From Butyricimonas sp. Marseille-P3923 (GTDB lineage: Bacteria > Bacteroidota > Bacteroidia > Bacteroidales > Marinifilaceae), in assembly GCF_900184685.1 (NCBI RefSeq), contig NZ_FXXL01000007.1, forward strand, positions 2,170,001 through 2,234,000: a stretch of DNA of 64,000 nucleotides, read 5' to 3'. The notes under the pieces were generated by a model that made no database searches, was not told the DNA's origin, and saw only the letters and a list, made by a program, of their open reading frames with translations. The translations under genes and the position numbers were made by a program. Below, in pieces: positions 1-64,000 of this stretch. How positions within the stretch are numbered: the stretch's first letter is position 1; each line of letters starts with the position of its first letter.

Positions 1-1410
1 CGGGAATGGCATCAACCAACCTCCATCACCGGGATATTCCTCCAAGACATACGTTTTCTCAAGTATGGCACTACTTCCCGTCCAAGTATAGTAAGGATGC
101 TCGATCCTTGTCTTTTGCGGATATTTCGGGTGTACAGCATAACGTTTCAAATCAAACCAGCGTTGTCCCATGAAACAAAGATCACGACGACGCTCTGCCC
201 TGATGAATTTCACCAGATCTTCTCCCGTCAAATTTATCGTTCCCGCGTCGGTCATTCTATTCTCACGTAATTTCTGCAATGTCTCGATCGCTTCATCTGT
301 CCTACCCAACATCGCCAGTGCCTCCGCCTTATTCAAATACACTTCCGAGAACACCAAGCTAATACTGTAAGTTTCGCCTGTCCCGGCCTTTACCATACCG
401 AAATAATTCCCCAAATAATACCTAAAAAAATGAGAATTGCCACCCGAAACAAAACGTAAATCATTGGGGTCATCATAACAATTAATCAAATCGGTAGAAA
501 CTGCAACCGACTCGTATGTCGTTTGAAACAATAGCGAGCAATAACTATTAGTAAAAATACACTCGTTTGATACCTGTTTCCGGTATGCAGTCTGGAAAGC
601 AGACGGAGTCATCGCATTCAAGTTATACAACACCAGATCCCCCGGCTTTTCCAAAATAGCATTACATTGTTCCAATGCCAATTCGTACTCGTTCATGTAC
701 AAATAAGTCTTGGCAAGCAAAGCCCGGGCAGCATTCTGATTTGCCCTGCGCGTCGATGGTTGTGTCACGCCTTCTAAATAAACGACCGCTTCCTTCGCAT
801 CACTTACGATCTGCTGGTAACACTCCTCCACGCTGTTCCGGCTATACCCTTTGTCTTCAATATACTCTGTCAACTTAATCGGCACCCCCAAATCTGTTGA
901 CGCCGACACCGTATTGTAAGGATGTCCCCAAAGATTTACTAGATAAAAATAATAAAACGCTCTCAAAAAATAAGCTTCCCCCATGATCCGGTCATGCTCC
1001 TTCTCGTCCTTAAATCGATCTAATTCAGCTAGAATCACGTTCACCATCCCGATACACGAGTAAAGTTTATCCCATCCCGAGGGACCAGCCCACATATTGG
1101 GAGAGTCATCATTAAAAGGATAGGCATCCCACCGATAAAAATAACGCATATGATTAAACATCGCCGCAACAACATCCGACGGTGCTTTTGCCAAAAAATG
1201 CGTCACATCATCATCCATCACATCCAGCCACAAAAAGCGATATGGATCTCCAGTCTTATTCTTTTGCAAATATCCGTTTCCTATCAACAACTCATCCAAA
1301 TCCTGAGTCGAATGAACGTAACTCAAATTCTGTGACTCCTCCTCCAGAAATTCACCGCAGGAAGTCGTTACCAAAAGTAACGCTATCACATATAGATATA
1401 TTCTATTCAT
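1..1410 (-). CDS. SusD/RagB-family outer-membrane lipoprotein (3' end beyond window)
   Basis: This reading frame is open from an ATG at 1410 to the left edge, so about 470 residues are visible and the C-terminus is missing. The N-terminus is a lipoprotein signal ending in TTSC (Cys18), followed by the typical SusD start GEFLEEESQ. Later segments match the family: GEAYFLRAFYYFYLVNLWG (TPR-like helices), ALLAKTYLYM, and RAERRRDLCFMGQRWFDLKR near the visible end. SusD proteins cap the SusC channel and hold substrate at the cell surface. The gene lies 10 bp downstream of its SusC partner and is surely co-transcribed with it. The substrate cannot be told from this protein; a polysaccharide or peptide are both possible. 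Confidence 0.93.
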   Translation of the reverse strand, partial: MNRIYLYVIALLLVTTSCGEFLEEESQNLSYVHSTQDLDELLIGNGYLQKNKTGDPYRFLWLDVMDDDVTHFLAKAPSDVVAAMFNHMRYFYRWDAYPFNDDSPNMWAGPSGWDKLYSCIGMVNVILAELDRFKDEKEHDRIMGEAYFLRAFYYFYLVNLWGHPYNTVSASTDLGVPIKLTEYIEDKGYSRNSVEECYQQIVSDAKEAVVYLEGVTQPSTRRANQNAARALLAKTYLYMNEYELALEQCNAILEKPGDLVLYNLNAMTPSAFQTAYRKQVSNECIFTNSYCSLLFQTTYESVAVSTDLINCYDDPNDLRFVSGGNSHFFRYYLGNYFGMVKAGTGETYSISLVFSEVYLNKAEALAMLGRTDEAIETLQKLRENRMTDAGTINLTGEDLVKFIRAERRRDLCFMGQRWFDLKRYAVHPKYPQKTRIEHPYYTWTGSSAILEKTYVLEEYPGDGGWLMPFP

Positions 1411-1420
1411 ATTCTTTCTA

Positions 1421-4400
1421 TTAAAATGAAACATTCAAACTAAATGAATACGTCGGTCGCAACGACATTGATATCGTGGAGGCATTTCCCGATTGTGTAG
1501 CCGGATCCTGACCTTTCAACTTTTTGTTACAAAACGTGTGCAGATTCGTTCCAGTCAAAGATACATAAGCTGATTTCATGTGTATTTTCTTACAAATAGC
1601 CTCCGGCAAATTATAACGGATTGAAATATTCTGAATCTTCAAATAATTACCGCTTACGACTCTTATATTCGAGTAATCATACATTTGCCAGATATTCTCT
1701 CCAATCTTCTTTCTATCAACAGATCCATTATATGCATCTTTCAGCCACCAAACACCAAGCGAACTGGTAGTCAGCATAAATTCCGAGTTATTCAATATAC
1801 CCGGGATATTTGTACGTTGTTCATCACCAGGCTGCCGCCAACGTTTCAAAAACTCTTTCCGAACATTTTCCATCGGGCTCGGAGCTAAAGTTGAATTCTC
1901 ACCTGAAACACCCGAGTACAACCTCAATAACCGTACTTTGGACCCAAGGCTATACGACAAATTTATCGAAAGTGTAAATCGATTATACGAGATACTATTC
2001 AATATACCACCTTGCAAATAAGGTACCCGAGTACCGGAATATTCCATAACCGACATATATCGCTCTTCATTTGACATCAACTTAAACTGTTCCCCGTAAT
2101 CAACAGCATCATCCCCCTCTCCTATCGTTTGTTCCAGATTCGGGAACATCGGGCGCCCGTCTTTCGAGTCTAAACCAATAAAACGGTAAGAATAGAAACC
2201 ATTCAACGAACGTTTCACCGTTTGCACCGTACCGTTCAAGTAATCCTGATAGGTAATATCCTTATCATCCCGTACAGTCTTATCCTTCGTCTTCACCGCT
2301 TTATCGATCAATTTATTCATCACTTGCCCTAACTGCGGGTCAAACCGCCAACGGAAACCTTTACCGTCAGCACCCATCGAATTGATCGGGGTAAAATTCA
2401 AAGAAACCTCTATACCTTGGTTCGTGATCGTTCCTTGATTCACAGTATACCCTGTCACCCCGTTTACCTCCGAAATACTCTTTTGCATATAAGCATCCGT
2501 CGTCTTCCGATAATAATAAGATAATGACCCGTTTACCTTTCTTTTCAGCAAAGCGAAATCAAGACTCACGTTCGTGCTTGCCGTCTTCTCCCATTTCAAA
2601 TTGGGATTCGGGAATTGTGACACAGAAGAATATAACTCGCCGAAAAGTACACTACTTGCCTCTTTTTTAATAACCAACCGGGACGACACCCGAGGTACAT
2701 TTCCTTGGTAACCGAAAGAAGCCCGTAAAGAAAGATCGTTAATCCACGACACCTCCTTCAACACATTCTCCGACAAATTCCAACGTCCCGCAACCGCCCA
2801 TATCGGGAAAAACTTATCCTTCGCCCTGCTTCCGAATTCATTAGAAAAATCCGCACGAGCATTAAAACTGAAATTATATATATTCTTATAGCTATATCCC
2901 GCGGTCAGATAAACTGAAACATCATGTGAATTTTGCGTCGTGTATTGCCCCAAAGCCGCAGGAGTCCTCAGCCACTCCAAGTACTTCGGGAATTCCGAAA
3001 AATCGACAGATGCCACGACCCTGCTTCTCTCCTTCATGTATCCCCGGGTTGTTTTAGCGTAAGTATTATACTTGTTCGACTTGATCTCACCCCCGGCGTT
3101 TACATTCAACACGTGGAACTCATCCTTATCCAATGCTTCCCGGTATTCCACCTGTCCGCGAGCCGTATAAGCATTCCGATCCGTGCGGCTCTCTTTAAGT
3201 TCACCTCCGATCGGCAAAGTACTATTATTTTTAAAATACGTCTCGGTAGTTCCTTCAAACTTCGCCAAGCTCCGAGAATAATAAGAATTCTCCCCGTGCC
3301 AAACTTCCGAATTGGAATTCGAGAAAGCATATGATAACAACACGCCTAATTTCAAGGTCGGCAAAATCTGGTAATCCACAGTTGCCTGAAAAGTCAACCC
3401 ATTCTGGTTAATCTCCTGTGAAGAATTATCACGATCTTCCAAAATATTCACCGGGAAATACGAGGAAGCATCCTCCCCGTCAATAGTAGCTTCTTTCCCA
3501 TAATACCAGTAACTCCCGTCAGGATTACGCGCAGGCACCGCCCTACTCGTGTTATAAGCAAATTCGGTAACACCCACATCATTCGGTGTGTATTTTTTCT
3601 TAGACACGTTCCCCTGCAACCCGAAACTCACGGTAAACTTATCGAAACTCCCTGATAAATTCAGATTCGTGGTGTACCCCCGGTTCAACTCTCCGCGTAC
3701 ATTTCCTTCCGTGTTGTTCAACCCCAAAGAAGCATAATAACGCAACGCGGACGAACCTCCCGAAAGACTTAAAGTATGCTTGTGAGAGAAAGCATTCTTC
3801 ATCAAAATATCAAACCAATCCGTGTTCAGCGTTTCATAATAATTCACTTGCCGTTCAAACTCTTCGTAGCTGATCCGGCCATTCAGATACTCCCGGTAAG
3901 CCGCCTCGTACCCCACCCACATCGTGTTAGAAGGATAAGCCATCTTTTTTTCAATCATCTCCCGGGAAAGATCTATTCGCTGCTTCGAGTTCATCATATT
4001 CACGCTCCTGTCATTATAACTCGGGCGTTGTGTAAATGAACCGGAAAGCGAGTAACTCACCGTCGGAGGTCCTTGCTTACCTTTTTTGGTCGTAATCACA
4101 ATTACACCGTTCGCAGCCTCTTTACCGTAAATAGCCGTGGCAGAAGCATCCTTCAAGATGTCGATCTGTTCGATATCCTCCGGATTTAATCCGGAAATAG
4201 CGTTACCTAACAAGTTCACAAAATCAAGGTCATTAATATCCTGCGGGTCTATATCCACCGGATCTTTCACCACAACCCCGTCCACGACCCAAAGCGGTTC
4301 CTGCGAACCCAACACGGTAGAAGTACCACGGATTCTCAAACGGGGAGCCGCACCAATCTGTCCGGTATTCTGCATAAAGATCATACCGGGGACATATCCC

Positions 4401-5155
4401 TCCAACATTTGGTCAATCGTCTGCAAACCGGGAGTAATGATATCTTCCGCTTTAATCGTTGTGATCGCACTGGCATTCTTGCGGGCATCCACCCTCGTGT
4501 ATCCTGTGTTGATCACCACTTCCTCCAATTCCGCCACGGTTTCCCGCATCACCACGTTGATCGTGTCCTTGCCCGTGTACTTAATTTCTTGGGTTTCCAT
4601 TCCGATAAACGAGTATACCAGAATCATGCCTTTGTCCGACTCGACGAAACGGATGGAATAATTCCCGTCCTTGTCCGTCGCCGTACCCAGTTGCAAACCT
4701 TTCAACTGCACGGTCACACCGGGTAACGGAAACTTTTTCTCGTCCGTAACTTTCCCTACTACCCGAATCTCTTTCTTCGCTTGCGCAACATCAGCTTTCG
4801 GGCGTATTATAATTAAATCCTTATTAAACTCGTAAACAAATCCTGTATTGGCAAAAATCCGGTTCAATACATTTTCCAGATTCTCGTTCTTTGCCTCAAC
4901 GGTAAACATCCCCAATCTTTGGGTTTGTTCTGCACTAAACACGAAATAAAAACTTGTTTGCCGTTGTATCTCTTCAAACAAAGTTTTCATCGATACCTCT
5001 TTCAAACTCAAGTTCACCTTTTCCTTCTGTGCCCGCACGTTAGCGGTCAACGAGAAAGTAAAGAAAACCAATAGAAATAGACATAACTTCATAATCAGAA
5101 AAATTTTTCGTCCTATTCCCGGATAGGGGTGAGGGCATAATCGACTTTTTTTCAT
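1421..5155 (-). CDS. SusC/RagA-family TonB-linked outer-membrane transporter with N-terminal STN domain
   Basis: This 1244-residue protein is a TonB-dependent transporter. After a signal/hydrophobic region (about residues 18-43, ending ANVRAQ) come a secretin/TonB N-terminal (STN) domain (about 45-120), a carboxypeptidase-regulatory-like domain (about 130-215, PLPGVTVQLKG), a plug domain (about 220-345, with GTSTVLGSQEPLWVVDG) and a 22-stranded barrel ending in an aromatic-rich terminus (FSLNVSF). The STN domain marks it as a transducer as well as a transporter: it is expected to signal to the FecR anti-sigma factor encoded just upstream (5252-6415). SusD follows 10 bp later. Sub-family and substrate are not readable from sequence alone. 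Confidence 0.96.
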   Translation of the reverse strand: MKKSRLCPHPYPGIGRKIFLIMKLCLFLLVFFTFSLTANVRAQKEKVNLSLKEVSMKTLFEEIQRQTSFYFVFSAEQTQRLGMFTVEAKNENLENVLNRIFANTGFVYEFNKDLIIIRPKADVAQAKKEIRVVGKVTDEKKFPLPGVTVQLKGLQLGTATDKDGNYSIRFVESDKGMILVYSFIGMETQEIKYTGKDTINVVMRETVAELEEVVINTGYTRVDARKNASAITTIKAEDIITPGLQTIDQMLEGYVPGMIFMQNTGQIGAAPRLRIRGTSTVLGSQEPLWVVDGVVVKDPVDIDPQDINDLDFVNLLGNAISGLNPEDIEQIDILKDASATAIYGKEAANGVIVITTKKGKQGPPTVSYSLSGSFTQRPSYNDRSVNMMNSKQRIDLSREMIEKKMAYPSNTMWVGYEAAYREYLNGRISYEEFERQVNYYETLNTDWFDILMKNAFSHKHTLSLSGGSSALRYYASLGLNNTEGNVRGELNRGYTTNLNLSGSFDKFTVSFGLQGNVSKKKYTPNDVGVTEFAYNTSRAVPARNPDGSYWYYGKEATIDGEDASSYFPVNILEDRDNSSQEINQNGLTFQATVDYQILPTLKLGVLLSYAFSNSNSEVWHGENSYYSRSLAKFEGTTETYFKNNSTLPIGGELKESRTDRNAYTARGQVEYREALDKDEFHVLNVNAGGEIKSNKYNTYAKTTRGYMKERSRVVASVDFSEFPKYLEWLRTPAALGQYTTQNSHDVSVYLTAGYSYKNIYNFSFNARADFSNEFGSRAKDKFFPIWAVAGRWNLSENVLKEVSWINDLSLRASFGYQGNVPRVSSRLVIKKEASSVLFGELYSSVSQFPNPNLKWEKTASTNVSLDFALLKRKVNGSLSYYYRKTTDAYMQKSISEVNGVTGYTVNQGTITNQGIEVSLNFTPINSMGADGKGFRWRFDPQLGQVMNKLIDKAVKTKDKTVRDDKDITYQDYLNGTVQTVKRSLNGFYSYRFIGLDSKDGRPMFPNLEQTIGEGDDAVDYGEQFKLMSNEERYMSVMEYSGTRVPYLQGGILNSISYNRFTLSINLSYSLGSKVRLLRLYSGVSGENSTLAPSPMENVRKEFLKRWRQPGDEQRTNIPGILNNSEFMLTTSSLGVWWLKDAYNGSVDRKKIGENIWQMYDYSNIRVVSGNYLKIQNISIRYNLPEAICKKIHMKSAYVSLTGTNLHTFCNKKLKGQDPATQSGNASTISMSLRPTYSFSLNVSF

Positions 5156-5223
5156 AAATTTGTAGATTAATCATTAATACTAGCCTTACGCATTGGTGGA
5201 ACAATAACTAAGGCATACTTTCA

Positions 5224-5249
5224 ACGGGAGGTGGTGGAACACCTTCCGT
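5224..5249 (-). terminator. Hairpin between fecR and susC
   Basis: A 10 bp stem (ACGGGAGGTG, 5224-5233, with CACCTTCCGT, 5240-5249, one G-T wobble) encloses a 6-nt loop just downstream of the fecR stop. On the minus strand it is not followed by a T-run; on the plus strand it is. It may act as an attenuator or mRNA end separating fecR from susC. A comparable hairpin sits at the same place in the second sigma/FecR/SusC locus (46092-46139). Confidence 0.4.
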
Positions 5250-5251
5250 TT

Positions 5252-6415
5252 TTATTCCATCACTGTAATTGTTTTGTCCTTTATTATAAACGTAACTCCC
5301 ATAATTTTACTTATCGCATCCAAAATCGTATCAATATCTTCGTATTTCTTCATATGCCCCGTGAAACGATGTTTTTTAACACTCTCGTTCGAGTAAAACA
5401 CATCAACGTCGTACCACAACGAAAGCGTATTCATGATATGCTCCAAGCTCTCGTTTTCGAACATAAACTGCCCGTATCTCCAAGCCACGTAAGGAGCCAC
5501 ATCCACTTTCTCCCGTTTAACAAACTCCCCGTCTGACGAAAACTCGATTAACTCGGAAGGTTCAACCCGGTACACCCGTTTTATCATACGCCCCTCTACC
5601 CCTATCGAGCCGGAAACCAAAACTGTCTGTACCCCGTTCCCGTACCGGGTATTCACGTTGAACGACGTCCCGTAAACCTCCAGTTTCGTGACATCCGTTA
5701 TCACGTAAAATGGTCGCTTAGCATCTTTCGCCACATCAAAATAAGCCTCTCCCGAAAGATATACCGTTCGTTCTTTTTCGTCGAACACGACCGGATATTT
5801 CAAACTCGACGCCGCATTCAAATACACCCGCGTACCATCAGCCAGTATCACGTTATACTCTCCACCTCTCGGCGTATTCAAGCGGTTAAAACTCTTACCA
5901 CTCCTTTTCTTGACCGTATCGGAATACACTATACCGCTTCCCATACTTTGTACCCTTACCCCGGATTGCGAAATATCCAAACGATCGCCCTCCATAGATT
6001 CCAAGGCAACCTCTTCCCCGTCTTCCAGTATCAGGACAGCCTTGGATGCACCCGGCACAATTGCCAGCGACACCGACGAGTTCACCTGTTTCACCTCCCT
6101 CGTCAGATTCCAAGCCAACACTCCCAACAACGGAATCATAATCACAGCCGCGTATTTCATCACACGCGTAGTCAAAGAACGTTTTCTGTATCCGACCTTT
6201 CTCTCGAATTGCCGCAAAGCCTTCACTCGATCCATCTTGTCCCATGCAACCTCTCTCGCCTCCAAAGCTTTCCCTTCCCGGATCTTTTCAAACATCTCTC
6301 TGTCCTCGGGATGTGTAGCCAACCATTTCTCCAACTCCTCTCTCTCGGCGGCATCCAAATCCTCGGCAAAATACCGTTGAATAAGTTCTACTATTCTGTA
6401 ATTACTATTATCCAT
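5252..6415 (-). CDS. FecR-family anti-sigma factor
   Basis: This 387-residue single-pass membrane protein has a cytoplasmic N-terminal region rich in charged residues (RYFAEDLDAAEREELEKWL) that should bind the ECF sigma factor, a transmembrane helix at about 84-104 (VMKYAAVIMIPLLGVLAWNL), a periplasmic FecR domain (TPRGGEYNVILADGTRVYLN, then SGEAYFDV and YGTSFNVN) and a C-terminal DUF4974-type domain that contacts the STN domain of the receptor. It lies between its sigma gene (6695-7264) and the SusC gene (1421-5155), the standard order for sigma/anti-sigma/receptor trans-envelope signalling in Bacteroidota. Confidence 0.95.
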   Translation of the reverse strand: MDNSNYRIVELIQRYFAEDLDAAEREELEKWLATHPEDREMFEKIREGKALEAREVAWDKMDRVKALRQFERKVGYRKRSLTTRVMKYAAVIMIPLLGVLAWNLTREVKQVNSSVSLAIVPGASKAVLILEDGEEVALESMEGDRLDISQSGVRVQSMGSGIVYSDTVKKRSGKSFNRLNTPRGGEYNVILADGTRVYLNAASSLKYPVVFDEKERTVYLSGEAYFDVAKDAKRPFYVITDVTKLEVYGTSFNVNTRYGNGVQTVLVSGSIGVEGRMIKRVYRVEPSELIEFSSDGEFVKREKVDVAPYVAWRYGQFMFENESLEHIMNTLSLWYDVDVFYSNESVKKHRFTGHMKKYEDIDTILDAISKIMGVTFIIKDKTITVME

Positions 6416-6550
6416 TTTCGCTTATTTTATACTTAGAACGACAACCATTCAATTTAGGGGGATCGGAAAGGCAAAAATTTAACATTTACAACTTATCTTT
6501 ATACTCATTTTCTACCGGAATCTAAAAGAAGACGTCCCGCGATCATCGTA

Positions 6551-6607
6551 TAAAGCCGAGTTAAAGTCAAGTCAAAACCGAGTTAAAGCCGACTCCTATC
6601 GGCTTTA
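6551..6607. repeat. 11-bp-period degenerate repeat with terminal hairpin, between sigma and fecR genes
   Basis: Four units of the form (t/c)aaagccgag start at 6552, 6563, 6574 and 6585 (counting from the first a of aaag or aaaa), exactly 11 bp apart. The last unit forms a 9 bp hairpin with the following sequence (TAAAGCCGA 6584-6592, TCGGCTTTA 6599-6607). The array lies in the 279 bp gap between the sigma factor stop and the FecR start. A sister array with the same core (aaagccg) and the same period is at 26851-26940. Function unknown. Confidence 0.7.
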
Positions 6608-6694
6608 TTCATGGTTTATTCCCCGTGTACGCTTCCGGTAACAGACGATCGGGAATCGTTTTCGAGAAAAATCCCCTAGGTTCTCCTATTAAAT

Positions 6695-7264
6695 TTATAT
6701 TCCTCCTGCTAGAAAGCCCAACATGTAAAAAGCATCGCCCAAACGCTTCTTGAAATAGCGTATAGATTCTTTTTTTGCCGTTTTTACCGTTTCTATCGAT
6801 ATTCGCAACAAGCGGGCAATCTCCTCATTCTTTTTCCCTTGAAGATGTAATTTAAAAACAATTTTACGACGCTCCGGCAATTCCTCCAGCACTTTTAGGA
6901 ACAAGCGATATATCTCCTCCTCGGTAATCTTTGTCGCCAGTTCCTCTTCCGTTTCGGGATGCTCCAACATATATGAAATATACTTCCCTTCCACGTTCTT
7001 GTGTTTCAAATAATCCAGACAAGCGTGTTTCACGGACGTGTAAAGAAAAGTTTTGAAACCATTGTAAGAAGTATGAACGGTCTTACTCTCCCATAAATTC
7101 ACGAAAAGTTCCTGCACCAGATCCTCGGCTATCTCCACCCGCTCAACATAACGCATGGCGAAGTAGACCAATGAATTGTAAAATTCATTAAACACCTCCC
7201 GGTAAGCTTTCGGCTCTTTCGAGTTGATCTGTCTCATAAATTGTTCATCCCAATGCAAAGCCAC
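6695..7264 (-). CDS. ECF-type RNA polymerase sigma factor (sigma-70 family)
   Basis: This protein of up to 189 residues has the two-domain layout of Bacteroidota ECF sigma factors: region 2 (FYNSLVYFAMRYVERVEIAEDLVQELFVNLW, where AEDLVQE is the polymerase-binding and -10 recognition part) and region 4 (LPERRKIVFKLHLQGKKNEEIARLL, a helix-turn-helix for the -35 region). The longest frame starts with GTG at 7264; an ATG nine codons in (7237, MRQINSKEP) is an alternative. It heads the sigma-fecR-susC-susD locus and is expected to drive susCD when FecR is signalled. Confidence 0.93.
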   Translation of the reverse strand: MALHWDEQFMRQINSKEPKAYREVFNEFYNSLVYFAMRYVERVEIAEDLVQELFVNLWESKTVHTSYNGFKTFLYTSVKHACLDYLKHKNVEGKYISYMLEHPETEEELATKITEEEIYRLFLKVLEELPERRKIVFKLHLQGKKNEEIARLLRISIETVKTAKKESIRYFKKRLGDAFYMLGFLAGGI

Positions 7265-7327
7265 TTTTTCGTGTATATAAAATTAGCAATACAATAATAA
7301 TACAAATAAGTCATAAAATCATTACGA

Positions 7328-7335
7328 CAAATGTA
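7328..7335 (-). promoter_or_regulatory. Candidate -7 box (TACATTTG) of the sigma-fecR genes
   Basis: Read on the minus strand the octamer TACATTTG fits the Bacteroidota -7 consensus TAnnTTTG and lies about 64 bp before the GTG at 7264. A convincing -33 TTTG at the expected 19-21 bp distance was not found, so this is a weak call. Confidence 0.4.
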
Positions 7336-7359
7336 ATTTATTTACCCGATTGTTGCGAA

Positions 7360-8592
7360 TTATGCAAAAAACAAATATGCCATCACCAAAGCTGCTATAA
7401 TGCCTGCCAAATCGGCTATCAACCCGCAGGGAATGGCGTATCGGGTATTCTTGATTCCCACTGCCCCAAAATAAACAGCTATAATATAAAAGGTTGTGTC
7501 CGTGGCACCTTGAAAAGTCGAAGCCAGTCTTCCCGCGAAAGAATCCGCCCCGAAAGTGTTCATCGTATCAATCATTAATCCCCGCGCCCCGCTACCGCTT
7601 AAAGGCTTCATCAACGCTGTCGGCAAAGCGGGGATAAAATCAGCATCCAAGCCACACGCCAAACACAAACGCTCCAAACCGCCCATCAGCATATCCATTG
7701 CCCCGGCTGCCCGGAACACACCCACGGCGACAAGTATCGCCACGAGGTAAGGAATAATCTTTACCGCAATGGAAAATCCCTCTTTCGCCCCGTCGATAAA
7801 AGCATCGTATACATTAATTTTACGCCATGCCCCCATGCCGATAAAAGACACGATAATCGAAAACAAAATCACATTACTGGCTACCGTTGAGACAGTAGTG
7901 ATCGTTTCTTTATCCAAACCCGAAAAGTACCAAATCAAGCCACCTACGGCCAAAGTACCTCCCCCGAGATAAGCCATTACTACCCGGTTGAACAAGTTCA
8001 ATTTCTGATAAATCGCCACCGCAATCAACCCGGCAATTGTGGAAACATACGTGGCTAAAAGAATCGGGATAAATATATCCGCCGGGTTGGCTGCTCCCAT
8101 CTGTGCCCGGTAGACCATCACCGACACGGGAATAATCGTCAGCCCGGAAGTATTCAACACCAAAAACATGATCTGTGCATCGGACGCCCTGTCCTTTCGC
8201 AGGTTCACCTCCTGCATCTGTTGCATTGCCCGCAATCCCACGGGCGTAGCCGCATTATCCAGTCCCAGCATATTCGCAGCTATATTCATCATGATGGAAC
8301 CGTATGCCGGACTATCAGGCGGTAACTCCGGGAACAATTTCCGGAAGAAAGGACTGATCAACCATGACATCACTTTCACCGCCCCTCCTCGTTCTCCGAT
8401 TTTCATGATTCCCATCCACAAAGTCAATACTCCTGTCAGACCTAACGAGATTTCAAAACCCGTTTTCGACATATCGAAAGTAGCTTTCACGATAGCAGAA
8501 AAAACTTCCGTGTCACCCATGAAGAGCAACTTGCAGAGAGCCACCAGAAATGCCGCACCAAAAAAGAATATCCAGATATAATTGAGAACCAT
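7360..8592 (-). CDS. SpmA-SpmB-like nucleoside recognition (Gate) domain membrane protein
   Basis: This 410-residue integral membrane protein looks like a head-to-tail fusion of SpmA-like and SpmB-like halves, each with a Gate (nucleoside recognition) domain. The first half contains the signature MMNIAANMLGLDNAATPVG and the second contains GSGARGLMIDTMNTFGADSF and FQGATDTTFYIIAVYFG. About ten hydrophobic segments are visible. In Bacillus SpmA and SpmB are linked to spore core dehydration, but fused versions are common in non-sporulating Bacteroidota, where the transported substrate is not known. It sits downstream of folD in the same direction, separated by a heptad-repeat hairpin (8601-8679). 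Confidence 0.85.
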   Translation of the reverse strand: MVLNYIWIFFFGAAFLVALCKLLFMGDTEVFSAIVKATFDMSKTGFEISLGLTGVLTLWMGIMKIGERGGAVKVMSWLISPFFRKLFPELPPDSPAYGSIMMNIAANMLGLDNAATPVGLRAMQQMQEVNLRKDRASDAQIMFLVLNTSGLTIIPVSVMVYRAQMGAANPADIFIPILLATYVSTIAGLIAVAIYQKLNLFNRVVMAYLGGGTLAVGGLIWYFSGLDKETITTVSTVASNVILFSIIVSFIGMGAWRKINVYDAFIDGAKEGFSIAVKIIPYLVAILVAVGVFRAAGAMDMLMGGLERLCLACGLDADFIPALPTALMKPLSGSGARGLMIDTMNTFGADSFAGRLASTFQGATDTTFYIIAVYFGAVGIKNTRYAIPCGLIADLAGIIAALVMAYLFFA

Positions 8593-8600
8593 AACACGAA

Positions 8601-8679
8601 TTGAAAATTGAAAGTTGAAAATTGAAAATTGGAATGACTAGGGAAGCCATTTTCAACTTTCAATTCTCCATCTTCAATT
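8601..8679. repeat. 7-bp-period inverted heptad array between folD and the SpmAB-like gene
   Basis: The left half repeats ttgaaaa/ttgaaag with ttg at 8601, 8608, 8615, 8622 and 8629. The right half is the inverse (caa or cca at 8654, 8661, 8668, 8675). The halves can fold into a long imperfect hairpin around a loop of about 18 nt, immediately after the folD stop on the minus strand. The period is strictly 7 bp. Confidence 0.75.
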
Positions 8680-8681
8680 GT

Positions 8682-9557
8682 TTAATGTTTTGCCCTGCAA
8701 GCCTTCACCGTATTTTGCAACAGGCTTACAATAGTCATCGGTCCCACGCCACCGGGAACCGGAGTTATATAAGAACATTTAGGAGCCACGTGCTCGTAAT
8801 CCACGTCCCCCACGAGTTGCCAGCCGTTTTTGCTCGTTTCGGACGGCAGACGATGAATACCCACGTCTACCACCACGGCTCCCTCTCTAACCATGTCTTC
8901 TTTCAAAAAATGAGGCACACCGATCGCGACAACCAAGATATCGGCTTGCAAAGTAATCTCTTTCAAATTTGCCGTGCGGCTATGGCACAGGGTTACCGTG
9001 CAATTGGCATGCTTGGACTTGCGTGACATCAATATAGCCATCGGGGTGCCAACGATATTACTTCGTCCTACCACCACGCAATGTTTTCCTTCCGTCGGTA
9101 TATTGTAGCGGGCTAACAACTCCACGATTCCCGCCGGAGTAGCAGGCAGATAGGTTGGTAAATCCAACACCATACGTCCCACGTTGCAGGGATGAAAACC
9201 ATCGACATCCTTATCCGGATTGATACGGTTCAAGACTTTCTCTTCGGAAATATGCTTCGGGAGAGGCAATTGCACGATAAACCCGTCTACATCCGGATCA
9301 TCGTTCAACTTGTCTATAACTTCCAGTAACTGCTCTTCTGTAATATCATTACCGTATCTCAGTTCCGAACTTTTCATCCCAACCGCCTGACAGGCTTTCA
9401 CTTTACTAGCCACGTAAGTTTCACTGGCACCGTCATTTCCTACAAGCACAGCCACCAAATGAGGAACTTTCTTTCCCTCCGCCACAAAACGAGCCACCTC
9501 GTCCGCAAGTTCCTGTTTTATTTGTGCTGCAATCTTTTTACCGTCAATAATTTCCAT
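8682..9557 (-). CDS. folD: Bifunctional methylenetetrahydrofolate dehydrogenase / methenyltetrahydrofolate cyclohydrolase
   Basis: FolD interconverts 5,10-methylene-THF, 5,10-methenyl-THF and 10-formyl-THF in the cytoplasm, supplying one-carbon units for purines and formyl-Met-tRNA. The protein (291 residues from the ATG at 9557; the frame extends one TTG codon further) shows the family signatures: the [10 protein letters not shown] segment with the catalytic Lys, [27 protein letters not shown], the NADP-binding [11 protein letters not shown] and the C-terminal [11 protein letters not shown]. Length is normal. It is the second gene of a minus-strand run after ffh, from which it is separated by a heptad array. 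Confidence 0.98.
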
Positions 9558-9573
9558 CAATTTTTAAATTTAT

Positions 9574-9650
9574 GATTTATGATTTACGATTTATGATTTC
9601 CAATCTCAACCACTTACATGATCTGAAATCGTCAATCTTAAATCTAAAAT
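9574..9650. repeat. 7-bp-period inverted heptad array between ffh and folD
   Basis: The left half repeats gatttat or gatttac (g at 9574, 9581, 9588, 9595) and the right half its inverse (atc with c at 9623, 9630, 9637, 9644), each strictly 7 bp apart. It fills nearly the whole ffh-folD intergenic gap and can form an imperfect hairpin. Confidence 0.7.
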
Positions 9651-9652
9651 TC

Positions 9653-10978
9653 CTAGCGTCTCCTCATTGGCGCCTTTCCCATCATCTTACCGCCTTTGGA
9701 CAACATACGCATCATCTTCTTCGATTCGTCAAATTGTTTCAAGAGGCGATTTACATCTTGAATAGTGGTTCCGCTACCCATGGCAATACGTTTTCGGCGA
9801 GAGCCGTTCAGCAATTCGGGGTTCTCGCGTTCGGCAGGAGTCATGGAGTGAATGATTGCTTCGACACCCTTGAACGCATCGTCATCAATATCCACGTCTT
9901 TCAATGCCTTGCCCACACCGGGAATCATGGATGCCAGATCCTTGATGTTACCCATTTTCTTGATCTGCTGTATCTGGCTCAGGAAGTCGTTAAAATTAAA
10001 CTGGTTCTTGGCTATCTTCTTCTGCAATTTCATAGCCTCTTCAGCATCAAATTGCTCTTGTGCTTTCTCCACCAAAGAAACAATATCCCCCATACCCAAG
10101 ATACGGTCTGCCATACGCTCGGGATGGAATACATCCAAGGCTTCCAGTTTCTCGCCCGTTCCGACAAACTTGATCGGTTTGTTTACAACCGTACGAATCG
10201 ACAAAGCGGCACCACCGCGAGTATCACCGTCCAATTTCGTCAGTATAACCCCGTCAAAATTCAAGCGGTCATTAAACTCCTTCGCTGTGTTCACGGCATC
10301 TTGTCCGGTCATGGAATCCACCACGAAAAGGGTTTCTTCCGGTTCAATCGCTTTTTTGATTGCCGCAATCTCGTTCATCATCTGCTCGTCGATAGCAAGA
10401 CGTCCGGCAGTATCGACGATAACCACGTCTTTTCCGGTAGCTCGAGCTTCTTTCACGGCGTTTTGGGCAATCTTCACGGGATCGTTATTTCCCACTTCGC
10501 TGTATACCGGCACCCCAATCTGCTCTCCCAACACTTTCAACTGCTCGATAGCAGCCGGACGGTACACGTCGCAGGCAACCAGTAAAGGATGTTTCCCCCG
10601 TTTCGTTTTCAACAGATTCGCCAATTTACCGGAAAACGTCGTTTTACCGGAACCTTGAAGACCTGACATCAAAATAATCGCAGGATTCCCTTTTATATTA
10701 ATATCGACATGGGTACCGCCCATCAACCGGATCAACTCATCGTGAACAATCTTCACCATCATTTGTCCCGGCTTCACGGCAGTCAACACATTCATTCCCA
10801 AAGCCTTTTCTTTCACCGTGTTGGTAAACTCCTTCGCGATCTTATAGTTCACGTCGGCATCCAACAATGAACGTCTTACCTCCTTTAACGTTTCTGCCAC
10901 GTTAATTTCGGTAATCTTTCCCTGCCCTTTTAAAATCTTAAACGATTTCTCTAACCTATCTGATAGATTCTCAAACAT
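9653..10978 (-). CDS. ffh: Signal recognition particle protein, SRP54 GTPase
   Basis: Ffh binds SRP RNA and signal sequences and, with FtsY, delivers ribosomes to the Sec translocon. Visible parts in order: N domain (MFENLSDRLEKSFKILKGQG), G domain with P-loop GLQGSGKTT, DTAGR and TKLDGDTRGG, and the methionine-rich M domain (MGSGTTIQDVNRLLKQF, then KMMRMLSKGGKMMGK). The start is placed at the ATG at 10978 (441 residues); the frame runs three codons further to a TTG at 10987, which is unlikely. Essential housekeeping gene of normal length. Confidence 0.98.
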   Translation of the reverse strand: MFENLSDRLEKSFKILKGQGKITEINVAETLKEVRRSLLDADVNYKIAKEFTNTVKEKALGMNVLTAVKPGQMMVKIVHDELIRLMGGTHVDINIKGNPAIILMSGLQGSGKTTFSGKLANLLKTKRGKHPLLVACDVYRPAAIEQLKVLGEQIGVPVYSEVGNNDPVKIAQNAVKEARATGKDVVIVDTAGRLAIDEQMMNEIAAIKKAIEPEETLFVVDSMTGQDAVNTAKEFNDRLNFDGVILTKLDGDTRGGAALSIRTVVNKPIKFVGTGEKLEALDVFHPERMADRILGMGDIVSLVEKAQEQFDAEEAMKLQKKIAKNQFNFNDFLSQIQQIKKMGNIKDLASMIPGVGKALKDVDIDDDAFKGVEAIIHSMTPAERENPELLNGSRRKRIAMGSGTTIQDVNRLLKQFDESKKMMRMLSKGGKMMGKAPMRRR

Positions 10979-11066
10979 AATTATCAATTGAAAATTATTT
11001 CTTTACTCCTAATTTATTCATTCCCCGCAAAATTAGTATTTTTAACGGAAAACACATTGCATTTCA

Positions 11067-11095
11067 TTTTCAATTTTCAATTTTCAATTTTCAAT
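11067..11095. repeat. 7-bp-period heptad array (TTTTCAA units)
   Basis: Four units with caa at 11071, 11078, 11085 and 11092, in the gap between the ACT-domain gene and ffh. Unlike neighbouring arrays no clear inverted half is seen here. The rest of the 116 bp gap is A+T-rich with no other recognisable feature. Confidence 0.7.
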
Positions 11096-11754
11096 TACTT
11101 CCGGCTGATATTTTTTAAAACCACAAACGTTTTATCTATTAAAGAGTTATCCACCACCACGGTAAATTCGTTCGTTGAAGAAATAACTTCAGTCAGGTTG
11201 ATACCCTCCCACGACAACTCTTTCATGATGCAATAATAAAAACCCGGTTGCAGGATATTTCCCTTGGGCAATTTCAACGTCACGGACGAAAGACCGTTCT
11301 GCTTGAAAATACATTGTTCCTCCTTGAAATACTCGTCCACAAGCTCCCCCATCACCTCGCTCACGACAAGGTTGGTTTCAAAAACACCCTGCACCATCGT
11401 GTAGAACACTTCCTCCCGACGGGATATGGATTTCAGTACCCGGATATGACAATCAACCAACGTGTTGGAATTTTTAAACGTGTAATCGCACAGGTTACTC
11501 CGCAAAATAATATCCCCCATGTTGTTCAGCAACTTTTTCAATTGCACCTGCTCCCGTACCTGCAGGTAAGGAGCCAATCTATTCAATGCCATCACGATCG
11601 CTCCCGCGTTAAGCGGTTTCCCCAACACGTTCTCCAATTCCGGCTGAATCTGCCTCGCCAATGCCGAAATATTAATAATCCCGGATGCCAAAGCCTCCGA
11701 CAAATAAGGTTTATGTTTTATGATTCCTTCTACTGCTTGTGCTACACTCATCAT
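11095..11754 (-). CDS. ACT-domain protein of unknown role
   Basis: This 219-residue cytoplasmic protein has no signal or membrane segment. The N-terminal half is helical (MMSVAQAVEGIIKHKPYLSE, LARQIQPELENVLG), resembling a small DNA-binding or dimerisation domain. The C-terminal half has the beta-alpha-beta-beta-alpha-beta pattern of an ACT domain, with the aspartokinase-like stretch WEGINLTEVISSTNEFTVVV at about residues 182-201. ACT domains bind small ligands such as amino acids, so a ligand-responsive regulator is plausible, but neither ligand nor target can be inferred. It is transcribed towards ffh with its own heptad arrays on both sides. Confidence 0.6.
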   Translation of the reverse strand: MMSVAQAVEGIIKHKPYLSEALASGIINISALARQIQPELENVLGKPLNAGAIVMALNRLAPYLQVREQVQLKKLLNNMGDIILRSNLCDYTFKNSNTLVDCHIRVLKSISRREEVFYTMVQGVFETNLVVSEVMGELVDEYFKEEQCIFKQNGLSSVTLKLPKGNILQPGFYYCIMKELSWEGINLTEVISSTNEFTVVVDNSLIDKTFVVLKNISRK

Positions 11755-11759
11755 GTTAA

Positions 11760-11788
11760 TTGAAAATTGAAAGTTGAAAATTGAAAAT
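11760..11788. repeat. 7-bp-period heptad array (TTGAAAA units)
   Basis: ttg occurs at 11760, 11767, 11774 and 11781. The array occupies the short gap between the prolyl-tRNA editing gene and the ACT-domain gene and nearly matches the left half of the array at 8601. Confidence 0.75.
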
Positions 11789-11802
11789 GATTCTTTCCAT
11801 AA

Positions 11803-12300
11803 TTAATATAATTCTATCCATTCGTAAGAGTTACCCGTGTAATCCATGTAACGGACAAAATCTTCCAGTTTTATCGCTAAAGACGCGTGGTTATCGTTTG
11901 GGTGGAAGGATAACTTCTTTGCTTCCTGCAAATGTTTATCCAGAAAGACATACACGTGATGCTCCTCGTCATTCAGCAACCCGAAAGGGCTTACAGAACC
12001 GGGACGCACCCCCAAGTATTTCTCCATACGTGCTTCTGAGGCAAAGCTTAACTTCCCCTGTTTCAGCATTTTTTCTATATCATGAATTGCCATTGCATGG
12101 TCGCAATGCAAAATAATCAGATAATGCCTATTCCCCTTGTGATTCCGGAAAAACAGATTTTTACAATGCGTACTATCCAAATTTTTCCAATACTGTTTCG
12201 CGATCTCTATTGTCGGAGCTGCAGGATGTTCCTCGTAATCATACTCTATTCCCAATGCCGCCAACGTTTCATACACTTTTTCCTGTCCAACCTTATCCAT
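11803..12300 (-). CDS. YbaK/ProXp-type prolyl-tRNA deacylase
   Basis: This 165-residue protein belongs to the YbaK/EbsC editing family, free-standing hydrolases that remove wrongly attached amino acids (alanine or cysteine) from tRNA(Pro). Visible signatures are HPAAPTIEIAKQYW near the N-terminus, CKNLFFRNHKGNRHYLIIL, and SFASEARMEKYLGVRPGSVSPFGLLND, which is typical of the PrdX/ProXp-ala branch, followed by FHPNDNHASLAI. Length and domain coverage are normal. Which misacylated tRNA it corrects cannot be settled by reading. Confidence 0.88.
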   Translation of the reverse strand: MDKVGQEKVYETLAALGIEYDYEEHPAAPTIEIAKQYWKNLDSTHCKNLFFRNHKGNRHYLIILHCDHAMAIHDIEKMLKQGKLSFASEARMEKYLGVRPGSVSPFGLLNDEEHHVYVFLDKHLQEAKKLSFHPNDNHASLAIKLEDFVRYMDYTGNSYEWIELY

Positions 12301-12336
12301 TTTAGATTTTAAATTTTAGATTTTAGATTTTAGATT
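12301..12336. repeat. 7-bp-period heptad array (TTTTAGA units)
   Basis: tag or taa occurs at 12303, 12310, 12317, 12324 and 12331, strictly 7 bp apart, immediately upstream of the ATG at 12300. The remaining 90 bp to the next gene show nothing recognisable. Confidence 0.75.
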
Positions 12337-12428
12337 CCGACCGCACAATTCTTACACTCTTTTTTCATCATCACTGAATCATTCCATCGGCATTCACAGA
12401 ATCTTCTCATTTTTTTAGTTTTTAACTT

Positions 12429-13355
12429 TTATCTTTCTTTCCCCTGCCACGTATCCAACTCCCTCAACCGTTTATCCAACTTCGCCGTGAACTCGAAATT
12501 TTTAATTCCCCACTTGGGAGCAATTAAATATTCCGGAGGGGACTGATTAACAAATCGCTCCAAATACACATCCGGACGTATCCGTTCAATCACCTCCACC
12601 ACGAAATCCAAATATTCTTCTTGTGTATATAATTGGAATGCCGACGGATTCTCGGCGTACTCCTCCGCCATACGGGTATCTTTCACGATCTGCAACTGAT
12701 GCAATTTCAACACTTGTATCGGTAACTCACACAACCGTATGGCTCCCTCCAACATAGACTCCCGGCTCTCTCCCGGCAAACCGAATATCAAATGAGCGCC
12801 AATGGCAATTCCCCGTCCCGCCGTGCCACGTATCGCCCTTTCGGAAGCCGCGAAACCATGTCCCCGGTTCACCCTTTGCAACACTTCATCGTTTACCGAC
12901 TCCACCCCGTACTCCACGCAAACATAATATTCCCGGGCCAATAGTTCCAAGTAATCCAACACTTCATCATTCACCGTATCCGGTCGCGTGCCAATCACAA
13001 GCCCCGCTATCATCGGATGCGCCAAAGCCTCCTCGTACCGTTGTTTCAACACTTCCAACGGTGCGTACGTGTTCGAATATGCCTGAAAATAAGCTAGATA
13101 TTTTTGTTTATTGTACTTGTGGCCAAAAAAACGGATACCTTCCTCGATCTGTCGGGTAATACCCTCCACGGCACGGCAATAATCAGGATTGAAACTGTCA
13201 TTATTGCAAAACGAGCATCCCCCGATACCCTTACTCCCGTCCCGGTTAGGACAGGTAAATCCCCCGTCGATCGACAATTTCTGAACCCTTTCGCCAAAAA
13301 GCGTTCGGAAATAGGTCGGGTAGTCATTATATCGTTTTTGATCTCGTTCAAACAT
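12429..13355 (-). CDS. YhcC/TIGR01212-family radical SAM protein
   Basis: This 308-residue enzyme carries the variant cluster motif of the TIGR01212 family: CPNRDGSKGIGGCSFC (Cys spacing C-x11-C-x2-C rather than C-x3-C-x2-C) binds the 4Fe-4S cluster. Other family signatures are YLAYFQAYSNTYAPL, VIGTRPDTV, YVCVEYGVESVND and LIFGLPGESRESM, plus a C-terminal RFVNQSPPEYLIAPKWG. The reaction is not established. It is divergent from ppdK across a 238 bp intergenic region in which only the ppdK promoter is recognisable. Confidence 0.92.
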   Translation of the reverse strand: MFERDQKRYNDYPTYFRTLFGERVQKLSIDGGFTCPNRDGSKGIGGCSFCNNDSFNPDYCRAVEGITRQIEEGIRFFGHKYNKQKYLAYFQAYSNTYAPLEVLKQRYEEALAHPMIAGLVIGTRPDTVNDEVLDYLELLAREYYVCVEYGVESVNDEVLQRVNRGHGFAASERAIRGTAGRGIAIGAHLIFGLPGESRESMLEGAIRLCELPIQVLKLHQLQIVKDTRMAEEYAENPSAFQLYTQEEYLDFVVEVIERIRPDVYLERFVNQSPPEYLIAPKWGIKNFEFTAKLDKRLRELDTWQGKER

Positions 13356-13529
13356 TAGTTTATCGCAATAATTAACAGCCCGCGAAAATAAACATTTATT
13401 TGTTTAGAATTTAACATCGGACACTATTTTTTATTCACGACAATTATTTTCTTTCACTTTATGAATAATAACAAACGTTCGCGTAAATTTTAACTAAAAT
13501 CTTCTATTCCATTATTCAAGAAAAAGAAC

Positions 13530-13537
13530 TATCTTTG
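13530..13537 (+). promoter_or_regulatory. ppdK promoter -7 box (TATCTTTG)
   Basis: A perfect Bacteroidota -7 box, TATCTTTG, lies 100 bp upstream of the favoured ppdK start. The -33 region about 20 bp upstream is A+T-rich without a clean TTTG. The leader carries AGGAGG at 13599-13604, an unusual Shine-Dalgarno-like stretch for this phylum, but 26 bp before the ATG at 13630. Confidence 0.6.
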
Positions 13538-13629
13538 CACCCCCAAGATAGGAATATTTAACAAAGAATGATCATATAAACAAATTCTCCTGAATGTCAG
13601 GAGGTAAACGCAAAAAATCTAACAGAACT

Positions 13630-16362
13630 ATGAGTACGAAGTACGTTTACACCTTTGGCGACGGAAAAGCAGAAGGAAAAGCAGACATGAAAAACCTGCT
13701 TGGAGGTAAGGGCGCCAATCTTGCCGAAATGAATCTCATCGGAGTTCCTGTACCTGCAGGATTCACTATCACGACAGAAGTTTGTACCCTTTACAACCAA
13801 GAAGGACGCGACTCTGTTATCAAATTAATCGAAAATGACGTGAAAGCCGGTATCGAGGCCACCGAGAAGTTAATGAACGCCAAATTCGGATCAAAGGGAG
13901 AAGCATTCCCTCTTTTGGTTTCCGTGCGTTCGGGAGCCCGAGTATCCATGCCGGGTATGATGGACACGGTGCTTAACTTGGGTATGAATGACGACGCCGT
14001 TAAAATCGTTGCCGAGAAATCGGGTAATGCCAGATTCGCTTGGGATTCCTATCGTCGCTTCGTGCAAATGTACGGAGATGTGGTAATGGGCGTTGCTGCC
14101 GGAAAAGGAGAACACAACCCGTTCGAAGTCGAGATCGATAAATTAAAAGCAGAAAAAAATATTACCAACGACACGGACTTCACCGCCGAAGACCTGCAAG
14201 AACTGGTTCGCCGCTTCAAAAGTGTCGTTAAAGCAAAAACTGGTAAAGATTTCCCAACCTGCCCGTGGGAGCAATTATGGGGAGCAATCTGTGCCGTGTT
14301 CGACTCATGGATGACGGAACGTGCCGTCCTGTATCGTCAATTGAATCAAATCCCGGAGGAATGGGGAACTGCCGTGAACGTGCAGGCTATGGTTTACGGG
14401 AACATGGGTGACAATTCCGCTACCGGGGTTGCCTTCACTCGTGACGCCGCTACCGGAGAAGACATCTTCAACGGTGAATACTTGATCAACGCACAAGGAG
14501 AAGACGTGGTTGCAGGTATCCGTACCCCGCAGGAAATCACGATCGAGGGCTCTCGCCGTTGGGCAAAAATGCAAAATATCTCCGAGGCAGATCGTAAATC
14601 CAAATATCCTTCATTGGAAGAGGCTATGCCGACCGCTTACGCGGAGTTGGACGCCGTTCAACAAAAACTGGAAGACTATTTCCACGATATGCAAGACCTT
14701 GAATTTACCATCCAAGACGGTAAATTATGGATGTTGCAAACCCGTAACGGGAAACGTACCGGTACTGCCATGGTAAAAATGGCCGTCGATATGTTGGCAC
14801 AAGGAATGATCGACGAGAAGACTGCACTACTCCGTCTGGAAGCAGCCAAACTGGATGAATTGCTTCACCCGGTATTCGACAAAGAAGCACAATCAAAAGC
14901 AAAAGTATTAACCAAAGGATTACCCGCGTCCCCGGGTGCCGCGACAGGACGTGTCGTATTCTTCGCCGACGAGGCAGAAGAATGGAAAGCCAAAGGAGAA
15001 AAAGTAATTCTGGTTCGTCTGGAGACTTCTCCGGAAGACTTGCGCGGTATGAACGTATCCGAAGGTATCCTTACCGCTCGCGGGGGTATGACCTCCCACG
15101 CTGCCGTGGTTGCCCGCGGTATGGGTAAATGCTGCGTATCCGGTGCCGGAGAAATCGTGGTAGACTACCACAAACGCACGTTCACAGTGAAAGGCATTAC
15201 CATCAATGAAGGTGACTGGATTTCATTGAACGGCTCCACGGGAGAAGTTTACTTGGGTAAAGTGGCTACAGCAGAAGCATCTTTGGACAAGGATTTCAAG
15301 GCTATCATGGAACTGGCAGAGAAACACACGCGTATGTACGTGAGAACAAATGCCGATACTCCCCACGATGCGCAAGTCGCTCGTGATTTCGGGGCTAGAG
15401 GTGTCGGTCTGTGCCGCACGGAACACATGTTCTTCGAAGGTGACCGTATCGACGCTATGCGCGAGATGATCCTTTCGGACACTGTCGAGGAACGCCGTAT
15501 CGCATTGGCAAAAATCCTCCCGATGCAAAGAAGCGACTTCGAGGGAATCCTTGAAGCCATGGACGGATTTGGTGTTACCATTCGTTTGTTAGACCCGCCA
15601 TTGCACGAGTTTACTCCCAATGAGCCGGAATCACAAAAATACATGGCAGAGAAAATGGGTATCTCTGTAGAAGTGGTGAAAGAAAAAGTAGACGCCCTAC
15701 ACGAGTTCAACCCGATGTTAGGTCACCGCGGTTGCCGTTTGGGTATTACCTACCCGGAAATCACCGAGATGCAGGCTCGTGCCATCATCGAAGCCGCTTG
15801 TAACCTCAAATTGAAAGGCTTGAACCCGAAACCGGAAATCATGGTTCCGCTGGTTGGTACCGTGAAAGAATTGAAACAACAAACTAACATCATCCGTTGC
15901 ACTGCCGACGTAGTATTCGCTGAAAAGGGCATCAAGGTAGATTATATGGTAGGAACCATGATCGAAATACCTCGCGCTGCTTTGACAGCCGATCAGATCG
16001 CCGAAGTTGCCGAGTTCTTCTCGTTCGGTACGAATGACTTGACTCAGATGACATTCGGATACTCTCGTGATGACGCCGGTAAATTCTTACCCGAATACAT
16101 CAAGAAAGGCATTCTGAAAACCGATCCGTTCGCCGTACTGGATCAAGAAGGTGTTGGTCAATTAGTTCAAATGGGTGCCGAAAAAGGACGTTCAGCTAAC
16201 AGCAAACTGAAACTCGGAATCTGTGGAGAGCACGGGGGAGAACCCTCTTCCGTCATCTTCTGCGACAAAGTGGGAATGGACTACGTGTCTTGTTCACCCT
16301 TCCGCGTTCCAATCGCCCGCTTGGCTGCGGCGCAGGCTGCAATTATGCATGCGAAAAAATAA
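13630..16362 (+). CDS. ppdK: Pyruvate, phosphate dikinase
   Basis: PPDK interconverts pyruvate + ATP + phosphate and phosphoenolpyruvate + AMP + pyrophosphate, in anaerobes often in the glycolytic direction. All domains are present: N-terminal nucleotide-binding domain (NLLGGKGANLAEM, SVRSGARVSMPGMMDTVLNL), swivelling phosphohistidine domain with the catalytic His in GGMTSHAAVVARGMGKCC, and a PEP/pyruvate barrel with GARGVGLCRTEHMFF, GHRGCRLG, SFGTNDLTQM and CGEHGGEP. The ATG at 13630 (MSTKYVYTFGDGK, 910 residues) matches family length; an in-frame ATG at 13594 would add 12 basic residues. Monocistronic, with promoter and terminator both visible. Confidence 0.98.
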   Translation: MSTKYVYTFGDGKAEGKADMKNLLGGKGANLAEMNLIGVPVPAGFTITTEVCTLYNQEGRDSVIKLIENDVKAGIEATEKLMNAKFGSKGEAFPLLVSVRSGARVSMPGMMDTVLNLGMNDDAVKIVAEKSGNARFAWDSYRRFVQMYGDVVMGVAAGKGEHNPFEVEIDKLKAEKNITNDTDFTAEDLQELVRRFKSVVKAKTGKDFPTCPWEQLWGAICAVFDSWMTERAVLYRQLNQIPEEWGTAVNVQAMVYGNMGDNSATGVAFTRDAATGEDIFNGEYLINAQGEDVVAGIRTPQEITIEGSRRWAKMQNISEADRKSKYPSLEEAMPTAYAELDAVQQKLEDYFHDMQDLEFTIQDGKLWMLQTRNGKRTGTAMVKMAVDMLAQGMIDEKTALLRLEAAKLDELLHPVFDKEAQSKAKVLTKGLPASPGAATGRVVFFADEAEEWKAKGEKVILVRLETSPEDLRGMNVSEGILTARGGMTSHAAVVARGMGKCCVSGAGEIVVDYHKRTFTVKGITINEGDWISLNGSTGEVYLGKVATAEASLDKDFKAIMELAEKHTRMYVRTNADTPHDAQVARDFGARGVGLCRTEHMFFEGDRIDAMREMILSDTVEERRIALAKILPMQRSDFEGILEAMDGFGVTIRLLDPPLHEFTPNEPESQKYMAEKMGISVEVVKEKVDALHEFNPMLGHRGCRLGITYPEITEMQARAIIEAACNLKLKGLNPKPEIMVPLVGTVKELKQQTNIIRCTADVVFAEKGIKVDYMVGTMIEIPRAALTADQIAEVAEFFSFGTNDLTQMTFGYSRDDAGKFLPEYIKKGILKTDPFAVLDQEGVGQLVQMGAEKGRSANSKLKLGICGEHGGEPSSVIFCDKVGMDYVSCSPFRVPIARLAAAQAAIMHAKK

Positions 16363-16382
16363 AGTCTAAACGACATATTTCT

Positions 16383-16412
16383 AAAAGCTTGGGTAACCCC
16401 AAGCTTTTTTTT
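16383..16412 (+). terminator. Rho-independent terminator of ppdK
   Basis: An 11 bp stem (AAAAGCTTGGG with CCCAAGCTTTT) closed by a 4-nt loop runs straight into T8, 20 bp after the ppdK stop codon. Textbook intrinsic terminator. Confidence 0.92.
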
Positions 16413-16509
16413 ATGCTTTCAAAAAGCATCTTTTCAACAAAATTAACCTGATTATCAAATCAGTACAATTATTTTCCCGTATACATATTAACTAATACAA
16501 GTAATAACC

Positions 16510-17709
16510 ATGGCATCAATAAAATTCAAACTCAGGACATCAATAAAACTAGGGAAACAAGCCTCTCTCTATATTCAACTTATTCACCAAAGACGAGTGA
16601 AAACAATCACCCTCCCTTACAAATTGTATTCTCATGAATGGGAACCTTTAAATGAAGAGATCATATTACAAAACGATAATACGCGATTCAATTATTTAAA
16701 AGAAGTCCAACAAGAAATTCTTAAATCAAAACAATTATTACACTCCATCATTTATCAACTTGAGCAACGACATTCTTTCACGACAAACGACATTCTTTCA
16801 CACTATAATAACCGTCAGAGTGGCAATTTCTTCCCCTTTATGCAAAAACAAATCAAGGAACTGCTCCAACGAGGAAAAAATCATACGGCACGAAATTATC
16901 AAACCACCTTACGTACATTTCAATCTTTTTGTGAACGGTCGGAAATTTACTTCAAGGATATAAACTCAAACATGATTAAGAAATTTGAAAACTACCTCAA
17001 ACAAAAAAACATCCAACCAAACACGATTTCTTTTTACATGAGAACTTTGCGCGCTGTCTATAACAAAGCTCTGGTTGAGGATCACCTGTTAAAAGATGAA
17101 AATCCGTTTCGTTTCGTCTATACCGGTATACCCAAAACAAAAAAAAGGGCGGTTAATGCATCTGTAATTCAACAGTTAATAGAACTGCATCTATCCAGCA
17201 ACAAGAGTCTTTCATTTGCCCGTGATCTATTCCTTTTTAGCTTCTACACTCGCGGTATGGCTTTTATTGATATGGCTTTCTTATTGAAATCTTCTATACA
17301 AGATAATTATCTCGTATACACCAGACATAAGACACGCCAAACATTAACAATCAAGCTTGTCCCGGAAATTTTAGATATCATAAAAAAATACTCGGCAATA
17401 ACCGATAAACATTATTTGTTACCCATCATAACCAAAACTCATATTCCCATTCATCGTCAGTATGAAAGCGCACAACGTTTATACAATAAACGACTCAAAA
17501 TATTATCAGATATCCTTCAGATATCTCCTGCACTAACATCCTATGTTGCGCGTCATTCATGGGCCACAATTGCACATCACAAGGGGATTCCTTTATCGGT
17601 CATCAGTCAAGGCATGGGACATACATCCACACATACAACAAATATCTATCTTGCATCACTTGACCATTCCGTGATAGATAAGGCAAATGAAGAGATTATC
17701 GCCCTGTAG
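16510..17709 (+). CDS. Tyrosine recombinase, putative DNA invertase of the fimbrial locus
   Basis: This 399-residue protein has an N-terminal arm-binding-like domain (to about 105), a SAM-like core-binding domain (about 110-205) and a C-terminal catalytic domain. Catalytic residues are visible: Arg248 (YTRGM), Arg348 (YVARHSW), His371 (GMGHTS) and the nucleophile Tyr380 (IYLAS). The YVARHSWATIA form, with the first His of HxxR replaced, is common in Bacteroidota chromosomal recombinases, including Tsr-type invertases. No other mobile-element gene is nearby; 50 bp downstream begins a segment flanked by inverted repeats, then the fimbrial operon, so promoter inversion is the likeliest job. An integrase remnant of a lost element is the alternative. 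Confidence 0.85.
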   Translation: MASIKFKLRTSIKLGKQASLYIQLIHQRRVKTITLPYKLYSHEWEPLNEEIILQNDNTRFNYLKEVQQEILKSKQLLHSIIYQLEQRHSFTTNDILSHYNNRQSGNFFPFMQKQIKELLQRGKNHTARNYQTTLRTFQSFCERSEIYFKDINSNMIKKFENYLKQKNIQPNTISFYMRTLRAVYNKALVEDHLLKDENPFRFVYTGIPKTKKRAVNASVIQQLIELHLSSNKSLSFARDLFLFSFYTRGMAFIDMAFLLKSSIQDNYLVYTRHKTRQTLTIKLVPEILDIIKKYSAITDKHYLLPIITKTHIPIHRQYESAQRLYNKRLKILSDILQISPALTSYVARHSWATIAHHKGIPLSVISQGMGHTSTHTTNIYLASLDHSVIDKANEEIIAL

Positions 17710-17758
17710 CCTGCTTTCCATTCTTTTACAGCAACATTTTGCTCTTCATATATATTAA

Positions 17759-17787
17759 CATTCCGCCTCTTTGTAAGAGGCGGAATA
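17759..17787 (+). repeat. Left inverted repeat of the putative invertible segment
   Basis: This 29 bp box matches the box at 18131-18159 in inverted orientation at 28 of 29 positions (mismatch 17766 versus 18152). The box is itself a perfect palindrome: arms ATTCCGCCTCTT and AAGAGGCGGAAT around the spacer TGT. Only the spacer gives it a direction. It begins 50 bp after the recombinase stop. It could also serve as a hairpin terminator for the recombinase mRNA, since ATTCCTTTTCT follows. Confidence 0.8.
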
Positions 17788-18130
17788 TTCCTTTTCTGTG
17801 GTGTAAAAATAAATATTTTTCATCATTATATGATAAATACTCTTGTGATTTAATATTATTTAACCTAACTTTTCTTGATACAACTGTAAAAAAAAGAGCA
17901 GCAAACAATCATTATCTACTATGTATCAACACGTTTGCAATATAGTTTCATGATTTAATATCATGAAATTCATCATTACTATATATTACACTGAAATATA
18001 GCGTATTACAAAATCATTATATCCTCAAACAATCCAATAAATACCAGATTGTTTACAATACCGGAATCAACACTTCTATTCAAATTCATAAATATGTAAT
18101 TTACAGTGTATTAAAACAAACACAACTATC
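17788..18130. other. Putative invertible segment (343 bp) upstream of the fimbrial operon
   Basis: The segment between the two inverted repeats is very A+T-rich and has no plausible gene. At its centre (17946-17968) is a perfect palindrome with 9 bp arms TTTCATGAT and ATCATGAAA; its centre is within 2 bp of the centre of the whole element. No textbook TAnnTTTG box was found on either strand. The best candidate is on the minus strand, TTTG (18120-18117) 22 bp before TATTTATG (18094-18087), which would point at the recombinase now and at the fimbrial operon after inversion, that is an OFF state in this assembly. That promoter call is weak. Confidence 0.6.
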
Positions 18131-18159
18131 TATTCCGCCTCTTACAAAGAGTCGGAATG
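18131..18159 (-). repeat. Right inverted repeat of the putative invertible segment
   Basis: Inverted copy of 17759-17787 with one mismatch (T at 18152). Arms ATTCCGCCTCTT and AAGAGTCGGAAT surround the spacer ACA, the reverse complement of TGT in the left copy. It ends 190 bp before the first fimbrial gene. The 18160-18349 leader has no recognisable promoter or gene. Confidence 0.8.
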
Positions 18160-18349
18160 ATTTTAATAATGCGGTGTTTAAAATTTATTTAATTTAACTA
18201 TATGAGAATCAGCTATATGTTTACCGAAAGTTTATTATTTGCAATGATATGTATTTATACATATCACAAGGCAGTATGGTCATTTTTTCGGTTGCATCAA
18301 AATCGTCCAGAAGATAATCGCAAAGTTCATTAGATTAAAAATACAGGAA

Positions 18350-18922
18350 ATGAAAAGATGGTTATTATTAGTAACAGGTCTATTACTTTTAAGTAGCGGG
18401 CAAACTTTCTCTCAAAAAGTCGGGATAAAGACAAATGCTGTCTATTGGGCTACAGCAACCGCCAATATCGGCATAGAATTCAAATTAGGTAAAAAGACCA
18501 CGTTTGATTTATCAGGGAATTATAACCCATGGTCCTTTTCTAATAATAAAAAGTGGAAACATTGGCTCGTTCAACCCGAATTTCGCTATTGGCTTTGCGA
18601 GAATTTCAACGGTCATTTTTTCGGCACACATCTGCTTGGCGGACAACTCAATGCCGGCAATGTAAAACTTCCGTTCGGGCTACTCCCCGGGCTGAAACAT
18701 CAAAGGTACGAGGGAGGATTCTACGGAGGAGGATTAACTTACGGTTATCAATGGTTGTTAAGCAAACGCCTAAACCTTGAAACCTGCATCGGGGGCGGTT
18801 ACATCCGCGTGAACTATGACAAATATAATTGCGAAAAATGTGGCGAGTGGAAATACAAGGGACATAAAAACTACTGGGGAATCACCAAAGTCGCCATATC
18901 CATTATATACCTCATTAAATAA
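18350..18922 (+). CDS. DUF3575-family protein, first gene of the fimbrial operon
   Basis: This 190-residue exported protein has a signal peptide (MKRWLLLVTGLLLLSSGQTFSQ) and then a DUF3575-type beta-rich domain: VGIKTNAVYWATATANIGIEF, FDLSGNYNPW, LVQPEFRYW and a Gly/Tyr-rich middle (YEGGFYGGGLTYGYQW). The pattern suggests a small outer-membrane beta-barrel. DUF3575 genes regularly precede DUF3868 and fimbrillin genes in Bacteroidales fimbrial loci, so a part in outer-membrane assembly or anchoring of the fimbria is likely; this is from context, not from a known activity. It is 14 bp upstream of the next gene. Confidence 0.85.
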   Translation: MKRWLLLVTGLLLLSSGQTFSQKVGIKTNAVYWATATANIGIEFKLGKKTTFDLSGNYNPWSFSNNKKWKHWLVQPEFRYWLCENFNGHFFGTHLLGGQLNAGNVKLPFGLLPGLKHQRYEGGFYGGGLTYGYQWLLSKRLNLETCIGGGYIRVNYDKYNCEKCGEWKYKGHKNYWGITKVAISIIYLIK

Positions 18923-18936
18923 TAGAAGACACGACC

Positions 18937-20403
18937 ATGAAAAGAATGATATATACCATACTAATATTGCTTTTAGGAAGTGGCAGCGCGTGGAGTCAGA
19001 AAGAATACCTGAGAAATATTCGGGTATTGAATAACGAAATGAAAAAAAATAAAGCCGATGTGGACGTCTGTATAAATCTCGATGTAAGCCAAATAAAAGT
19101 CCGCAGACAACACAGCATCCGGCTGATTCCTGTCATTATTTCGAAAAACGAAAGCAAGAGTCAGGAATTACCGGCTATTATCATCAACGGGCGTACACGT
19201 GCTCTGGTGCATCAACGCATAGAGCGGCTCACAGGGCAACCTTATCCTTACAAGGCACAAACTGTTATACGCCGTTACAACCGGGAAAAACAGGAAATAA
19301 ACTACACCGCCTCAATCCCTTTCCAACAATGGATGAGAGGCAGCAAATTAATCATCCGGGAAGAAGTAAGCGGGTGTACCGATTGCATGGCAGCCGGTTA
19401 CAATCAAGGTGCGACAGATACCATCGCTTCGTCTTGCCTCGCTTCGCCCTTGCCGATATTTACCCTCGATTTCAAGCAACCGAAAGAGGAAATCATCAAA
19501 ACAAGGGAAAAGAGCCGCGAAGCCAGATTACAGTTCCGTCAAGACAGCCGGAAAATTCTACCGGAATACAAAAACAATCATAAAGAACTGGCTGCCATCA
19601 AACAATCTATAACAGAAGTCCAAGATGATAAGAACGTCATGATCAAGGCTATCTACATCACGGGATACGCCTCCCCGGAAGGTAGCCGCGAATATAATCT
19701 CACCATCTCCAAGGCCAGAGCCGAAGCACTTGCCCGATACCTGCAAGACGAACTCAAAATCGCTCCGGAACAGATTCACGCAGACTGGAAAGGTGAAGAC
19801 TGGCAAGGACTGCGCGAAGAGGTAGAAAAACGCCCGAAACTCCTGCACCAGAACAAAGTGCTCGCTATCATCGATAATTGTACAGATCCGGATAAATGTG
19901 AAGAAATCTTCAAAGAATTGGATGATAACGGGGAAATCTACAAACGGTTGCTAAATGAATGCTATCCTCCGTTACGGAAAAACGACTATCGCGTACAATA
20001 CGAAGTCCGAAATTTCAACTTGGAAGAGGCGAAACAAGTAATTAAAACCAACCCGAAACTATTAAGCCTGTACGAGATATACCTCGTAGCCCAAGCATAC
20101 GGGAACGCCCCTGTCCTCCAAGAACAAATTATCCACACGGCAGCCGAGGCCTATCCGGAGAACGGAATCGCGGCGAGTAATGCCGCCCGGCTCGATTTGC
20201 AAAAAGGCAATATCCGGGCAGCAATCAACCGTCTTGAAAAAGCCAAAGCCGATCCGGACACGTGGGGTGCGCTCGGCGTGGTTTATGCCCGGGACGAACA
20301 ATGGGAACTTGCCAAACAGTACCTCGTCAAAGCCACTACGCAAGGCGATAACGAGGCTCGAGAGAATCTTCAAAAACTAGAAACATATATACAAGAACCA
20401 TAA
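18937..20403 (+). CDS. DUF3868 protein with OmpA-like and TPR-like regions
   Basis: This 488-residue exported protein has a signal peptide (MKRMIYTILILLLGSGSAWSQ), an N-terminal DUF3868 region (about 40-160, LRNIRVLNNEM through SIPFQQWMRGSKL), an OmpA-like segment (about 235-290; YITGYASPEG then LTISKARAEALARYL) and C-terminal TPR-like helices (about 370-485; AARLDLQKGNIRAAINRLEKA, LGVVYARDEQWELAKQYL). OmpA-like domains bind peptidoglycan, so the protein may tie the fimbrial machinery to the cell wall. It belongs to the fimbrial operon between DUF3575 and the major fimbrillin genes. Confidence 0.85.
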   Translation: MKRMIYTILILLLGSGSAWSQKEYLRNIRVLNNEMKKNKADVDVCINLDVSQIKVRRQHSIRLIPVIISKNESKSQELPAIIINGRTRALVHQRIERLTGQPYPYKAQTVIRRYNREKQEINYTASIPFQQWMRGSKLIIREEVSGCTDCMAAGYNQGATDTIASSCLASPLPIFTLDFKQPKEEIIKTREKSREARLQFRQDSRKILPEYKNNHKELAAIKQSITEVQDDKNVMIKAIYITGYASPEGSREYNLTISKARAEALARYLQDELKIAPEQIHADWKGEDWQGLREEVEKRPKLLHQNKVLAIIDNCTDPDKCEEIFKELDDNGEIYKRLLNECYPPLRKNDYRVQYEVRNFNLEEAKQVIKTNPKLLSLYEIYLVAQAYGNAPVLQEQIIHTAAEAYPENGIAASNAARLDLQKGNIRAAINRLEKAKADPDTWGALGVVYARDEQWELAKQYLVKATTQGDNEARENLQKLETYIQEP

Positions 20404-20443
20404 AAGATTGAATTGACATCAAATTACATTAAATTTTTAGATT

Positions 20444-21520
20444 ATGAAATTAAACAAGTACTTATTAATCGCAGTTGCCAGTCTAGGACTATTTGCCTGC
20501 AACAATGACAAAGAAGAAGCCACTCCCAGCGGTCTGAAAGCAATCTCTTTAAACATCGTAAATCCCGAATTGTCGAGAGCTGAACAGACTCCCACGACCG
20601 GAGAGCATGGAGGGACATTAGCAATTACCCCCTCTCACATTTTCGTAAAATTATTAGGGACGGAGCCGGTTATGTCAGCAACTTTCACAAGCCTTGAGGA
20701 AGCCAATACATACACGTTCTTTGATGTACCGACAAGCTGTACCGGAGTGGAAGTTATCATCAATAACTACTCCGCTTATAACTCCACCGCCACGGCGGAA
20801 ACCGCCAAAGAAACAAATGTTACTTGCTACGGCTCTTCAACAACACTAACCCCCGACGGGGTAGCAACGAAAGAAAACGGAACTCTTCAATATGACCTCT
20901 ACAAAACAACAGTTACCGTTAAACCCATCGTGGCCCGTATTGAAGCATCCGGGATCAAACTAATGCAAACAAAAAATCCCTCCCTATCGGCAACAACGGA
21001 AACTTCAAAATATGCCACTCTTAATTTCGCCGGAATTTTCCTGAATGGATACTGCGAAAATGGTACATTAGCGAATAACATCGTAACAGCGAGTAACCCA
21101 CAAGTCATTGAATCAGATGATGCGGAAACTGTTTTAACCGCAGCCAAAGCATTGTCCATGGGAGACTTTTTAGAAACACCTGCAACAATTTTTGACGCCA
21201 CCTTCCCTACAACAGAAAAATGCTATGCATACAACTTCTTTGTAAATGCAGACAACAACAAACCAATCATCACATTAGCCTTTACCGACGCAACCTTAAA
21301 AGCAGGCTCATGCTCACCGATTCGTTTTGCCGTAGTTTCGAAATATAACGGAAAAGAAAATTTCAAATTCGAAGCCGGGAAGCTATATCGAATCACCAAA
21401 TTAGAAGTAACAGATGAAAATATCACCGGAGATATCACCGGTAATACCTCAATCGCGGTTAACGCCACGATTGTGGTTGAACCTTGGGTTATCCAGGATG
21501 TAACCGTTGAATGGAAATAA
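20444..21520 (+). CDS. Major fimbrillin (FimA/Mfa1-type) shaft subunit
   Basis: This 358-residue lipoprotein precursor has Cys19 after a signal (GLFAC). The region LSR-AEQ (Arg45-Ala46) fits the trypsin-like cleavage that frees the acceptor groove in Porphyromonas-type fimbrillins. The C-terminus (VNATIVVEPWVIQDVTVEWK) has the conserved VxPW...V-x-EW form of the donor strand in FimA/Mfa1 shaft proteins. The fimbria would be a surface adhesin assembled by donor-strand exchange. The gene is followed by a strong terminator (21562-21596), which should give more message for this subunit than for the downstream minor ones. Confidence 0.85.
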   Translation: MKLNKYLLIAVASLGLFACNNDKEEATPSGLKAISLNIVNPELSRAEQTPTTGEHGGTLAITPSHIFVKLLGTEPVMSATFTSLEEANTYTFFDVPTSCTGVEVIINNYSAYNSTATAETAKETNVTCYGSSTTLTPDGVATKENGTLQYDLYKTTVTVKPIVARIEASGIKLMQTKNPSLSATTETSKYATLNFAGIFLNGYCENGTLANNIVTASNPQVIESDDAETVLTAAKALSMGDFLETPATIFDATFPTTEKCYAYNFFVNADNNKPIITLAFTDATLKAGSCSPIRFAVVSKYNGKENFKFEAGKLYRITKLEVTDENITGDITGNTSIAVNATIVVEPWVIQDVTVEWK

Positions 21521-21561
21521 GACACTAATATCTTCGGCACCACACGCCAAAGATACTCCCA

Positions 21562-21596
21562 GGAACGCCCCACGAGGCGAAGGGGCGTTCCTTTTT
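21562..21596 (+). terminator. Intrinsic terminator after the major fimbrillin gene
   Basis: A perfect 10 bp GC-rich stem (GGAACGCCCC with GGGGCGTTCC, 10-nt loop) is followed by T5. It lies inside the operon, between the shaft subunit and the Mfa2-like anchor gene, and is expected to act as a partial terminator. Confidence 0.88.
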
Positions 21597-21625
21597 CAAA
21601 TTTTACATACATACAGTACAACAAG

Positions 21626-22522
21626 ATGAAACGTTTTGAGAAAATATTACTGCTTCTATTAATTATCAGTGTGAATACAAGCTGCATAAAAGAAGATCTT
21701 GATGATTGCGAGAAAACACGCCTTACCTTTATATATAAAGGGGATGGTCAAGAAGATATATTTCATACTAAAATCAACAAGGTTGACCTGTATGTTTTCG
21801 ATGCCGACCACCACTTGGTAACCACCAAAGTATTAAATCAAAGTACCCTAAAAAAACATCAAGGAACCAAACTAAACTTACCGTCCGGTCAATACCACCT
21901 CGTCGCGGTAGGCAACGCGGGTGAACGCACAACAATAAAAGATATTCAATGCGGTTCATTGCAAAATATCATGGCAATGCACCCCAACCAAGACAAAGAT
22001 AAAGTGCCCGGTCAAGACCCCCTGTACATGGGCTGCCATGTCATCGAGGTACTTAAAGACCGTTGGTCAGACCACACGGTAGAATTCAAAAGTTCCCACC
22101 TGAAAGTATCCGTGGAAGTCCGGGGGGTGGGATACGCCGGAACGGGACGTGCAGCTAATCCGTCCGTTTCCGTCGTGCTAAAAAACGTCTATCCACACAC
22201 GAACTTCACCAACGAATCGTGCGGAGAATTATGCGCCCATTACCCGGAATTCGTGTTCGATGAAAACACTCACGTCATGCAATCGACAGACTTAAACATA
22301 TTCAGGTACAAAGGTGGATGTGCAATGGTAATAGAAGTTCTGAACCGAGAGGGCAACGTCATTGCCTCCAAAAGCATCGCGGAATTCCTGCGTGAAAATC
22401 CTAAAGTGGATATTTACAAACAGGAAGCCCTGCTCCCGCTCCTTATTGAATTCACTCCATTGCAAGTGGAAATCCGCTTGCCCGAGTGGTATATCAATGA
22501 CGTGACACCAGATTTCCATTAA
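21626..22522 (+). CDS. FimB/Mfa2-family fimbrial anchor lipoprotein
   Basis: This 298-residue lipoprotein (Cys20 in NTSC) matches the Mfa2/FimB family, which anchors the fimbria in the outer membrane and limits its length. Signatures are an early LTFIYKGDGQED and KVDLYVFDADHHLV strand pair, LPSGQYHLVAVGNAG, DPLYMGCHVIEV, an internal domain duplication, and a short C-terminus (LPEWYINDVTPDFH) without the donor strand of shaft subunits. It lies between the terminator at 21562-21596 and the accessory subunit, 19 bp before the latter. Confidence 0.88.
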   Translation: MKRFEKILLLLLIISVNTSCIKEDLDDCEKTRLTFIYKGDGQEDIFHTKINKVDLYVFDADHHLVTTKVLNQSTLKKHQGTKLNLPSGQYHLVAVGNAGERTTIKDIQCGSLQNIMAMHPNQDKDKVPGQDPLYMGCHVIEVLKDRWSDHTVEFKSSHLKVSVEVRGVGYAGTGRAANPSVSVVLKNVYPHTNFTNESCGELCAHYPEFVFDENTHVMQSTDLNIFRYKGGCAMVIEVLNREGNVIASKSIAEFLRENPKVDIYKQEALLPLLIEFTPLQVEIRLPEWYINDVTPDFH

Positions 22523-22541
22523 TCATATAGAAGAACTTGTT

Positions 22542-23459
22542 ATGAAAAACAGATTCAACTTCATCATATTCGCGTTTATTCTTTTGCTGACATCCTGCAT
22601 CAAAGACAAGGCACAAGAAGAAGAAAAGGTTTCCGTGGTGTTGACATTCAACACGCGTTCCGTTAGCGAAACTTACGACACCGATTCGGGTGAAGGTATT
22701 CAATCCATCCGTGTAATCATCGCTCAAAACGGCACGGTCGTAAAAAATGAATATTATCCCGAACTAAGCTACAATGCCTCACTCTCCTCCCGCACGTTCA
22801 CAATATTCGATGTACCCGTGGGAAATGCGGATTTCTATATCATCGCCAATGCCGATAAATCAGGGATTACGGATTGGACACCCTACAATGTCGGGCAAAC
22901 ACCATCGTTCGACCTACTGACTCGACACGTCATGACAACCGCAAACGGAATCGTTGAGCCACCATTCCCCATCGCACAACAATTCTTGAATCAATCGATA
23001 CGGACTAACGGGCAAGAATTAAATTTCTCCATCATCCGTTCCGTTGTCAAGTTAAATTTCATGTTCACGAACAAGAGCGACAAAGACATCACGCTCGAAC
23101 AAATCAAACTGGGGACGTTCGTACCGGATAAAACATTTTTATTCCCCCAAAAATCACGACCGGTAGATCTGAATTATCATCCATTAAACATGAATAATAT
23201 AAATCAAGCCGTTCAAGCCGGAACCTCATTCATGAAAACGGTATATATTTACGAGAATACCGTCACGGATACCGATGCATACACGGTAGCCATCGTTGTC
23301 GACGGATACACCTACGAACCGCTTTCATTAAACCTGACATCAATAACCCGCAACACGCAGATAAATATAAAAATGACGATTACCCCTAGCAATGTAGGAC
23401 TTTCATACATTGTTGCCGATTGGACAAACACCCCTGTAACGATTCCCCCGTTTGATTAA
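22542..23459 (+). CDS. Fimbrillin-like accessory subunit
   Basis: This 305-residue lipoprotein (Cys19, LLTSC) shows the two-domain fimbrillin pattern: SVVLTFNTRSV, FTIFDVPVGNADFYIIANAD, a middle FSIIRSVVKLNFMF strand and a C-terminal NTQINIKMTITPSNVGLSYIVADW. It resembles neither the shaft nor the anchor closely and is probably a tip-complex or adaptor component (the role played by Mfa3/Mfa4 or FimC/FimD in Porphyromonas). Which one cannot be assigned from the sequence. Confidence 0.75.
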   Translation: MKNRFNFIIFAFILLLTSCIKDKAQEEEKVSVVLTFNTRSVSETYDTDSGEGIQSIRVIIAQNGTVVKNEYYPELSYNASLSSRTFTIFDVPVGNADFYIIANADKSGITDWTPYNVGQTPSFDLLTRHVMTTANGIVEPPFPIAQQFLNQSIRTNGQELNFSIIRSVVKLNFMFTNKSDKDITLEQIKLGTFVPDKTFLFPQKSRPVDLNYHPLNMNNINQAVQAGTSFMKTVYIYENTVTDTDAYTVAIVVDGYTYEPLSLNLTSITRNTQINIKMTITPSNVGLSYIVADWTNTPVTIPPFD

Positions 23460-23474
23460 ATAAAATATATAACC

Positions 23475-26387
23475 ATGAAAACCATCTACCATTTAATATA
23501 TCTAGCGTATGCCGGTATCCTTTTCCTAACCGGTTGTTCAGACGATATATTGGAAAAAAACGCACAAGTCATCGAGGGGCAACCTACCAAAGTAAATTTA
23601 AACTTCGGGGTAGCTAACTCGTCACAACTATCCAGAGCAACCTCGCCCGTCAAAGATGAACACAAGGTGAACAACCTGTACGTTTTCATTTTTAATGCCG
23701 ACGGTTCTCTGTCTAAAAGCCAATTTTTCGAATACGGGAACTTACAGGATAAAATGGAAAAGGATGACATCAACAACACACTCACGAGCGGCAAAGTTAC
23801 TATCGAAACCGTATCCGGAAGCGGGAAAACGATTTGGGCAATCGCGAATATCGCTAACGTTTCAACTAACGCCATGAGAGATATCACCCCCGCCGTGTTG
23901 GACGAGATAAGTAATCTGGAGGAATTACAAGCACTAACAGCCTCTTTGCAACAAGAAACGATTGCCCGGGGAACAGCCTTTCTCATGAGTGGCACCCTCG
24001 AAGATGCATCCGGGAATCCTAAAAAAGTAGACATCCCCGTCGGGGGCGAAATAAGCGACAATATCATTCTAAAACGCGTCGATGCCAAAATCACGTTCAA
24101 CATCCAAACCAAAAAAGGAATCACCTTCACTCCCACGGAATGGAAAGTTGTCAAAGCCTCCCAAAAGGTCTATTTACTACCCAATGCATCCGATCCAGAA
24201 GGCGCTGACACGGACTATTTCGAAACGTCGTGGGCAAACTACGAGGGTGAAGGTGACAATTTTGGGAAGACCTTTTCTTTTTACGTGGCAGAAAATCGCA
24301 AATCGCCCATCAAATCCATTCCAACAATGACAGAGGACGGCACCCCTCTGACCCCGGAGGAACAATATAATTACCGGGAAAAACAACTCAAGAACCCCGT
24401 GACGGACGGCAAACCCGGACAAACCGTAACCAACGGGGCATACGAATACGCTGACCCCAACTCCACGTATGTGATACTAAAAGGAAACATCACGTACAAA
24501 TATGGTGAAATACAAGAAGTTTCCGCGAATGTCATGTACACGATACACTTGGGGTTCGTGAATGGCGCCGAGGATTTTAACACCAACCGCAATGTACATT
24601 ACACGTACACGGTTACCATCAACAGTGCCGAAAGTATCATTGTTGAAGTTAACGATGGAAAAGAGAACCAACCCGGTGCAGAAGGCGAGATTACTATTGC
24701 CGACAATATCATTAACTTAGATGCCCATTATGAAACGAGATGCATTACTTTCACTCAAGCACAAATAGACCCGAGTTTAACGTGGTATGTAAAAACCGCT
24801 TTCAGCGAAGGGATGCCGGAGCAAAATCCTCAAGACTACAAATGGATCAAGTTTTTACTTAACACCAAAAATGGTTCCGGTTATGATACCAAATTCCAAA
24901 AATACCCCGGAGATGCGAAAAGCTATACAGACGAGGAAATCAAGACTTTGGATTGTCAAATAACAAACGCCAAACTTATAAACGTGGCTCAACTTGTACG
25001 GATTCTAAAAAGAAACAAAGAAATATATATTGCAAACAATAACAGTAACAAGGGAACTCTTTTCGACGGAGGGTTTAAAATTACATTCACGGCTTTTATC
25101 GAGGAAAATTATTACACACAAAACCCGGAAACAGGAGACAACAGCACAACTTTATGGAAAAAATTTGTCAATCAACCGGAACGAATCATGAATATCCTCT
25201 CCAACACGAGATACAGCCCGGACGGGGAAAGCGTGAGGCACGTCGCCGTTACTTCGTTCCGGCAAAAATCCATTCAAACGATGTATAACATCTCGGCAGG
25301 CGAAGGGTTGCAAACGGCATGGGGAACGGAATGTGTACAAGAAACAGATAAACGCCCGTTCTGGAAGGAAAAAACCGCCAATAATTCAGGAGTACCCACC
25401 TATAATGATTCTCGAAACGGTCGTTCCAATACTATAAAATTATGGAATACAAGTACAAATCCCCGTTGGGACACTTATATTGAACCGACAACCAATGAAA
25501 TGAAAACAGTATACAATTACGCCCGCTACAATTGCATGCAACGAAATCGGGATCTAGACGGAAACGGGAAAATTGATGCCGATGAAGTACGCTGGTACTT
25601 GGCTGCCATCGATCAATTGACAGACCTTTGGATCGGAGAAAATTCATTTGACGCCGCCGCCCGCCTTTTCAAAGGCTCCACGTGGATTGAAGACTGGTAT
25701 GTCAGCAGCACCGTACCGGGACGTTACAGTGTAAATATAGGTTCAGACTGGTTCCCCCGTTATGAATACTGGGACAACCCCACCGTACTATGGTCTTCCG
25801 AAGGCTCCTCTATCGGTGAGATGAATACAGTAACTTCCTATAACACAAGTAAAACATTTAATTACCGCTGTGTACGTAATCTCGGTATTGCTCCGGATGA
25901 TGCCACAACAATACCCCAAGATTTTGCCACATACGACGCCACCACCCATGTACTCTCCCTCGAGTACCTAGACGAAAAATCCATCCGTGCTTACTCGCAG
26001 GAAGAAGAACTGCCCGAACACCACGAACGGCAGGCAGACAACTTACCATGGTGGAATTTTGAAGTAAACCCGGGCTCGCACTTGTTACCAAGCGGGATTG
26101 CCAATTGGATTAAAATCCGTGATACCGTCAACTCCGGCAAGTCACCTTGTCCACCCGGTTGGCGTGTACCAAATCAACGAGAACTAGCTCTTATGCTGTC
26201 ACGTGTAAAAAATGATGGCGGTTGGGAACTAGATAATCACATGTCAAGAACCCGCTTTTCCATGAACCCGACAGGGAGCTATCGGCATGGTTTCTCTGTT
26301 ACGTCTGCGGCAGGAAAGCTATTCCTGATTAATAACTCCGACGAAACAGGGGGAGTACGATGCGTAAGAGATAAATCTTCAAAATAA
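23475..26387 (+). CDS. Large DUF4906-like fimbrial tip candidate with an EF-hand-type loop
   Basis: This 970-residue lipoprotein precursor (Cys21, LTGC) is the largest protein of the operon. It starts with a fimbrillin-like domain (VNLNFGVANSSQLSRATSP, VNNLYVFIFNADGSL) and continues with a long beta-rich region, then a C-terminal region typical of DUF4906 proteins (YNYARYNCMQRNRDLDGNGK..., CPPGWRVPNQRELALML, GGVRCVRD). Residues 693-704 (DLDGNGKIDADE) fit the 12-residue EF-hand calcium loop with acidic or Asn ligands at 1, 3, 5, 9 and 12. Position and size suggest a tip adhesin, by analogy with Mfa5. Ligand unknown. Confidence 0.75.
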   Translation: MKTIYHLIYLAYAGILFLTGCSDDILEKNAQVIEGQPTKVNLNFGVANSSQLSRATSPVKDEHKVNNLYVFIFNADGSLSKSQFFEYGNLQDKMEKDDINNTLTSGKVTIETVSGSGKTIWAIANIANVSTNAMRDITPAVLDEISNLEELQALTASLQQETIARGTAFLMSGTLEDASGNPKKVDIPVGGEISDNIILKRVDAKITFNIQTKKGITFTPTEWKVVKASQKVYLLPNASDPEGADTDYFETSWANYEGEGDNFGKTFSFYVAENRKSPIKSIPTMTEDGTPLTPEEQYNYREKQLKNPVTDGKPGQTVTNGAYEYADPNSTYVILKGNITYKYGEIQEVSANVMYTIHLGFVNGAEDFNTNRNVHYTYTVTINSAESIIVEVNDGKENQPGAEGEITIADNIINLDAHYETRCITFTQAQIDPSLTWYVKTAFSEGMPEQNPQDYKWIKFLLNTKNGSGYDTKFQKYPGDAKSYTDEEIKTLDCQITNAKLINVAQLVRILKRNKEIYIANNNSNKGTLFDGGFKITFTAFIEENYYTQNPETGDNSTTLWKKFVNQPERIMNILSNTRYSPDGESVRHVAVTSFRQKSIQTMYNISAGEGLQTAWGTECVQETDKRPFWKEKTANNSGVPTYNDSRNGRSNTIKLWNTSTNPRWDTYIEPTTNEMKTVYNYARYNCMQRNRDLDGNGKIDADEVRWYLAAIDQLTDLWIGENSFDAAARLFKGSTWIEDWYVSSTVPGRYSVNIGSDWFPRYEYWDNPTVLWSSEGSSIGEMNTVTSYNTSKTFNYRCVRNLGIAPDDATTIPQDFATYDATTHVLSLEYLDEKSIRAYSQEEELPEHHERQADNLPWWNFEVNPGSHLLPSGIANWIKIRDTVNSGKSPCPPGWRVPNQRELALMLSRVKNDGGWELDNHMSRTRFSMNPTGSYRHGFSVTSAAGKLFLINNSDETGGVRCVRDKSSK

Positions 26388-26408
26388 TTCGACATAGAAA
26401 AACAAGAT

Positions 26409-26669
26409 ATGAATAAACGAGAACTTTCATTATTAGTAGCAGACCGAACCGGGCTCTCGAAAGGCGAGGCACTGAAAGCGGTGCAAGCCACGATAGATTG
26501 CATCACCGAAGCTCTGCAAACAGGACAACGAATAACGTTAATGGGATTCGGGGCGTTCTTCTCGTATGAACTCCCCCCTCGCGTTACATATAATCTTTAT
26601 ACCAAAGAACGGGAACAACTGGAATCACGCAAGGTGATCAAATTCAGACCCACCTTCCCCGACAAATAA
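26409..26669 (+). CDS. HU/IHF-family DNA-binding protein
   Basis: This 86-residue protein has the HU fold: N-terminal helices (MNKRELSLLVADRTGLSKGE, ALKAVQATIDCITEAL), then GQRITLMGFGAFFSYE and a C-terminal strand (RKVIKFRPTFPDK). The usual DNA-intercalating arm with the RNP motif is short and altered (PPRVTYNLYTKEREQLES). It is the last gene of the fimbrial operon, 21 bp after the tip candidate. HU-like proteins bend DNA and assist site-specific recombination, so it may help inversion of the upstream switch or regulate the operon; that is inference from position. Confidence 0.85.
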   Translation: MNKRELSLLVADRTGLSKGEALKAVQATIDCITEALQTGQRITLMGFGAFFSYELPPRVTYNLYTKEREQLESRKVIKFRPTFPDK

Positions 26670-26683
26670 ATGCAACCAACCAC

Positions 26684-26714
26684 GAGGCTGTCCAAAAATG
26701 GGCAGTCTCTTTTG
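26684..26714 (+). terminator. Terminator of the fimbrial operon
   Basis: GAGGCTGTCC (26684-26693) pairs with GGGCAGTCTC (26700-26709) using two G-T wobbles, with a 6-nt loop and a following TTTTG. It lies 14 bp after the HU gene. Confidence 0.65.
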
Positions 26715-26850
26715 ACACTTAGCTATTCAGTCAATTAGTTGTATTCTCAATGTTATACGATTATCATTTTCTACCATCGGTTTACTTTGGTTTACAGTAG
26801 TAAACTTTTTCTAGAGAGAATCCGAAGTAATACTGTTAAAGAAAGGGATT

Positions 26851-26940
26851 AAAACCGGTACAAAGCCGCTTCAAAGCCGGTGCAAAGCCGCTCGTGAACG
26901 TCTTTGAAACGTCTTTGTATCGAAGGTGAAACGTCTTTGT
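26851..26940. repeat. 11-bp-period degenerate repeat array
   Basis: Four units with core aaagccg or aaaaccg begin at 26851, 26862, 26873 and 26884, exactly 11 bp apart. Then come three units with cgtctttg (the inverse of caaagacg) at 26899, 26910 and 26932, with a diverged unit at 26921, again in 11 bp steps. It lies in the 460 bp gap between the fimbrial operon and the convergent HsmA-like gene. The rest of that gap holds only the operon terminator and A+T-rich sequence. Confidence 0.75.
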
Positions 26941-27130
26941 TCCCTTATTACTCCCTTATCTCAACGGACTCTTATCGCATACCCACCGTGCCTAAAAAAA
27001 AGTTTACCGGAAACCTAAGTAAACTTATACTGGAATTTTCATCAAAAATATCCCTAAAACCAACCGGGATATTAGCATATAAGCTCCCAGTATACTGCGA
27101 TTATAACCGGGACAAGTAACATTCTTCCTA

Positions 27131-27517
27131 TTAATGCTTCACACCCAGCACAATCCCTAACACGTAAGGCATCAGCCAAAACGCCCAAACAAGAATACTA
27201 AATCTACTGAAATTCTGTTTGGCTTTTTGGCTTCCTTTCCAGTAAGTCAAGATTGCCCATCCCGCATGGATTGCCATCAAAATTAAAGCAAATAATCCGG
27301 TTACACTATGCAGGATATTTTCATTCCCCGCCTCTCCGGCGATATCGGACATTATTGTCGTACCGAACGTATCGGCAGTCAATCCCAACAGGAAAAAGAC
27401 AATATGCCACAATCGTAACTCGTTTTGCACTCGTTCCGCCCATGTACCAATCGAGTAAAACACGAGTGCCAGCGTCATGCTCGCGATAGCGGTTCCTAAA
27501 AAAGGTATATTTTCCAT
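27131..27517 (-). CDS. TIGR03987/HsmA-family small membrane protein
   Basis: From the ATG at 27517 this is a 128-residue protein with four hydrophobic segments: TAIASMTLALVFYSIGTWAE, LWHIVFFLLGLTADTFGTTI, VTGLFALILMAIHAGWAIL and FSILVWAFWLMPYVLGIVLG. The GTWAER, LWH and GLTADTFGTT motifs fit the TIGR03987 (HsmA) family, whose function is not established. The longer frame to 27559 starts with TTG and would overlap the MacB-like gene, so the inner ATG is preferred. It is the last gene of the long minus-strand run. Confidence 0.75.
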   Translation of the reverse strand: MENIPFLGTAIASMTLALVFYSIGTWAERVQNELRLWHIVFFLLGLTADTFGTTIMSDIAGEAGNENILHSVTGLFALILMAIHAGWAILTYWKGSQKAKQNFSRFSILVWAFWLMPYVLGIVLGVKH

Positions 27518-27539
27518 CACTTTAAATTTATAACATGAA

Positions 27540-28760
27540 TCACTCGTAACGAATAGCATCTATCGGGTTCAACCGGGATGCCTTGCGGGCGGGATACCAA
27601 CCGAAGAAAACACCCGTGAACGTACAAACGATAAACGAAATCACCACCGAGTACAATAACACGGATACCGGCCATCCCAACAGGGAACGCAATACCAACG
27701 ATACACCGATCCCCAACCCCACGCCGATAATTCCACCCGAAACACTGATAATAATTGACTCTATCAAGAACTGGAACAAGATATGCCGCCCCTTGGCACC
27801 GATAGACATTCGTAAACCGATTTCACGAGTACGTTCCGTGACCGAAACATACATGATATTCATGATTCCGATGCCACCGACAAGCAAGGAGATTCCCCCG
27901 ATACAAGCCAAAAGAATAGTTAAAACCTTGGTCGCCATCGTCAGTACCTTACTCATCTCTTCCAGCGAACGAACGGTGAAATCATCCTCCTGCCCCACGG
28001 GAATACGATGCGTCTGTCGCAATACTCCCGTGATTTCCTGTATCATCTTGTTCGTGTATCGCTCGTCAATCACGGAAACGTAAATACCGTGCATGTAAGG
28101 GATTGCCAACAATCTTTTCTGTATTGTCGTGAAAGGAGCCACGATGATATCATCCTGATCCCGCCCCATGGAATTATAACCTTTAGGAGCCAAAACACCA
28201 ACAATACGAAAAGGCACTTTATCAAAGCGGATAATCTGCCCGAGAGGCTCTTCCCCGTTCTTGAACAGGTTATCCACGATCGTCTGCCCCACCACGCACA
28301 CTTTGGCGGCATTCTTCATGTCCTGATCACTGAACATTTCCCCCCGGTTGACCGTCAAGCGGCGAATATCCATGTAATCCTCGTTGATCCCGTAAATAGA
28401 GGTCGGCGTGTTACTCGCCCCGTAAATGGCTTGCCCGGATTTCGTCACGTAAGGAGAACAGTTTTCCAAATAAGGAACTTCCGAAACGATTGCCCGGTAA
28501 TCTTCCAACTTTAAAGTCTGAACGATCACGCCGTTCTGGCGGATTCCTCCCACCATGGCATTCGTCGGGTTGATAACCACCATGTTAGCCCCCAGTTCTT
28601 CTATTTGTTTCTCTATACTATACTTCGAGCCTTCACCGATGGCAAGCATCGAAATTACCGAGCTCACCCCGATAATGATACCCAACATCGTCAAGAACCC
28701 GCGTAATTTATTATTACTCAAAGCCCGAAGGGCGATAATTATTAAATTCCCGTAATTCAT
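27540..28760 (-). CDS. MacB/FtsX-type ABC transporter permease
   Basis: This 406-residue protein has the MacB layout without its own ATPase: an N-terminal transmembrane helix (about 20-42, LRGFLTMLGIIIGVSSVISM), a large periplasmic domain (about 50-270) and a C-terminal FtsX domain with three helices (about 280-400; LLACIGGISLLVGGIGIMNI, VTERTREIGLRMSIGAKGR, and a final NPIDAIRYE). MacB-type permeases work as mechanotransducers that push substrates through a MacA-TolC conduit. The ATPase (28863-29615), adaptor (29641-30804) and TolC-like channel (30819-32186) are encoded directly upstream. Confidence 0.92.
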   Translation of the reverse strand: MNYGNLIIIALRALSNNKLRGFLTMLGIIIGVSSVISMLAIGEGSKYSIEKQIEELGANMVVINPTNAMVGGIRQNGVIVQTLKLEDYRAIVSEVPYLENCSPYVTKSGQAIYGASNTPTSIYGINEDYMDIRRLTVNRGEMFSDQDMKNAAKVCVVGQTIVDNLFKNGEEPLGQIIRFDKVPFRIVGVLAPKGYNSMGRDQDDIIVAPFTTIQKRLLAIPYMHGIYVSVIDERYTNKMIQEITGVLRQTHRIPVGQEDDFTVRSLEEMSKVLTMATKVLTILLACIGGISLLVGGIGIMNIMYVSVTERTREIGLRMSIGAKGRHILFQFLIESIIISVSGGIIGVGLGIGVSLVLRSLLGWPVSVLLYSVVISFIVCTFTGVFFGWYPARKASRLNPIDAIRYE

Positions 28761-28772
28761 CTATTCATTTTA

Positions 28773-28860
28773 GATTTATGATTTATGATTTCAGATTTAT
28801 GATTATCATCCTCCCTAACCAACGCTTTTATTAATCGTAAATCGTAATTCATAAATCGTG
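28773..28860. repeat. 7-bp-period inverted heptad array between the MacB-like genes
   Basis: The left half has gatt at 28773, 28780, 28787, 28794 and 28801. The right half is its inverse, with the c of atc (or ttc in one unit) at 28836, 28843, 28850 and 28857. The two halves can pair around a loop of about 25 nt, filling the 102 bp gap between the ATPase and permease genes. Confidence 0.75.
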
Positions 28861-28862
28861 AA

Positions 28863-29615
28863 TTAATCAATTTCTTTGGGTAACGCCTCCAACACTTGCC
28901 GGGCGGAACCGATTCTCGAGTTTTTCTTGTCCTCGACAACCCGACCGTCACGGAGTAATATGTTGCGACTACTGAACTCCGCTATTTCAGGGTTATGCGT
29001 CACGAAGATAATCGTTCTCCCCTCGGCGTGCAGGTGCTGGAATAAAGCCAGAATCTCGTACGAGGTGCGGGTATCCAAGTTACCCGTCGCCTCGTCGGCA
29101 AGCAAAATAACAGGATCGTTCACCATGGCACGGGCGATTGCCACCCGTTGTTGCTGTCCCCCGGACATCTGGTTGGAGCGATGATTCACCCGGTTCTCCA
29201 GGCCTACCGCTTTCAAGGCGTTCAACGCTTTTTCCTTTCTTACCCGTTTGGAAATGGACGGGTTATACAACAAGGGTAATTCCACGTTTTCCAGTGCCGT
29301 AGTCTTGGGTAACAGGTTGTAGGATTGAAAAATAAATCCTATTTTCAAGTTCCTGTAAGAAGCCCTGTCATTTTTCCCCATTTCCCGCACGGGCTTCCCG
29401 TCCAAGTAATACTCGCCGGACGTGGGAACATCCAGACAACCCAACATATTCAACAACGTGGATTTGCCCGAGCCGCTTGTTCCCATGATTGTCACGAATT
29501 CTCCCGCCCGAATCGAGAAAGATACCTCTCTCAAGGCGTGTACAGTTTCCGAGCCCACCTCGAAATCCCGACAAAGATTTTCTATTTTGATTATATCTTT
29601 CACTTGTAGATTCAT
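28863..29615 (-). CDS. MacB/LolD-type ABC transporter ATP-binding protein
   Basis: This ATPase (250 residues from the ATG at 29615, MNLQVKDIIKIENLC; the frame extends to a TTG at 29630) has Walker A GTSGSGKST, the Q-loop FQSYNLLPKTTALENVELPL, the ABC signature MSGGQQQRVAIARAMV, Walker B VILLADEATGNLD and the switch His in FVTHNPEI. The TALENVELPL and ATGNLDTRTS motifs are typical of MacB/LolD/FtsE-type ATPases. It powers the permease encoded at 27540-28760. Confidence 0.95.
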   Translation of the reverse strand: MNLQVKDIIKIENLCRDFEVGSETVHALREVSFSIRAGEFVTIMGTSGSGKSTLLNMLGCLDVPTSGEYYLDGKPVREMGKNDRASYRNLKIGFIFQSYNLLPKTTALENVELPLLYNPSISKRVRKEKALNALKAVGLENRVNHRSNQMSGGQQQRVAIARAMVNDPVILLADEATGNLDTRTSYEILALFQHLHAEGRTIIFVTHNPEIAEFSSRNILLRDGRVVEDKKNSRIGSARQVLEALPKEID

Positions 29616-29640
29616 ATAACTATGATACAATTAGATACGA

Positions 29641-30804
29641 CTAATGTGGCCGCTGTCCGGTCATGTTAGGCATCAAGGGATTTCCACCCGGCTTCGACTT
29701 TATGGATTCAGTTGCTTTAGCGGATAAATTTATCCCGGTAATCACCTTCTCACCCGTTTGCAAACCCTCCGTGACTTCCGTGTAAATTCCATCCGAAATC
29801 CCGGTAAGCACGTTTTTACTTTTTAATCCCTCGACCGTCTGTATCCAAACAGATTTTCTCCCTGCCGTTCCGGCTTGTACCACTATTTCCACCGTTTCTT
29901 CTTCCGGCTGGAAGCGCAAGGCACGCAAGGGAATCATCAAAACATCCGCTTTCTCGTGCGTCAACACCGTGATACTCGCCGTCAAACCCGGTTTCAACTT
30001 CAAATCCGGATTCGGCGCGTCAATCACCACCTCGTAAGTAACCACGTTCGACGTCACGATCGGTTCCAAACGCACCTGCGTCACGGAACCCTCGAAATGT
30101 TCGTCCGGGAAGGCGTCCACGGTGAAGATCACTTTCTGCCCCTCTTTCACCTGACCGATATCAGCCTCGTCAACGTCGGCAATAACCCGCATCTTTCGCA
30201 AATCATTCGCTATCACGAATAACTTCGGCGTGTTGAACATCGCCGCCACCGTCTGCCCCTCGTCCACCGCTCGGGAAATAACCACCCCGTCTATCGGCGA
30301 GTATATCATGCAATAATTCAGGTTCGTCTTCGCTTTCAATAAATCAGAACGAGATTTCTCCAAAGCCCGGCGGGTTTTCTCGTACTGGTATTCAGAGGTT
30401 TCAAAATCCGAATCGCTAACCAGATTCTTGGCGTGCAATCCCGCCAGACGCTCGTGATTTTTCTTCTGGTAGTCATACTCGTTCTGGTTGGAATAATGGG
30501 TTGCCAACTGTGACTCGTATTCCGATTCCAGCACGGTTTTATCCAGTTCAGCGATAAGCTGTCCCTTTTTCACTTCCGAATTATAATCCGCGAGAATACG
30601 GGCTATCGTGCCGGAAACCTGTGTCCCGACTTCTACCTGCGTGATCGGCTCTATCGTACCGGTGGCAGTAACAGTATTACGAATATCCCCTTTTTTAACC
30701 TCGAACACCTCGTAATTCACCGTTTCTTTCTCTCTCGGCCGAAAGGAGAAAAACAACAAAATAATCCCCACGGCAATCACTATTGTTACAACTATCTTTT
30801 TCAT
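29641..30804 (-). CDS. MacA/HlyD-family periplasmic adaptor
   Basis: This 387-residue protein (ATG at 30804; the frame extends to a TTG at 30810) has an N-terminal membrane anchor (VVTIVIAVGIILLFFSF), a lipoyl-like half (NTVTATGTIEPITQVEVGTQVSG), a long coiled-coil hairpin (about 95-165) and a second lipoyl half (YSPIDGVVISRAVDEGQTVA), then beta-barrel and membrane-proximal domains. This is the MacA layout linking an inner-membrane MacB-type pump to a TolC-type channel; both are encoded next to it. Confidence 0.93.
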   Translation of the reverse strand: MKKIVVTIVIAVGIILLFFSFRPREKETVNYEVFEVKKGDIRNTVTATGTIEPITQVEVGTQVSGTIARILADYNSEVKKGQLIAELDKTVLESEYESQLATHYSNQNEYDYQKKNHERLAGLHAKNLVSDSDFETSEYQYEKTRRALEKSRSDLLKAKTNLNYCMIYSPIDGVVISRAVDEGQTVAAMFNTPKLFVIANDLRKMRVIADVDEADIGQVKEGQKVIFTVDAFPDEHFEGSVTQVRLEPIVTSNVVTYEVVIDAPNPDLKLKPGLTASITVLTHEKADVLMIPLRALRFQPEEETVEIVVQAGTAGRKSVWIQTVEGLKSKNVLTGISDGIYTEVTEGLQTGEKVITGINLSAKATESIKSKPGGNPLMPNMTGQRPH

Positions 30805-30818
30805 TTTCAATTATTTTA

Positions 30819-32186
30819 TTATATATCAATCGGTTCATTCCTGTAAAAATTCAACAACTTGAAAGCGAGAACCGCTTGGTATTTCGCTTGTATCTGTTCC
30901 TGCAACGCGGACAGGTAATTGTTCTTCTCCACCAGCAAATCAACCGGGTTCTTCATCCCCGCATCAAATTCCTCCTGTACCTGCCGGTAACTCGTGTAAG
31001 CCGATTTTACCCGTTGATTAGCTGCCATGTACCGGCTTTGGGCGGCAACAACATCTTGATGTAATGATTCCACCGTTTGCAACAAATTTTTACGGGTATT
31101 CTGCTCGTCTAAACGTGACTGTTCGGTTTGAAGTCTTGCTTTTGAAACATTCAAACGAGCTTTCTTCCGGTTCGTGATCGGGATACTGATATTAATCCCG
31201 ATGTTCTCAACCAAACGATCGTCTATTTGAGAGAAATAGGAACCGCTACCCTTGGAATCGTACCCAGTGGAAACGGAAGCCGAGAGAGAGACACTCGGCA
31301 AGTAATCCCCCCGGGCTATCTTTTCACCCACGATTGCCGACTCTACGTTCAACTGGCTGCTTTTCACCTCCGGCATCAGCCGTAAGGCTTCCCGATAAAC
31401 ATCCTGAAGACCGGGAATCAAGACAAGCACGCTTTCCTCGTCCAGTTCCGGGAACACCACATCAAATTCCTCTTCCGGATCCAGTTCTAAAAGTTGCTTT
31501 AATTGCAACTTGGAAAAAGCCAAATCGTTCTCGGCTTGTACTACCCGGTATTGGTCACTGCTGTACTGCGATTCCATTTGCGCGAAATCGCTCGCGCTGA
31601 TAGAACCCGCATCAAGCAAGGCTTTTGACCGTGCCAGTTGCTCACCGGAACTTTCCAGCGTCTGCCTGTCCGTTTTTAAAGTCTCGTTCGCGTACAGGAT
31701 TTGCAGGTACGCCTTCGTCACCGATATCTCGATATCGTTTTGGGCGACAAGCACATCCTGTGTCACGGCTTTTTCCAACAGCTCTTGCTGCCGGATGGAA
31801 CGGGAGAGTTTCCCCCCTTGGTAGAGAGTCATGTTCCCGCTGAGCGAGTAACTGCCCGTGTAGGCACTTGACGATTTCAACGTCCCGTTTGTACCCGCCT
31901 TTTTCTGGTGTCCCCAACCTTGAGTTGAAGAAAAATCAAGCGACGGCAGACGTTGAGCTTTCGCCCGGGAAGATTCGACCAAAGTATTTTCCAATGATAC
32001 CCGGACATACTCTACTTGGAGATTATGCTCTCTGGCGTGCTCGATACATGCACGCAAAGACCATGTCTTTCGTTGTGACATCCCGTCCAACGTACTCGAA
32101 ACAAGGATACACGTGCACGCTAAAAACACGACACCCCCTCTTTTCACGCTTTTCAAACGTGAATAAACATCATCTAACATCCTCAT
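30819..32186 (-). CDS. TolC-family outer-membrane efflux channel
   Basis: From the ATG at 32186 this is about 455 residues (the frame continues to a TTG at 32216). A signal-like hydrophobic stretch (VVFLACTCILVSSTLDGMSQ) is followed by two homologous outer-membrane-factor repeats: WSLRACIEHAREHNLQVEYV starts the first, and the second begins about residue 250 (DVYREALRLMPEVKSSQLNV). Both are rich in heptad coiled coils. It would form the outer-membrane exit duct for the MacA/MacB-like pump encoded downstream. Confidence 0.93.
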   Translation of the reverse strand: MRMLDDVYSRLKSVKRGGVVFLACTCILVSSTLDGMSQRKTWSLRACIEHAREHNLQVEYVRVSLENTLVESSRAKAQRLPSLDFSSTQGWGHQKKAGTNGTLKSSSAYTGSYSLSGNMTLYQGGKLSRSIRQQELLEKAVTQDVLVAQNDIEISVTKAYLQILYANETLKTDRQTLESSGEQLARSKALLDAGSISASDFAQMESQYSSDQYRVVQAENDLAFSKLQLKQLLELDPEEEFDVVFPELDEESVLVLIPGLQDVYREALRLMPEVKSSQLNVESAIVGEKIARGDYLPSVSLSASVSTGYDSKGSGSYFSQIDDRLVENIGINISIPITNRKKARLNVSKARLQTEQSRLDEQNTRKNLLQTVESLHQDVVAAQSRYMAANQRVKSAYTSYRQVQEEFDAGMKNPVDLLVEKNNYLSALQEQIQAKYQAVLAFKLLNFYRNEPIDI

Positions 32187-32229
32187 AAATAAATCTTTGA
32201 AGTTTATCTTACACAAGCACGAATGCTTG

Positions 32230-33354
32230 TCACTCGTTTTTCAATAACTCTTCTATTTTCTTTTCCAATTCTTTGCCTCGTAAATTCTTGGCTACAATCC
32301 GATTATTTTCATCCAACAAGATCGTACAAGGTACACTTCTCACTTTATATAATTGCACGACTGACGATTTCCAACCTTTCAGCTCAGCCCCATGTTTCCA
32401 TCTCAACCCATCCTTTCGAATTGCATCCGTCCACTCTTTTTTATCGGAATCCAAGGATATTCCCAGAATTTCTAATCCCTTACCTCGAAATTTATTATAA
32501 ATTTTCACGACATTAGGATTCTCCTGCCTGCAAGGACCACACCATGAAGCCCAAAAATCAATTAACTTGACTTTCCCGTCCAAAGCATAAAGAGATATAC
32601 TCTCCCCGTCCGGCGTCGTAATCTCAAAATCCGGGGCTAACGCACCTATCACAACCCGCTCCTGTTCCGCGATATAATCCGCAACAATTCTTCCATATTC
32701 CGTTTTTTTCCCTTGTTCTCCCAACAGCATAAATTTCTCCCGCAACAACTCGTAATTCAAATGTTTTTTCAATGACACAAGCATAAAATTCTCAAAATGC
32801 ATCGTATTCATCGCTGTATAGATCACAAAAGCCGATACGTAAGCATCCGGATTTGCCTTAATCAATTCATTTTCCTTCATATGCCACTCCAAGAGCAATT
32901 GCTCGAGATCATCCAGAAGCTGTTTCATAACCCTCTCATCTTTACTTTCTTTCGCGGCATAATATTTTTTAGTCAGCAAATCTTCCTTCCGAGTCATTGC
33001 CGAAGAAATTGCTTGAAAACAGTTATACAATTTCTGAGCCTCCCCACCTTCGATACTTATATTCCCTTTCTCTCCACGAACAATAAACTGCCCCTTTTCA
33101 AGCATAAACTTCTGTTCCCCTTGTCCGGCGATCACCAAATCTACCATGACTATGCCACTCTCTTTCCCTCGTAACTCAAAACTTCCTTTTTCCATTCTCG
33201 CAACCGTCAGAGTGTCCCACTCGTTCCCGTTGGGTTTCAAAATAAAAATATTTCCATCGGTAAAACCTTTCAGCGTACCGGAAATGGTAAATTCCTCCTG
33301 TCCGCAACAGACCAATGATACAAAACATATTATAAATAAAAATATCACTCTCAT
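32230..33354 (-). CDS. TlpA-like thioredoxin-fold protein with N-terminal DUF4369-type domain
   Basis: This 374-residue exported protein starts with a signal ending near VCCGQEE, possibly a lipoprotein (Cys16/17). The N-terminal part (about 20-115, FTISGTLKGFTDGNIFILKP) is a DUF4369-type beta domain. A helical linker follows, and the C-terminal thioredoxin-like domain (about 235-374) has the redox-active WCGPC motif (FWASWCGPCRQENP) and the cis-Pro loop VRSVPCTILLD. TlpA/ResA proteins reduce or isomerise disulfides in the periplasm. It lies 33 bp after the second fused GldF-GldG gene and is a regular companion of SusCD loci in Bacteroidota. Confidence 0.9.
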   Translation of the reverse strand: MRVIFLFIICFVSLVCCGQEEFTISGTLKGFTDGNIFILKPNGNEWDTLTVARMEKGSFELRGKESGIVMVDLVIAGQGEQKFMLEKGQFIVRGEKGNISIEGGEAQKLYNCFQAISSAMTRKEDLLTKKYYAAKESKDERVMKQLLDDLEQLLLEWHMKENELIKANPDAYVSAFVIYTAMNTMHFENFMLVSLKKHLNYELLREKFMLLGEQGKKTEYGRIVADYIAEQERVVIGALAPDFEITTPDGESISLYALDGKVKLIDFWASWCGPCRQENPNVVKIYNKFRGKGLEILGISLDSDKKEWTDAIRKDGLRWKHGAELKGWKSSVVQLYKVRSVPCTILLDENNRIVAKNLRGKELEKKIEELLKNE

Positions 33355-33387
33355 AAACCCTCATTTTTTATACGATGAATCCATAAA

Positions 33388-35715
33388 CTATCTTCCCCTC
33401 CTTCTGATCCAAAAGAAAAGCCCCATCCCCAAGAAAAATAAAGGATAAAGAATCATCAGACCTGTCCTCAATACTTTAAAACTCGTTTTATTAATATGAA
33501 CAACCGTATCGGTCGTCATTGATCTTCTGGTATCTACCGGCATCTCATTATGAGAAAGATAATGATACGTCCCATGTAACAAAGTCACACCACCACAACG
33601 TTGACTGTCTCCGTTACTGATACAATCGGAATCTCCCATAATAACCACCCGTTGTTCCCGTTCTCCCAGTTTACGGGACAAAGCGACTGCCGTATAGTAT
33701 TCCTTAGCCACCTCGCCCGCCGCCGGGTTGTATTTCAACGGTTCATCTTCATAATTTAATGACTCCAATTCATTCCACACTCGATATGATCGGTTTTCTC
33801 TCTTTTTCAATTCGTTCGCCAGCGTGTCCGTTTTCAATATCGGTGTCATTACAAATCCTTTCGGTTCAACCATCTCAATACCGGTCGTTGTCGGCATCAG
33901 CGCGTAAGACAAAGAACCGTAATGATAACTTAACGTTGCCGCTTCCCCGGTCATTAAACAAAACAACTCTTCCGGACGTTGTTCCGGTTTCCGATGTTGT
34001 ACCAACACACCTTCGGTCAATTCGACACCAAACAAATCCTTCAAAAACAAATTCATCACCTCGCGACGTCTAGGCTCTGCCAAAATAAATAAATTTCCAC
34101 CTCGATCCACGTAATTTTTCAATGCCCCCAATTCCTTTTCCGAAAAAGGTTCCCGCATGTCAGCTATGGTCAATACATTGATATCCGCGGGGATCTCCTG
34201 ATGCAAATCCACTTCCTCCACATCGAATCCTTGATTTATCATTCCCAAGCGGGCATATTTTACCGTAAAATACCGATCATACCCCCGCAGAGAAGAATCA
34301 TAAATAGAACGCATTCCGTATCCTGTCACGAATCCGATCTTGGGTAACGGGGAAGCCACCCGTTTCAAAGCGGCACTAATTTCCGATTCATGAGGGAATA
34401 TATCCATCGGATCATCAAACGTACGCAACCAAGTCTTTTGCCCGTTCTCCCGAACAATCTGCCAAACAAAAGTTCGTTCACCAGTCAGATCCAGCATTTT
34501 TCTTATCTCCTCGGGAGTCTTCAAACGAGTACTATCCATACCTGTATCTTCACAAACTTTTTTAGCCAATTCCCACATACTCTTTCCCTTGTTCTCCTTG
34601 AATAAACGACATCCCCCGTCAGCCTCCGTAATCGTATCGTAATAATAAATAACTTTCAATTTTGTCTCCGGTTTAAACCGTTCATAACGTTCAAAAATCC
34701 TCCGGTTCCGTTGGATAAAACGGGGAAAAGCGTAACTATAATAATTTGGGTCCAGCACGTTGACATAAGCCGTGATAAACAGATCCCCATCCAATTGTTC
34801 GACAATACGCAGGCTCTCCTCCGTCAACGTATTCCATTTGGTTGAAGAAGTATCATAATAAGCCATTAATTTCGGACGGGAAGAGAAATATCCCAACAAG
34901 CATGCTATCAGTATGACAACAATATTTTTCCCCATAGTTACCGAAAACTTTATCTTTTGCCGCACGGCATTTAAACGAATGATTGTCAATGCCAGAAACA
35001 AAGCTGTTACCAAAGGGAAATACAATACATCTTCACTACATATCATACCCATTATAAACGTGTTTACCCGTCCGTTGATACACAACCAGTAGGTGACATC
35101 CCGAACAAAATCATATTCTTGCCACCATCCCCCGATCAAACTCAAGAACATCAACACGATAAACGTCCCGACAGCCGCAACAAACTGATAAGAAGTCAGA
35201 CTGGATACAAAAATTCCCACGGCGGCATAGGTACACGTCAACAAAAAAAGTCCGAGCAAACCGGTCAAAACCACCGCCCACTCGAAGTCCTGCACGGTAC
35301 ACCATGCCACGATCACGTAAACGCTTAACATCAAGCACATCACAAACGCAAATCCCACCATCGAAAAAAACTTTCCCAAGATAATCTGCGTGTTCGACAC
35401 GGGAGAAGAGTACAGCAATTTGATTGATCCGCTACTTAATTCCTTACTGACTAACCCCATCGTCAACAACGGGATGTAAAAGTATAGGTAAGCGGAAACC
35501 TGCCCCCACAAGGCTCTCACGAACAAAGAAAAAGAAACCATAAATTGGACTCCGCTCCCGAACTCGTTACTTTTCATGTAATTGTGGTAATTCCCCACGA
35601 AAACCATCCCCGCTTGAATCGTGAATACAACCAACAAAAACCATGCGACAGGCGAAAAGAATAACAACTGCAATTCCTTTTTCGCTATTTTCCATATCAT
35701 TTTCATAATTGACAT
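33388..35715 (-). CDS. Fused ABC-2 permease / GldG-type auxiliary protein (GldF-GldG fusion), copy 2
   Basis: This 775-residue protein joins two parts. Residues 1-250 are an ABC-2 permease of the GldF type with six hydrophobic segments (FYIPLLTMGLVSKELSSGSI and LLYSSPVSNTQIILGKFFSM between helices). Residues about 265-750 are a GldG/ABC_transp_aux-like periplasmic domain (DTSSTKWNTLTEESLRIV, GFVTGYGMRSIYDSSL, GGNLFILAEPRRREVMN) ending in a final membrane helix (LMILYPLFFLGMGLFFWI). GldA/F/G are needed for gliding in flavobacteria, but the fused form here sits in a SusCD locus, so a transport or envelope role is likelier. Its ATPase is the next gene upstream, 6 bp away. Clear paralogue of 36671-38965. 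Confidence 0.85.
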   Translation of the reverse strand: MSIMKMIWKIAKKELQLLFFSPVAWFLLVVFTIQAGMVFVGNYHNYMKSNEFGSGVQFMVSFSLFVRALWGQVSAYLYFYIPLLTMGLVSKELSSGSIKLLYSSPVSNTQIILGKFFSMVGFAFVMCLMLSVYVIVAWCTVQDFEWAVVLTGLLGLFLLTCTYAAVGIFVSSLTSYQFVAAVGTFIVLMFLSLIGGWWQEYDFVRDVTYWLCINGRVNTFIMGMICSEDVLYFPLVTALFLALTIIRLNAVRQKIKFSVTMGKNIVVILIACLLGYFSSRPKLMAYYDTSSTKWNTLTEESLRIVEQLDGDLFITAYVNVLDPNYYSYAFPRFIQRNRRIFERYERFKPETKLKVIYYYDTITEADGGCRLFKENKGKSMWELAKKVCEDTGMDSTRLKTPEEIRKMLDLTGERTFVWQIVRENGQKTWLRTFDDPMDIFPHESEISAALKRVASPLPKIGFVTGYGMRSIYDSSLRGYDRYFTVKYARLGMINQGFDVEEVDLHQEIPADINVLTIADMREPFSEKELGALKNYVDRGGNLFILAEPRRREVMNLFLKDLFGVELTEGVLVQHRKPEQRPEELFCLMTGEAATLSYHYGSLSYALMPTTTGIEMVEPKGFVMTPILKTDTLANELKKRENRSYRVWNELESLNYEDEPLKYNPAAGEVAKEYYTAVALSRKLGEREQRVVIMGDSDCISNGDSQRCGGVTLLHGTYHYLSHNEMPVDTRRSMTTDTVVHINKTSFKVLRTGLMILYPLFFLGMGLFFWIRRRGR

Positions 35716-35721
35716 TTTAAT

Positions 35722-36648
35722 TTATTGAACACTCTGGGACAATTCAGCAAAAATTCTCTCTAAAGAACTCTTCTCCAACCGGATTTCAGTCATCGCCCAA
35801 TGTTGGGTTGCACTCCGTGCAATCAATCGGTCCATCACCTCCTGAGCTTGGGTAAAATAAATTCTGAAAGAAGCACTCCCTATTTCTTCCACCTCTTTCA
35901 CCCCTTCAATCTCTAACAACTCGCTTACCGAGGGTGCATTTCTAAGGGTAACTAAAAGTGTATCAGGCTCGATATAATTATCAAACTCCTCTACGGTACC
36001 GGAAAAAACTAACTTCCCCTGTCCAATCATCAAAATATGATCACAAATAGCTTGTATCTCTTTCAAGATATGAGTGGAAAGAATCACCGTACAATCTTTA
36101 GCGATCGTCTTGATCAAATTTCTGATTTCAAGTATTTGATTGGGATCCAGTCCATTCGTCGGTTCATCAAATATCACCAAAGCCGGTTTATGAACAAGAG
36201 CTTGAGCAATGCTCACGCGTTGCTGGTATCCCCCGGAAAGATTTTTAATCAACCGATTCCGGAAATGCGTAATATCACACAAGGCCAACACCCGTTTCAC
36301 GGCTTCCTTCACCTTCCTTTGCGGTATATGCCGCAAATCGGCAGCGTAAGATAAATACTCTTCCACCGTTATGTCATTATACAAAGGAGGTTGTTGAGGC
36401 ATGAAACCGATATGCTTTTTAGCCTCTATCGGATGTTCACGCGTATTCACGCCATTAATGAACACGTCCCCCTTGGTCTGGCGCAATACTCCACATAATA
36501 TATTCATTAAAGTAGACTTGCCCGCCCCATTGGAACCCAACATCCCGTATATCCCGTTGCGGGGTATCTCGAAACTAATATCATTAACAGCCCATTGCAC
36601 GGTATAACGATGAGAAACATGTTCTACTTTTACAATACAATCTTCCAT
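35722..36648 (-). CDS. ABC transporter ATP-binding protein (GldA-like), copy 2
   Basis: This 308-residue ATPase has Walker A GSNGAGKST, signature LSGGYQQRVSIAQAL, Walker B LVIFDEPTNGLDP and switch His ILSTHIL. A C-terminal extension of about 90 residues (after VFSGTVEEFDNYIEPDTL) is typical of GldA/ABC-2-type ATPases. It precedes the fused GldF-GldG gene at 33388-35715 by 6 bp and is a paralogue of 38987-39916, so two ABC-2 systems lie in tandem. Confidence 0.93.
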   Translation of the reverse strand: MEDCIVKVEHVSHRYTVQWAVNDISFEIPRNGIYGMLGSNGAGKSTLMNILCGVLRQTKGDVFINGVNTREHPIEAKKHIGFMPQQPPLYNDITVEEYLSYAADLRHIPQRKVKEAVKRVLALCDITHFRNRLIKNLSGGYQQRVSIAQALVHKPALVIFDEPTNGLDPNQILEIRNLIKTIAKDCTVILSTHILKEIQAICDHILMIGQGKLVFSGTVEEFDNYIEPDTLLVTLRNAPSVSELLEIEGVKEVEEIGSASFRIYFTQAQEVMDRLIARSATQHWAMTEIRLEKSSLERIFAELSQSVQ

Positions 36649-36670
36649 AACACCTTAATATTAAACTAAT

Positions 36671-38965
36671 TTACCTGCTTTTTCTTCTCACCCACATGAA
36701 AATACCTCCCAACACCACGAGCACGGGAATACCCCAACGGATACCCCAACGAATCACTGAATACCCTCTTACCGACAAACATACGCTGTTATCCTTTGCT
36801 CTCGGACGGCGAACATCTATCGGGGCTTTATTGTAAGACATCCAGTAACAACCTCCCAATAACAAATACGTGTTATTATTAGATACGCCTCTCTTGGCTG
36901 TAAACTCGTTGTTGGCAAACACATCCGCATCACCGGATATAATTATTCTTTGCTCTTTTCCGGCGACCATTCTCGTCAACCCGACAACTGTCGAAAACTC
37001 TTTCGAAATCTCCCCTATTGAAGGATTAAAACGAATAGTATCATCCACGAAGTCGGTCGTTTCAAGTTCCGTCCAACAAGGAGTGAGCGTATCGGTCTGC
37101 AAGATCGGAAACATATCATACCCTTTATCCTCGACTTGCTCCACTCCCGCAGCCGTGGGCATAACCTGATTTGAACGGTTCAAATAATACATTTTCCTTT
37201 TAGCCTCCCCGGTCGGCAAACAGAAAAGTACATTAGACGGTAATGCTTTATTCCGAATATCATTCTGTGCTAACATCGGGGTTAATTCCACGCCGAACAA
37301 TTTCCGCAACATCGGGTTCTGCATTTCCCTCCGCCGGGGTTCTCCCAAAAAGAACAAATTCCCACCCCGATCCAGATAAGCCTGCAAAACAGCTTCCTCC
37401 GTTTCGGAAAAAACATCTCTCGGATCCGCGATAATCATTATATCAACATCTTCCGGCACCTCCCGCTCCAAGGTAATCTCCATGACATCAAACCCTTGAT
37501 TCCAAACGGACAACTGCACTTTCCTGTTACTGGCAATAAACTGATAGCCATAAGGAGTCCTGTCATACATCCCTCGCTCCGTATGCCCCGTAACAAATCC
37601 GATTTTAGGCAAAGGCATCACCATTCGTTTGAAAGCCACCGTGATTTCCGCTTCCGTCGGTTGTCGGGAAATACCTTCATTATAAGTCCGCAACCAGTCT
37701 TTTTGCCCGTTATCCCGGACAATCTGACGGATAAACGTGTATCCCTCTTCTGACAGGTCAACCATTTGATCAATCTCCTCCCTCGTCTTTAAACGATTGC
37801 TATCCAAGTCATACTGTTCACAAATCCGAATCGCTTTCGCCCGGGTGACCGTACCGTCACGATCTTCTTTCCTTTTATCCTCATCCGGCTCTGCATAATA
37901 ATAAACCGTTTTCAATTTAATATCCGGCTTGAACCGGGTATAATTACGGAAATAACGTATATTCTCCATAATAAAATCCGGATATTTATATTCCCAATAA
38001 CTTGGGTCCAGAATATTCACGTACGCGGTAATCGTCATCCCCCCTTTCACTTCTTTCACCACCTCTTGACTGGCGGGCGTCAACGTATTTTCTTTCGTAC
38101 TGGTAGCATCGTAATACACGGTCAACGCCGGCTGCGACGAGCCATACGCCACGAGCGCGACAATCCCCAGCACTATCGCGTTTTTACCCAAGGTAATCAC
38201 GAAACGCTGCTTTTGCCGAATCGCGTTTAACCGAATTACCGCCAGAGCCAGAAATGTGGCACTAACAACAGGAAAATAAAGTAAATCCTCACTACACAAC
38301 ATGCCGTTCAAAAATGTATCGGCACGCCCGTTAATCGACAACCAGTAAGTAATCTCCCGAACAAAATCATATTGCTGACCGAATCTACCGATCATACTCA
38401 ATAACATCAATACCATAAACGTACCGACAGCCGCGATAATCTGGTAAGAAGTCAAACTCGATACGAACAAACCGACAGCCAAATAAGTACATGTCAACAG
38501 GAACAATCCTAACAAACCGCTCCACACCAGACCTCCTTCAAAATTTTCAATCGTTCCCCACCCTATTAAGGCATATAGCACCAGTACCCCCATCATGATC
38601 ATCCCGTAAAAAACCAACGCGAAATATTTCCCGAGTATGATCTGTGTGCTACTGATCGGAGAGGAATACAACAACCGGATAGAACCACTGTTAAACTCCT
38701 TACTTACAATCCCCATTGTCAATAAAGGAATATAAAAATACAGAAAACCCTGCACGTAATACCATATCCCGTTCTGGTTCACGAAAAGAGATTTTGTGGC
38801 ATCCCACACGCCCCCGTACTCTTTCATGGAATACATGAGATAATCAAACATATAGATATACTGCATCCCGCTCTGCACGGCAAAACACAACAACAAAAGC
38901 CACGCTATCGGTGAAAAGAAAAGCATTCGTAATTCAGCCCGTGCTATTTTATATATAATACCCAT
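36671..38965 (-). CDS. Fused ABC-2 permease / GldG-type auxiliary protein (GldF-GldG fusion), copy 1
   Basis: This 764-residue paralogue of 33388-35715 has the same layout: six-helix ABC-2 permease (about 1-250; FYIPLLTMGIVSKEFNSGSI, LLYSSPISSTQIILGKYFAL), then a GldG-like periplasmic domain (DATSTKENTLTPASQEVV, GFVTGHTERGMYDRTP, GGNLFFLGEPRRREMQN) and a C-terminal helix (WGIPVLVVLGGIFMWVRRK). The two copies differ at many positions throughout, so the duplication is not recent. It is 21 bp downstream of its ATPase gene. Confidence 0.85.
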   Translation of the reverse strand: MGIIYKIARAELRMLFFSPIAWLLLLCFAVQSGMQYIYMFDYLMYSMKEYGGVWDATKSLFVNQNGIWYYVQGFLYFYIPLLTMGIVSKEFNSGSIRLLYSSPISSTQIILGKYFALVFYGMIMMGVLVLYALIGWGTIENFEGGLVWSGLLGLFLLTCTYLAVGLFVSSLTSYQIIAAVGTFMVLMLLSMIGRFGQQYDFVREITYWLSINGRADTFLNGMLCSEDLLYFPVVSATFLALAVIRLNAIRQKQRFVITLGKNAIVLGIVALVAYGSSQPALTVYYDATSTKENTLTPASQEVVKEVKGGMTITAYVNILDPSYWEYKYPDFIMENIRYFRNYTRFKPDIKLKTVYYYAEPDEDKRKEDRDGTVTRAKAIRICEQYDLDSNRLKTREEIDQMVDLSEEGYTFIRQIVRDNGQKDWLRTYNEGISRQPTEAEITVAFKRMVMPLPKIGFVTGHTERGMYDRTPYGYQFIASNRKVQLSVWNQGFDVMEITLEREVPEDVDIMIIADPRDVFSETEEAVLQAYLDRGGNLFFLGEPRRREMQNPMLRKLFGVELTPMLAQNDIRNKALPSNVLFCLPTGEAKRKMYYLNRSNQVMPTAAGVEQVEDKGYDMFPILQTDTLTPCWTELETTDFVDDTIRFNPSIGEISKEFSTVVGLTRMVAGKEQRIIISGDADVFANNEFTAKRGVSNNNTYLLLGGCYWMSYNKAPIDVRRPRAKDNSVCLSVRGYSVIRWGIRWGIPVLVVLGGIFMWVRRKSR

Positions 38966-38986
38966 AATTTTCTTCTTTAATTTTGA

Positions 38987-39916
38987 CTAACGTTTCTTTT
39001 TAGACAATTCGGCAAAAACATGATCAAGAGAAATTTTCTCCAACCTCATCTCACACATATGCCAACAATTAGCGGCAGCCTCTTCCACGAGATGCTCCAT
39101 CACCTCGTTAGCATCGGAAAAACGTATCCGGTAACGATTCTTTTCCACGTGTTCCACCTGCAACACTCCCGGTATATGCTTCAATTTATCCCCGGGTATT
39201 TCCTCCGTGAAATCTACATATATCGTGCTGGGAAGAATATAATTATCAAAATCATTCACGCTACCGGTAAACACGACCTGTCCCGCGTCAATCATAAAAA
39301 TATAATCACAAATAGCCTGCACCTCCGACAATATATGGGTTGAAAGGATGACCGTATGTTCCTCCGCGATTCCTTTAATCAATCGACGGATATCCAGTAT
39401 CTGGTTCGGGTCCAATCCATTGGTAGGTTCATCAAAAATAACGATATCCGGCTTATGAATAATCGCCTGCGCTATTCCCACGCGTTGCTGATACCCTCCG
39501 GAAAGATTCTTGATCAACCGTTTCCGGAAATGAGATATAGCACATAACCCCATAACATCGGACACGGCCTCTTTCACTTCCCTATCGGGAACACATCGCA
39601 ACTCGGCGGCATGAGTCAAATACTCCTCCACGGTTAATTCATCATACAAAGGCGGTTTCTGGGGTAAAAAACCGATATGACATTTTACCCCCGTGGGATC
39701 TCTCGTTATATCCGTTCCTTTGACCAGCACAACGCCTTCCGTGGGTTTTATCACACCACATATAATATTCATGATAGTAGACTTTCCGGCACCGTTGGAA
39801 CCCAACAAACCGTATATCCCCTTTTGAGTAATCTCAAAATTAACATCCCGCACCGCCCACTGGACATCATAACGAAGCGACAAATGTTCCACTTTTATTA
39901 TAGCATCTTCCAACAT
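38987..39916 (-). CDS. ABC transporter ATP-binding protein (GldA-like), copy 1
   Basis: This 309-residue ATPase carries GSNGAGKST (Walker A), LSGGYQQRVGIAQAI (signature), IVIFDEPTNGLDP (Walker B) and ILSTHIL (switch His), with the same C-terminal extension as its paralogue at 35722-36648. It is the first gene of the ABC part of the locus and is separated from the upstream SusCD/lipoprotein genes by 92 bp holding a strong hairpin (39948-39983). Confidence 0.93.
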   Translation of the reverse strand: MLEDAIIKVEHLSLRYDVQWAVRDVNFEITQKGIYGLLGSNGAGKSTIMNIICGVIKPTEGVVLVKGTDITRDPTGVKCHIGFLPQKPPLYDELTVEEYLTHAAELRCVPDREVKEAVSDVMGLCAISHFRKRLIKNLSGGYQQRVGIAQAIIHKPDIVIFDEPTNGLDPNQILDIRRLIKGIAEEHTVILSTHILSEVQAICDYIFMIDAGQVVFTGSVNDFDNYILPSTIYVDFTEEIPGDKLKHIPGVLQVEHVEKNRYRIRFSDANEVMEHLVEEAAANCWHMCEMRLEKISLDHVFAELSKKKR

Positions 39917-39947
39917 ACATAAAAATTTACATACAACACTCTCTAAA

Positions 39948-39983
39948 TGTTATCCCGACGGACAACCGCCCTCCGGGATAACA
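39948..39983 (-). terminator. Intergenic hairpin between the SusCD-lipoprotein genes and the ABC genes
   Basis: A perfect 10 bp stem (TGTTATCCCG 39948-39957 with CGGGATAACA 39974-39983) lies downstream of the 40009-40962 gene. On the minus strand only ATTT follows, so it may act as a partial terminator or as a 3' stabiliser that lowers expression of the ABC genes relative to susCD. Confidence 0.45.
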
Positions 39984-40008
39984 CGATCATTTAAACAAAA
40001 ACACTCGT

Positions 40009-40962
40009 CTAATCCAGAACCGGATACTGCAATTTACCCGTATCGATCCCCAAACTTTTCAAATAACGTATCACGATTTCATATTTCCTCCCGCACAGCC
40101 CGTTCACGTCCCGCTCCTCTGGATTCAAAGCTCCTACCCACGAAGGCCGCGAATCTCCGTCCAGACTTTTATCCGGAGAATTTTTCAAAGTTGCCATATT
40201 ATAAGCGGCCAACTTTATATACGAGGCAAAATCTGCCTTTTGAGATTCCTCCTCATCCCCATCCACCAACACATCCATGATATACCCTTGTTCAAAAAGA
40301 TCATCTCCCCTAAGATATTCGTACCAATAATCCGATACTTCAAAAAATTCCTCGGGAGCGGTAAGTACTCCTTTCACTCCCAAATATTCCAAGAAAGTTG
40401 CATTCAACGAAGTTTGCAAATCACACTTATCATCCATCGTCATCTCCTCCATCTGCTTGCTTGCTCCGTTTACCGCTATAAAATCATAGCCCCGATATGT
40501 CCATATAGCTGTCGAATCATACCCAGGAAGCCAAGCCCCAGCAACCGGATCATAGGTTACGGCATATTTCGTTTCGTACAAATCTCGACACAACAACATC
40601 TTCAACGGGAAATGCTTCAACAATTCATCAGGATAAATCTCCATAAAGACCTTTCCGAGCAAATCAACCTGTTTACCGACATAATCCGGATCTCCCGGAC
40701 GTCCTAAACATTTCCCTTTCCAAACATCCAGATTAGGATTATCCCATATCGTATTATTCCAATAAATATCTCTGTCCGTAAATACATACAACGGGTAAAA
40801 ACCGTACTTATTATGCCATTCGTGCAAAATCTCATCATAATCATGCCCAACTCCCAATGCGTACGTCAACTCCTGCTTATCATCTACCACAATATCGTCT
40901 TCATCATAACATCCTATAACGGACAACCATACTAATCCTAAAAAAATATACTTCATTTTCAT
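40009..40962 (-). CDS. Mx1-like lipoprotein that lacks the zinc-peptidase HExxH motif
   Basis: This 317-residue lipoprotein (Cys18, VIGC) resembles the putative zinc-binding metallopeptidases (Mx1, PF15890) that often follow SusD genes: YDEILHEWHNKYGFYPLYVF near the start, a FPLKMLLCRDL strand, TAPEEFFEVSDYWYEYL, GYIMDVLVDGDEEESQKADF, and the C-terminal YEIVIRYLKSLGIDTGKL. Where family members have HHEFAHIL before the P-x-x-F segment, this protein has LNATFLEYL, so neither zinc His is present. It may be a binding protein derived from a peptidase. It is 16 bp after susD, inside the operon. Family assignment is from remembered patterns and needs a profile search. Confidence 0.55.
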   Translation of the reverse strand: MKMKYIFLGLVWLSVIGCYDEDDIVVDDKQELTYALGVGHDYDEILHEWHNKYGFYPLYVFTDRDIYWNNTIWDNPNLDVWKGKCLGRPGDPDYVGKQVDLLGKVFMEIYPDELLKHFPLKMLLCRDLYETKYAVTYDPVAGAWLPGYDSTAIWTYRGYDFIAVNGASKQMEEMTMDDKCDLQTSLNATFLEYLGVKGVLTAPEEFFEVSDYWYEYLRGDDLFEQGYIMDVLVDGDEEESQKADFASYIKLAAYNMATLKNSPDKSLDGDSRPSWVGALNPEERDVNGLCGRKYEIVIRYLKSLGIDTGKLQYPVLD

Positions 40963-40978
40963 AACATATCTTCATTCA

Positions 40979-42487
40979 TTAATATTGATTCTGTTTCAAT
41001 GTAGGACATCTATCAATCTCCTTACGGGGTATCGGCAACAAATAACGCTTATCCTCCTTCATTAAGGTGTAAGTAGTCCCTTCACCTGTGGTATTATCCA
41101 CGAAAACATGCTTGATTTCCGGCATTCCCTGACGTTTCAAATCAAACCAACGGTGATTACCTTCGCCACACAATTCCCTCCGACGCTCTCTCCAACAAAA
41201 ACTCAACAACTCTTCCGCACTCGCAAAATCAGACATTTTCTTCTCAACATATCCCTCGTAAAAACGATTATACCGTAAAGTATTCAAATCTTCCAATGCT
41301 TTCTCTGCATCGCTCGTGTTACCAGATTTCAAATACTTCTGACAATACGCTTCAGCGCGGCTAATATACATCTCTCCCGTACGAATACCACCATTATACG
41401 CTAACGATGACATACGACCTTTATCCACCCACGTACACATTGAACGCATTCCACCAGAGGGCCATACCTTCATATTCCCTCCCTTTAAATAAGCATTTAG
41501 GTTATTTTTCCAATCCCCGCGTATATCTACTACTCCTCTATCCACATCTTGCTGGAATACAGCGATCAAATCATTCGATGGAGTATACGGTGCTACATCT
41601 CCCCATGTATTATAACTATTCTCCGCATCCCAAGACATTCCCCACAAAATCTCTGTGGGACAAACATCCACATAAACCGAGAAAGAAGACCACGGGTTTA
41701 CTTGTTGCTTACTCAAATTCAATAATTCCGGTCTCATTTTCAACACCTTATTAGCATACCTCACCACGTTATCCCAATCTCCCATATATACGTACATTCT
41801 AGTCAGCAAAGCGTATCCCGCCGCAGCATTCAAACGATTAAAATAAAACTCCATAGTATTTTCCTCCATCAACTGAATCCCCTTTAACAAGTCCTTCTCT
41901 ATTTGCTCGTACACCTCCGCTACCGTATTACGCGTGAACAACTCTTCCGTCACCCCGGAAATCAACTTCAATGGCACACCTAAATTTTCCACCGGATCAC
42001 CGTAATTATAAGCCCACCCGAAACAATTCACCAAAAACATATAATAATACCCCCTCAACACGTGAGCTTCACCAATAATATGCTCCCGTTTCCTCTCATC
42101 CCCCTGCATATTAGGCATATATTCAATAACCAAATTACACCCTTTTATACGCTCGTAAGGAACCTTCCAGAAACTCAAATCTTCATAACCACAAGATTCG
42201 TCAAACATATCTCTTTCCCAGCGGAAACGAGGAGCCAAATCCTTCTTTCGTTGATCCTTACTATCAATAACGGCATTATTCATCATATCATCCGAGAAAA
42301 TATCCGTACCGTAATTGAATAACAAACCATCAGCCTTTGAAAAATAAGCGTCCCCCAGTAAAATTTTCTCCATATCCGTCACGGTAGAAGGACGCACTTC
42401 ATCCTGACTCTTCTCTTCCAAAAAACCATCACACCCACTTAAAAACAGTGAGACAAATCCCAATATCAGCAGTGTACTTATTTTCAT
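40979..42487 (-). CDS. SusD/RagB-family outer-membrane lipoprotein
   Basis: This 502-residue complete SusD homologue is a lipoprotein (Cys19, LFLSGC, then DGFLEEKSQDE). TPR-like helices (IIGEAHVLRGYYYMFLVNCF, AAAGYALLTRMYVYMGDW) and the C-terminal CWRERRRELCGEGNHRWFDL with the final YLLPIPRKEIDRCPTLKQN are standard. It partners the SusC encoded 16 bp upstream. Nothing here reveals the ligand; no glycoside hydrolase or lyase gene is linked, so a non-carbohydrate ligand is plausible. Confidence 0.95.
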   Translation of the reverse strand: MKISTLLILGFVSLFLSGCDGFLEEKSQDEVRPSTVTDMEKILLGDAYFSKADGLLFNYGTDIFSDDMMNNAVIDSKDQRKKDLAPRFRWERDMFDESCGYEDLSFWKVPYERIKGCNLVIEYMPNMQGDERKREHIIGEAHVLRGYYYMFLVNCFGWAYNYGDPVENLGVPLKLISGVTEELFTRNTVAEVYEQIEKDLLKGIQLMEENTMEFYFNRLNAAAGYALLTRMYVYMGDWDNVVRYANKVLKMRPELLNLSKQQVNPWSSFSVYVDVCPTEILWGMSWDAENSYNTWGDVAPYTPSNDLIAVFQQDVDRGVVDIRGDWKNNLNAYLKGGNMKVWPSGGMRSMCTWVDKGRMSSLAYNGGIRTGEMYISRAEAYCQKYLKSGNTSDAEKALEDLNTLRYNRFYEGYVEKKMSDFASAEELLSFCWRERRRELCGEGNHRWFDLKRQGMPEIKHVFVDNTTGEGTTYTLMKEDKRYLLPIPRKEIDRCPTLKQNQY

Positions 42488-42503
42488 ACTCGTTATTATT
42501 AAT

Positions 42504-45500
42504 TTAGAAACTTACACTAACACCCAAAGATACAGTTGTGGACAAAGGTTGACTTCCCAACGCCACTTCTGGATCTCGTCCCATAAAATCCTTACTCACA
42601 ATCTCAAAAGGATTCGTAATCGAACAATTCACACTCAAATTTTGTAATATACTCGGCAACCTCTTGTTTGGCACCGTGTAAGACAGAGCGATATTACTAC
42701 ACTTCAAAAACCACGCATCCACCACGCGAGCTGTCGAGTAACCATACATTTCGTAAGGATAAAACTCCTTATCTCCAAACGTCATCTGTTTTGCACTAGT
42801 CACCTTGTCTGGTAACGAAGGTACACTTGTTTTCTTCTCATCTCCCGGTTGACGCCACCGTTTTATCCATTCTTTCGACATATTCTCGTATTCACTGGGT
42901 ATACCATCATACGTGGAAGTCATAATCGGTGCCAAAAATTGTTGATTTCCCAAACTCAAGTAAAAACTCGTTGATAACGTAAATGTCTTGTAACTAACAT
43001 TCAACGACAATCCGGCTGTAAAATCCGGTTCCATTTTACCGGCATAATCCATGTAAAGAGTAGCATCCCTCGAAGCATCTTCCAACTCTGCCCCTTCCAT
43101 ATCAAACAACGGTCCCCCATGCACCGGATCCAAACCAACAAAACGGAAAGCCCAAAAACTGGAAACAGGATATCCCTTTTGATTCAAATTTCCACTCACC
43201 GCCTCATCCCAAGCTCCAGTGGGATCAATCTTGGACTTCACCTCATTATACACTTTACCGGTAGTTAAACCAACCGATACCGTCAAATCCTTCGTCCTAA
43301 CAGGAATAAAACTAACACCCAAATCCCATCCGGAATTTGTCATCTCACCTCCATTTATTGGACGTGCCTCCACTCCATTCACGTAAGGAACCTCCCGGTT
43401 TACAATCATATCTTTCGTTTTTTTCCTATAATAATCGAAGCTCCCATGAATTTTATTGCTAAACAAACTGTAATCGATACCCAATGTCAAATTCTGCACC
43501 TTCTCCCATTTCAAATCAGGAGCTGGTAAATTCTCTACCGTCAAAACATATCCGTCCGAATCTGACACGTTAATCTTAGCAATCAAATCCGGACTTACGC
43601 TCGTGACAACATTTCCTTGCCAGCCATAAGAAAAACGAAATACCATGTCACTCAACAAATTCTGATGTTCCAAGAAATACTCGCTACCTAAATTCCATCT
43701 GGCACCAACCGACCAAATCGGTAAATAACGGGTACTCCTATCCTGCCCGAACCGGTTCGACGCATCCATTCTCACACTAGCATTCAACGCATAACGATTG
43801 TCGTACATGTAACTCAACGTCCCGTAAAACGACATGTAATTCTCCTCCGTATCCTTAACCTTTGGGGCATTTCTTACCAAACTATTAGCTGTCCCATTTA
43901 TCGTTATCGGGATATTCACGAACAACTTTCCCCGGCTATGCAAATAACCGTACTCCTTCTTTTCGAATCCATCTTGTTTCACGCTTCTCATCTCTTGTCC
44001 CGCAGCAACACTCACCGAATGCACCTTGTTAAACACTTTCGTGAAATCAATCTGGTTTCTCATCGTCCAATTCACATTCTTATTTTGCGTCGAATTCAAC
44101 TCACCCCCATGAGGCAATCCCGATTGCTTGTACTTATCCGTACCTTCCGCATACTCCTCGAAATTATAACCCCTCAATTTGGAAATATAATGTGATTGCT
44201 CCGTGTACCACGAATTCCCCGTAGAGTTAGAAACACTGTAACCTAACGAAAAATTATAACTCAAACCATCGATAATAGCCCATCGCAAAGCTAAACTAGA
44301 ATTAAACGTAGACAAAGCATTCTTATTTCCACTCTGCTCCAATTCATTCACAATATTATATAAAAATCTATCCCCTTCATGCTTATAATAAAAAAGACTT
44401 CCATCCTCGTTATAACATTTAATCGCCCGATTCGTCTTGCTAGCATAAGAATACGGGTCTTCCCCCACGAAAGCATTTGTTTCTGCATAACTGGCGCCTA
44501 ATGCAAAATTAACAGACAAACAATCCCACATAATTGTTCCAGCCGAAATATTTGCCATATACTGAAGCTGGTCATTTCCTTTCGCCGTGTTATTCACATC
44601 ACTAATCCCGATAGAAGCGTGATAAGTTGACTTATCCGAACCTCCGGATATACTCACCGTATGATTATGGCTAAAAGCATTACGGAACAAAATATCAAAA
44701 TAATCCGTGTTATTCTTTTCCAATTCCTTGGCTCCCTTTGTAAACTCATCCAACGAAATCTGTTGTTTCTTGTAAGCGAGAGCCAAAGCGGTATAGCCAA
44801 TATCATAATTTCCTCCATCCGCCAAAACCAATCCTTTCTCGTAAGCCTCTCTTGACACCGCCACTCGCTCTTGGGAATTCATCAACTCCAACCTGTTATA
44901 AGTCATCCGGGGAGTAACCGACATATTACCGGTATAACTTACAGACATCCGCCCCGCTTTTCCCTTCTTCGTGGAAATCACGATCACGCCGTTCGCCGCC
45001 TTCACGCCGTAAATAGCCGTTGACACGGCATCTTTCAGCACCGTGACCGTTTCAATATCATTCGGGTTCAACCAAGAAATCGCACCTCCCACGAAGTTCC
45101 TGATCATATCCATGTTATCTTGATTCAGATTATTAAAATCATTCGACTTAAATGGCAGGGGATCTTCCTGAATAATACCGTCCACCACCCATACCGGCTC
45201 GGCATTCCCCAGCAAAGTGGAAGTACCCCTCACTCTCACCCGTTGCCGGGTTCCCGTCAAACCGCTTCTATTCATCACCATCATACCCGGCACCTTCCCT
45301 TGCAACGCCTGTTCCAACGTCTGCGAACCGTTCAACAACAAATCTTCCGCTTTCACCGTACTGATCGAGCCCGCTTGTGAACGCTTCTTCAACGTTTGGT
45401 ACCCCGTGACAACAACCTCATCTATATTCTTGGCATCCTCCTTCAAGACAACATCAATCGTATCCCTCCCGTTATATTGCACCACCTTGGTTTCCATACC

Positions 45501-46058
45501 CACGAAAGAAAACACCAATGCCGCACTGCGCGTCGTGTCGAGCAAATATATCCTGTAAAACCCACGGGCATCCGTGGCTGTACCCACGTTCAACCCTTTC
45601 AGTTGCACGGTCACACCCGGCAGAGGATTCTTTACTTCATCCCGAACCACCCCGACCACAAACTTCTGCTTGGGTTGCTTCTTTTCCTCCGCTTTCTTGA
45701 TAATAACCGTTCCCTCTTGGAAAACAAACACTAATCCCATCGGACTCAAAGTTTCCTGCAAAACAAGCCGTAACTCCTTATCCCTCGCGTACACGTTTAC
45801 CCGGTCAATACTCTCTATCAGATTGGCATTATAAAGAAAATTTATTCCCGTCTGCTGCTGAACAGTTTTCAGGAACTCCTTTACGCTCACCTGCTCCAGT
45901 TCCAGCGTAACTTTCACATCTTGCGAGAAACTACTCGCGGACAATTTTACACTGAAAAAGAATATAAACAAAATCTTCCACTTCATAACATTCAAAATTT
46001 TTCGATGCCGACATAGCAATGGTTTTCGAATTGTTTGTTCGATACGTTTTTTTTCCAT
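42504..46058 (-). CDS. SusC/RagA-family TonB-linked outer-membrane transporter with STN domain
   Basis: This 1184-residue transporter begins with a hydrophobic export region (MKWKILFIFFFSVKLSASSF), then an STN domain (about 50-120; VTLELEQVSVKEFLKTVQQQ), a carboxypeptidase-regulatory-like domain (PLPGVTVQLKGLNVGTATDA), the plug (VWVVDGIIQEDPLPF, IETVTVLKDAVSTAIYGVKA) and a barrel ending TTVSLGVSVSF. The STN domain signals through the FecR protein encoded upstream. It is the second such system in the window and clearly not a recent copy of the first (1421-5155). Confidence 0.96.
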   Translation of the reverse strand: MEKKRIEQTIRKPLLCRHRKILNVMKWKILFIFFFSVKLSASSFSQDVKVTLELEQVSVKEFLKTVQQQTGINFLYNANLIESIDRVNVYARDKELRLVLQETLSPMGLVFVFQEGTVIIKKAEEKKQPKQKFVVGVVRDEVKNPLPGVTVQLKGLNVGTATDARGFYRIYLLDTTRSAALVFSFVGMETKVVQYNGRDTIDVVLKEDAKNIDEVVVTGYQTLKKRSQAGSISTVKAEDLLLNGSQTLEQALQGKVPGMMVMNRSGLTGTRQRVRVRGTSTLLGNAEPVWVVDGIIQEDPLPFKSNDFNNLNQDNMDMIRNFVGGAISWLNPNDIETVTVLKDAVSTAIYGVKAANGVIVISTKKGKAGRMSVSYTGNMSVTPRMTYNRLELMNSQERVAVSREAYEKGLVLADGGNYDIGYTALALAYKKQQISLDEFTKGAKELEKNNTDYFDILFRNAFSHNHTVSISGGSDKSTYHASIGISDVNNTAKGNDQLQYMANISAGTIMWDCLSVNFALGASYAETNAFVGEDPYSYASKTNRAIKCYNEDGSLFYYKHEGDRFLYNIVNELEQSGNKNALSTFNSSLALRWAIIDGLSYNFSLGYSVSNSTGNSWYTEQSHYISKLRGYNFEEYAEGTDKYKQSGLPHGGELNSTQNKNVNWTMRNQIDFTKVFNKVHSVSVAAGQEMRSVKQDGFEKKEYGYLHSRGKLFVNIPITINGTANSLVRNAPKVKDTEENYMSFYGTLSYMYDNRYALNASVRMDASNRFGQDRSTRYLPIWSVGARWNLGSEYFLEHQNLLSDMVFRFSYGWQGNVVTSVSPDLIAKINVSDSDGYVLTVENLPAPDLKWEKVQNLTLGIDYSLFSNKIHGSFDYYRKKTKDMIVNREVPYVNGVEARPINGGEMTNSGWDLGVSFIPVRTKDLTVSVGLTTGKVYNEVKSKIDPTGAWDEAVSGNLNQKGYPVSSFWAFRFVGLDPVHGGPLFDMEGAELEDASRDATLYMDYAGKMEPDFTAGLSLNVSYKTFTLSTSFYLSLGNQQFLAPIMTSTYDGIPSEYENMSKEWIKRWRQPGDEKKTSVPSLPDKVTSAKQMTFGDKEFYPYEMYGYSTARVVDAWFLKCSNIALSYTVPNKRLPSILQNLSVNCSITNPFEIVSKDFMGRDPEVALGSQPLSTTVSLGVSVSF

Positions 46059-46091
46059 AAATTGCGAATTATTTAATTAGTAATAAAATTG

Positions 46092-46139
46092 CGGAAAGCA
46101 AGGAGATCAGTCCTAGGAAAACGAAATCTCCCCTTTCCG
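46092..46139 (-). terminator. Two-part hairpin between fecR and susC
   Basis: CGGAAAG (46092-46098) pairs with CTTTCCG (46133-46139) and GGAGAT (46102-46107) with ATCTCC (46126-46131). The hairpin starts 3 bp after the fecR stop and on the minus strand is followed by CAATTTTATT. It may end or attenuate the sigma-fecR transcript before susC. A hairpin of different sequence is in the same position in the first locus (5224-5249). Confidence 0.45.
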
Positions 46140-46141
46140 TT

Positions 46142-47296
46142 TTATTTTTTATACAACATTATATTCTTACCTTCTATTTTATAACTCAACTCTCCCGTAC
46201 TTTCCAGCAATTTCAAGAAAGTATTGATCTTATCATATCGTTTTATATACCCCGTGAAAGGTAACGCACCCAATTCCGGTTGCACGAACACGACCTTAAC
46301 CCCGTACCAACGCTCCAGATCACGCATGATCTCCTCCAAAGAACGACGGTCAAACACGTACGTCCCGTTCTTCCACCCCACGTACTCGTCCACATCCACT
46401 TCCCGTTTTCGAACCTCCCCCGTTACCGTGACAACAACCTGTTCTCCCGGTTCCAGTACAACACTGTCCCGTCCCCGGTAAAACACCTTACCGGATACCA
46501 GCGTGGTCAACATACCTTCTTTTTCAAAAAAACGAACACCGAAAGAAGTCCCCAACACCCGGACATCCCCCTCGCTCGTGTGAACGATAAAAGGACTGCT
46601 CCCCGGTTTCACCTCAAAATAGGCCTCTCCCTCCAGCTCCACTCTCCGCTCGTCCCCCGTGAAATGAGTCGGGTATCTCAACCTTGTATCTGCATTCAAC
46701 CACACTTTAGAACCATCCGCAAGCGTCACCATACTCTCCCCTCCCACGGGAACCATCAGCGTATTGTACACGGCCTCTTCCGGCTCCTCCCCGGCAGAAT
46801 AAGCCAAAGCACCGTTATCATACTTGATCTGTGCCCCGTTCTTATCTTGAAATACTTTTTTATCACCCGTCACACGCACCGTATCCCCGGAACCCAAAAG
46901 CAAATAAGCCTTATTCCTCTCGGGAAATATATCCGGAACCGTGGCGAACAAATTCTGTTTTACATTCTTCTTCAAAGAAGGCAACCACGTGAACACCATA
47001 TTTACCGCGAGAAGAATGGCTGCCGCCGAGACTCCTATAGCTACATATTGTCGTAATTTCCTGTATTTGCGTACTTTTCGAAGACGTTTGAACTCCGAAA
47101 ATCCCCGTTGACAAGAAAACAAATCCCCGTTCCTCACACTTTCCCGTGCCAAATCACCCCGTTCGAGTTCTTCCCAAACATGTCGCAATTGCTCGTTTTC
47201 CAACAACCGTTCCAACTCCTCCCGTTCCCCCGGGGTTAAAATCCCGCCATACGATTTCCTAAACAGTTCAATAATATAACTAAATTCATTTTCCAT
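46142..47296 (-). CDS. FecR-family anti-sigma factor
   Basis: This 384-residue protein has a cytoplasmic sigma-binding part (about 1-85, LTPGEREELERLLENEQLRH), a transmembrane helix (about 86-108, YVAIGVSAAAILLAVNMVF), a FecR domain (VPVGGESMVTLADGSKVWLN, LEGEAYFEVKPG, VLGTSFGVR) and a C-terminal DUF4974-type domain (RRSLEEIMRDLERWYGVKVV, TGYIKRYDKINTFLKLLEST). It links the sigma factor at 47380-47955 to the SusC receptor at 42504-46058. Confidence 0.95.
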   Translation of the reverse strand: MENEFSYIIELFRKSYGGILTPGEREELERLLENEQLRHVWEELERGDLARESVRNGDLFSCQRGFSEFKRLRKVRKYRKLRQYVAIGVSAAAILLAVNMVFTWLPSLKKNVKQNLFATVPDIFPERNKAYLLLGSGDTVRVTGDKKVFQDKNGAQIKYDNGALAYSAGEEPEEAVYNTLMVPVGGESMVTLADGSKVWLNADTRLRYPTHFTGDERRVELEGEAYFEVKPGSSPFIVHTSEGDVRVLGTSFGVRFFEKEGMLTTLVSGKVFYRGRDSVVLEPGEQVVVTVTGEVRKREVDVDEYVGWKNGTYVFDRRSLEEIMRDLERWYGVKVVFVQPELGALPFTGYIKRYDKINTFLKLLESTGELSYKIEGKNIMLYKK

Positions 47297-47379
47297 ACAT
47301 ACCTGTATTTCACATTTTGTCTATATAATGCATGGAAACGAATTTGGTACGCAAAAAAAAGTGACATTTTTTGATTATT

Positions 47380-47955
47380 CTAAAAATAAGATTCGAACAA
47401 AATAGCGTAAAGCAATGATATATAATAAGATTGCGACAATCTTTCCCGCAAATATTTAAAACTTCTATTCTTCTGCGATTTCACCGTGTGCACGCTAATA
47501 TTCAATTTTTCCGCAATCTCGTTACCGGACATACCTTCCAAACTTAGCTTCAGAATCTTCTGCGCCTCTTTAGGTAACTCCTCTATATACACGTGCAATT
47601 GCCGAATCAACTCTTCCCGAATAGTCAATATAAAATCCGCCTCAGGCATAACAACCTCTTCCTGCTCCAAATTTTGCAGCAACTTCCGGTGAAGGTTCTT
47701 TGTCCGCAAATGACACATTGCATTCGTGTACACGGACTTATACACGTACCATGTAAATTCTTTCATGGTCGCGAATTTATTGTCAGATTCCCAAATTTTG
47801 ACACATGTTTCTTGAACTACATCCTCGGCATCGGAAGGGATACGCAAAAATCTATTGGCATAAGAACATAACGCCACATAATAATCGGAATAAAAAGCCC
47901 TCCAGCCCTTATCTTCCCGCTGATTCAATTCCTGCAAATAATTCTTCTCGTGCAT
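47380..47955 (-). CDS. ECF-type RNA polymerase sigma factor
   Basis: From the ATG at 47955 (MHEKNYLQELNQRED) this sigma factor is 191 residues; the frame extends four codons to a TTG. Region 2 (YVALCSYANRFLRIPSDAED, VVQETCVKIWESD) and region 4 (LPKEAQKILKLSLEGMSGNE, IAEKLNISVHTVKSQKNRSF) are both clear. It heads the long minus-strand sigma-fecR-susC-susD-ABC locus and is expected to activate it when the SusC receptor is loaded. Confidence 0.95.
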   Translation of the reverse strand: MHEKNYLQELNQREDKGWRAFYSDYYVALCSYANRFLRIPSDAEDVVQETCVKIWESDNKFATMKEFTWYVYKSVYTNAMCHLRTKNLHRKLLQNLEQEEVVMPEADFILTIREELIRQLHVYIEELPKEAQKILKLSLEGMSGNEIAEKLNISVHTVKSQKNRSFKYLRERLSQSYYISLLYAILFESYF

Positions 47956-47979
47956 AGTACACACCAATTAATAATATCA

Positions 47980-48012
47980 CAAATATAAGAAAAAACTATT
48001 ACTCCGTCACAA
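47980..48012 (-). promoter_or_regulatory. Candidate promoter of the second sigma-fecR locus
   Basis: Read on the minus strand, TATATTTG (47987-47980) is a perfect -7 box, with TTG (48012-48010) 22 bp upstream. It lies 25 bp before the ATG at 47955. The spacing is slightly long for the Bacteroidota consensus. Confidence 0.55.
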
Positions 48013-48109
48013 TATGTCATTTTCATACTTCAGCATCTCGTGTTTTTCCCCCGTGCAAAAATAAAATATCATCTCTCACGAAAACATCAAACCATATCCA
48101 CATTTTTGC

Positions 48110-48140
48110 TTGTAACTTCTCAACATTAACTCTATCTTTG
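48110..48140 (+). promoter_or_regulatory. Promoter of meaB
   Basis: TTG (48110-48112) and TATCTTTG (48133-48140) are separated by 20 bp, a good match to the Bacteroidota -33/-7 consensus. The ATG of meaB follows 23 bp downstream. Confidence 0.7.
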
Positions 48141-48163
48141 TCAAGGATAAAATCAAAAACGAT

Positions 48164-49282
48164 ATGCAACAAGATATAGAACATCCTGAAAATGAAGCGT
48201 GCTATGAAGGATTAGCCGTCAACAAGGGAATAGAACAACCGGACCCGGTGAACCCAGCAATCGCGGAAAGATTGAAACATCTAAAGAAAAAAGTCTTATC
48301 CGTGGATGATTACCTTTCCGGTATCCAAAAAGGGGATATCAACATATTAAGCCAAGCGATCACCCTCGTGGAAAGTGCCCGCGTAGATCATCAGGCAATG
48401 GCACAAGATGTCATTAACCGCTGCCTCCCGAACACGGGCAAATCCGTGCGTATCGGCATCACGGGGGTTCCCGGTGCGGGGAAAAGTACCTTTATCGAGG
48501 CTTTCGGTAAATTCCTCACCAACGAAGGACACAAAATCGCAGTACTTGCCATCGACCCCAGCAGCGAACGTTCGAAAGGAAGTATACTAGGTGACAAAAC
48601 CCGCATGGAAGAATTGGCATGCGACCCTCGTGCTTATATCCGCCCTTCCCCCTCAGCAGGGTCATTAGGCGGGGTTGCCCGCAAAACCCGAGAAGCCATG
48701 CTTCTGTGCGAGGCTGCCGGATTCGATATTATACTGATTGAAACCGTGGGAGTCGGTCAGAGCGAAACAGCCGTTCATTCCATGGTCGATTTCTTTCTGC
48801 TGGTACAAATCGCCGGGGCCGGAGATGAATTGCAAGGCATCAAAAGAGGTATCATGGAAATGGCGGACAGCATCATTATCAATAAGGCAGACGGTAACAA
48901 CATCACCCGTGCCGAGTTGGCAAAAGTGCAATTACAAAACGCCCTACACCTGTTCCCTCCCCACGAATCGGGAGTGGAACCCAAGGTGATGACCTGTTCC
49001 GCTTACGAGAAAACCGGAATCAAGGAAATATGGGAAAACATACTTCAATACTGTAGCGCTACCCAACAAAACAAGTATTTCGACACGCGACGCAGCGAAC
49101 AAGCCAAATATTGGATGTACGAAACCATAGACGAGCAATTAAGAAACCGTTTCTACCAAAGCCAAAAAGAACAAATCAAACTGGCTGAAGAAAAAGTATT
49201 AAGCAATGAAGAAAGTTCTTTCGCCGCTGCCTTCCGATTACTGGACAATTATTTCAAAAACGACACGAAAGAATTAAAGTAG
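48164..49282 (+). CDS. meaB: Methylmalonyl-CoA mutase-associated GTPase
   Basis: MeaB is a G3E-type GTPase that loads and protects the adenosylcobalamin cofactor of methylmalonyl-CoA mutase, here probably for succinate-to-propionate metabolism. The 372-residue protein shows the P-loop GITGVPGAGKST, the family signature LAIDPSSERSKGSILGDKTR, RPSPSAGSLGGVARKTREAM, the GTPase motif ETVGVGQSE and base-specificity NKADG. The N-terminal 30 residues before AERLKHLKKK are variable. The mutase genes are not in this window. Own promoter and terminator are visible. Confidence 0.96.
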   Translation: MQQDIEHPENEACYEGLAVNKGIEQPDPVNPAIAERLKHLKKKVLSVDDYLSGIQKGDINILSQAITLVESARVDHQAMAQDVINRCLPNTGKSVRIGITGVPGAGKSTFIEAFGKFLTNEGHKIAVLAIDPSSERSKGSILGDKTRMEELACDPRAYIRPSPSAGSLGGVARKTREAMLLCEAAGFDIILIETVGVGQSETAVHSMVDFFLLVQIAGAGDELQGIKRGIMEMADSIIINKADGNNITRAELAKVQLQNALHLFPPHESGVEPKVMTCSAYEKTGIKEIWENILQYCSATQQNKYFDTRRSEQAKYWMYETIDEQLRNRFYQSQKEQIKLAEEKVLSNEESSFAAAFRLLDNYFKNDTKELK

Positions 49283-49306
49283 GATATAAAAAACATTTTC
49301 CCTTTC

Positions 49307-49335
49307 CCCCTCCCCTCCCACGAAGAGGGGAGGGG
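49307..49335 (+). terminator. Hairpin terminator of meaB
   Basis: A perfect 11 bp GC-rich stem (CCCCTCCCCTC 49307-49317 with GAGGGGAGGGG 49325-49335, 7-nt loop) lies 24 bp after the meaB stop. The following T-run is short (GTTTATAAT), so it may be a weak intrinsic terminator. Confidence 0.6.
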
Positions 49336-49418
49336 AGTTTATAATCCTACCATATATATAAGATAATCAGTTGCATCGCAGCTATATTCGAATCGTTTCT
49401 TTTATAGTTCACTGGGAG

Positions 49419-49490
49419 ATACTTCTATCATACTCCTATCATACTTCCATGAAACTCCTATTGCAACTGAAAAATCATGATACTTCCACG
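49419..49490. repeat. 11-bp-period degenerate repeat array
   Basis: Units of the form atactTCyaTc start at 49419, 49430, 49441 and 49452, exactly 11 bp apart, with a diverged stretch and one more unit (atacttccacg) at 49480, out of phase. The core sequence differs from the aaagccg arrays at 6551 and 26851, but the period is the same. The surrounding region (49336-49745) has no recognisable gene. Confidence 0.65.
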
Positions 49491-49745
49491 AGAATTACAA
49501 AAGATTTGATATCAACCCAAACACTTGTAGTATCATTAATAATTATTACAAAATAACTGAACACGTGGGGAACACACTAATAACAGTGTAAGAATAGTTC
49601 AAAAATCGCTTTAAACGAACGATTAATAATTATCAATTTGTCGCTTGTTGCTAAAAGATAATAATAATGTTGTAAGTACGCGAGTATTTGATTACCAATA
49701 TAAAATAATAATAGGCTGTTTTGTAGGATTCTCGCAAAAATTATC

Positions 49746-49753
49746 TATATTTG
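49746..49753 (+). promoter_or_regulatory. Orphan -7 box (TATATTTG) reading into non-coding sequence
   Basis: TATATTTG is a perfect -7 box with TTG at 49721-49723 (spacing 22 bp). No plus-strand gene follows. The expected transcript would begin at or near a perfect hairpin (GTCATTAA 49757-49764 with TTAATGAC 49773-49780), which suggests a small RNA, but no 3' end is evident on the plus strand. Confidence 0.35.
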
Positions 49754-49851
49754 ACTGTCATTAATCGTTGGTTTAATGACATGGGGATGGCATGCAGCCT
49801 TTCTATTGAAAAACAGTAGAGTTCGCCTCCAAGTTGGTTGCAATTTCGTAC

Positions 49852-49909
49852 AAAAAAGGACATGTTACATACTCACGGCATTTCATTTATAATGCCGTGG
49901 GCATGTTCT
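49852..49909 (-). terminator. Terminator of the HsdR-N domain gene
   Basis: On the minus strand an inner 9 bp stem (CACGGCATT with AATGCCGTG, 8-nt loop) is enclosed by an outer stem (AGAACATG with CATGTCCT, one G-T wobble) and followed by a T-run. It lies 18 bp after the stop of 49927-50370. Confidence 0.75.
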
Positions 49910-49926
49910 GTCAAAACAATAATTGT

Positions 49927-50370
49927 CTACACCCCGAAATCAGGAATCTCCGGAACGATCCGAAAGCCGTTTTCCCGGGCAACCTCACCGCAGAAATGCT
50001 CACAACCGTTTGTTATAGCGACGAAACGGGCTGCAATAGATAAATTATATTGAAAAACTTGATCGAAAACGACCTGTGATAATGCCACGGAAGGAGCTTT
50101 GCACTCCACGATAAGATAGGGATTGGCTTGACGATCGTAACACACCACGTCAAAGCGGCGCTTCATCCCGCATACTTGTATTTCCTTCTCCACGGCGATC
50201 AATTGAGCGGGGTAATGCTTACACGCTACCAGAAAATGAATAAAATGTTGTCTTACCCATTCCTCCGGGGTCAGCACAACGTAACGCTTTCGGATAATAT
50301 CGAATATCCAAATCTGTCCGTTCTGCTTCTTCACCTTGTAATCAAAAGAAGGAAGGTTCAAACTTTTCAT
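49927..50370 (-). CDS. Stand-alone type I restriction HsdR N-terminal domain protein
   Basis: This 147-residue protein matches the HSDR_N_2 (PF13588) nuclease-like domain: YVVLTPEEWVRQHFIHFL, then RRFDVVCYDRQANPYLIVEC (Asp and Glu-x-Cys/Lys of the PD-(D/E)xK-like core, ECKAP) and a final EVARENGFRIVPEIPDF. No HsdM, HsdS or helicase part is linked, so it is not a complete restriction system. Such free domains are common next to queA in Bacteroidota; role unknown. It begins 1 bp after the queA stop, so the two are probably co-transcribed. Confidence 0.85.
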   Translation of the reverse strand: MKSLNLPSFDYKVKKQNGQIWIFDIIRKRYVVLTPEEWVRQHFIHFLVACKHYPAQLIAVEKEIQVCGMKRRFDVVCYDRQANPYLIVECKAPSVALSQVVFDQVFQYNLSIAARFVAITNGCEHFCGEVARENGFRIVPEIPDFGV

Positions 50371-50371
50371 T

Positions 50372-51637
50372 TTATTCCACGCTTTTAGTTGTCCGTACTT
50401 TCAAAAAACTGCTGTCCCCGTAACTCAAGAAACGGAAATCACGCGCTAACGCGTAGTCGTACACTTTCCGCCAATCCTCACCGATAGCCGCCGCAACGAG
50501 CAACAACAGGGTACTTTGCGGTTGGTGGAAATTAGTAAACATCGCCGAGATCACCCGATAAGTATAACCGGGCACGATAATAATCGTGGTCTTCGCTTTC
50601 AATAATTCCGTGTCGTGCTCGTCAAACCACGTCAACAACGCTCCCATGGCTTCCCGTACACTATAAGATGCCGGCAAAGAATAGGCTTCCCATTGTTCCA
50701 AAGAATTGAAATCATCGACTCCCGTCAACCGCTTTACCCCCATCCAGTAAAGGCTTTCCAGTGTCCGCACGGAAGTTGTTCCCACCGCGACAATCTTTTC
50801 CGGGTGATGGTACAAACGCAATATGACTTCCCGGCGCACGGATATATGTTCCGTGTGCATATCATGCCCGCCGATAGTTTCGCTTTTCACCGGGCGGAAA
50901 GTCCCGGCTCCCACGTGCAGTGTCAACTCTTCTATCGCGACTCCTTTCTCCCGCAAAGCATCCAATACTGGGACACTAAAATGCAACCCGGCTGTCGGGG
51001 CAGCAACCGACCCCTCGTTCTTGGAATAAACCGTCTGGTAACGGATTTTATCATCCTCCCCAGAGTCCCGGTTCAAATAAGGGGGAATAGGTATACGCCC
51101 GCAACACTCCAGCACCTCGCTAAAACTAAGCGAAGCATCCCACGTGAACTCGACAATCACGTCATTCTCTTCCCGTGATTTTAGCGTGGCAGCCAACCGG
51201 CAATCAACCCCGTTCACTTGATAATGGCAATATATCGTCCCCTCTTTCCATTTTTTCAGATTCCCGACCATGCATTTCCACTCGCATCGCCCGTAAGAAG
51301 CGAAACTCTGCACGTAATCGGCAGGCGAATGGGGTTCGAGGCAAAAAACCTCGATGACGGCACCCGTCGTTTTTTGAAAAAGCACACGGGCATAAATCAC
51401 TTTCGTGTTATTGAATACCAGCATCATGTCCGGTTCCAGCATCGCGGGTACATCATAAAAATGCCTTTCGCCAATCTCCCCGTCCTCGTATATCAACAAT
51501 TTCGAAGCCTCGCGTCGCTCCAAGGGAAACTTGGCGATACGCCCCTCCGGAAGATCATAAGTATAATCTTCAATTCGAATTTCTTTCAAATCCTCTATGC
51601 CTGCCCGAGAATTTTCAGCCGGTATTTTCTTTGTCAT
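50372..51637 (-). CDS. queA: S-adenosylmethionine:tRNA ribosyltransferase-isomerase
   Basis: QueA makes epoxyqueuosine in tRNA by transferring the ribosyl part of SAM to 7-aminomethyl-7-deazaguanine. The 421-residue protein carries YDLPEGRIAKFPLERREASKL, FNNTKVIYARV, GRIPIPPYLNR, a Tyr-Gln-Thr-Val-Tyr segment (YQTVYSKNEGSVAAPTAGLH), LHVGAGTFRPVKSE and HTEHISV. It is longer than the E. coli enzyme (356) by an N-terminal extension and insertions, as in other Bacteroidota. It is divergent from the AMP nucleosidase gene. Confidence 0.93.
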   Translation of the reverse strand: MTKKIPAENSRAGIEDLKEIRIEDYTYDLPEGRIAKFPLERREASKLLIYEDGEIGERHFYDVPAMLEPDMMLVFNNTKVIYARVLFQKTTGAVIEVFCLEPHSPADYVQSFASYGRCEWKCMVGNLKKWKEGTIYCHYQVNGVDCRLAATLKSREENDVIVEFTWDASLSFSEVLECCGRIPIPPYLNRDSGEDDKIRYQTVYSKNEGSVAAPTAGLHFSVPVLDALREKGVAIEELTLHVGAGTFRPVKSETIGGHDMHTEHISVRREVILRLYHHPEKIVAVGTTSVRTLESLYWMGVKRLTGVDDFNSLEQWEAYSLPASYSVREAMGALLTWFDEHDTELLKAKTTIIIVPGYTYRVISAMFTNFHQPQSTLLLLVAAAIGEDWRKVYDYALARDFRFLSYGDSSFLKVRTTKSVE

Positions 51638-51672
51638 TCGGTAATAAAATCTTACTTTTAAGGCAACAAAAG

Positions 51673-51713
51673 TAAAGATAAAAGGTAAAAACTAAAAGGC
51701 AAAAACTAAAAGT
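51673..51713. repeat. 7-bp-period heptad array (TAAAAGG/TAAAAAC units)
   Basis: Units begin at 51679, 51686, 51693, 51700 and 51707, strictly 7 bp apart, in the divergent promoter region between queA and the AMP nucleosidase gene, ending just before its ATG at 51717. Confidence 0.65.
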
Positions 51714-51716
51714 TTG

Positions 51717-52487
51717 ATGAAAACAAAGAAAGATATTGTAGACGATTGGTTACCACGTTACACGGGACGTCCGTTAAAGGACTTCTCGAAGCACATTCTG
51801 CTCACGAATTTCGATTATTACCTTGAACTGTTCGCGGAAAAATACAACGCCCCGATCTTGGGTGAAGACAAAAATATGCCCAACGTATCGTGCGACGGGA
51901 TTACCATGATCAATTTCGGCATGGGGAGTCCTAACGCCGCCACCGTGTTAGACCTGCTCACGGCTATCGAACCGGAAGCCGTTCTATTCCTCGGGAAATG
52001 CGGGGGATTAAAAACCAAACACCACGTGGGAGATTACGTTCTCCCCATCGCGGCGATCAAGGGCGAAGGTACCTCGGATGATTATCTGCCGCGGGAAATA
52101 CCGTCACTTCCCGCCTTCAGCATCCAGAAAGCCTGCTCGAAAGCGATCACGAGGCACGGCAAGCAATATTACACGGGAGTTATTTACACCACGAACCGAC
52201 GGGTATGGGAATTTGACGAGCACTTCAAAGAGTATCTCGTGGGAACCAGAGCTCTAGGGATAGACATGGAAACAGCCACGATCTTTACAGTGGGATTTGC
52301 CAATCGCATCCCGACGGGAGCATTACTGCTGATTTCGGACAGTCCCATGATTTCGGACGGCATAAAAACCACGGAGTCGGACAAGGCGGTCACGCAAAAC
52401 TTTGTCCGGGAGCATCTCGATATAGGTATCGAAACGATGAAAAATATCCGGGATAAAAATTATTCGATGAAGCACCTCATTTTTTAA
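51717..52487 (+). CDS. amn: AMP nucleosidase
   Basis: This 256-residue enzyme hydrolyses AMP to adenine and ribose 5-phosphate. It belongs to the short Bacteroidota form of the purine nucleoside phosphorylase fold: INFGMGSPNAATVLDLLTAI, FLGKCGGLKTKHHVGDYVLP, a core IYTTNRRVWEFDEHF, and the substrate-binding GIDMETATIFTVGF and LLLISDSPMISDG. The start is the ATG at 51717; the frame includes one more TTG codon at 51714. It is followed 26 bp later by the DUF1573 gene. Confidence 0.9.
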   Translation: MKTKKDIVDDWLPRYTGRPLKDFSKHILLTNFDYYLELFAEKYNAPILGEDKNMPNVSCDGITMINFGMGSPNAATVLDLLTAIEPEAVLFLGKCGGLKTKHHVGDYVLPIAAIKGEGTSDDYLPREIPSLPAFSIQKACSKAITRHGKQYYTGVIYTTNRRVWEFDEHFKEYLVGTRALGIDMETATIFTVGFANRIPTGALLLISDSPMISDGIKTTESDKAVTQNFVREHLDIGIETMKNIRDKNYSMKHLIF

Positions 52488-52513
52488 AATTATATCGTAC
52501 TTTCGTTGGCAAA

Positions 52514-52969
52514 ATGAAAAATATGCTGAAAAGAATATTTTATGTGTTTTCGGGCATCGCGCTCTTGCTCTGCTCCTGCGAGGGGAAAGTAAAAGACAAA
52601 CAACAAAACGAGAGTCCGGCAAGCACACGAACCGCGGTAAACGACTCTACCGCCACGGCAAAATTTGAAATAAAAGATAAATCTTTCAATTTCGGGGATA
52701 TGGCGGAAGGTGAGATCGTGACACACACGTTTCATTTCAAAAACACGGGTAAAAAAAGTCTCGTGATCCTGAACGTGGAAAGCAGTTGCGGTTGCACGAT
52801 TCCGAAGTACGACAAAAAACCAATCCCCCCCGGCGGAGAAGGAAAAATTGAAGTTGAATTCAACTCTTCGGGCAGATATGGTAAACAATACAAAGTAATT
52901 AATATCTTTGCAAACGTTCCGGAAAAAGTAGTGGAACTAAAAATAATTGCAAATATAAAAACTCAATAA
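52514..52969 (+). CDS. DUF1573 lipoprotein
   Basis: This 151-residue lipoprotein (Cys21 or 23, LLLCSCEGK) consists mainly of one DUF1573 domain, an immunoglobulin-like fold: FGDMAEGEIVTHTFHFKNTG, LVILNVESSCGCTIPKYDKK, IPPGGEGKIEVEFNSSG. The SSCGCT motif is typical. The molecular role is not known. It stands 12 bp upstream of yajC, a pairing often seen in Bacteroidota. Confidence 0.9.
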   Translation: MKNMLKRIFYVFSGIALLLCSCEGKVKDKQQNESPASTRTAVNDSTATAKFEIKDKSFNFGDMAEGEIVTHTFHFKNTGKKSLVILNVESSCGCTIPKYDKKPIPPGGEGKIEVEFNSSGRYGKQYKVINIFANVPEKVVELKIIANIKTQ

Positions 52970-52981
52970 AAAAGTAGATTT

Positions 52982-53305
52982 ATGAACACAATTTTTATGC
53001 TGACATTACAAGAGACAGCTACTCAGGGCGGTGGCGCAAGCATGCAATTCATTTTCCTTATTCTTATCGTGGTTGTTTTCTGGTTCTTCATGATCAGACC
53101 CCAGATGAAAAGACAAAAGGAATTGAAAAAATACCGGGATGAACTAAAGAAAGGCGACAAAATCATGACGACCGGGGGCATCTTCGGGAAAATCGTGGAG
53201 ATCAACGATTTCACTGTGATCATTGAGGTTGAAAGTCAAGCCAGATTAAAAGTAAGCAAGGAAGCTGTCGTGAAAGACATGACAGACGTTCCCGCGGCTA
53301 AATAG
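52982..53305 (+). CDS. yajC: Preprotein translocase auxiliary subunit YajC
   Basis: YajC associates with SecDF at the inner membrane. The 107-residue protein has one transmembrane helix (about 18-38, IFLILIVVVFWFFMIRPQMK) followed by the conserved cytosolic part: KRQKELKKYRDELKKGDKIM, TTGGIFGKIVEINDFTVIIE. The C-terminal extension (VKDMTDVPAAK) is short. It is followed by the 9-bp repeat array overlapping its stop codon. Confidence 0.95.
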   Translation: MNTIFMLTLQETATQGGGASMQFIFLILIVVVFWFFMIRPQMKRQKELKKYRDELKKGDKIMTTGGIFGKIVEINDFTVIIEVESQARLKVSKEAVVKDMTDVPAAK

Positions 53306-53375
53306 TTTATAAAGTTCATAAGGTTCATAAAGTCTCTAAAGTAACGAGATTATGAACTTTATGAACTTGTCAATT
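53305..53375. repeat. 9-bp-period array with hairpin, between yajC and ybbR-like genes
   Basis: Units of the form gttcataaa begin at 53305, 53314, 53323, 53332 and 53341, exactly 9 bp apart. The following GAGATTATGAACTTTATG is their approximate inverse, so the whole can fold into a long hairpin. A second array of the same kind is at 60121-60169. Confidence 0.75.
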
Positions 53376-53393
53376 TTATAAACGATATTCCAG

Positions 53394-54383
53394 ATGAGCG
53401 GCATCATAGACAAGATTGTCAATTTCTTTAAATCCCATCACGATCTGCATATAAAACGCAACGTGATCACTTATGGGGTTTGCCTTATTATTGCCACGGT
53501 TCTATGGTTTCTCAACACGCTGAATAAAGAGTACACCACGGAACTCACTTACCCGATAAGATACACGGATCTCCCCAAGGGTAAACTACTCGTTTCGGAG
53601 CCTCCCAAGAACATGACATTAGAAATCAGGGCGCACGGTTTCACGCTGTTGCGTTACAGCATCGGTACCTCTTTTTTACCCATCGCAATCAACGTGAGTT
53701 CGCTCCTTGAGCGCAAAGATATGCTGGAATACACGATCAGCACGGTTGATATTAAAGAGCGAATCAGCGCACAACTCAATTCCGATATCAAATTAATTAA
53801 TATAAAACCGGAAACCATCACGTTCCAGTTCTCGCAATTCGGAAGCAAGAAAGTCCCTGTCATCCCGCGAGTCGATTACACGCTCAAAAGACAGTACATG
53901 TTGAAAAACGACATTTCCGTGACACCCGATCACGTGGATATCAGCGGACCTGCCACGATTCTTGATACCTTGAAAGGAGTGTACACCACGCCATTAAAAC
54001 TAAAGGACTTATCCAAAGAGGTGACTAAAAGTGTTTCCTTCGAAGAAATTCCCGGAACACAAATCTCGGAGAGCGGCGCAAAAGTGAAAGTAGAAGTGGA
54101 GCGTTTCACTGAAGCCAAGAAAAAGGCAACGATAAAAGTGAAAAATTTACCGGATTCGCTATTGATTCGCCTGTTTCCCCAGAATATAGATTTCACGTTT
54201 GATATCGGGCTCAGCCGTTACGAATCAGTATCGGATACCAGTTTCTCGTTCTCGGTGGATTACGACCAGATTGCAAGCAACCCGGCAGCCCTTAAAATCA
54301 GCGTGGACAAGCAACCCGCGCATATCAAATCTCTCGTGCTCATGCCCGAATCGGTTGAATATTTAATCGAAAAGAAAAAATAA
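53394..54383 (+). CDS. YbbR/CdaR-like domain membrane protein
   Basis: This 329-residue protein has one N-terminal transmembrane helix (about 20-42, VITYGVCLIIATVLWFLNTL) and then YbbR-type beta domains outside the membrane (LTYPIRYTDLPKGKLLVSEP, KVPVIPRVDYTLKRQYML, SVTPDHVDISGPATILDTL). In Firmicutes the YbbR protein CdaR regulates the cyclic-di-AMP synthase CdaA; no cdaA is next to it here. The gene is 4 bp upstream of coaE. Confidence 0.85.
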   Translation: MSGIIDKIVNFFKSHHDLHIKRNVITYGVCLIIATVLWFLNTLNKEYTTELTYPIRYTDLPKGKLLVSEPPKNMTLEIRAHGFTLLRYSIGTSFLPIAINVSSLLERKDMLEYTISTVDIKERISAQLNSDIKLINIKPETITFQFSQFGSKKVPVIPRVDYTLKRQYMLKNDISVTPDHVDISGPATILDTLKGVYTTPLKLKDLSKEVTKSVSFEEIPGTQISESGAKVKVEVERFTEAKKKATIKVKNLPDSLLIRLFPQNIDFTFDIGLSRYESVSDTSFSFSVDYDQIASNPAALKISVDKQPAHIKSLVLMPESVEYLIEKKK

Positions 54384-54387
54384 AACC

Positions 54388-54984
54388 ATGCTTAAAATCG
54401 GATTGACAGGGGGTATCGGTAGCGGCAAATCCACTATCGCAAAGATAATCGAAATCTTGGGATATCCCGTGTACATCAGCGACCGGAGAGCCTCTTCGCT
54501 CATGAACCGGAATCAAGATATCCGGCAAGCCTTGATACAACGTTTCGGGGAGAATATCTATTTGCCCGAGGGCGGATTGAATAAACAACAACTTGCTTCT
54601 ATCATCTTCAACGACAAGCGTGCCATCACGGAAGTGAACCGCGTTGTTCATCCGGTTGTAACCCAAGATTTCCGCGACTGGTGCTCGGTACAAAAGAGCA
54701 AACTGGTATTTTTCGAATCGGCAATCCTCTTCGAATCCAAGCTTGAATCTCTTTTCGATTACATTATTTTGATCTCAACGGATATGGAAACCCGCATCCG
54801 GCGAGTTGTCGCAAGGGACTCTACCAGCCGGGAGAAAGTGATGGAACGTATCAACAACCAAATGCCCGACAGCGAGAAATTGCCAAAATCGGATTTTGTC
54901 ATTTACAACAATGACGACGATCGGATCGTAAAACAAATACACGATATCATTCAACAACTAAACAACCCGAATAAAAAACAATAA
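54388..54984 (+). CDS. coaE: Dephospho-CoA kinase
   Basis: CoaE phosphorylates dephospho-CoA at the 3'-hydroxyl in the last step of CoA synthesis. The 198-residue P-loop kinase shows MLKIGLTGGIGSGKST, YISDRRASSLM (the DxxA/D position), INRVVHP-like NRVVHPVVTQDF, FFESAILFESK and RRVVARDSTSREKVMERINN with the lid. Usual length. It lies in the DUF1573-yajC-ybbR-coaE run. Confidence 0.96.
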   Translation: MLKIGLTGGIGSGKSTIAKIIEILGYPVYISDRRASSLMNRNQDIRQALIQRFGENIYLPEGGLNKQQLASIIFNDKRAITEVNRVVHPVVTQDFRDWCSVQKSKLVFFESAILFESKLESLFDYIILISTDMETRIRRVVARDSTSREKVMERINNQMPDSEKLPKSDFVIYNNDDDRIVKQIHDIIQQLNNPNKKQ

Positions 54985-54990
54985 TATATT

Positions 54991-55725
54991 ATGGCAAAAT
55001 ACGGAAAATGGATAGGAGCGGGATTAGGATTCGCAATGGGAGGCCCCATAGGAGCGTTGTTCGGTTTCTTCATTGGATCGACATTTGATACCGCAACCGT
55101 GATCACGAATCAACAGCAATCACAAAACCCCGCGTCCGGTCCGACGGGCAGAGGTGATTTTCTTTTCAGCCTCGTCGTGCTGGCAACAGGCCTCATGAAA
55201 GCGGACGGGAAAGTGACAAAAGGCGAACTGGAATACGTCAAACGATTCTTCCGTGATAACTTCGGCGCGGAAGGCGAACGGGAAGCCGTGTCAATCATCA
55301 AGGATTTATTAAACAAGGAGATCGCTGTAGATCAAGTCGCCATGCAAATACGCGCGAACATGAATATCTACTCGCGTACACAATTACTGTATTTCCTGTT
55401 CGGGCTGGCAAAAGCAGACGGTAATGTATGCAACCGCGAAATAGCCTTACTGGATAGGATATCCGATCTTCTGGGCATAGACACGACCACGTATCAGTCT
55501 ATCAAAGCCATGTATTACGATGATTCGGATTCGGCTTATCAAGTGCTGGGCATAACACCTTCCGCCACGGATGAAGAGGTGAAAAAAGCCTATCGGCAAA
55601 TGGCAAGAGAGAACCACCCGGATAAAGTCGGGTACATGGGAGAAGACATCCGCAAAGCAGCCGAGAAAAAATTTATGGCCATCAACGAGGCATACGAGAA
55701 AATCAAGAAACAACGGGGAATGTAA
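54991..55725 (+). CDS. TerB-DnaJ (DjlA-like) co-chaperone
   Basis: This 244-residue protein has a glycine-rich N-terminus that may be membrane-associated (WIGAGLGFAMGGPIGALFGF), a TerB-like helical domain (about 50-165; LMKADGKVTKGELEYVKRFF, LFGLAKADGNVCNREIALLD) and a C-terminal J domain (about 180-244) with the HPD motif (ARENHPDKVG) that stimulates Hsp70. This is the DjlA layout. It is 6 bp after coaE. Confidence 0.9.
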   Translation: MAKYGKWIGAGLGFAMGGPIGALFGFFIGSTFDTATVITNQQQSQNPASGPTGRGDFLFSLVVLATGLMKADGKVTKGELEYVKRFFRDNFGAEGEREAVSIIKDLLNKEIAVDQVAMQIRANMNIYSRTQLLYFLFGLAKADGNVCNREIALLDRISDLLGIDTTTYQSIKAMYYDDSDSAYQVLGITPSATDEEVKKAYRQMARENHPDKVGYMGEDIRKAAEKKFMAINEAYEKIKKQRGM

Positions 55726-55738
55726 AACAATTGAAAAT

Positions 55739-55778
55739 GGAGAATTGAAAGTTGAAAATGAATTTTATTCAATTCTCC
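55739..55778. terminator. Heptad-type hairpin between convergent genes
   Basis: A perfect 11 bp stem (GGAGAATTGAA 55739-55749 with TTCAATTCTCC 55768-55778) lies between the convergent DjlA-like and radical SAM genes and overlaps the last codons of the latter. Its flanks follow the 7-bp ttgaaaa rhythm seen elsewhere. It could end transcription in both directions, though no clean T-run is present. Confidence 0.5.
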
Positions 55779-56835
55779 TGTAATGGCACACGAGAAGCCT
55801 GCCTGCCTCGTCGTGCAGGTGCATCCCGTTTCCCTCGCAATAGCGGAACATGGAACAATCGGCACATTCTCCTTGACGAGCCCATTCCCTGTCACGGAAA
55901 GGAACAAAGCGTTCATTCCATACTTGCATGAAATCATCTCGATAAATATTACCTTGATTATAATTTGCCCGGATGCTGGGACATCCGGAAATAGAACCGT
56001 CCACTCGGACAGAAGCAACGGAGATACCCGCGTTGCAATGATAGAAATAGTCGCGGGCTTTCATTTCATATCTTCCCAGAAAACCTTCACAAGCGAAATT
56101 CAGTTGTATTTTGCCTTCTTGACGGGTAGATACAATAAAATCCAGCAACCCGGTAAATTGCTTGTCGGATAATTGTAATTCAGGAACTTCTGCGGCTCGT
56201 CCAACCGGAAATATCGTGAATATACGCCAACGCCTCACCCCTATCCCGATAAGAAAATCACGAAAAGCAGGCAACTGCTCTATATTATTTTGATTCACGC
56301 AAGTCACGACATCCCAAATAATCTCCTCCTCCCCGGTAAGCATCCGAATCGCCTCGGTCGCCCGTTGAAAACTTAGCGGGTGACAACGGAGCCAGTTGTG
56401 AGCATCTTCAAATCCATCAAGACTGACGGTGATTGAATGCATTCCGGCTTGCAATAAAGAATCCAGACGCTGACGGGAAAGATGCAAACCATTCGTCACA
56501 ATTCCCCAAGGATACTCCCGCCGATACAATTCACGTCCGCAAATCTCCAGATCTTTTCGCATCAAAGGTTCCCCGCCCGTGAATATAATAAACACACGGT
56601 GCGTATCCACGTGTGGAGTAATAGAATCTATCACCCGTAAAAAATCTTCTTTCGGCATATCCGCCTGTTCGACGCATGCACGGCAATCACTCCCGCAATG
56701 CCGACAGGCAACATTACAACGCAACGTACATTCCCAAAATAAAGTACGCAGCTCGTGCGATTCCTTCTGCTGTTGCCGCTTAGCCCTAAAAGCCTCTAAT
56801 CCTAAACGTTGCCGTAAACCCGGTTTATTACTCAT
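55765..56835 (-). CDS. Radical SAM/SPASM enzyme of the rSAM/lipoprotein system (TIGR04133-like)
   Basis: This 356-residue radical SAM protein has the cluster motif CNVACRHC (Cys40, Cys44, Cys47), the SAM-binding FTGGEPLMRKDLE, TVSLDGFEDAHNWLR and a C-terminal SPASM region with several cysteines (HCNAGISVASVRVDGSISGC, CADCSMFRYCEG). SPASM enzymes often modify peptides or proteins. The family TIGR04133 is named for pairing with a putative lipoprotein (TIGR04134), and two such lipoproteins are encoded directly upstream; the first overlaps this gene by 8 bp. The lipoproteins are therefore the likely substrates or partners, but the chemistry is unknown. Confidence 0.88.
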   Translation of the reverse strand: MSNKPGLRQRLGLEAFRAKRQQQKESHELRTLFWECTLRCNVACRHCGSDCRACVEQADMPKEDFLRVIDSITPHVDTHRVFIIFTGGEPLMRKDLEICGRELYRREYPWGIVTNGLHLSRQRLDSLLQAGMHSITVSLDGFEDAHNWLRCHPLSFQRATEAIRMLTGEEEIIWDVVTCVNQNNIEQLPAFRDFLIGIGVRRWRIFTIFPVGRAAEVPELQLSDKQFTGLLDFIVSTRQEGKIQLNFACEGFLGRYEMKARDYFYHCNAGISVASVRVDGSISGCPSIRANYNQGNIYRDDFMQVWNERFVPFRDREWARQGECADCSMFRYCEGNGMHLHDEAGRLLVCHYRRIE

Positions 56836-57364
56836 CTGCCTTCTCTTTCAAGGTTACGGTAATCTCTTTCACTACATTTCCCCGGTTCCACTCGTTATCA
56901 TTCTTATCCCGCTGTAACTCGTCACGTGTAAAAGTTACTTTTAACGTATCCGGCTCGCAGGCAGGCACTCCCGCCAGCGGGTTCACATCGTAAAATTGTA
57001 ATTCATACCGCACTGTATCCGTCGGGAAATCATAAAACCTACGCCCGAAACGCCCTTCCTCGTCGGTATACAAGGTATCACGTCTTTCTTCCGTGATTAT
57101 CGGGTAGTCCGGGATAAAACTCTCCGTGGCAACCTGATAGAATTCCACCTTAGGAATAACAACCCGGACACCCGGCAATGCATGCCCGGCAGAATTCTGT
57201 ACTTTACCTTTAATAGAGAAGGAAGCTGTCGGGGTTCCATACATAAGAGGTATATCCTCCGGTGAATCGGCAGAACCTCCACAACCGGAAAATCCTAATA
57301 CTGCCAATAAAGAAGAGAGCAGCCCACTCCAACTTTTATCTAAATAACTTTTTAAGCGTTTCAT
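56828..57364 (-). CDS. rSAM-associated putative lipoprotein A
   Basis: From the ATG at 57364 this is a 178-residue lipoprotein; the longer frame to 57388 would overlap the previous stop. The N-terminus MKRLKSYLDKSWSGLLSSLL ends in a lipobox GFSGC (Cys28). After it come LMYGTPTASF and IKGKVQNSAG (a carboxypeptidase-regulatory-like beta domain), DTLYTDEEGRFG, LQFYDVNP, ACEPDTLKVTFTRDEL and the end EKADE. It is a paralogue of lipoprotein B (57385-57888), with Cys28 and the MYGxPxAxF motif in the same positions. Its 3' end overlaps the radical SAM gene, suggesting coupled translation. Confidence 0.85.
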   Translation of the reverse strand: MKRLKSYLDKSWSGLLSSLLAVLGFSGCGGSADSPEDIPLMYGTPTASFSIKGKVQNSAGHALPGVRVVIPKVEFYQVATESFIPDYPIITEERRDTLYTDEEGRFGRRFYDFPTDTVRYELQFYDVNPLAGVPACEPDTLKVTFTRDELQRDKNDNEWNRGNVVKEITVTLKEKADE

Positions 57365-57384
57365 TTTCCTTACTTTTAATATTA

Positions 57385-57888
57385 TCATTCATCCCGTTTT
57401 TCTTCCAGCACAACGGTTATATTTTTATCGGCACGTCCGAAATACCATGAATTGTCATCATCTTCACCCTTTATCAGTTCATCCCGAGAGAAACTAACCT
57501 TTAAAGTATCTGCTTGACACGCATCACAACCTTCCCGCGGGTATATATCGTAAAATCGTAATTCAAAATCCTTCCCTCCCGGGTAATCTACACGTTCCCA
57601 AAAAAATTGTCCTCTTTGGTCTGTATATAACGTATCGCCATACTCCTTTTTCACGGGCACACCTTCCACTGTATCACGAACCTCATACAAAGGTATAACA
57701 ATTTGAACTCTAGGCAAGCCCTGTTTAGCACTATTTTCAACTTTTCCCTTAATAACAAAAGTGGCATGAGGAGAACCATACATAGATGCTTCATATTCTT
57801 CTTCACAAGCCGTAAATCCAAATACAACCCACAAAGAGGAAAGCAACCATTTCCAAGCACCTGTCATATAACTTTTTAATCGTTTCAT
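57385..57888 (-). CDS. rSAM-associated putative lipoprotein B
   Basis: This 167-residue lipoprotein (lipobox FTAC, Cys28) shares with lipoprotein A the start MKRLKSY, the tryptophan-rich signal (WKWLLSSLW), SMYGSPHATF, IKGKVENSAK, DTLYTDQRGQFF, LRFYDIYP, ACQADTLKVSFSRDEL and the ending EKRDE. The middle of the domain differs. The strict conservation of the signal region, more than export needs, hints that it is recognised by something specific. It lies 20 bp before lipoprotein A and 10 bp after the barrel gene. Confidence 0.85.
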   Translation of the reverse strand: MKRLKSYMTGAWKWLLSSLWVVFGFTACEEEYEASMYGSPHATFVIKGKVENSAKQGLPRVQIVIPLYEVRDTVEGVPVKKEYGDTLYTDQRGQFFWERVDYPGGKDFELRFYDIYPREGCDACQADTLKVSFSRDELIKGEDDDNSWYFGRADKNITVVLEEKRDE

Positions 57889-57898
57889 ATTCTCGTGT

Positions 57899-59032
57899 TT
57901 AAAAGTTTAACCGCAACCCCAGTTGTCCCGTAAAATTGAATGCATTCTCGGAACGAACGGTTTCAATTGTTCCCCTGTAATTAAAATAATAACACATTCC
58001 ACCCTCTGCGTAGATCGAAACAAAACGGATCAGCGGATAAGCAATTCCCACGCGTGTATATGTTGTCCACAATATTCCCGGCACACGTATATCTTCATGT
58101 CCATACGAGTTTTTAAGTCGCCCTGCGACATTTACCTCTGCCAATACTCCGGCATTGAAATAACAATATGGACGTAACCAATTCGTGAGTCTATAATTTA
58201 CCGAAACAGGTATCCCGATAAAATGCAGCGATTGTTTTTGAACAACCCGACTACTTGATTCATGTTTCCATTTTGAACGTAAATACGTGTATGTCAATCC
58301 AGTTTGAAAACTCCAACGTTCATTTAACGGATAAGACACAGAAAGACCTATGGATACAGGCATTAAATGTTTTACCCGAGTCGACTTTTCCGGTTCATAG
58401 CGGGGTGTTGATGTTGCCCTAGACAATGGCTGTCTATCGTTATCTTCTGGATCCGTATTGTTTCCCAAATCTTGCGACGGAGCTATATTATCTACATTAT
58501 TCAAAGAAACGCCTGCCAATCCTAAATTGCCGCTTCCCACTCCAATTCGCCATTTACGTGCCTTCTTCTTTATCGAAGGAGTAACATCACAATCGGCTAA
58601 TATCATCGCGGATTCTCCCTCGTGTTGCAAAGCCACCAAGTTTCTATTTATCCGACTACATGCTTGTACAAATTCCCGCGATACACTTTCCTTGCAAGAC
58701 ACCGGCTTCAATTCCCCTATTCCAGCAGCCTCCGCGACTAATACAATCTTCTTCTCGCTCGTGATTAATGGTACGGGACTCATTTTCTCGTTTTGTAACA
58801 CGGTAACGGGAGAAAAATTATCTTCACCCTCGTGCCACAAATATAAAATGCTCCCGCTAACCACAAGCAATAAAACCGCCGCCACGGCAACCACCCGGTA
58901 CACCCGCTTATGGACAAAACGACGACGTGGAAGACGGGCGGCAATCCCTTCCCAAGCGGCTTCCGTCGGGTTATACTTCAAATCGTATAACCGCTCCCGG
59001 AAAATATCGTCAAATCGCTCTCTTTTATCCAT
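57899..59032 (-). CDS. Membrane-anchored outer-membrane beta-barrel-like protein linked to an ECF sigma factor
   Basis: From the ATG at 59032 (MDKRERFDDIFRERL) this protein has 377 residues; the longer frame overlaps the sigma gene. A cytoplasmic N-terminal stretch (DDIFRERLYDLKYNPTEAAW) precedes one transmembrane helix (about 46-68, VVAVAAVLLLVVSGSILYLW). A low-complexity linker follows, and the last 150 residues look like a small beta-barrel (MPVSIGLSVSYPLNERWSFQ, TGLTYTYLRSKW, FTGQLGLRLNF). The N-terminal part resembles cytoplasmic tails that hold ECF sigma factors, and the sigma gene is 2 bp upstream, so it may be an unusual anti-sigma/sensor. Barrel topology is inferred. Confidence 0.75.
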   Translation of the reverse strand: MDKRERFDDIFRERLYDLKYNPTEAAWEGIAARLPRRRFVHKRVYRVVAVAAVLLLVVSGSILYLWHEGEDNFSPVTVLQNEKMSPVPLITSEKKIVLVAEAAGIGELKPVSCKESVSREFVQACSRINRNLVALQHEGESAMILADCDVTPSIKKKARKWRIGVGSGNLGLAGVSLNNVDNIAPSQDLGNNTDPEDNDRQPLSRATSTPRYEPEKSTRVKHLMPVSIGLSVSYPLNERWSFQTGLTYTYLRSKWKHESSSRVVQKQSLHFIGIPVSVNYRLTNWLRPYCYFNAGVLAEVNVAGRLKNSYGHEDIRVPGILWTTYTRVGIAYPLIRFVSIYAEGGMCYYFNYRGTIETVRSENAFNFTGQLGLRLNF

Positions 59033-59034
59033 AA

Positions 59035-59556
59035 TCAATACATCTTTCTGATCATTTCCTGTAAACACTGTCGGGCTCTGGCATATTGTGACCGGGAAGT
59101 ACCTTCCGTGATATGAAGCATCTCCCCGATTTCCTTATGCGAGAATCCTTCGATTGCAAATAAATTAAACACCGTACGATAGCCCTCGGGCAATAACCGG
59201 ATCATTTGCAACATCTCCATTTCCGTCAACGTCTCTAATACCGAAGGTATCGTATCCTCCACATCAATCTCCCCTTCTACTACTCTGGAAAAAATCCTCT
59301 CCTTACGAATCCTCTCCAATGCGCAATTGATAAATATTTTCCGCATCCACCCCTCGAAACTACCAACCGCCATATATTCATTCAATCGCGTGAAAACCTT
59401 CACGAAGCCATCCTGCAATAAATCTCCTGCCGCATCCCGATTCCCGGCATAACGGATACACACGCCCATCATTCTGGGAGCGAAATATTCATACAGAGAC
59501 TTTTGTGCTTTCGGATTACCTTTCCGGCATTCCTCTATCACCCACGCTTCGTCCAT
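59035..59556 (-). CDS. ECF-type RNA polymerase sigma factor
   Basis: This 173-residue sigma factor contains region 2 (LYEYFAPRMMGVCIRYAGNR, DAAGDLLQDGFVKVFTRL, GSFEGWMRKIFINCALERIR) and region 4 (LPEGYRTVFNLFAIEGFSHK, EIGEMLHITEGTSRSQYARA). It starts a compact minus-strand operon with the membrane-anchored barrel protein, two lipoproteins and the radical SAM enzyme. Unlike the other two sigma genes here it has no FecR or SusC partner. Confidence 0.94.
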   Translation of the reverse strand: MDEAWVIEECRKGNPKAQKSLYEYFAPRMMGVCIRYAGNRDAAGDLLQDGFVKVFTRLNEYMAVGSFEGWMRKIFINCALERIRKERIFSRVVEGEIDVEDTIPSVLETLTEMEMLQMIRLLPEGYRTVFNLFAIEGFSHKEIGEMLHITEGTSRSQYARARQCLQEMIRKMY

Positions 59557-59669
59557 TAGTCACGTTTATTATCCTTTTTCACAAGCAAGATGCACTTTTT
59601 TATCCAAACGTTGCACGAGAGTGCGAAAAAATAAACAATTCATTGTTTTTAGTTTTAAACATTGATTCG

Positions 59670-59677
59670 TATTTTTG
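59670..59677 (+). promoter_or_regulatory. Candidate -7 box (TATTTTTG) upstream of the DUF5606 gene
   Basis: TATTTTTG matches TAnnTTTG and lies 30 bp before the ATG at 59708. The -33 region is A+T-rich without a clear TTG at the right distance. Confidence 0.5.
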
Positions 59678-59707
59678 TCCCTCATTTAAACACAAAAAGA
59701 AAGCAAT

Positions 59708-60121
59708 ATGTTGAAAGAAATTTTATCCATCTCAGGAAAACCGGGATTATACAAATTAATTAGCAATACATCGAATGCTTTAATCGTAGAATCATTACTT
59801 GACGGAAAACGCTTTCCTGCTTATTCTAACGCGAAAATTATTTCTCTTGAAGATATTTCCATATACACGGAAGATGAAGACATGCCTTTAAAAGAAGTAT
59901 TCAAACGAATCTACAAAAAAGAAGAAGGCAAGCCGACAATCAATCACAAGGAAGCCTCCAATGTTATCACGAATTACATTGAATCCGTCGTTCCGGAATA
60001 TGATGCAGACCGGGTTTACGTGTCAGACATGCGCAAAATGATTCAATGGTACAACTTACTATTGGATAAAAACATGCTAAACCTCGAAGAAGAAGAGGAG
60101 AAGAAAGAAGAAGAAAAATAG
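59708..60121 (+). CDS. DUF5606-family protein
   Basis: This 137-residue cytoplasmic protein matches a small family found in Bacteroidota: MLKEILSISGKPGLYKLISN, LIVESLLDGKRFPAYSNAKI, LEDISIYTEDEDMPLKEVFK, then a helical part (YNLLLDKNMLNL) and a highly acidic tail rich in Glu and Lys. No function is known. It is followed by a perfect palindrome (60127-60169) and trmN6. Confidence 0.8.
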   Translation: MLKEILSISGKPGLYKLISNTSNALIVESLLDGKRFPAYSNAKIISLEDISIYTEDEDMPLKEVFKRIYKKEEGKPTINHKEASNVITNYIESVVPEYDADRVYVSDMRKMIQWYNLLLDKNMLNLEEEEEKKEEEK

Positions 60122-60169
60122 TTTATAAAGTTTATAAGGTTCATAAAGTTTATGAACCTTATAAACTTT
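60121..60169 (+). repeat. 9-bp-period array forming a perfect 21-bp inverted repeat
   Basis: Units gtttataaa, gtttataag, gttcataaa and gtttatgaa start at 60121, 60130, 60139 and 60148. The segments 60127-60147 and 60149-60169 are perfect inverted repeats of 21 bp with a single base between them. It lies directly after the DUF5606 stop and 23 bp before trmN6, and could be a terminator-like or mRNA-protecting hairpin. Confidence 0.85.
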
Positions 60170-60192
60170 AAGCCTTGCAAAGGCAACTAATT

Positions 60193-60900
60193 ATGGCAAA
60201 CGATTACTTCCAATTTAAACAGTTCACGATCCGTCAAGACAGATGCGCGATGAAAGTCGGCACAGACGGTGTTCTTTTAGGAGCGTGGGCAGACTTAACC
60301 GACACACACCGTTTGCTGGACATCGGGACCGGGACAGGACTTATAGCTATCATGGCAGCTCAACGAAACCCGGAATTACAAATAGACGCCATAGAAATCA
60401 ATCCTGCCGCCTGCAAGCAAGCAAAAGAAAACGTGCAAGATTGCCCGTGGAAAGAGAAAATTCAAGTTTTCCAAGGACGGGTACAAGATTTCAAACAGGA
60501 TTACCTGTATGATATCATCACGTGCAACCCGCCATTCTTTATCAACTCCACCCAAAGCCCGGAACGAAGTAAAACAATGGCACGCCATTGCTCGACCCTC
60601 TCGCACGAGGACATATTAAATGTTTCCGAAAAACTACTATCCCCGGAAGGAAAAATTTGTATCATCTTACCGATTCCCGAAGCGGAGCATTTTATAACAC
60701 TAGCGCAATCGCACAAATGGTTTATTAACAAATTTACAACAATTTGCCCAACCCCGAACAAGCCCCCGAAGCGTAAGCTCATGGAAATTTCCAAGCGACA
60801 AAAAGATATTGTAAATGAAACAATTACACTAGAAACTGAACGTCACGTTTATCACGAGAGTTACGCTCGATTAACAAAAGATTTCTATTTGAAACTCTAA
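60193..60900 (+). CDS. trmN6: tRNA1(Val) (adenine(37)-N6)-methyltransferase
   Basis: This 235-residue class I SAM-dependent methyltransferase has FKQFTIRQDRCAMKVGTDGV, the SAM-binding LLDIGTGTGLIAIMAAQRNP and the adenine-N6 motif NPPF (TCNPPFFINSTQSPERSKTM), the pattern of YfiC/TrmN6, which methylates A37 of tRNA1(Val). The ATG at 60193 (MANDYFQF) is preferred over an upstream TTG at 60175. Usual length. Confidence 0.93.
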   Translation: MANDYFQFKQFTIRQDRCAMKVGTDGVLLGAWADLTDTHRLLDIGTGTGLIAIMAAQRNPELQIDAIEINPAACKQAKENVQDCPWKEKIQVFQGRVQDFKQDYLYDIITCNPPFFINSTQSPERSKTMARHCSTLSHEDILNVSEKLLSPEGKICIILPIPEAEHFITLAQSHKWFINKFTTICPTPNKPPKRKLMEISKRQKDIVNETITLETERHVYHESYARLTKDFYLKL

Positions 60901-60997
60901 ATTTGATCGTGTTTTTATTGCATTTCGTTTATCAGATTTAAATCTATATACACAAAAGATTAACGAACTATTAACTATTAAATCATAGAATACCCCC

Positions 60998-61005
60998 TAT
61001 CTTTG
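60998..61005 (+). promoter_or_regulatory. -7 box (TATCTTTG) of a short transcription unit before the ROK kinase
   Basis: A perfect TATCTTTG box. The nearest intrinsic terminator is only about 75 bp downstream (61079-61113), before any gene, so the box appears to drive either a small RNA of about 100 nt or an attenuated leader for the kinase gene. Confidence 0.6.
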
Positions 61006-61078
61006 TAATGTAGAAAACAGATAGAAGACACAGTTTTTTTTCATAAGTTTGTATGTTTAGGTTAGTAGTTAGTAATTA

Positions 61079-61113
61079 AATAAGAGATCGCCCCATCGGT
61101 CTCTTATTTTTTT
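61079..61113 (+). terminator. Intrinsic terminator in the leader of the ROK kinase gene
   Basis: AATAAGAGATCG (61079-61090) pairs with CGGTCTCTTATT (61097-61108) through one G-T wobble, with loop CCCCAT and a T-run that extends the 3' arm. It lies 60 bp before the ATG at 61173. It can end the short unit started at 60998 or act as an attenuator. Confidence 0.85.
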
Positions 61114-61172
61114 ATTACCTTTAACCGCGTTAAAAATGCAAATCATGTTGTTGTCAAATTTATATATTATTT

Positions 61173-62126
61173 ATGCAAACTACTGTCTCTTTAGGTATTG
61201 ACATTGGCGGTACCAACATCGCTTTCGGAATCATTGATAAAAATGGGAATTGTCTGGCAGACGGATCTTTATCCACCACGGCATACAATACTCCACAAGA
61301 TTTCGTTCTGGACTTACATAAAGCGGTAAAAAAAGAACTCTCCAAACTGGACGTTAAACTGGTCGGCATCGGTGTCGGTGCCCCGAATGGTAATTATTTC
61401 AACGGTACGATCGAGAACGCGGCCAATCTATCATGGAAAGGCACGATTCCCATGGTTGAATTGCTTGTAAGACAATTCAATGTACCCTCCTTTATCACGA
61501 ATGACGCGAAAGCCGCAGCTATCGGGGAAATGGTGTACGGCGGGGCGAAAGGCATGAAAGATTTCGTGATTATCACGCTGGGAACCGGACTGGGTAGTGG
61601 AATCGTGGTGAACGGAAAACTCGTTTACGGGCACGACGGTCTGGCCGGTGAAGTAGGACATACGCTCGTGTGCGGCGGTGACAGGTACTGTAATTGCGGT
61701 CGTCGGGGATGTTTGGAAACCTACGCATCCGCTACCGGAATCAAACGCACGGCTTGCGAGTTGCTCGCTCTTGAAAATACCCCCAGCACACTCCGGGACA
61801 TTCCTTACACGGAAATCACGGCAAAGAAAGTATACGATGCCGCTCAAAAAGGAGATCCCATCGCTCTTGAAGCGTTCAAAATCACCGGAGAACAATTGGG
61901 CAAAGCATTGGCAAATCTGGTTGCCATAATCAGCCCGGAAGCCATATTCCTGCAAGGCGGCGTGGCAAACGCCGGTGAATGGTTGTTCAAGACCACGCAG
62001 GAACAAATGGAAGCCAATATGTTGTATGTATTCAAGCAAAAAGTAAAAATACTTCGATCGTCACTACCCACGAATGCCGCCATTTACGGGGCATCCGCAC
62101 TTGTATGGAATGAATTAAACGCCTAG
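61173..62126 (+). CDS. ROK-family sugar kinase (glucokinase-like)
   Basis: This 317-residue kinase has the ATP-binding GIDIGGTNIAFGIIDKNGNC, the ROK signature GEVGHTLVCGGDRYCNCG with the zinc-binding CNCGRRGCLE, and TNDAKAAAIGEMVYGGAKGM and GTGLGSGIVV for sugar and phosphate binding. The short pattern G-H-x9-11-C-x-C-x2-G-x-C-L-E identifies ROK sugar kinases; glucose is the usual substrate in Bacteroidota, but N-acetyl-hexosamines or mannose cannot be excluded. The GH92 mannosidase gene follows 11 bp later. Confidence 0.93.
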   Translation: MQTTVSLGIDIGGTNIAFGIIDKNGNCLADGSLSTTAYNTPQDFVLDLHKAVKKELSKLDVKLVGIGVGAPNGNYFNGTIENAANLSWKGTIPMVELLVRQFNVPSFITNDAKAAAIGEMVYGGAKGMKDFVIITLGTGLGSGIVVNGKLVYGHDGLAGEVGHTLVCGGDRYCNCGRRGCLETYASATGIKRTACELLALENTPSTLRDIPYTEITAKKVYDAAQKGDPIALEAFKITGEQLGKALANLVAIISPEAIFLQGGVANAGEWLFKTTQEQMEANMLYVFKQKVKILRSSLPTNAAIYGASALVWNELNA

Positions 62127-62137
62127 AAACGAATATC

Positions 62138-64000
62138 ATGAAAACACGACTCCTTCTACTCCTGCTTTGTTTTACCGGGATCTTTACATCCTGTCGAAAA
62201 GAAAAAGAAACACGAGTAACGGACTACGTTGATCCATTTATCGGAACTGCCGAACAAGGACATTGCTTCCCCGGTGCGGCAGTACCTTTCGGGGGGATTC
62301 AACTGAGCCCGGATAATCCGCACAGCGGTTGGGAGTGGTGTTCCGGCTATCATTACAGTGATAGTATCATATCCTCGTTCTCACATTCACATTTAAGCGG
62401 AACCGGAATCGGCGATTTGCAGGATATCCGACTTCTACCCGTCACAAGACGCCCGCAACCGGGAGAAAAAGCCATCGACTTCATCACTTCCGGGTACGCC
62501 AAATACTCTCATGCCAACGAGACAGCCGAACCCGGATATTATAGCGTAACTTTCGACAACGGTATAAAAACCGAATTATCGGTCACCAACCGTTGTGGAA
62601 TGCACGCCTATCAATACCCGTCTAATGCTGTCCACGGGCTGACACTGGATTTAACCACGGCAAGAAATTGGGATCGCACGGTAATGACCTCTATCAAGAA
62701 AATCAATAACCGCACGATACAAGGCTATCGAAAATCCACCGGTTGGGCACGGGAACACAATGTCTATTTTTTCATGGAATTCTCGCAGGATGTTGACGTC
62801 TGGGCGGGTGTTGACACGTTGCAATTATTGAGAAACGGACAAAAAATCGTTTCCGATAAAGGATATGCATGGATTGATTTCGGTACGGTAACCAACAAAA
62901 TATTGGTCAAAGTCAGCATTTCATCTGCAAACTGCGAGGGAGCCGCGGCAAACCTTGATCAAGAACTCCCGCACTGGAGCTTTGATAAAGTGCGCAGAGA
63001 AGCCAAACAACAATGGAAACGGGCTTTATCGCGTATCAAAGTCGAGGGCGGCACAAAAGAGGAAACACGCACATTCTACACGGCTCTCTATCACGCGTAC
63101 CTTGCCCCTTATTTGTTCTCTGATGCACACGGGAATTATAAAGGACCGGACGGAGAAATTCATAGCGTGGGGAAAGAAAATCAATACACGGTGTTCTCCT
63201 TATGGGATACATTCCGGGCATCACACCCTCTCTTTACCATTACTCAAAAAGATCGAGTGAATGATATGATCAACTCTTTCATCCGGCATTACGAGATTCA
63301 CGGGTTGTTACCGAACTGGGAACTAATGGGTAACGAGAGCCACTGCATGATAGGCAATCACGCCATTCCGGTTATCACGGAAGCCTATTTAAAAGGAATC
63401 CGGGGGTATGACGTGGAAAAAGCATACGAGGCAATGAAAGAAACATCCCTTTCCAAAGGATACGGATTGGGACTTTTCCGGGAATACAATTATATCCCGT
63501 GTGATCTGGAAAAAGAATCGGTATCCAAAACCCTTGAATTTGCTTATGACGACTGGTGTATCGCGCAAATGGCAAAAGCCTTGGGAAAAGAAAACGATTA
63601 TCTCTTTTTCATGGAATCATCTAAAAATTACAAGAACCTCTTCGATCCTTCAACCGGATTGATGCGGGGCAAATTAGCAGACGGCAGTTGGAGAACTCCT
63701 TTCTCCCCTTTCTCGTCCACGCATCGCAACGACGATTACACGGAAGGAAATGCTTGGCAATACTCGTGGTTTGTTCCCCATGATATCGACGGCTTTATCT
63801 CTTTACACGGCGGCAAAGAAGCTTTCGCCCGAAAATTAGACAGCTTGTTCACCCTGCCTTCCGTCATCGAGGGCAGCAACGCTTCTCCCGACATCAGCGG
63901 ATTAATCGGACAATACGCCCAAGGAAATGAACCTTCTCACCACGTGGCTTATTTGTTCAATTACACGGACAAACCATACAAGACTCAATACTATATAGAC
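62138..64000 (+). CDS. GH92-family alpha-mannosidase lipoprotein (3' end beyond window)
   Basis: The frame is open from the ATG at 62138 to the right edge (621 codons visible). A lipoprotein signal (FTSC, Cys19) precedes the GH92 N-terminal domain (YVDPFIGTAEQGHCFPGAAV, FGGIQLSPDNPHSGWEW, FSHSHLSGTGIGDLQD) and the catalytic (alpha/alpha)6 domain (TFYTALYHAYLAPYLFSD, LWDTFRASHPL, LLPNWELMGNES, GNAWQYSWFVPHD, GNEPSHHVAYLFNY). GH92 enzymes are calcium-dependent exo-alpha-mannosidases acting on N-glycans or yeast mannan; the specificity is not decided here. Pairing with the ROK kinase suggests coupled release and phosphorylation of a sugar. Confidence 0.96.
   Translation, partial: MKTRLLLLLLCFTGIFTSCRKEKETRVTDYVDPFIGTAEQGHCFPGAAVPFGGIQLSPDNPHSGWEWCSGYHYSDSIISSFSHSHLSGTGIGDLQDIRLLPVTRRPQPGEKAIDFITSGYAKYSHANETAEPGYYSVTFDNGIKTELSVTNRCGMHAYQYPSNAVHGLTLDLTTARNWDRTVMTSIKKINNRTIQGYRKSTGWAREHNVYFFMEFSQDVDVWAGVDTLQLLRNGQKIVSDKGYAWIDFGTVTNKILVKVSISSANCEGAAANLDQELPHWSFDKVRREAKQQWKRALSRIKVEGGTKEETRTFYTALYHAYLAPYLFSDAHGNYKGPDGEIHSVGKENQYTVFSLWDTFRASHPLFTITQKDRVNDMINSFIRHYEIHGLLPNWELMGNESHCMIGNHAIPVITEAYLKGIRGYDVEKAYEAMKETSLSKGYGLGLFREYNYIPCDLEKESVSKTLEFAYDDWCIAQMAKALGKENDYLFFMESSKNYKNLFDPSTGLMRGKLADGSWRTPFSPFSSTHRNDDYTEGNAWQYSWFVPHDIDGFISLHGGKEAFARKLDSLFTLPSVIEGSNASPDISGLIGQYAQGNEPSHHVAYLFNYTDKPYKTQYYID

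Follow-up and report, generated by a model that had tools for sequence, protein, structure and literature searches.

Inversion of promoters by tyrosine recombinases is known in the Bacteroidales, including promoters of surface proteins and of phase-variable fimbriae (PMC8748976, PMC11892184, PMC12632263, PMC4747536, PMC3090145), and this literature also describes two adjacent segments beside one invertase, as well as a single enzyme acting at two loci, one local and one distant. In the invertible promoters of Bacteroidales conjugative elements (PMC8748976), the invertase lies immediately upstream and the inverted repeats downstream, which is also the order in the locus described below. The promoters of these switches have a −33 TTTG and a −7 TANNTTTGY element, one class has two adjacent segments, and the genes that they serve are glycan or resistance genes, whereas our locus leads into a pilus operon. 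The pMMCAT plasmids are placed in the tree of the same study.

In Bacteroides fragilis, the tyrosine recombinase Tsr19 flips two promoters of surface structures, one local and one distant, and the local one is mostly OFF in culture (PMC4747536, PMC3090145). Tsr19 serves exopolysaccharide and lipoprotein loci, and it is likened to our locus by description and not by sequence. As for the inverton groups of gut Bacteroidota, PMC11892184 places invertons near surface genes, as here, and states that tyrosine recombinases near invertons are generally not themselves inverton-regulated; the site CCGCCTCT-N5-AGAGGCGG of our locus is likened to these invertons by gene context and not by repeat motif. 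Mpi of B. fragilis also inverts promoters of surface loci, with one enzyme for many loci, but it is a serine recombinase and differs in both family and chemistry from the tyrosine recombinase considered here. Tsr15 of B. fragilis, reportedly the subject of work by Weinacht in 2004, is said to be a tyrosine recombinase of the same kind as Tsr19, and is again likened to our locus by description. For Butyricimonas and inverton taken together, the literature yielded a review only. Because promoter inversion by tyrosine recombinases has already been described in the Bacteroidales, the switch proposed here for Butyricimonas sp. Marseille-P3923 would be a further case of a known class. All positions refer to the window, i.e., the whole stretch of 64,000 nucleotides that was analysed.

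Results

Architecture of the locus

A sequence-only reading of the window had proposed a phase-variable promoter between a tyrosine recombinase with intact catalytic residues and a fimbrillin operon, bounded by 29-bp arms identical at 28 of 29 positions around an A+T-rich, gene-free gap of 343 bp, within 50 bp of the recombinase and 190 bp ahead of the first fimbrial gene. On recomputation these coordinates are exact to the base (Table 1): the 29-nt arms are complementary at 28 positions, the 343 nt between them have a GC content of 24.5% compared with 43.8% for the window, and their longest closed ATG ORF is 27 amino acids. The recombinase stop codon is 49 bp from the left arm, and the right arm 190 bp from the ATG of the DUF3575 gene at 18350. 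The catalytic residues are intact as claimed; the recombinase ORF is unbroken, and Arg248, Lys274, Arg348, His371, and Tyr380, whose columns we take to be the catalytic ones, are invariant in an alignment of eight sequences. In all eight, the usual first His of the HxxR motif is replaced by a tyrosine (Tyr345). The recombinase matches Arm-DNA-bind_5 just under the cut-off, NCBIfam gives Xer matches only, all below cut-off, and the PDB holds no sequence match for the recombinase or the two pilin candidates. Beyond the right arm, the genes from 18350 to 26669 are colinear with uninterrupted fimbrial ORFs, and the matches to DUF3575, DUF3868, Mfa2, and FimA domains bear out the fimbrillin operon. 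Of the components of a type V pilus, an Mfa2 anchor and a FimA domain are present, and stalk and tip are tentatively assigned from position or weak matches.

Table 1. Features of the putative switch and the pilus operon, in window coordinates
Feature	Position	Strand	Basis or remark
Tyrosine recombinase, 399 aa, proposed invertase	16510..17709	+	Phage_int_SAM_5 (PF13102 2.2e-24), Phage_integrase (PF00589 1.6e-10)
Left arm, putative recombination site ATTCCGCCTCT-TTGTA-AGAGGCGGAAT	17759..17787	+	Also possible terminator of recombinase gene
Putative invertible segment, 343 nt, 24.5% GC, geneless	17788..18130	.	Repeat and composition analysis
Candidate promoter TTTA-N22-TATTTTTACA beside left arm	17802..17837	-	Points at recombinase (OFF); would face fimbrial operon once inverted
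Palindrome TTTCATGAT-TTAAT-ATCATGAAA at segment centre	17946..17968	.	Palindrome scan
Right arm, putative recombination site	18131..18159	-	Outer-half mismatch weakens hairpin (-12.5 kcal/mol)
Palindrome TGATATGTAT-TT-ATACATATCA, 10-bp arms, in fimbrial leader, possible regulator site	18245..18266	.	Palindrome scan
DUF3575 protein, first operon gene	18350..18922	+	PF12099 1.2e-74
DUF3868 / OmpA-like protein	18937..20403	+	Domain search
358-aa protein, probable stalk pilin	20444..21520	+	Position only; no family match
Mfa2-type anchor protein	21626..22522	+	PF08842 4e-32
305-aa protein, weak match to tip adhesin FimD	22542..23459	+	NF052322 7.6e-6, 24.9 bits vs cut-off 170
970-aa protein, N-terminal FimA domain, probable large tip or minor pilin	23475..26387	+	PF06321 5.4e-9
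HU/IHF-like DNA-binding protein, end of gene run	26409..26669	+	PF00216 6.1e-18

The site of a tyrosine recombinase is expected to consist of two half-sites flanking a crossover spacer. Each arm is itself palindromic, the left one with a 12-bp stem and a TGT loop, a feature absent from the earlier reading, and the core common to related sites is CTCT-N5-AGAG, extended here to ATTCCGCCTCT. Because the arms are palindromic, the spacer alone sets the orientation of a site. Inversion and not deletion is to be expected, since the direct-repeat register gives a match at only 23 of 28 positions, compared with 28 of 29 in the inverted one. The sole mismatch (17766 versus 18152) is located in the outer half of the right arm, i.e., in the part that would not be moved by a flip of the segment, and lies outside both spacer and core.

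Across the 64 kb, eight inverted pairs of at least 22 nt with arms no more than 1,500 nt apart were listed, and the pair at 17759–18159 is the only one of these whose arms are more than 30 nt apart and that is not a simple repeat of the ATTTTCAATT type. A comparable pair arose in none of 20 Markov shuffles of the locus, and with up to three mismatches the arm site is present at two places in the genome, both of them here. Inverted simple repeats of the ATTTTCAATT type are found at 11064–11097 with 11757–11790, and also at 8600–8671, and matching stretches occur near the same genes in relatives. In the middle of the segment, a perfect palindrome with 9-bp arms (17946–17968) lies no more than 2 nt from the exact centre, and is absent at the centre of four other long segments checked, two of which represent the same locus. 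Rfam gave nothing at gathering scores for 15500–27000.

Related recombinases and their inverted pairs

The closest relative of the recombinase that was met has about 48% identity. In the family, 27 of 56 genomes (own included) match at E ≤1e-60, with a best other identity of 44%, and in the order 21 of 393 (own included) match at 1e-88, with a best other identity of 46%. From 68 distinct matches listed, 56 loci, i.e., the window and others, were compared with flanks of 1.5 kb, and an inverted pair with palindromic arms is present in 18 of them, compared with about 0.05 expected from Markov shuffles; in this count near-identical loci (e.g., L047 and L105) stand separately, and L028 is included with N as its inter-arm stretch. 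None of 11 weaker recombinase loci in the own genome has such a pair. The association between recombinase and pair is strong but not universal, since 38 of the 56 loci, including both close paralogues in the own genome (L007 and L008), show no pair in the 1.5-kb flanks. All 23 segments measured, from 20 loci, sit 3′ of the recombinase at a distance of 22–736 bp, a set that omits L028, the first L109 pair (a different sequence), and a cross-pairing in L032. Of 29 pairs, 25 have CTCT ahead of the spacer and 23 have AGAG behind it; the centre was set automatically, and seems misplaced in four cases (both pairs of L049, the second of L050, and L103). Among 20 longer stretches (L051–L070), nine contain a DUF3575 homologue, and an inverted pair is positioned 44–143 bp ahead of the start of the DUF3575 match in L057, L058, L061, L062, L064, and L070.

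Several of these loci have further features of their own. Runs of N fill exactly the space between the arms beside homologous recombinases in L061 (10281–10340, 60 N) and L066 (9887–10465, 579 N), which would fit an assembler facing both orientations. Two tandem segments with similar half-sites and different spacers follow a homologous recombinase in L059 (9783–10408), L060 (7142–7767), L050 (6236–6772), and L049 (13354–13942). The own genome has a second candidate invertible segment, at 11769–12287 of L051 (G000:C1:540768–541286), with 30-nt inverted arms and a gap of 459; it precedes a 975-aa ORF and is 4.3 kb from a 44%-identical recombinase.

A flip at a homologous locus

In the pMMCAT plasmids of Bacteroides and Parabacteroides, which are nearly identical to one another, a recombinase with 44.7% identity to that of the window is followed by two such segments and then by a capsule operon led by UpxY. 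The arms are of a TTTTCTC type with 178-nt gaps, whereas the window has longer, GC-containing arms and a 343-nt gap. In NZ_CP072238.1 compared with L049, 216 nt (L049:13727–13942), exactly from arm to arm, are reversed at 100% identity, and the flanks are colinear at 99.6–100%. The pMMCAT query matched 20 records, 18 of which cover at least 80%, and the flip is present in one of the 18; six records were compared by script, and the remainder judged by a one-piece match. The other fetched homologous loci checked for flips showed none. In two pMMCAT copies (L072 and L073), a transposase gene is inserted between the recombinase and the inverted segments. Among plasmids, the switch of L050 was found in L050 alone, and that of L058 in none. 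As for the window locus, the segment is absent from all five other genomes of the genus, the viral contigs contain neither the exact site nor a relative of the recombinase, and among the plasmids there was no more than a 75-nt match, internal to the recombinase gene; a flipped or second copy was not found in the genus genomes, viral contigs, or plasmids searched.

The same site in a Bacteroidales MAG

With a free 3-nt centre, the exact site was found in one other record of the species genomes, the Bacteroidales MAG G056, in a scan from which the own genome was possibly left out. G056 has the window site as inverted pairs on contigs C1, C40, C33, and C4 (166–357 nt start to start), with one additional direct copy on C4 and a single site on contig C13, 104 nt short of its end. 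When the seven central letters are left free, all four pairs agree there in the inverted register, and each of the five loci has a centre of its own. In the loci compared above, spacer identity within a pair is partly by construction, because the pairs were detected as inverted repeats, and the independent spacer evidence is that of the four G056 pairs, which were found with the free 7-nt centre. At up to three mismatches there are 14 places in G056: the four loci account for nine and the end of C13 for one, and the other four are isolated matches with two to three mismatches, which, together with two matches of the reversed control pattern, represent the background.

The G056 sites precede genes that, from their N-termini, read as lipoprotein-like and that at C40 and C13 encode fibronectin type III domains; the C4 sites precede a DUF3575–DUF3868 operon. 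The closest homologue of the window enzyme is also found in G056 (48% over residues 90–397, 302-aa ORF), with two TAA codons within the match, at its start judging by coordinates, and a second homologue (44% over 106–397) belongs to a 517-aa ORF with an unmatched first part. No site was found in the 10–11 kb around either homologue, and in 39 other genomes around G056 the site is absent at up to two mismatches. Elsewhere in the order, besides the own genome, one of 392 genomes has a single match with at most one mismatch, and the reversed control gives one match each in 5 of 393.

Promoter candidates and present orientation

Near one arm, a TAnnTTTGCA-like element (at least six of eight letters, best-match rule) is present in 21 of 21 homologous segments, a set from which the window, L028, and L105 were left out; the full count is favourable by design, because training used the highest-scoring match close to the ends of each segment, whichever strand it lay on. 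In 17 of the 21, the element points at the recombinase. A matrix built without the window has its best site in 17709–18349 on the minus strand at 17811–17802 (TATTTTTACA, 9.9 bits, next best 4.3). This score is reached anywhere in 37 of 500 shuffles, and is exceeded in-sample by 19 of the 21 training sites. Judged as an inverton, the locus has repeats of 10–40 nt bounding an intergenic segment, spacers matching in the inverted register, a nearby tyrosine recombinase of the Phage_integrase family with intact catalytic residues, and a surface-structure operon directly downstream (DUF3575, DUF3868, Mfa2, and FimA domains), and its best match to TTTG / TANNTTTG within the segment, TTTA-N22-TATTTTTACA, is weak and one base off the −7 consensus. 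A TTTTA variant of the −7 element also occurs in L114.

A plain consensus scan ranks two other sites higher, one on the minus strand at 18120–18087, also toward the recombinase, and one on the plus strand at 17842–17873, inside the segment and directed toward the pili in the present orientation. It also lists a plus-strand site outside the segment, at 18193–18223, which, if real, would make expression orientation-independent. With the matrix, the two higher-ranked sites score far lower, and 18193–18223 does not reach the best ten. A sigma-70-type scan of 16400–18400 was uninformative, with 9 matches compared with 10.5 expected. The sequence-only reading had found no strong rightward promoter, in keeping with OFF, and had called its promoter evidence weak. 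OFF is weakly supported here: the best matrix match, although degenerate, lies on the minus strand and is directed toward the recombinase, while the plus-strand candidate at 17842–17873 speaks against it. From these weakly supporting matches, the assembly orientation is likely OFF, but not securely so, since the consensus scan prefers other sites, including the plus-strand candidate inside the segment.

Discussion

Based on these comparisons, the stretch 17759–18159 is very probably a site-specific invertible promoter that is flipped by the adjacent recombinase. The invertible promoter of the sequence-only reading is well supported by the association of the recombinase clade with palindromic pairs (18 of 56 loci), the pMMCAT flip, the spacer-matched pairs in G056, and the promoter-like elements at the expected place, i.e., by comparison and not by reads. 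The repeats, the spacer match, the gene order, the site common to related loci, and the flip at a homologue are seen directly. Against the reading, the recombinase at the observed flip is only 44.7% identical to that of the window, and the flip occurs in one of 18 records.

We infer that the two sites are substrates of this enzyme, that the promoter functions, and that the pilus is switched on and off. In the mechanism that we propose, the recombinase would bind the palindromic half-sites with the core CTCT...AGAG, here ATTCCGCCTCT, and cut the matching TTGTA spacers of the two opposed sites, whereupon the 343-nt segment would flip. A promoter in the segment beside one arm would be directed toward the recombinase in the OFF state, and in the other orientation, ON, would read into the DUF3575–DUF3868–Mfa2–FimA type V pilus operon; the state in the assembly would most likely be OFF.

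The arms could instead be ordinary terminators that are alike by chance, one ending the recombinase transcript and the other insulating the fimbrial operon. The left arm, 49 bp past the recombinase stop, has an RNA fold of −18.7 kcal/mol and a T-rich tail, and is scored as terminator-like (three hits over 2 kb, compared with 0.6 expected). The right arm, with its mismatched stem (−12.5 kcal/mol), is not called a terminator, and a stem-loop with a T tract is found at the left arm only. Furthermore, the site is present nowhere else in the own genome, its position and core are common to a pair seen flipping, and the four inverted pairs in G056 have 7-nt spacers that are alike within a pair and different between pairs. 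Since terminators would not yield spacer-matched inverted pairs, a terminator-only reading was rejected on the G056 evidence, and we consider it improbable. A double role of the arm as site and terminator is possible, and the left arm may terminate the recombinase transcript. The switch might also be defunct, with sites and enzyme present and the promoter decayed or the orientation locked, as the degenerate match TATTTTTACA, below 19 of 21 training sites (in-sample), and the mismatch in one arm could suggest. However, the recombinase ORF and its catalytic columns are intact, the mismatch is outside the spacer and core, the fimbrial ORFs are unbroken, and the TTTTA variant of the −7 element is shared with L114, and we regard a loss of function as unlikely.

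The genomic setting brings in a further alternative, a genomic island with the recombinase as its integrase and the arms as relics of attachment sites. Five relatives of the genus lack, at the corresponding position, a stretch of about 31.7 kb (16413–48081), whose left edge lies about 100 bp ahead of the recombinase start. In L130, L133, and L134 the gene preceding the recombinase (13594–16362, ppdK in our own reading) joins the 48.1-kb sequence within about 80–130 bp, and in L131 and L132 other inserts lie in between; the stretch is therefore particular to this genome among those compared. It contains the recombinase, the pilus operon, and genes read as efflux, ABC, SusC/SusD-like, and sigma/anti-sigma. 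However, its edges share no word of at least 11 nt and have no border repeats, the window contains no tRNA, the genome has no third copy of the site, and related recombinases adjoin inverted pairs, one of which flips. An island integrase with attachment sites was rejected on the missing shared edge words and third site, and is highly improbable.

For the invertible promoter, the G056 loci raise the additional idea that shared half-sites combined with spacers private to each pair allow one recombinase to run several switches without joining different loci, and that the arms perhaps attenuate the ON transcript. This is a tentative proposal, and we hold it to be rather doubtful. Its basis is that five loci in G056 have the half-sites of the window and five spacers (four full pairs, one near a contig end), and the window would then be a single-address version. 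In B. fragilis, transcription is inversely correlated with how many repeats separate the promoter from the genes (PMC4747536), and by this analogy a palindromic arm could possibly act as an attenuator here; the mismatch in the operon-side arm may then relieve attenuation of the ON transcript. A rule of private spacers was not found described in the passages on Bacteroidales promoter inversion drawn on here.

The window extends the known class of tyrosine-recombinase switches by a well-defined pilus switch for which site, spacer, and likely promoter can be named. The site rule, i.e., the core CTCT-N5-AGAG with subgroup-specific flanks, may help to locate such switches without reads. If true, the private spacers would explain how one recombinase controls several surface loci without scrambling the chromosome.
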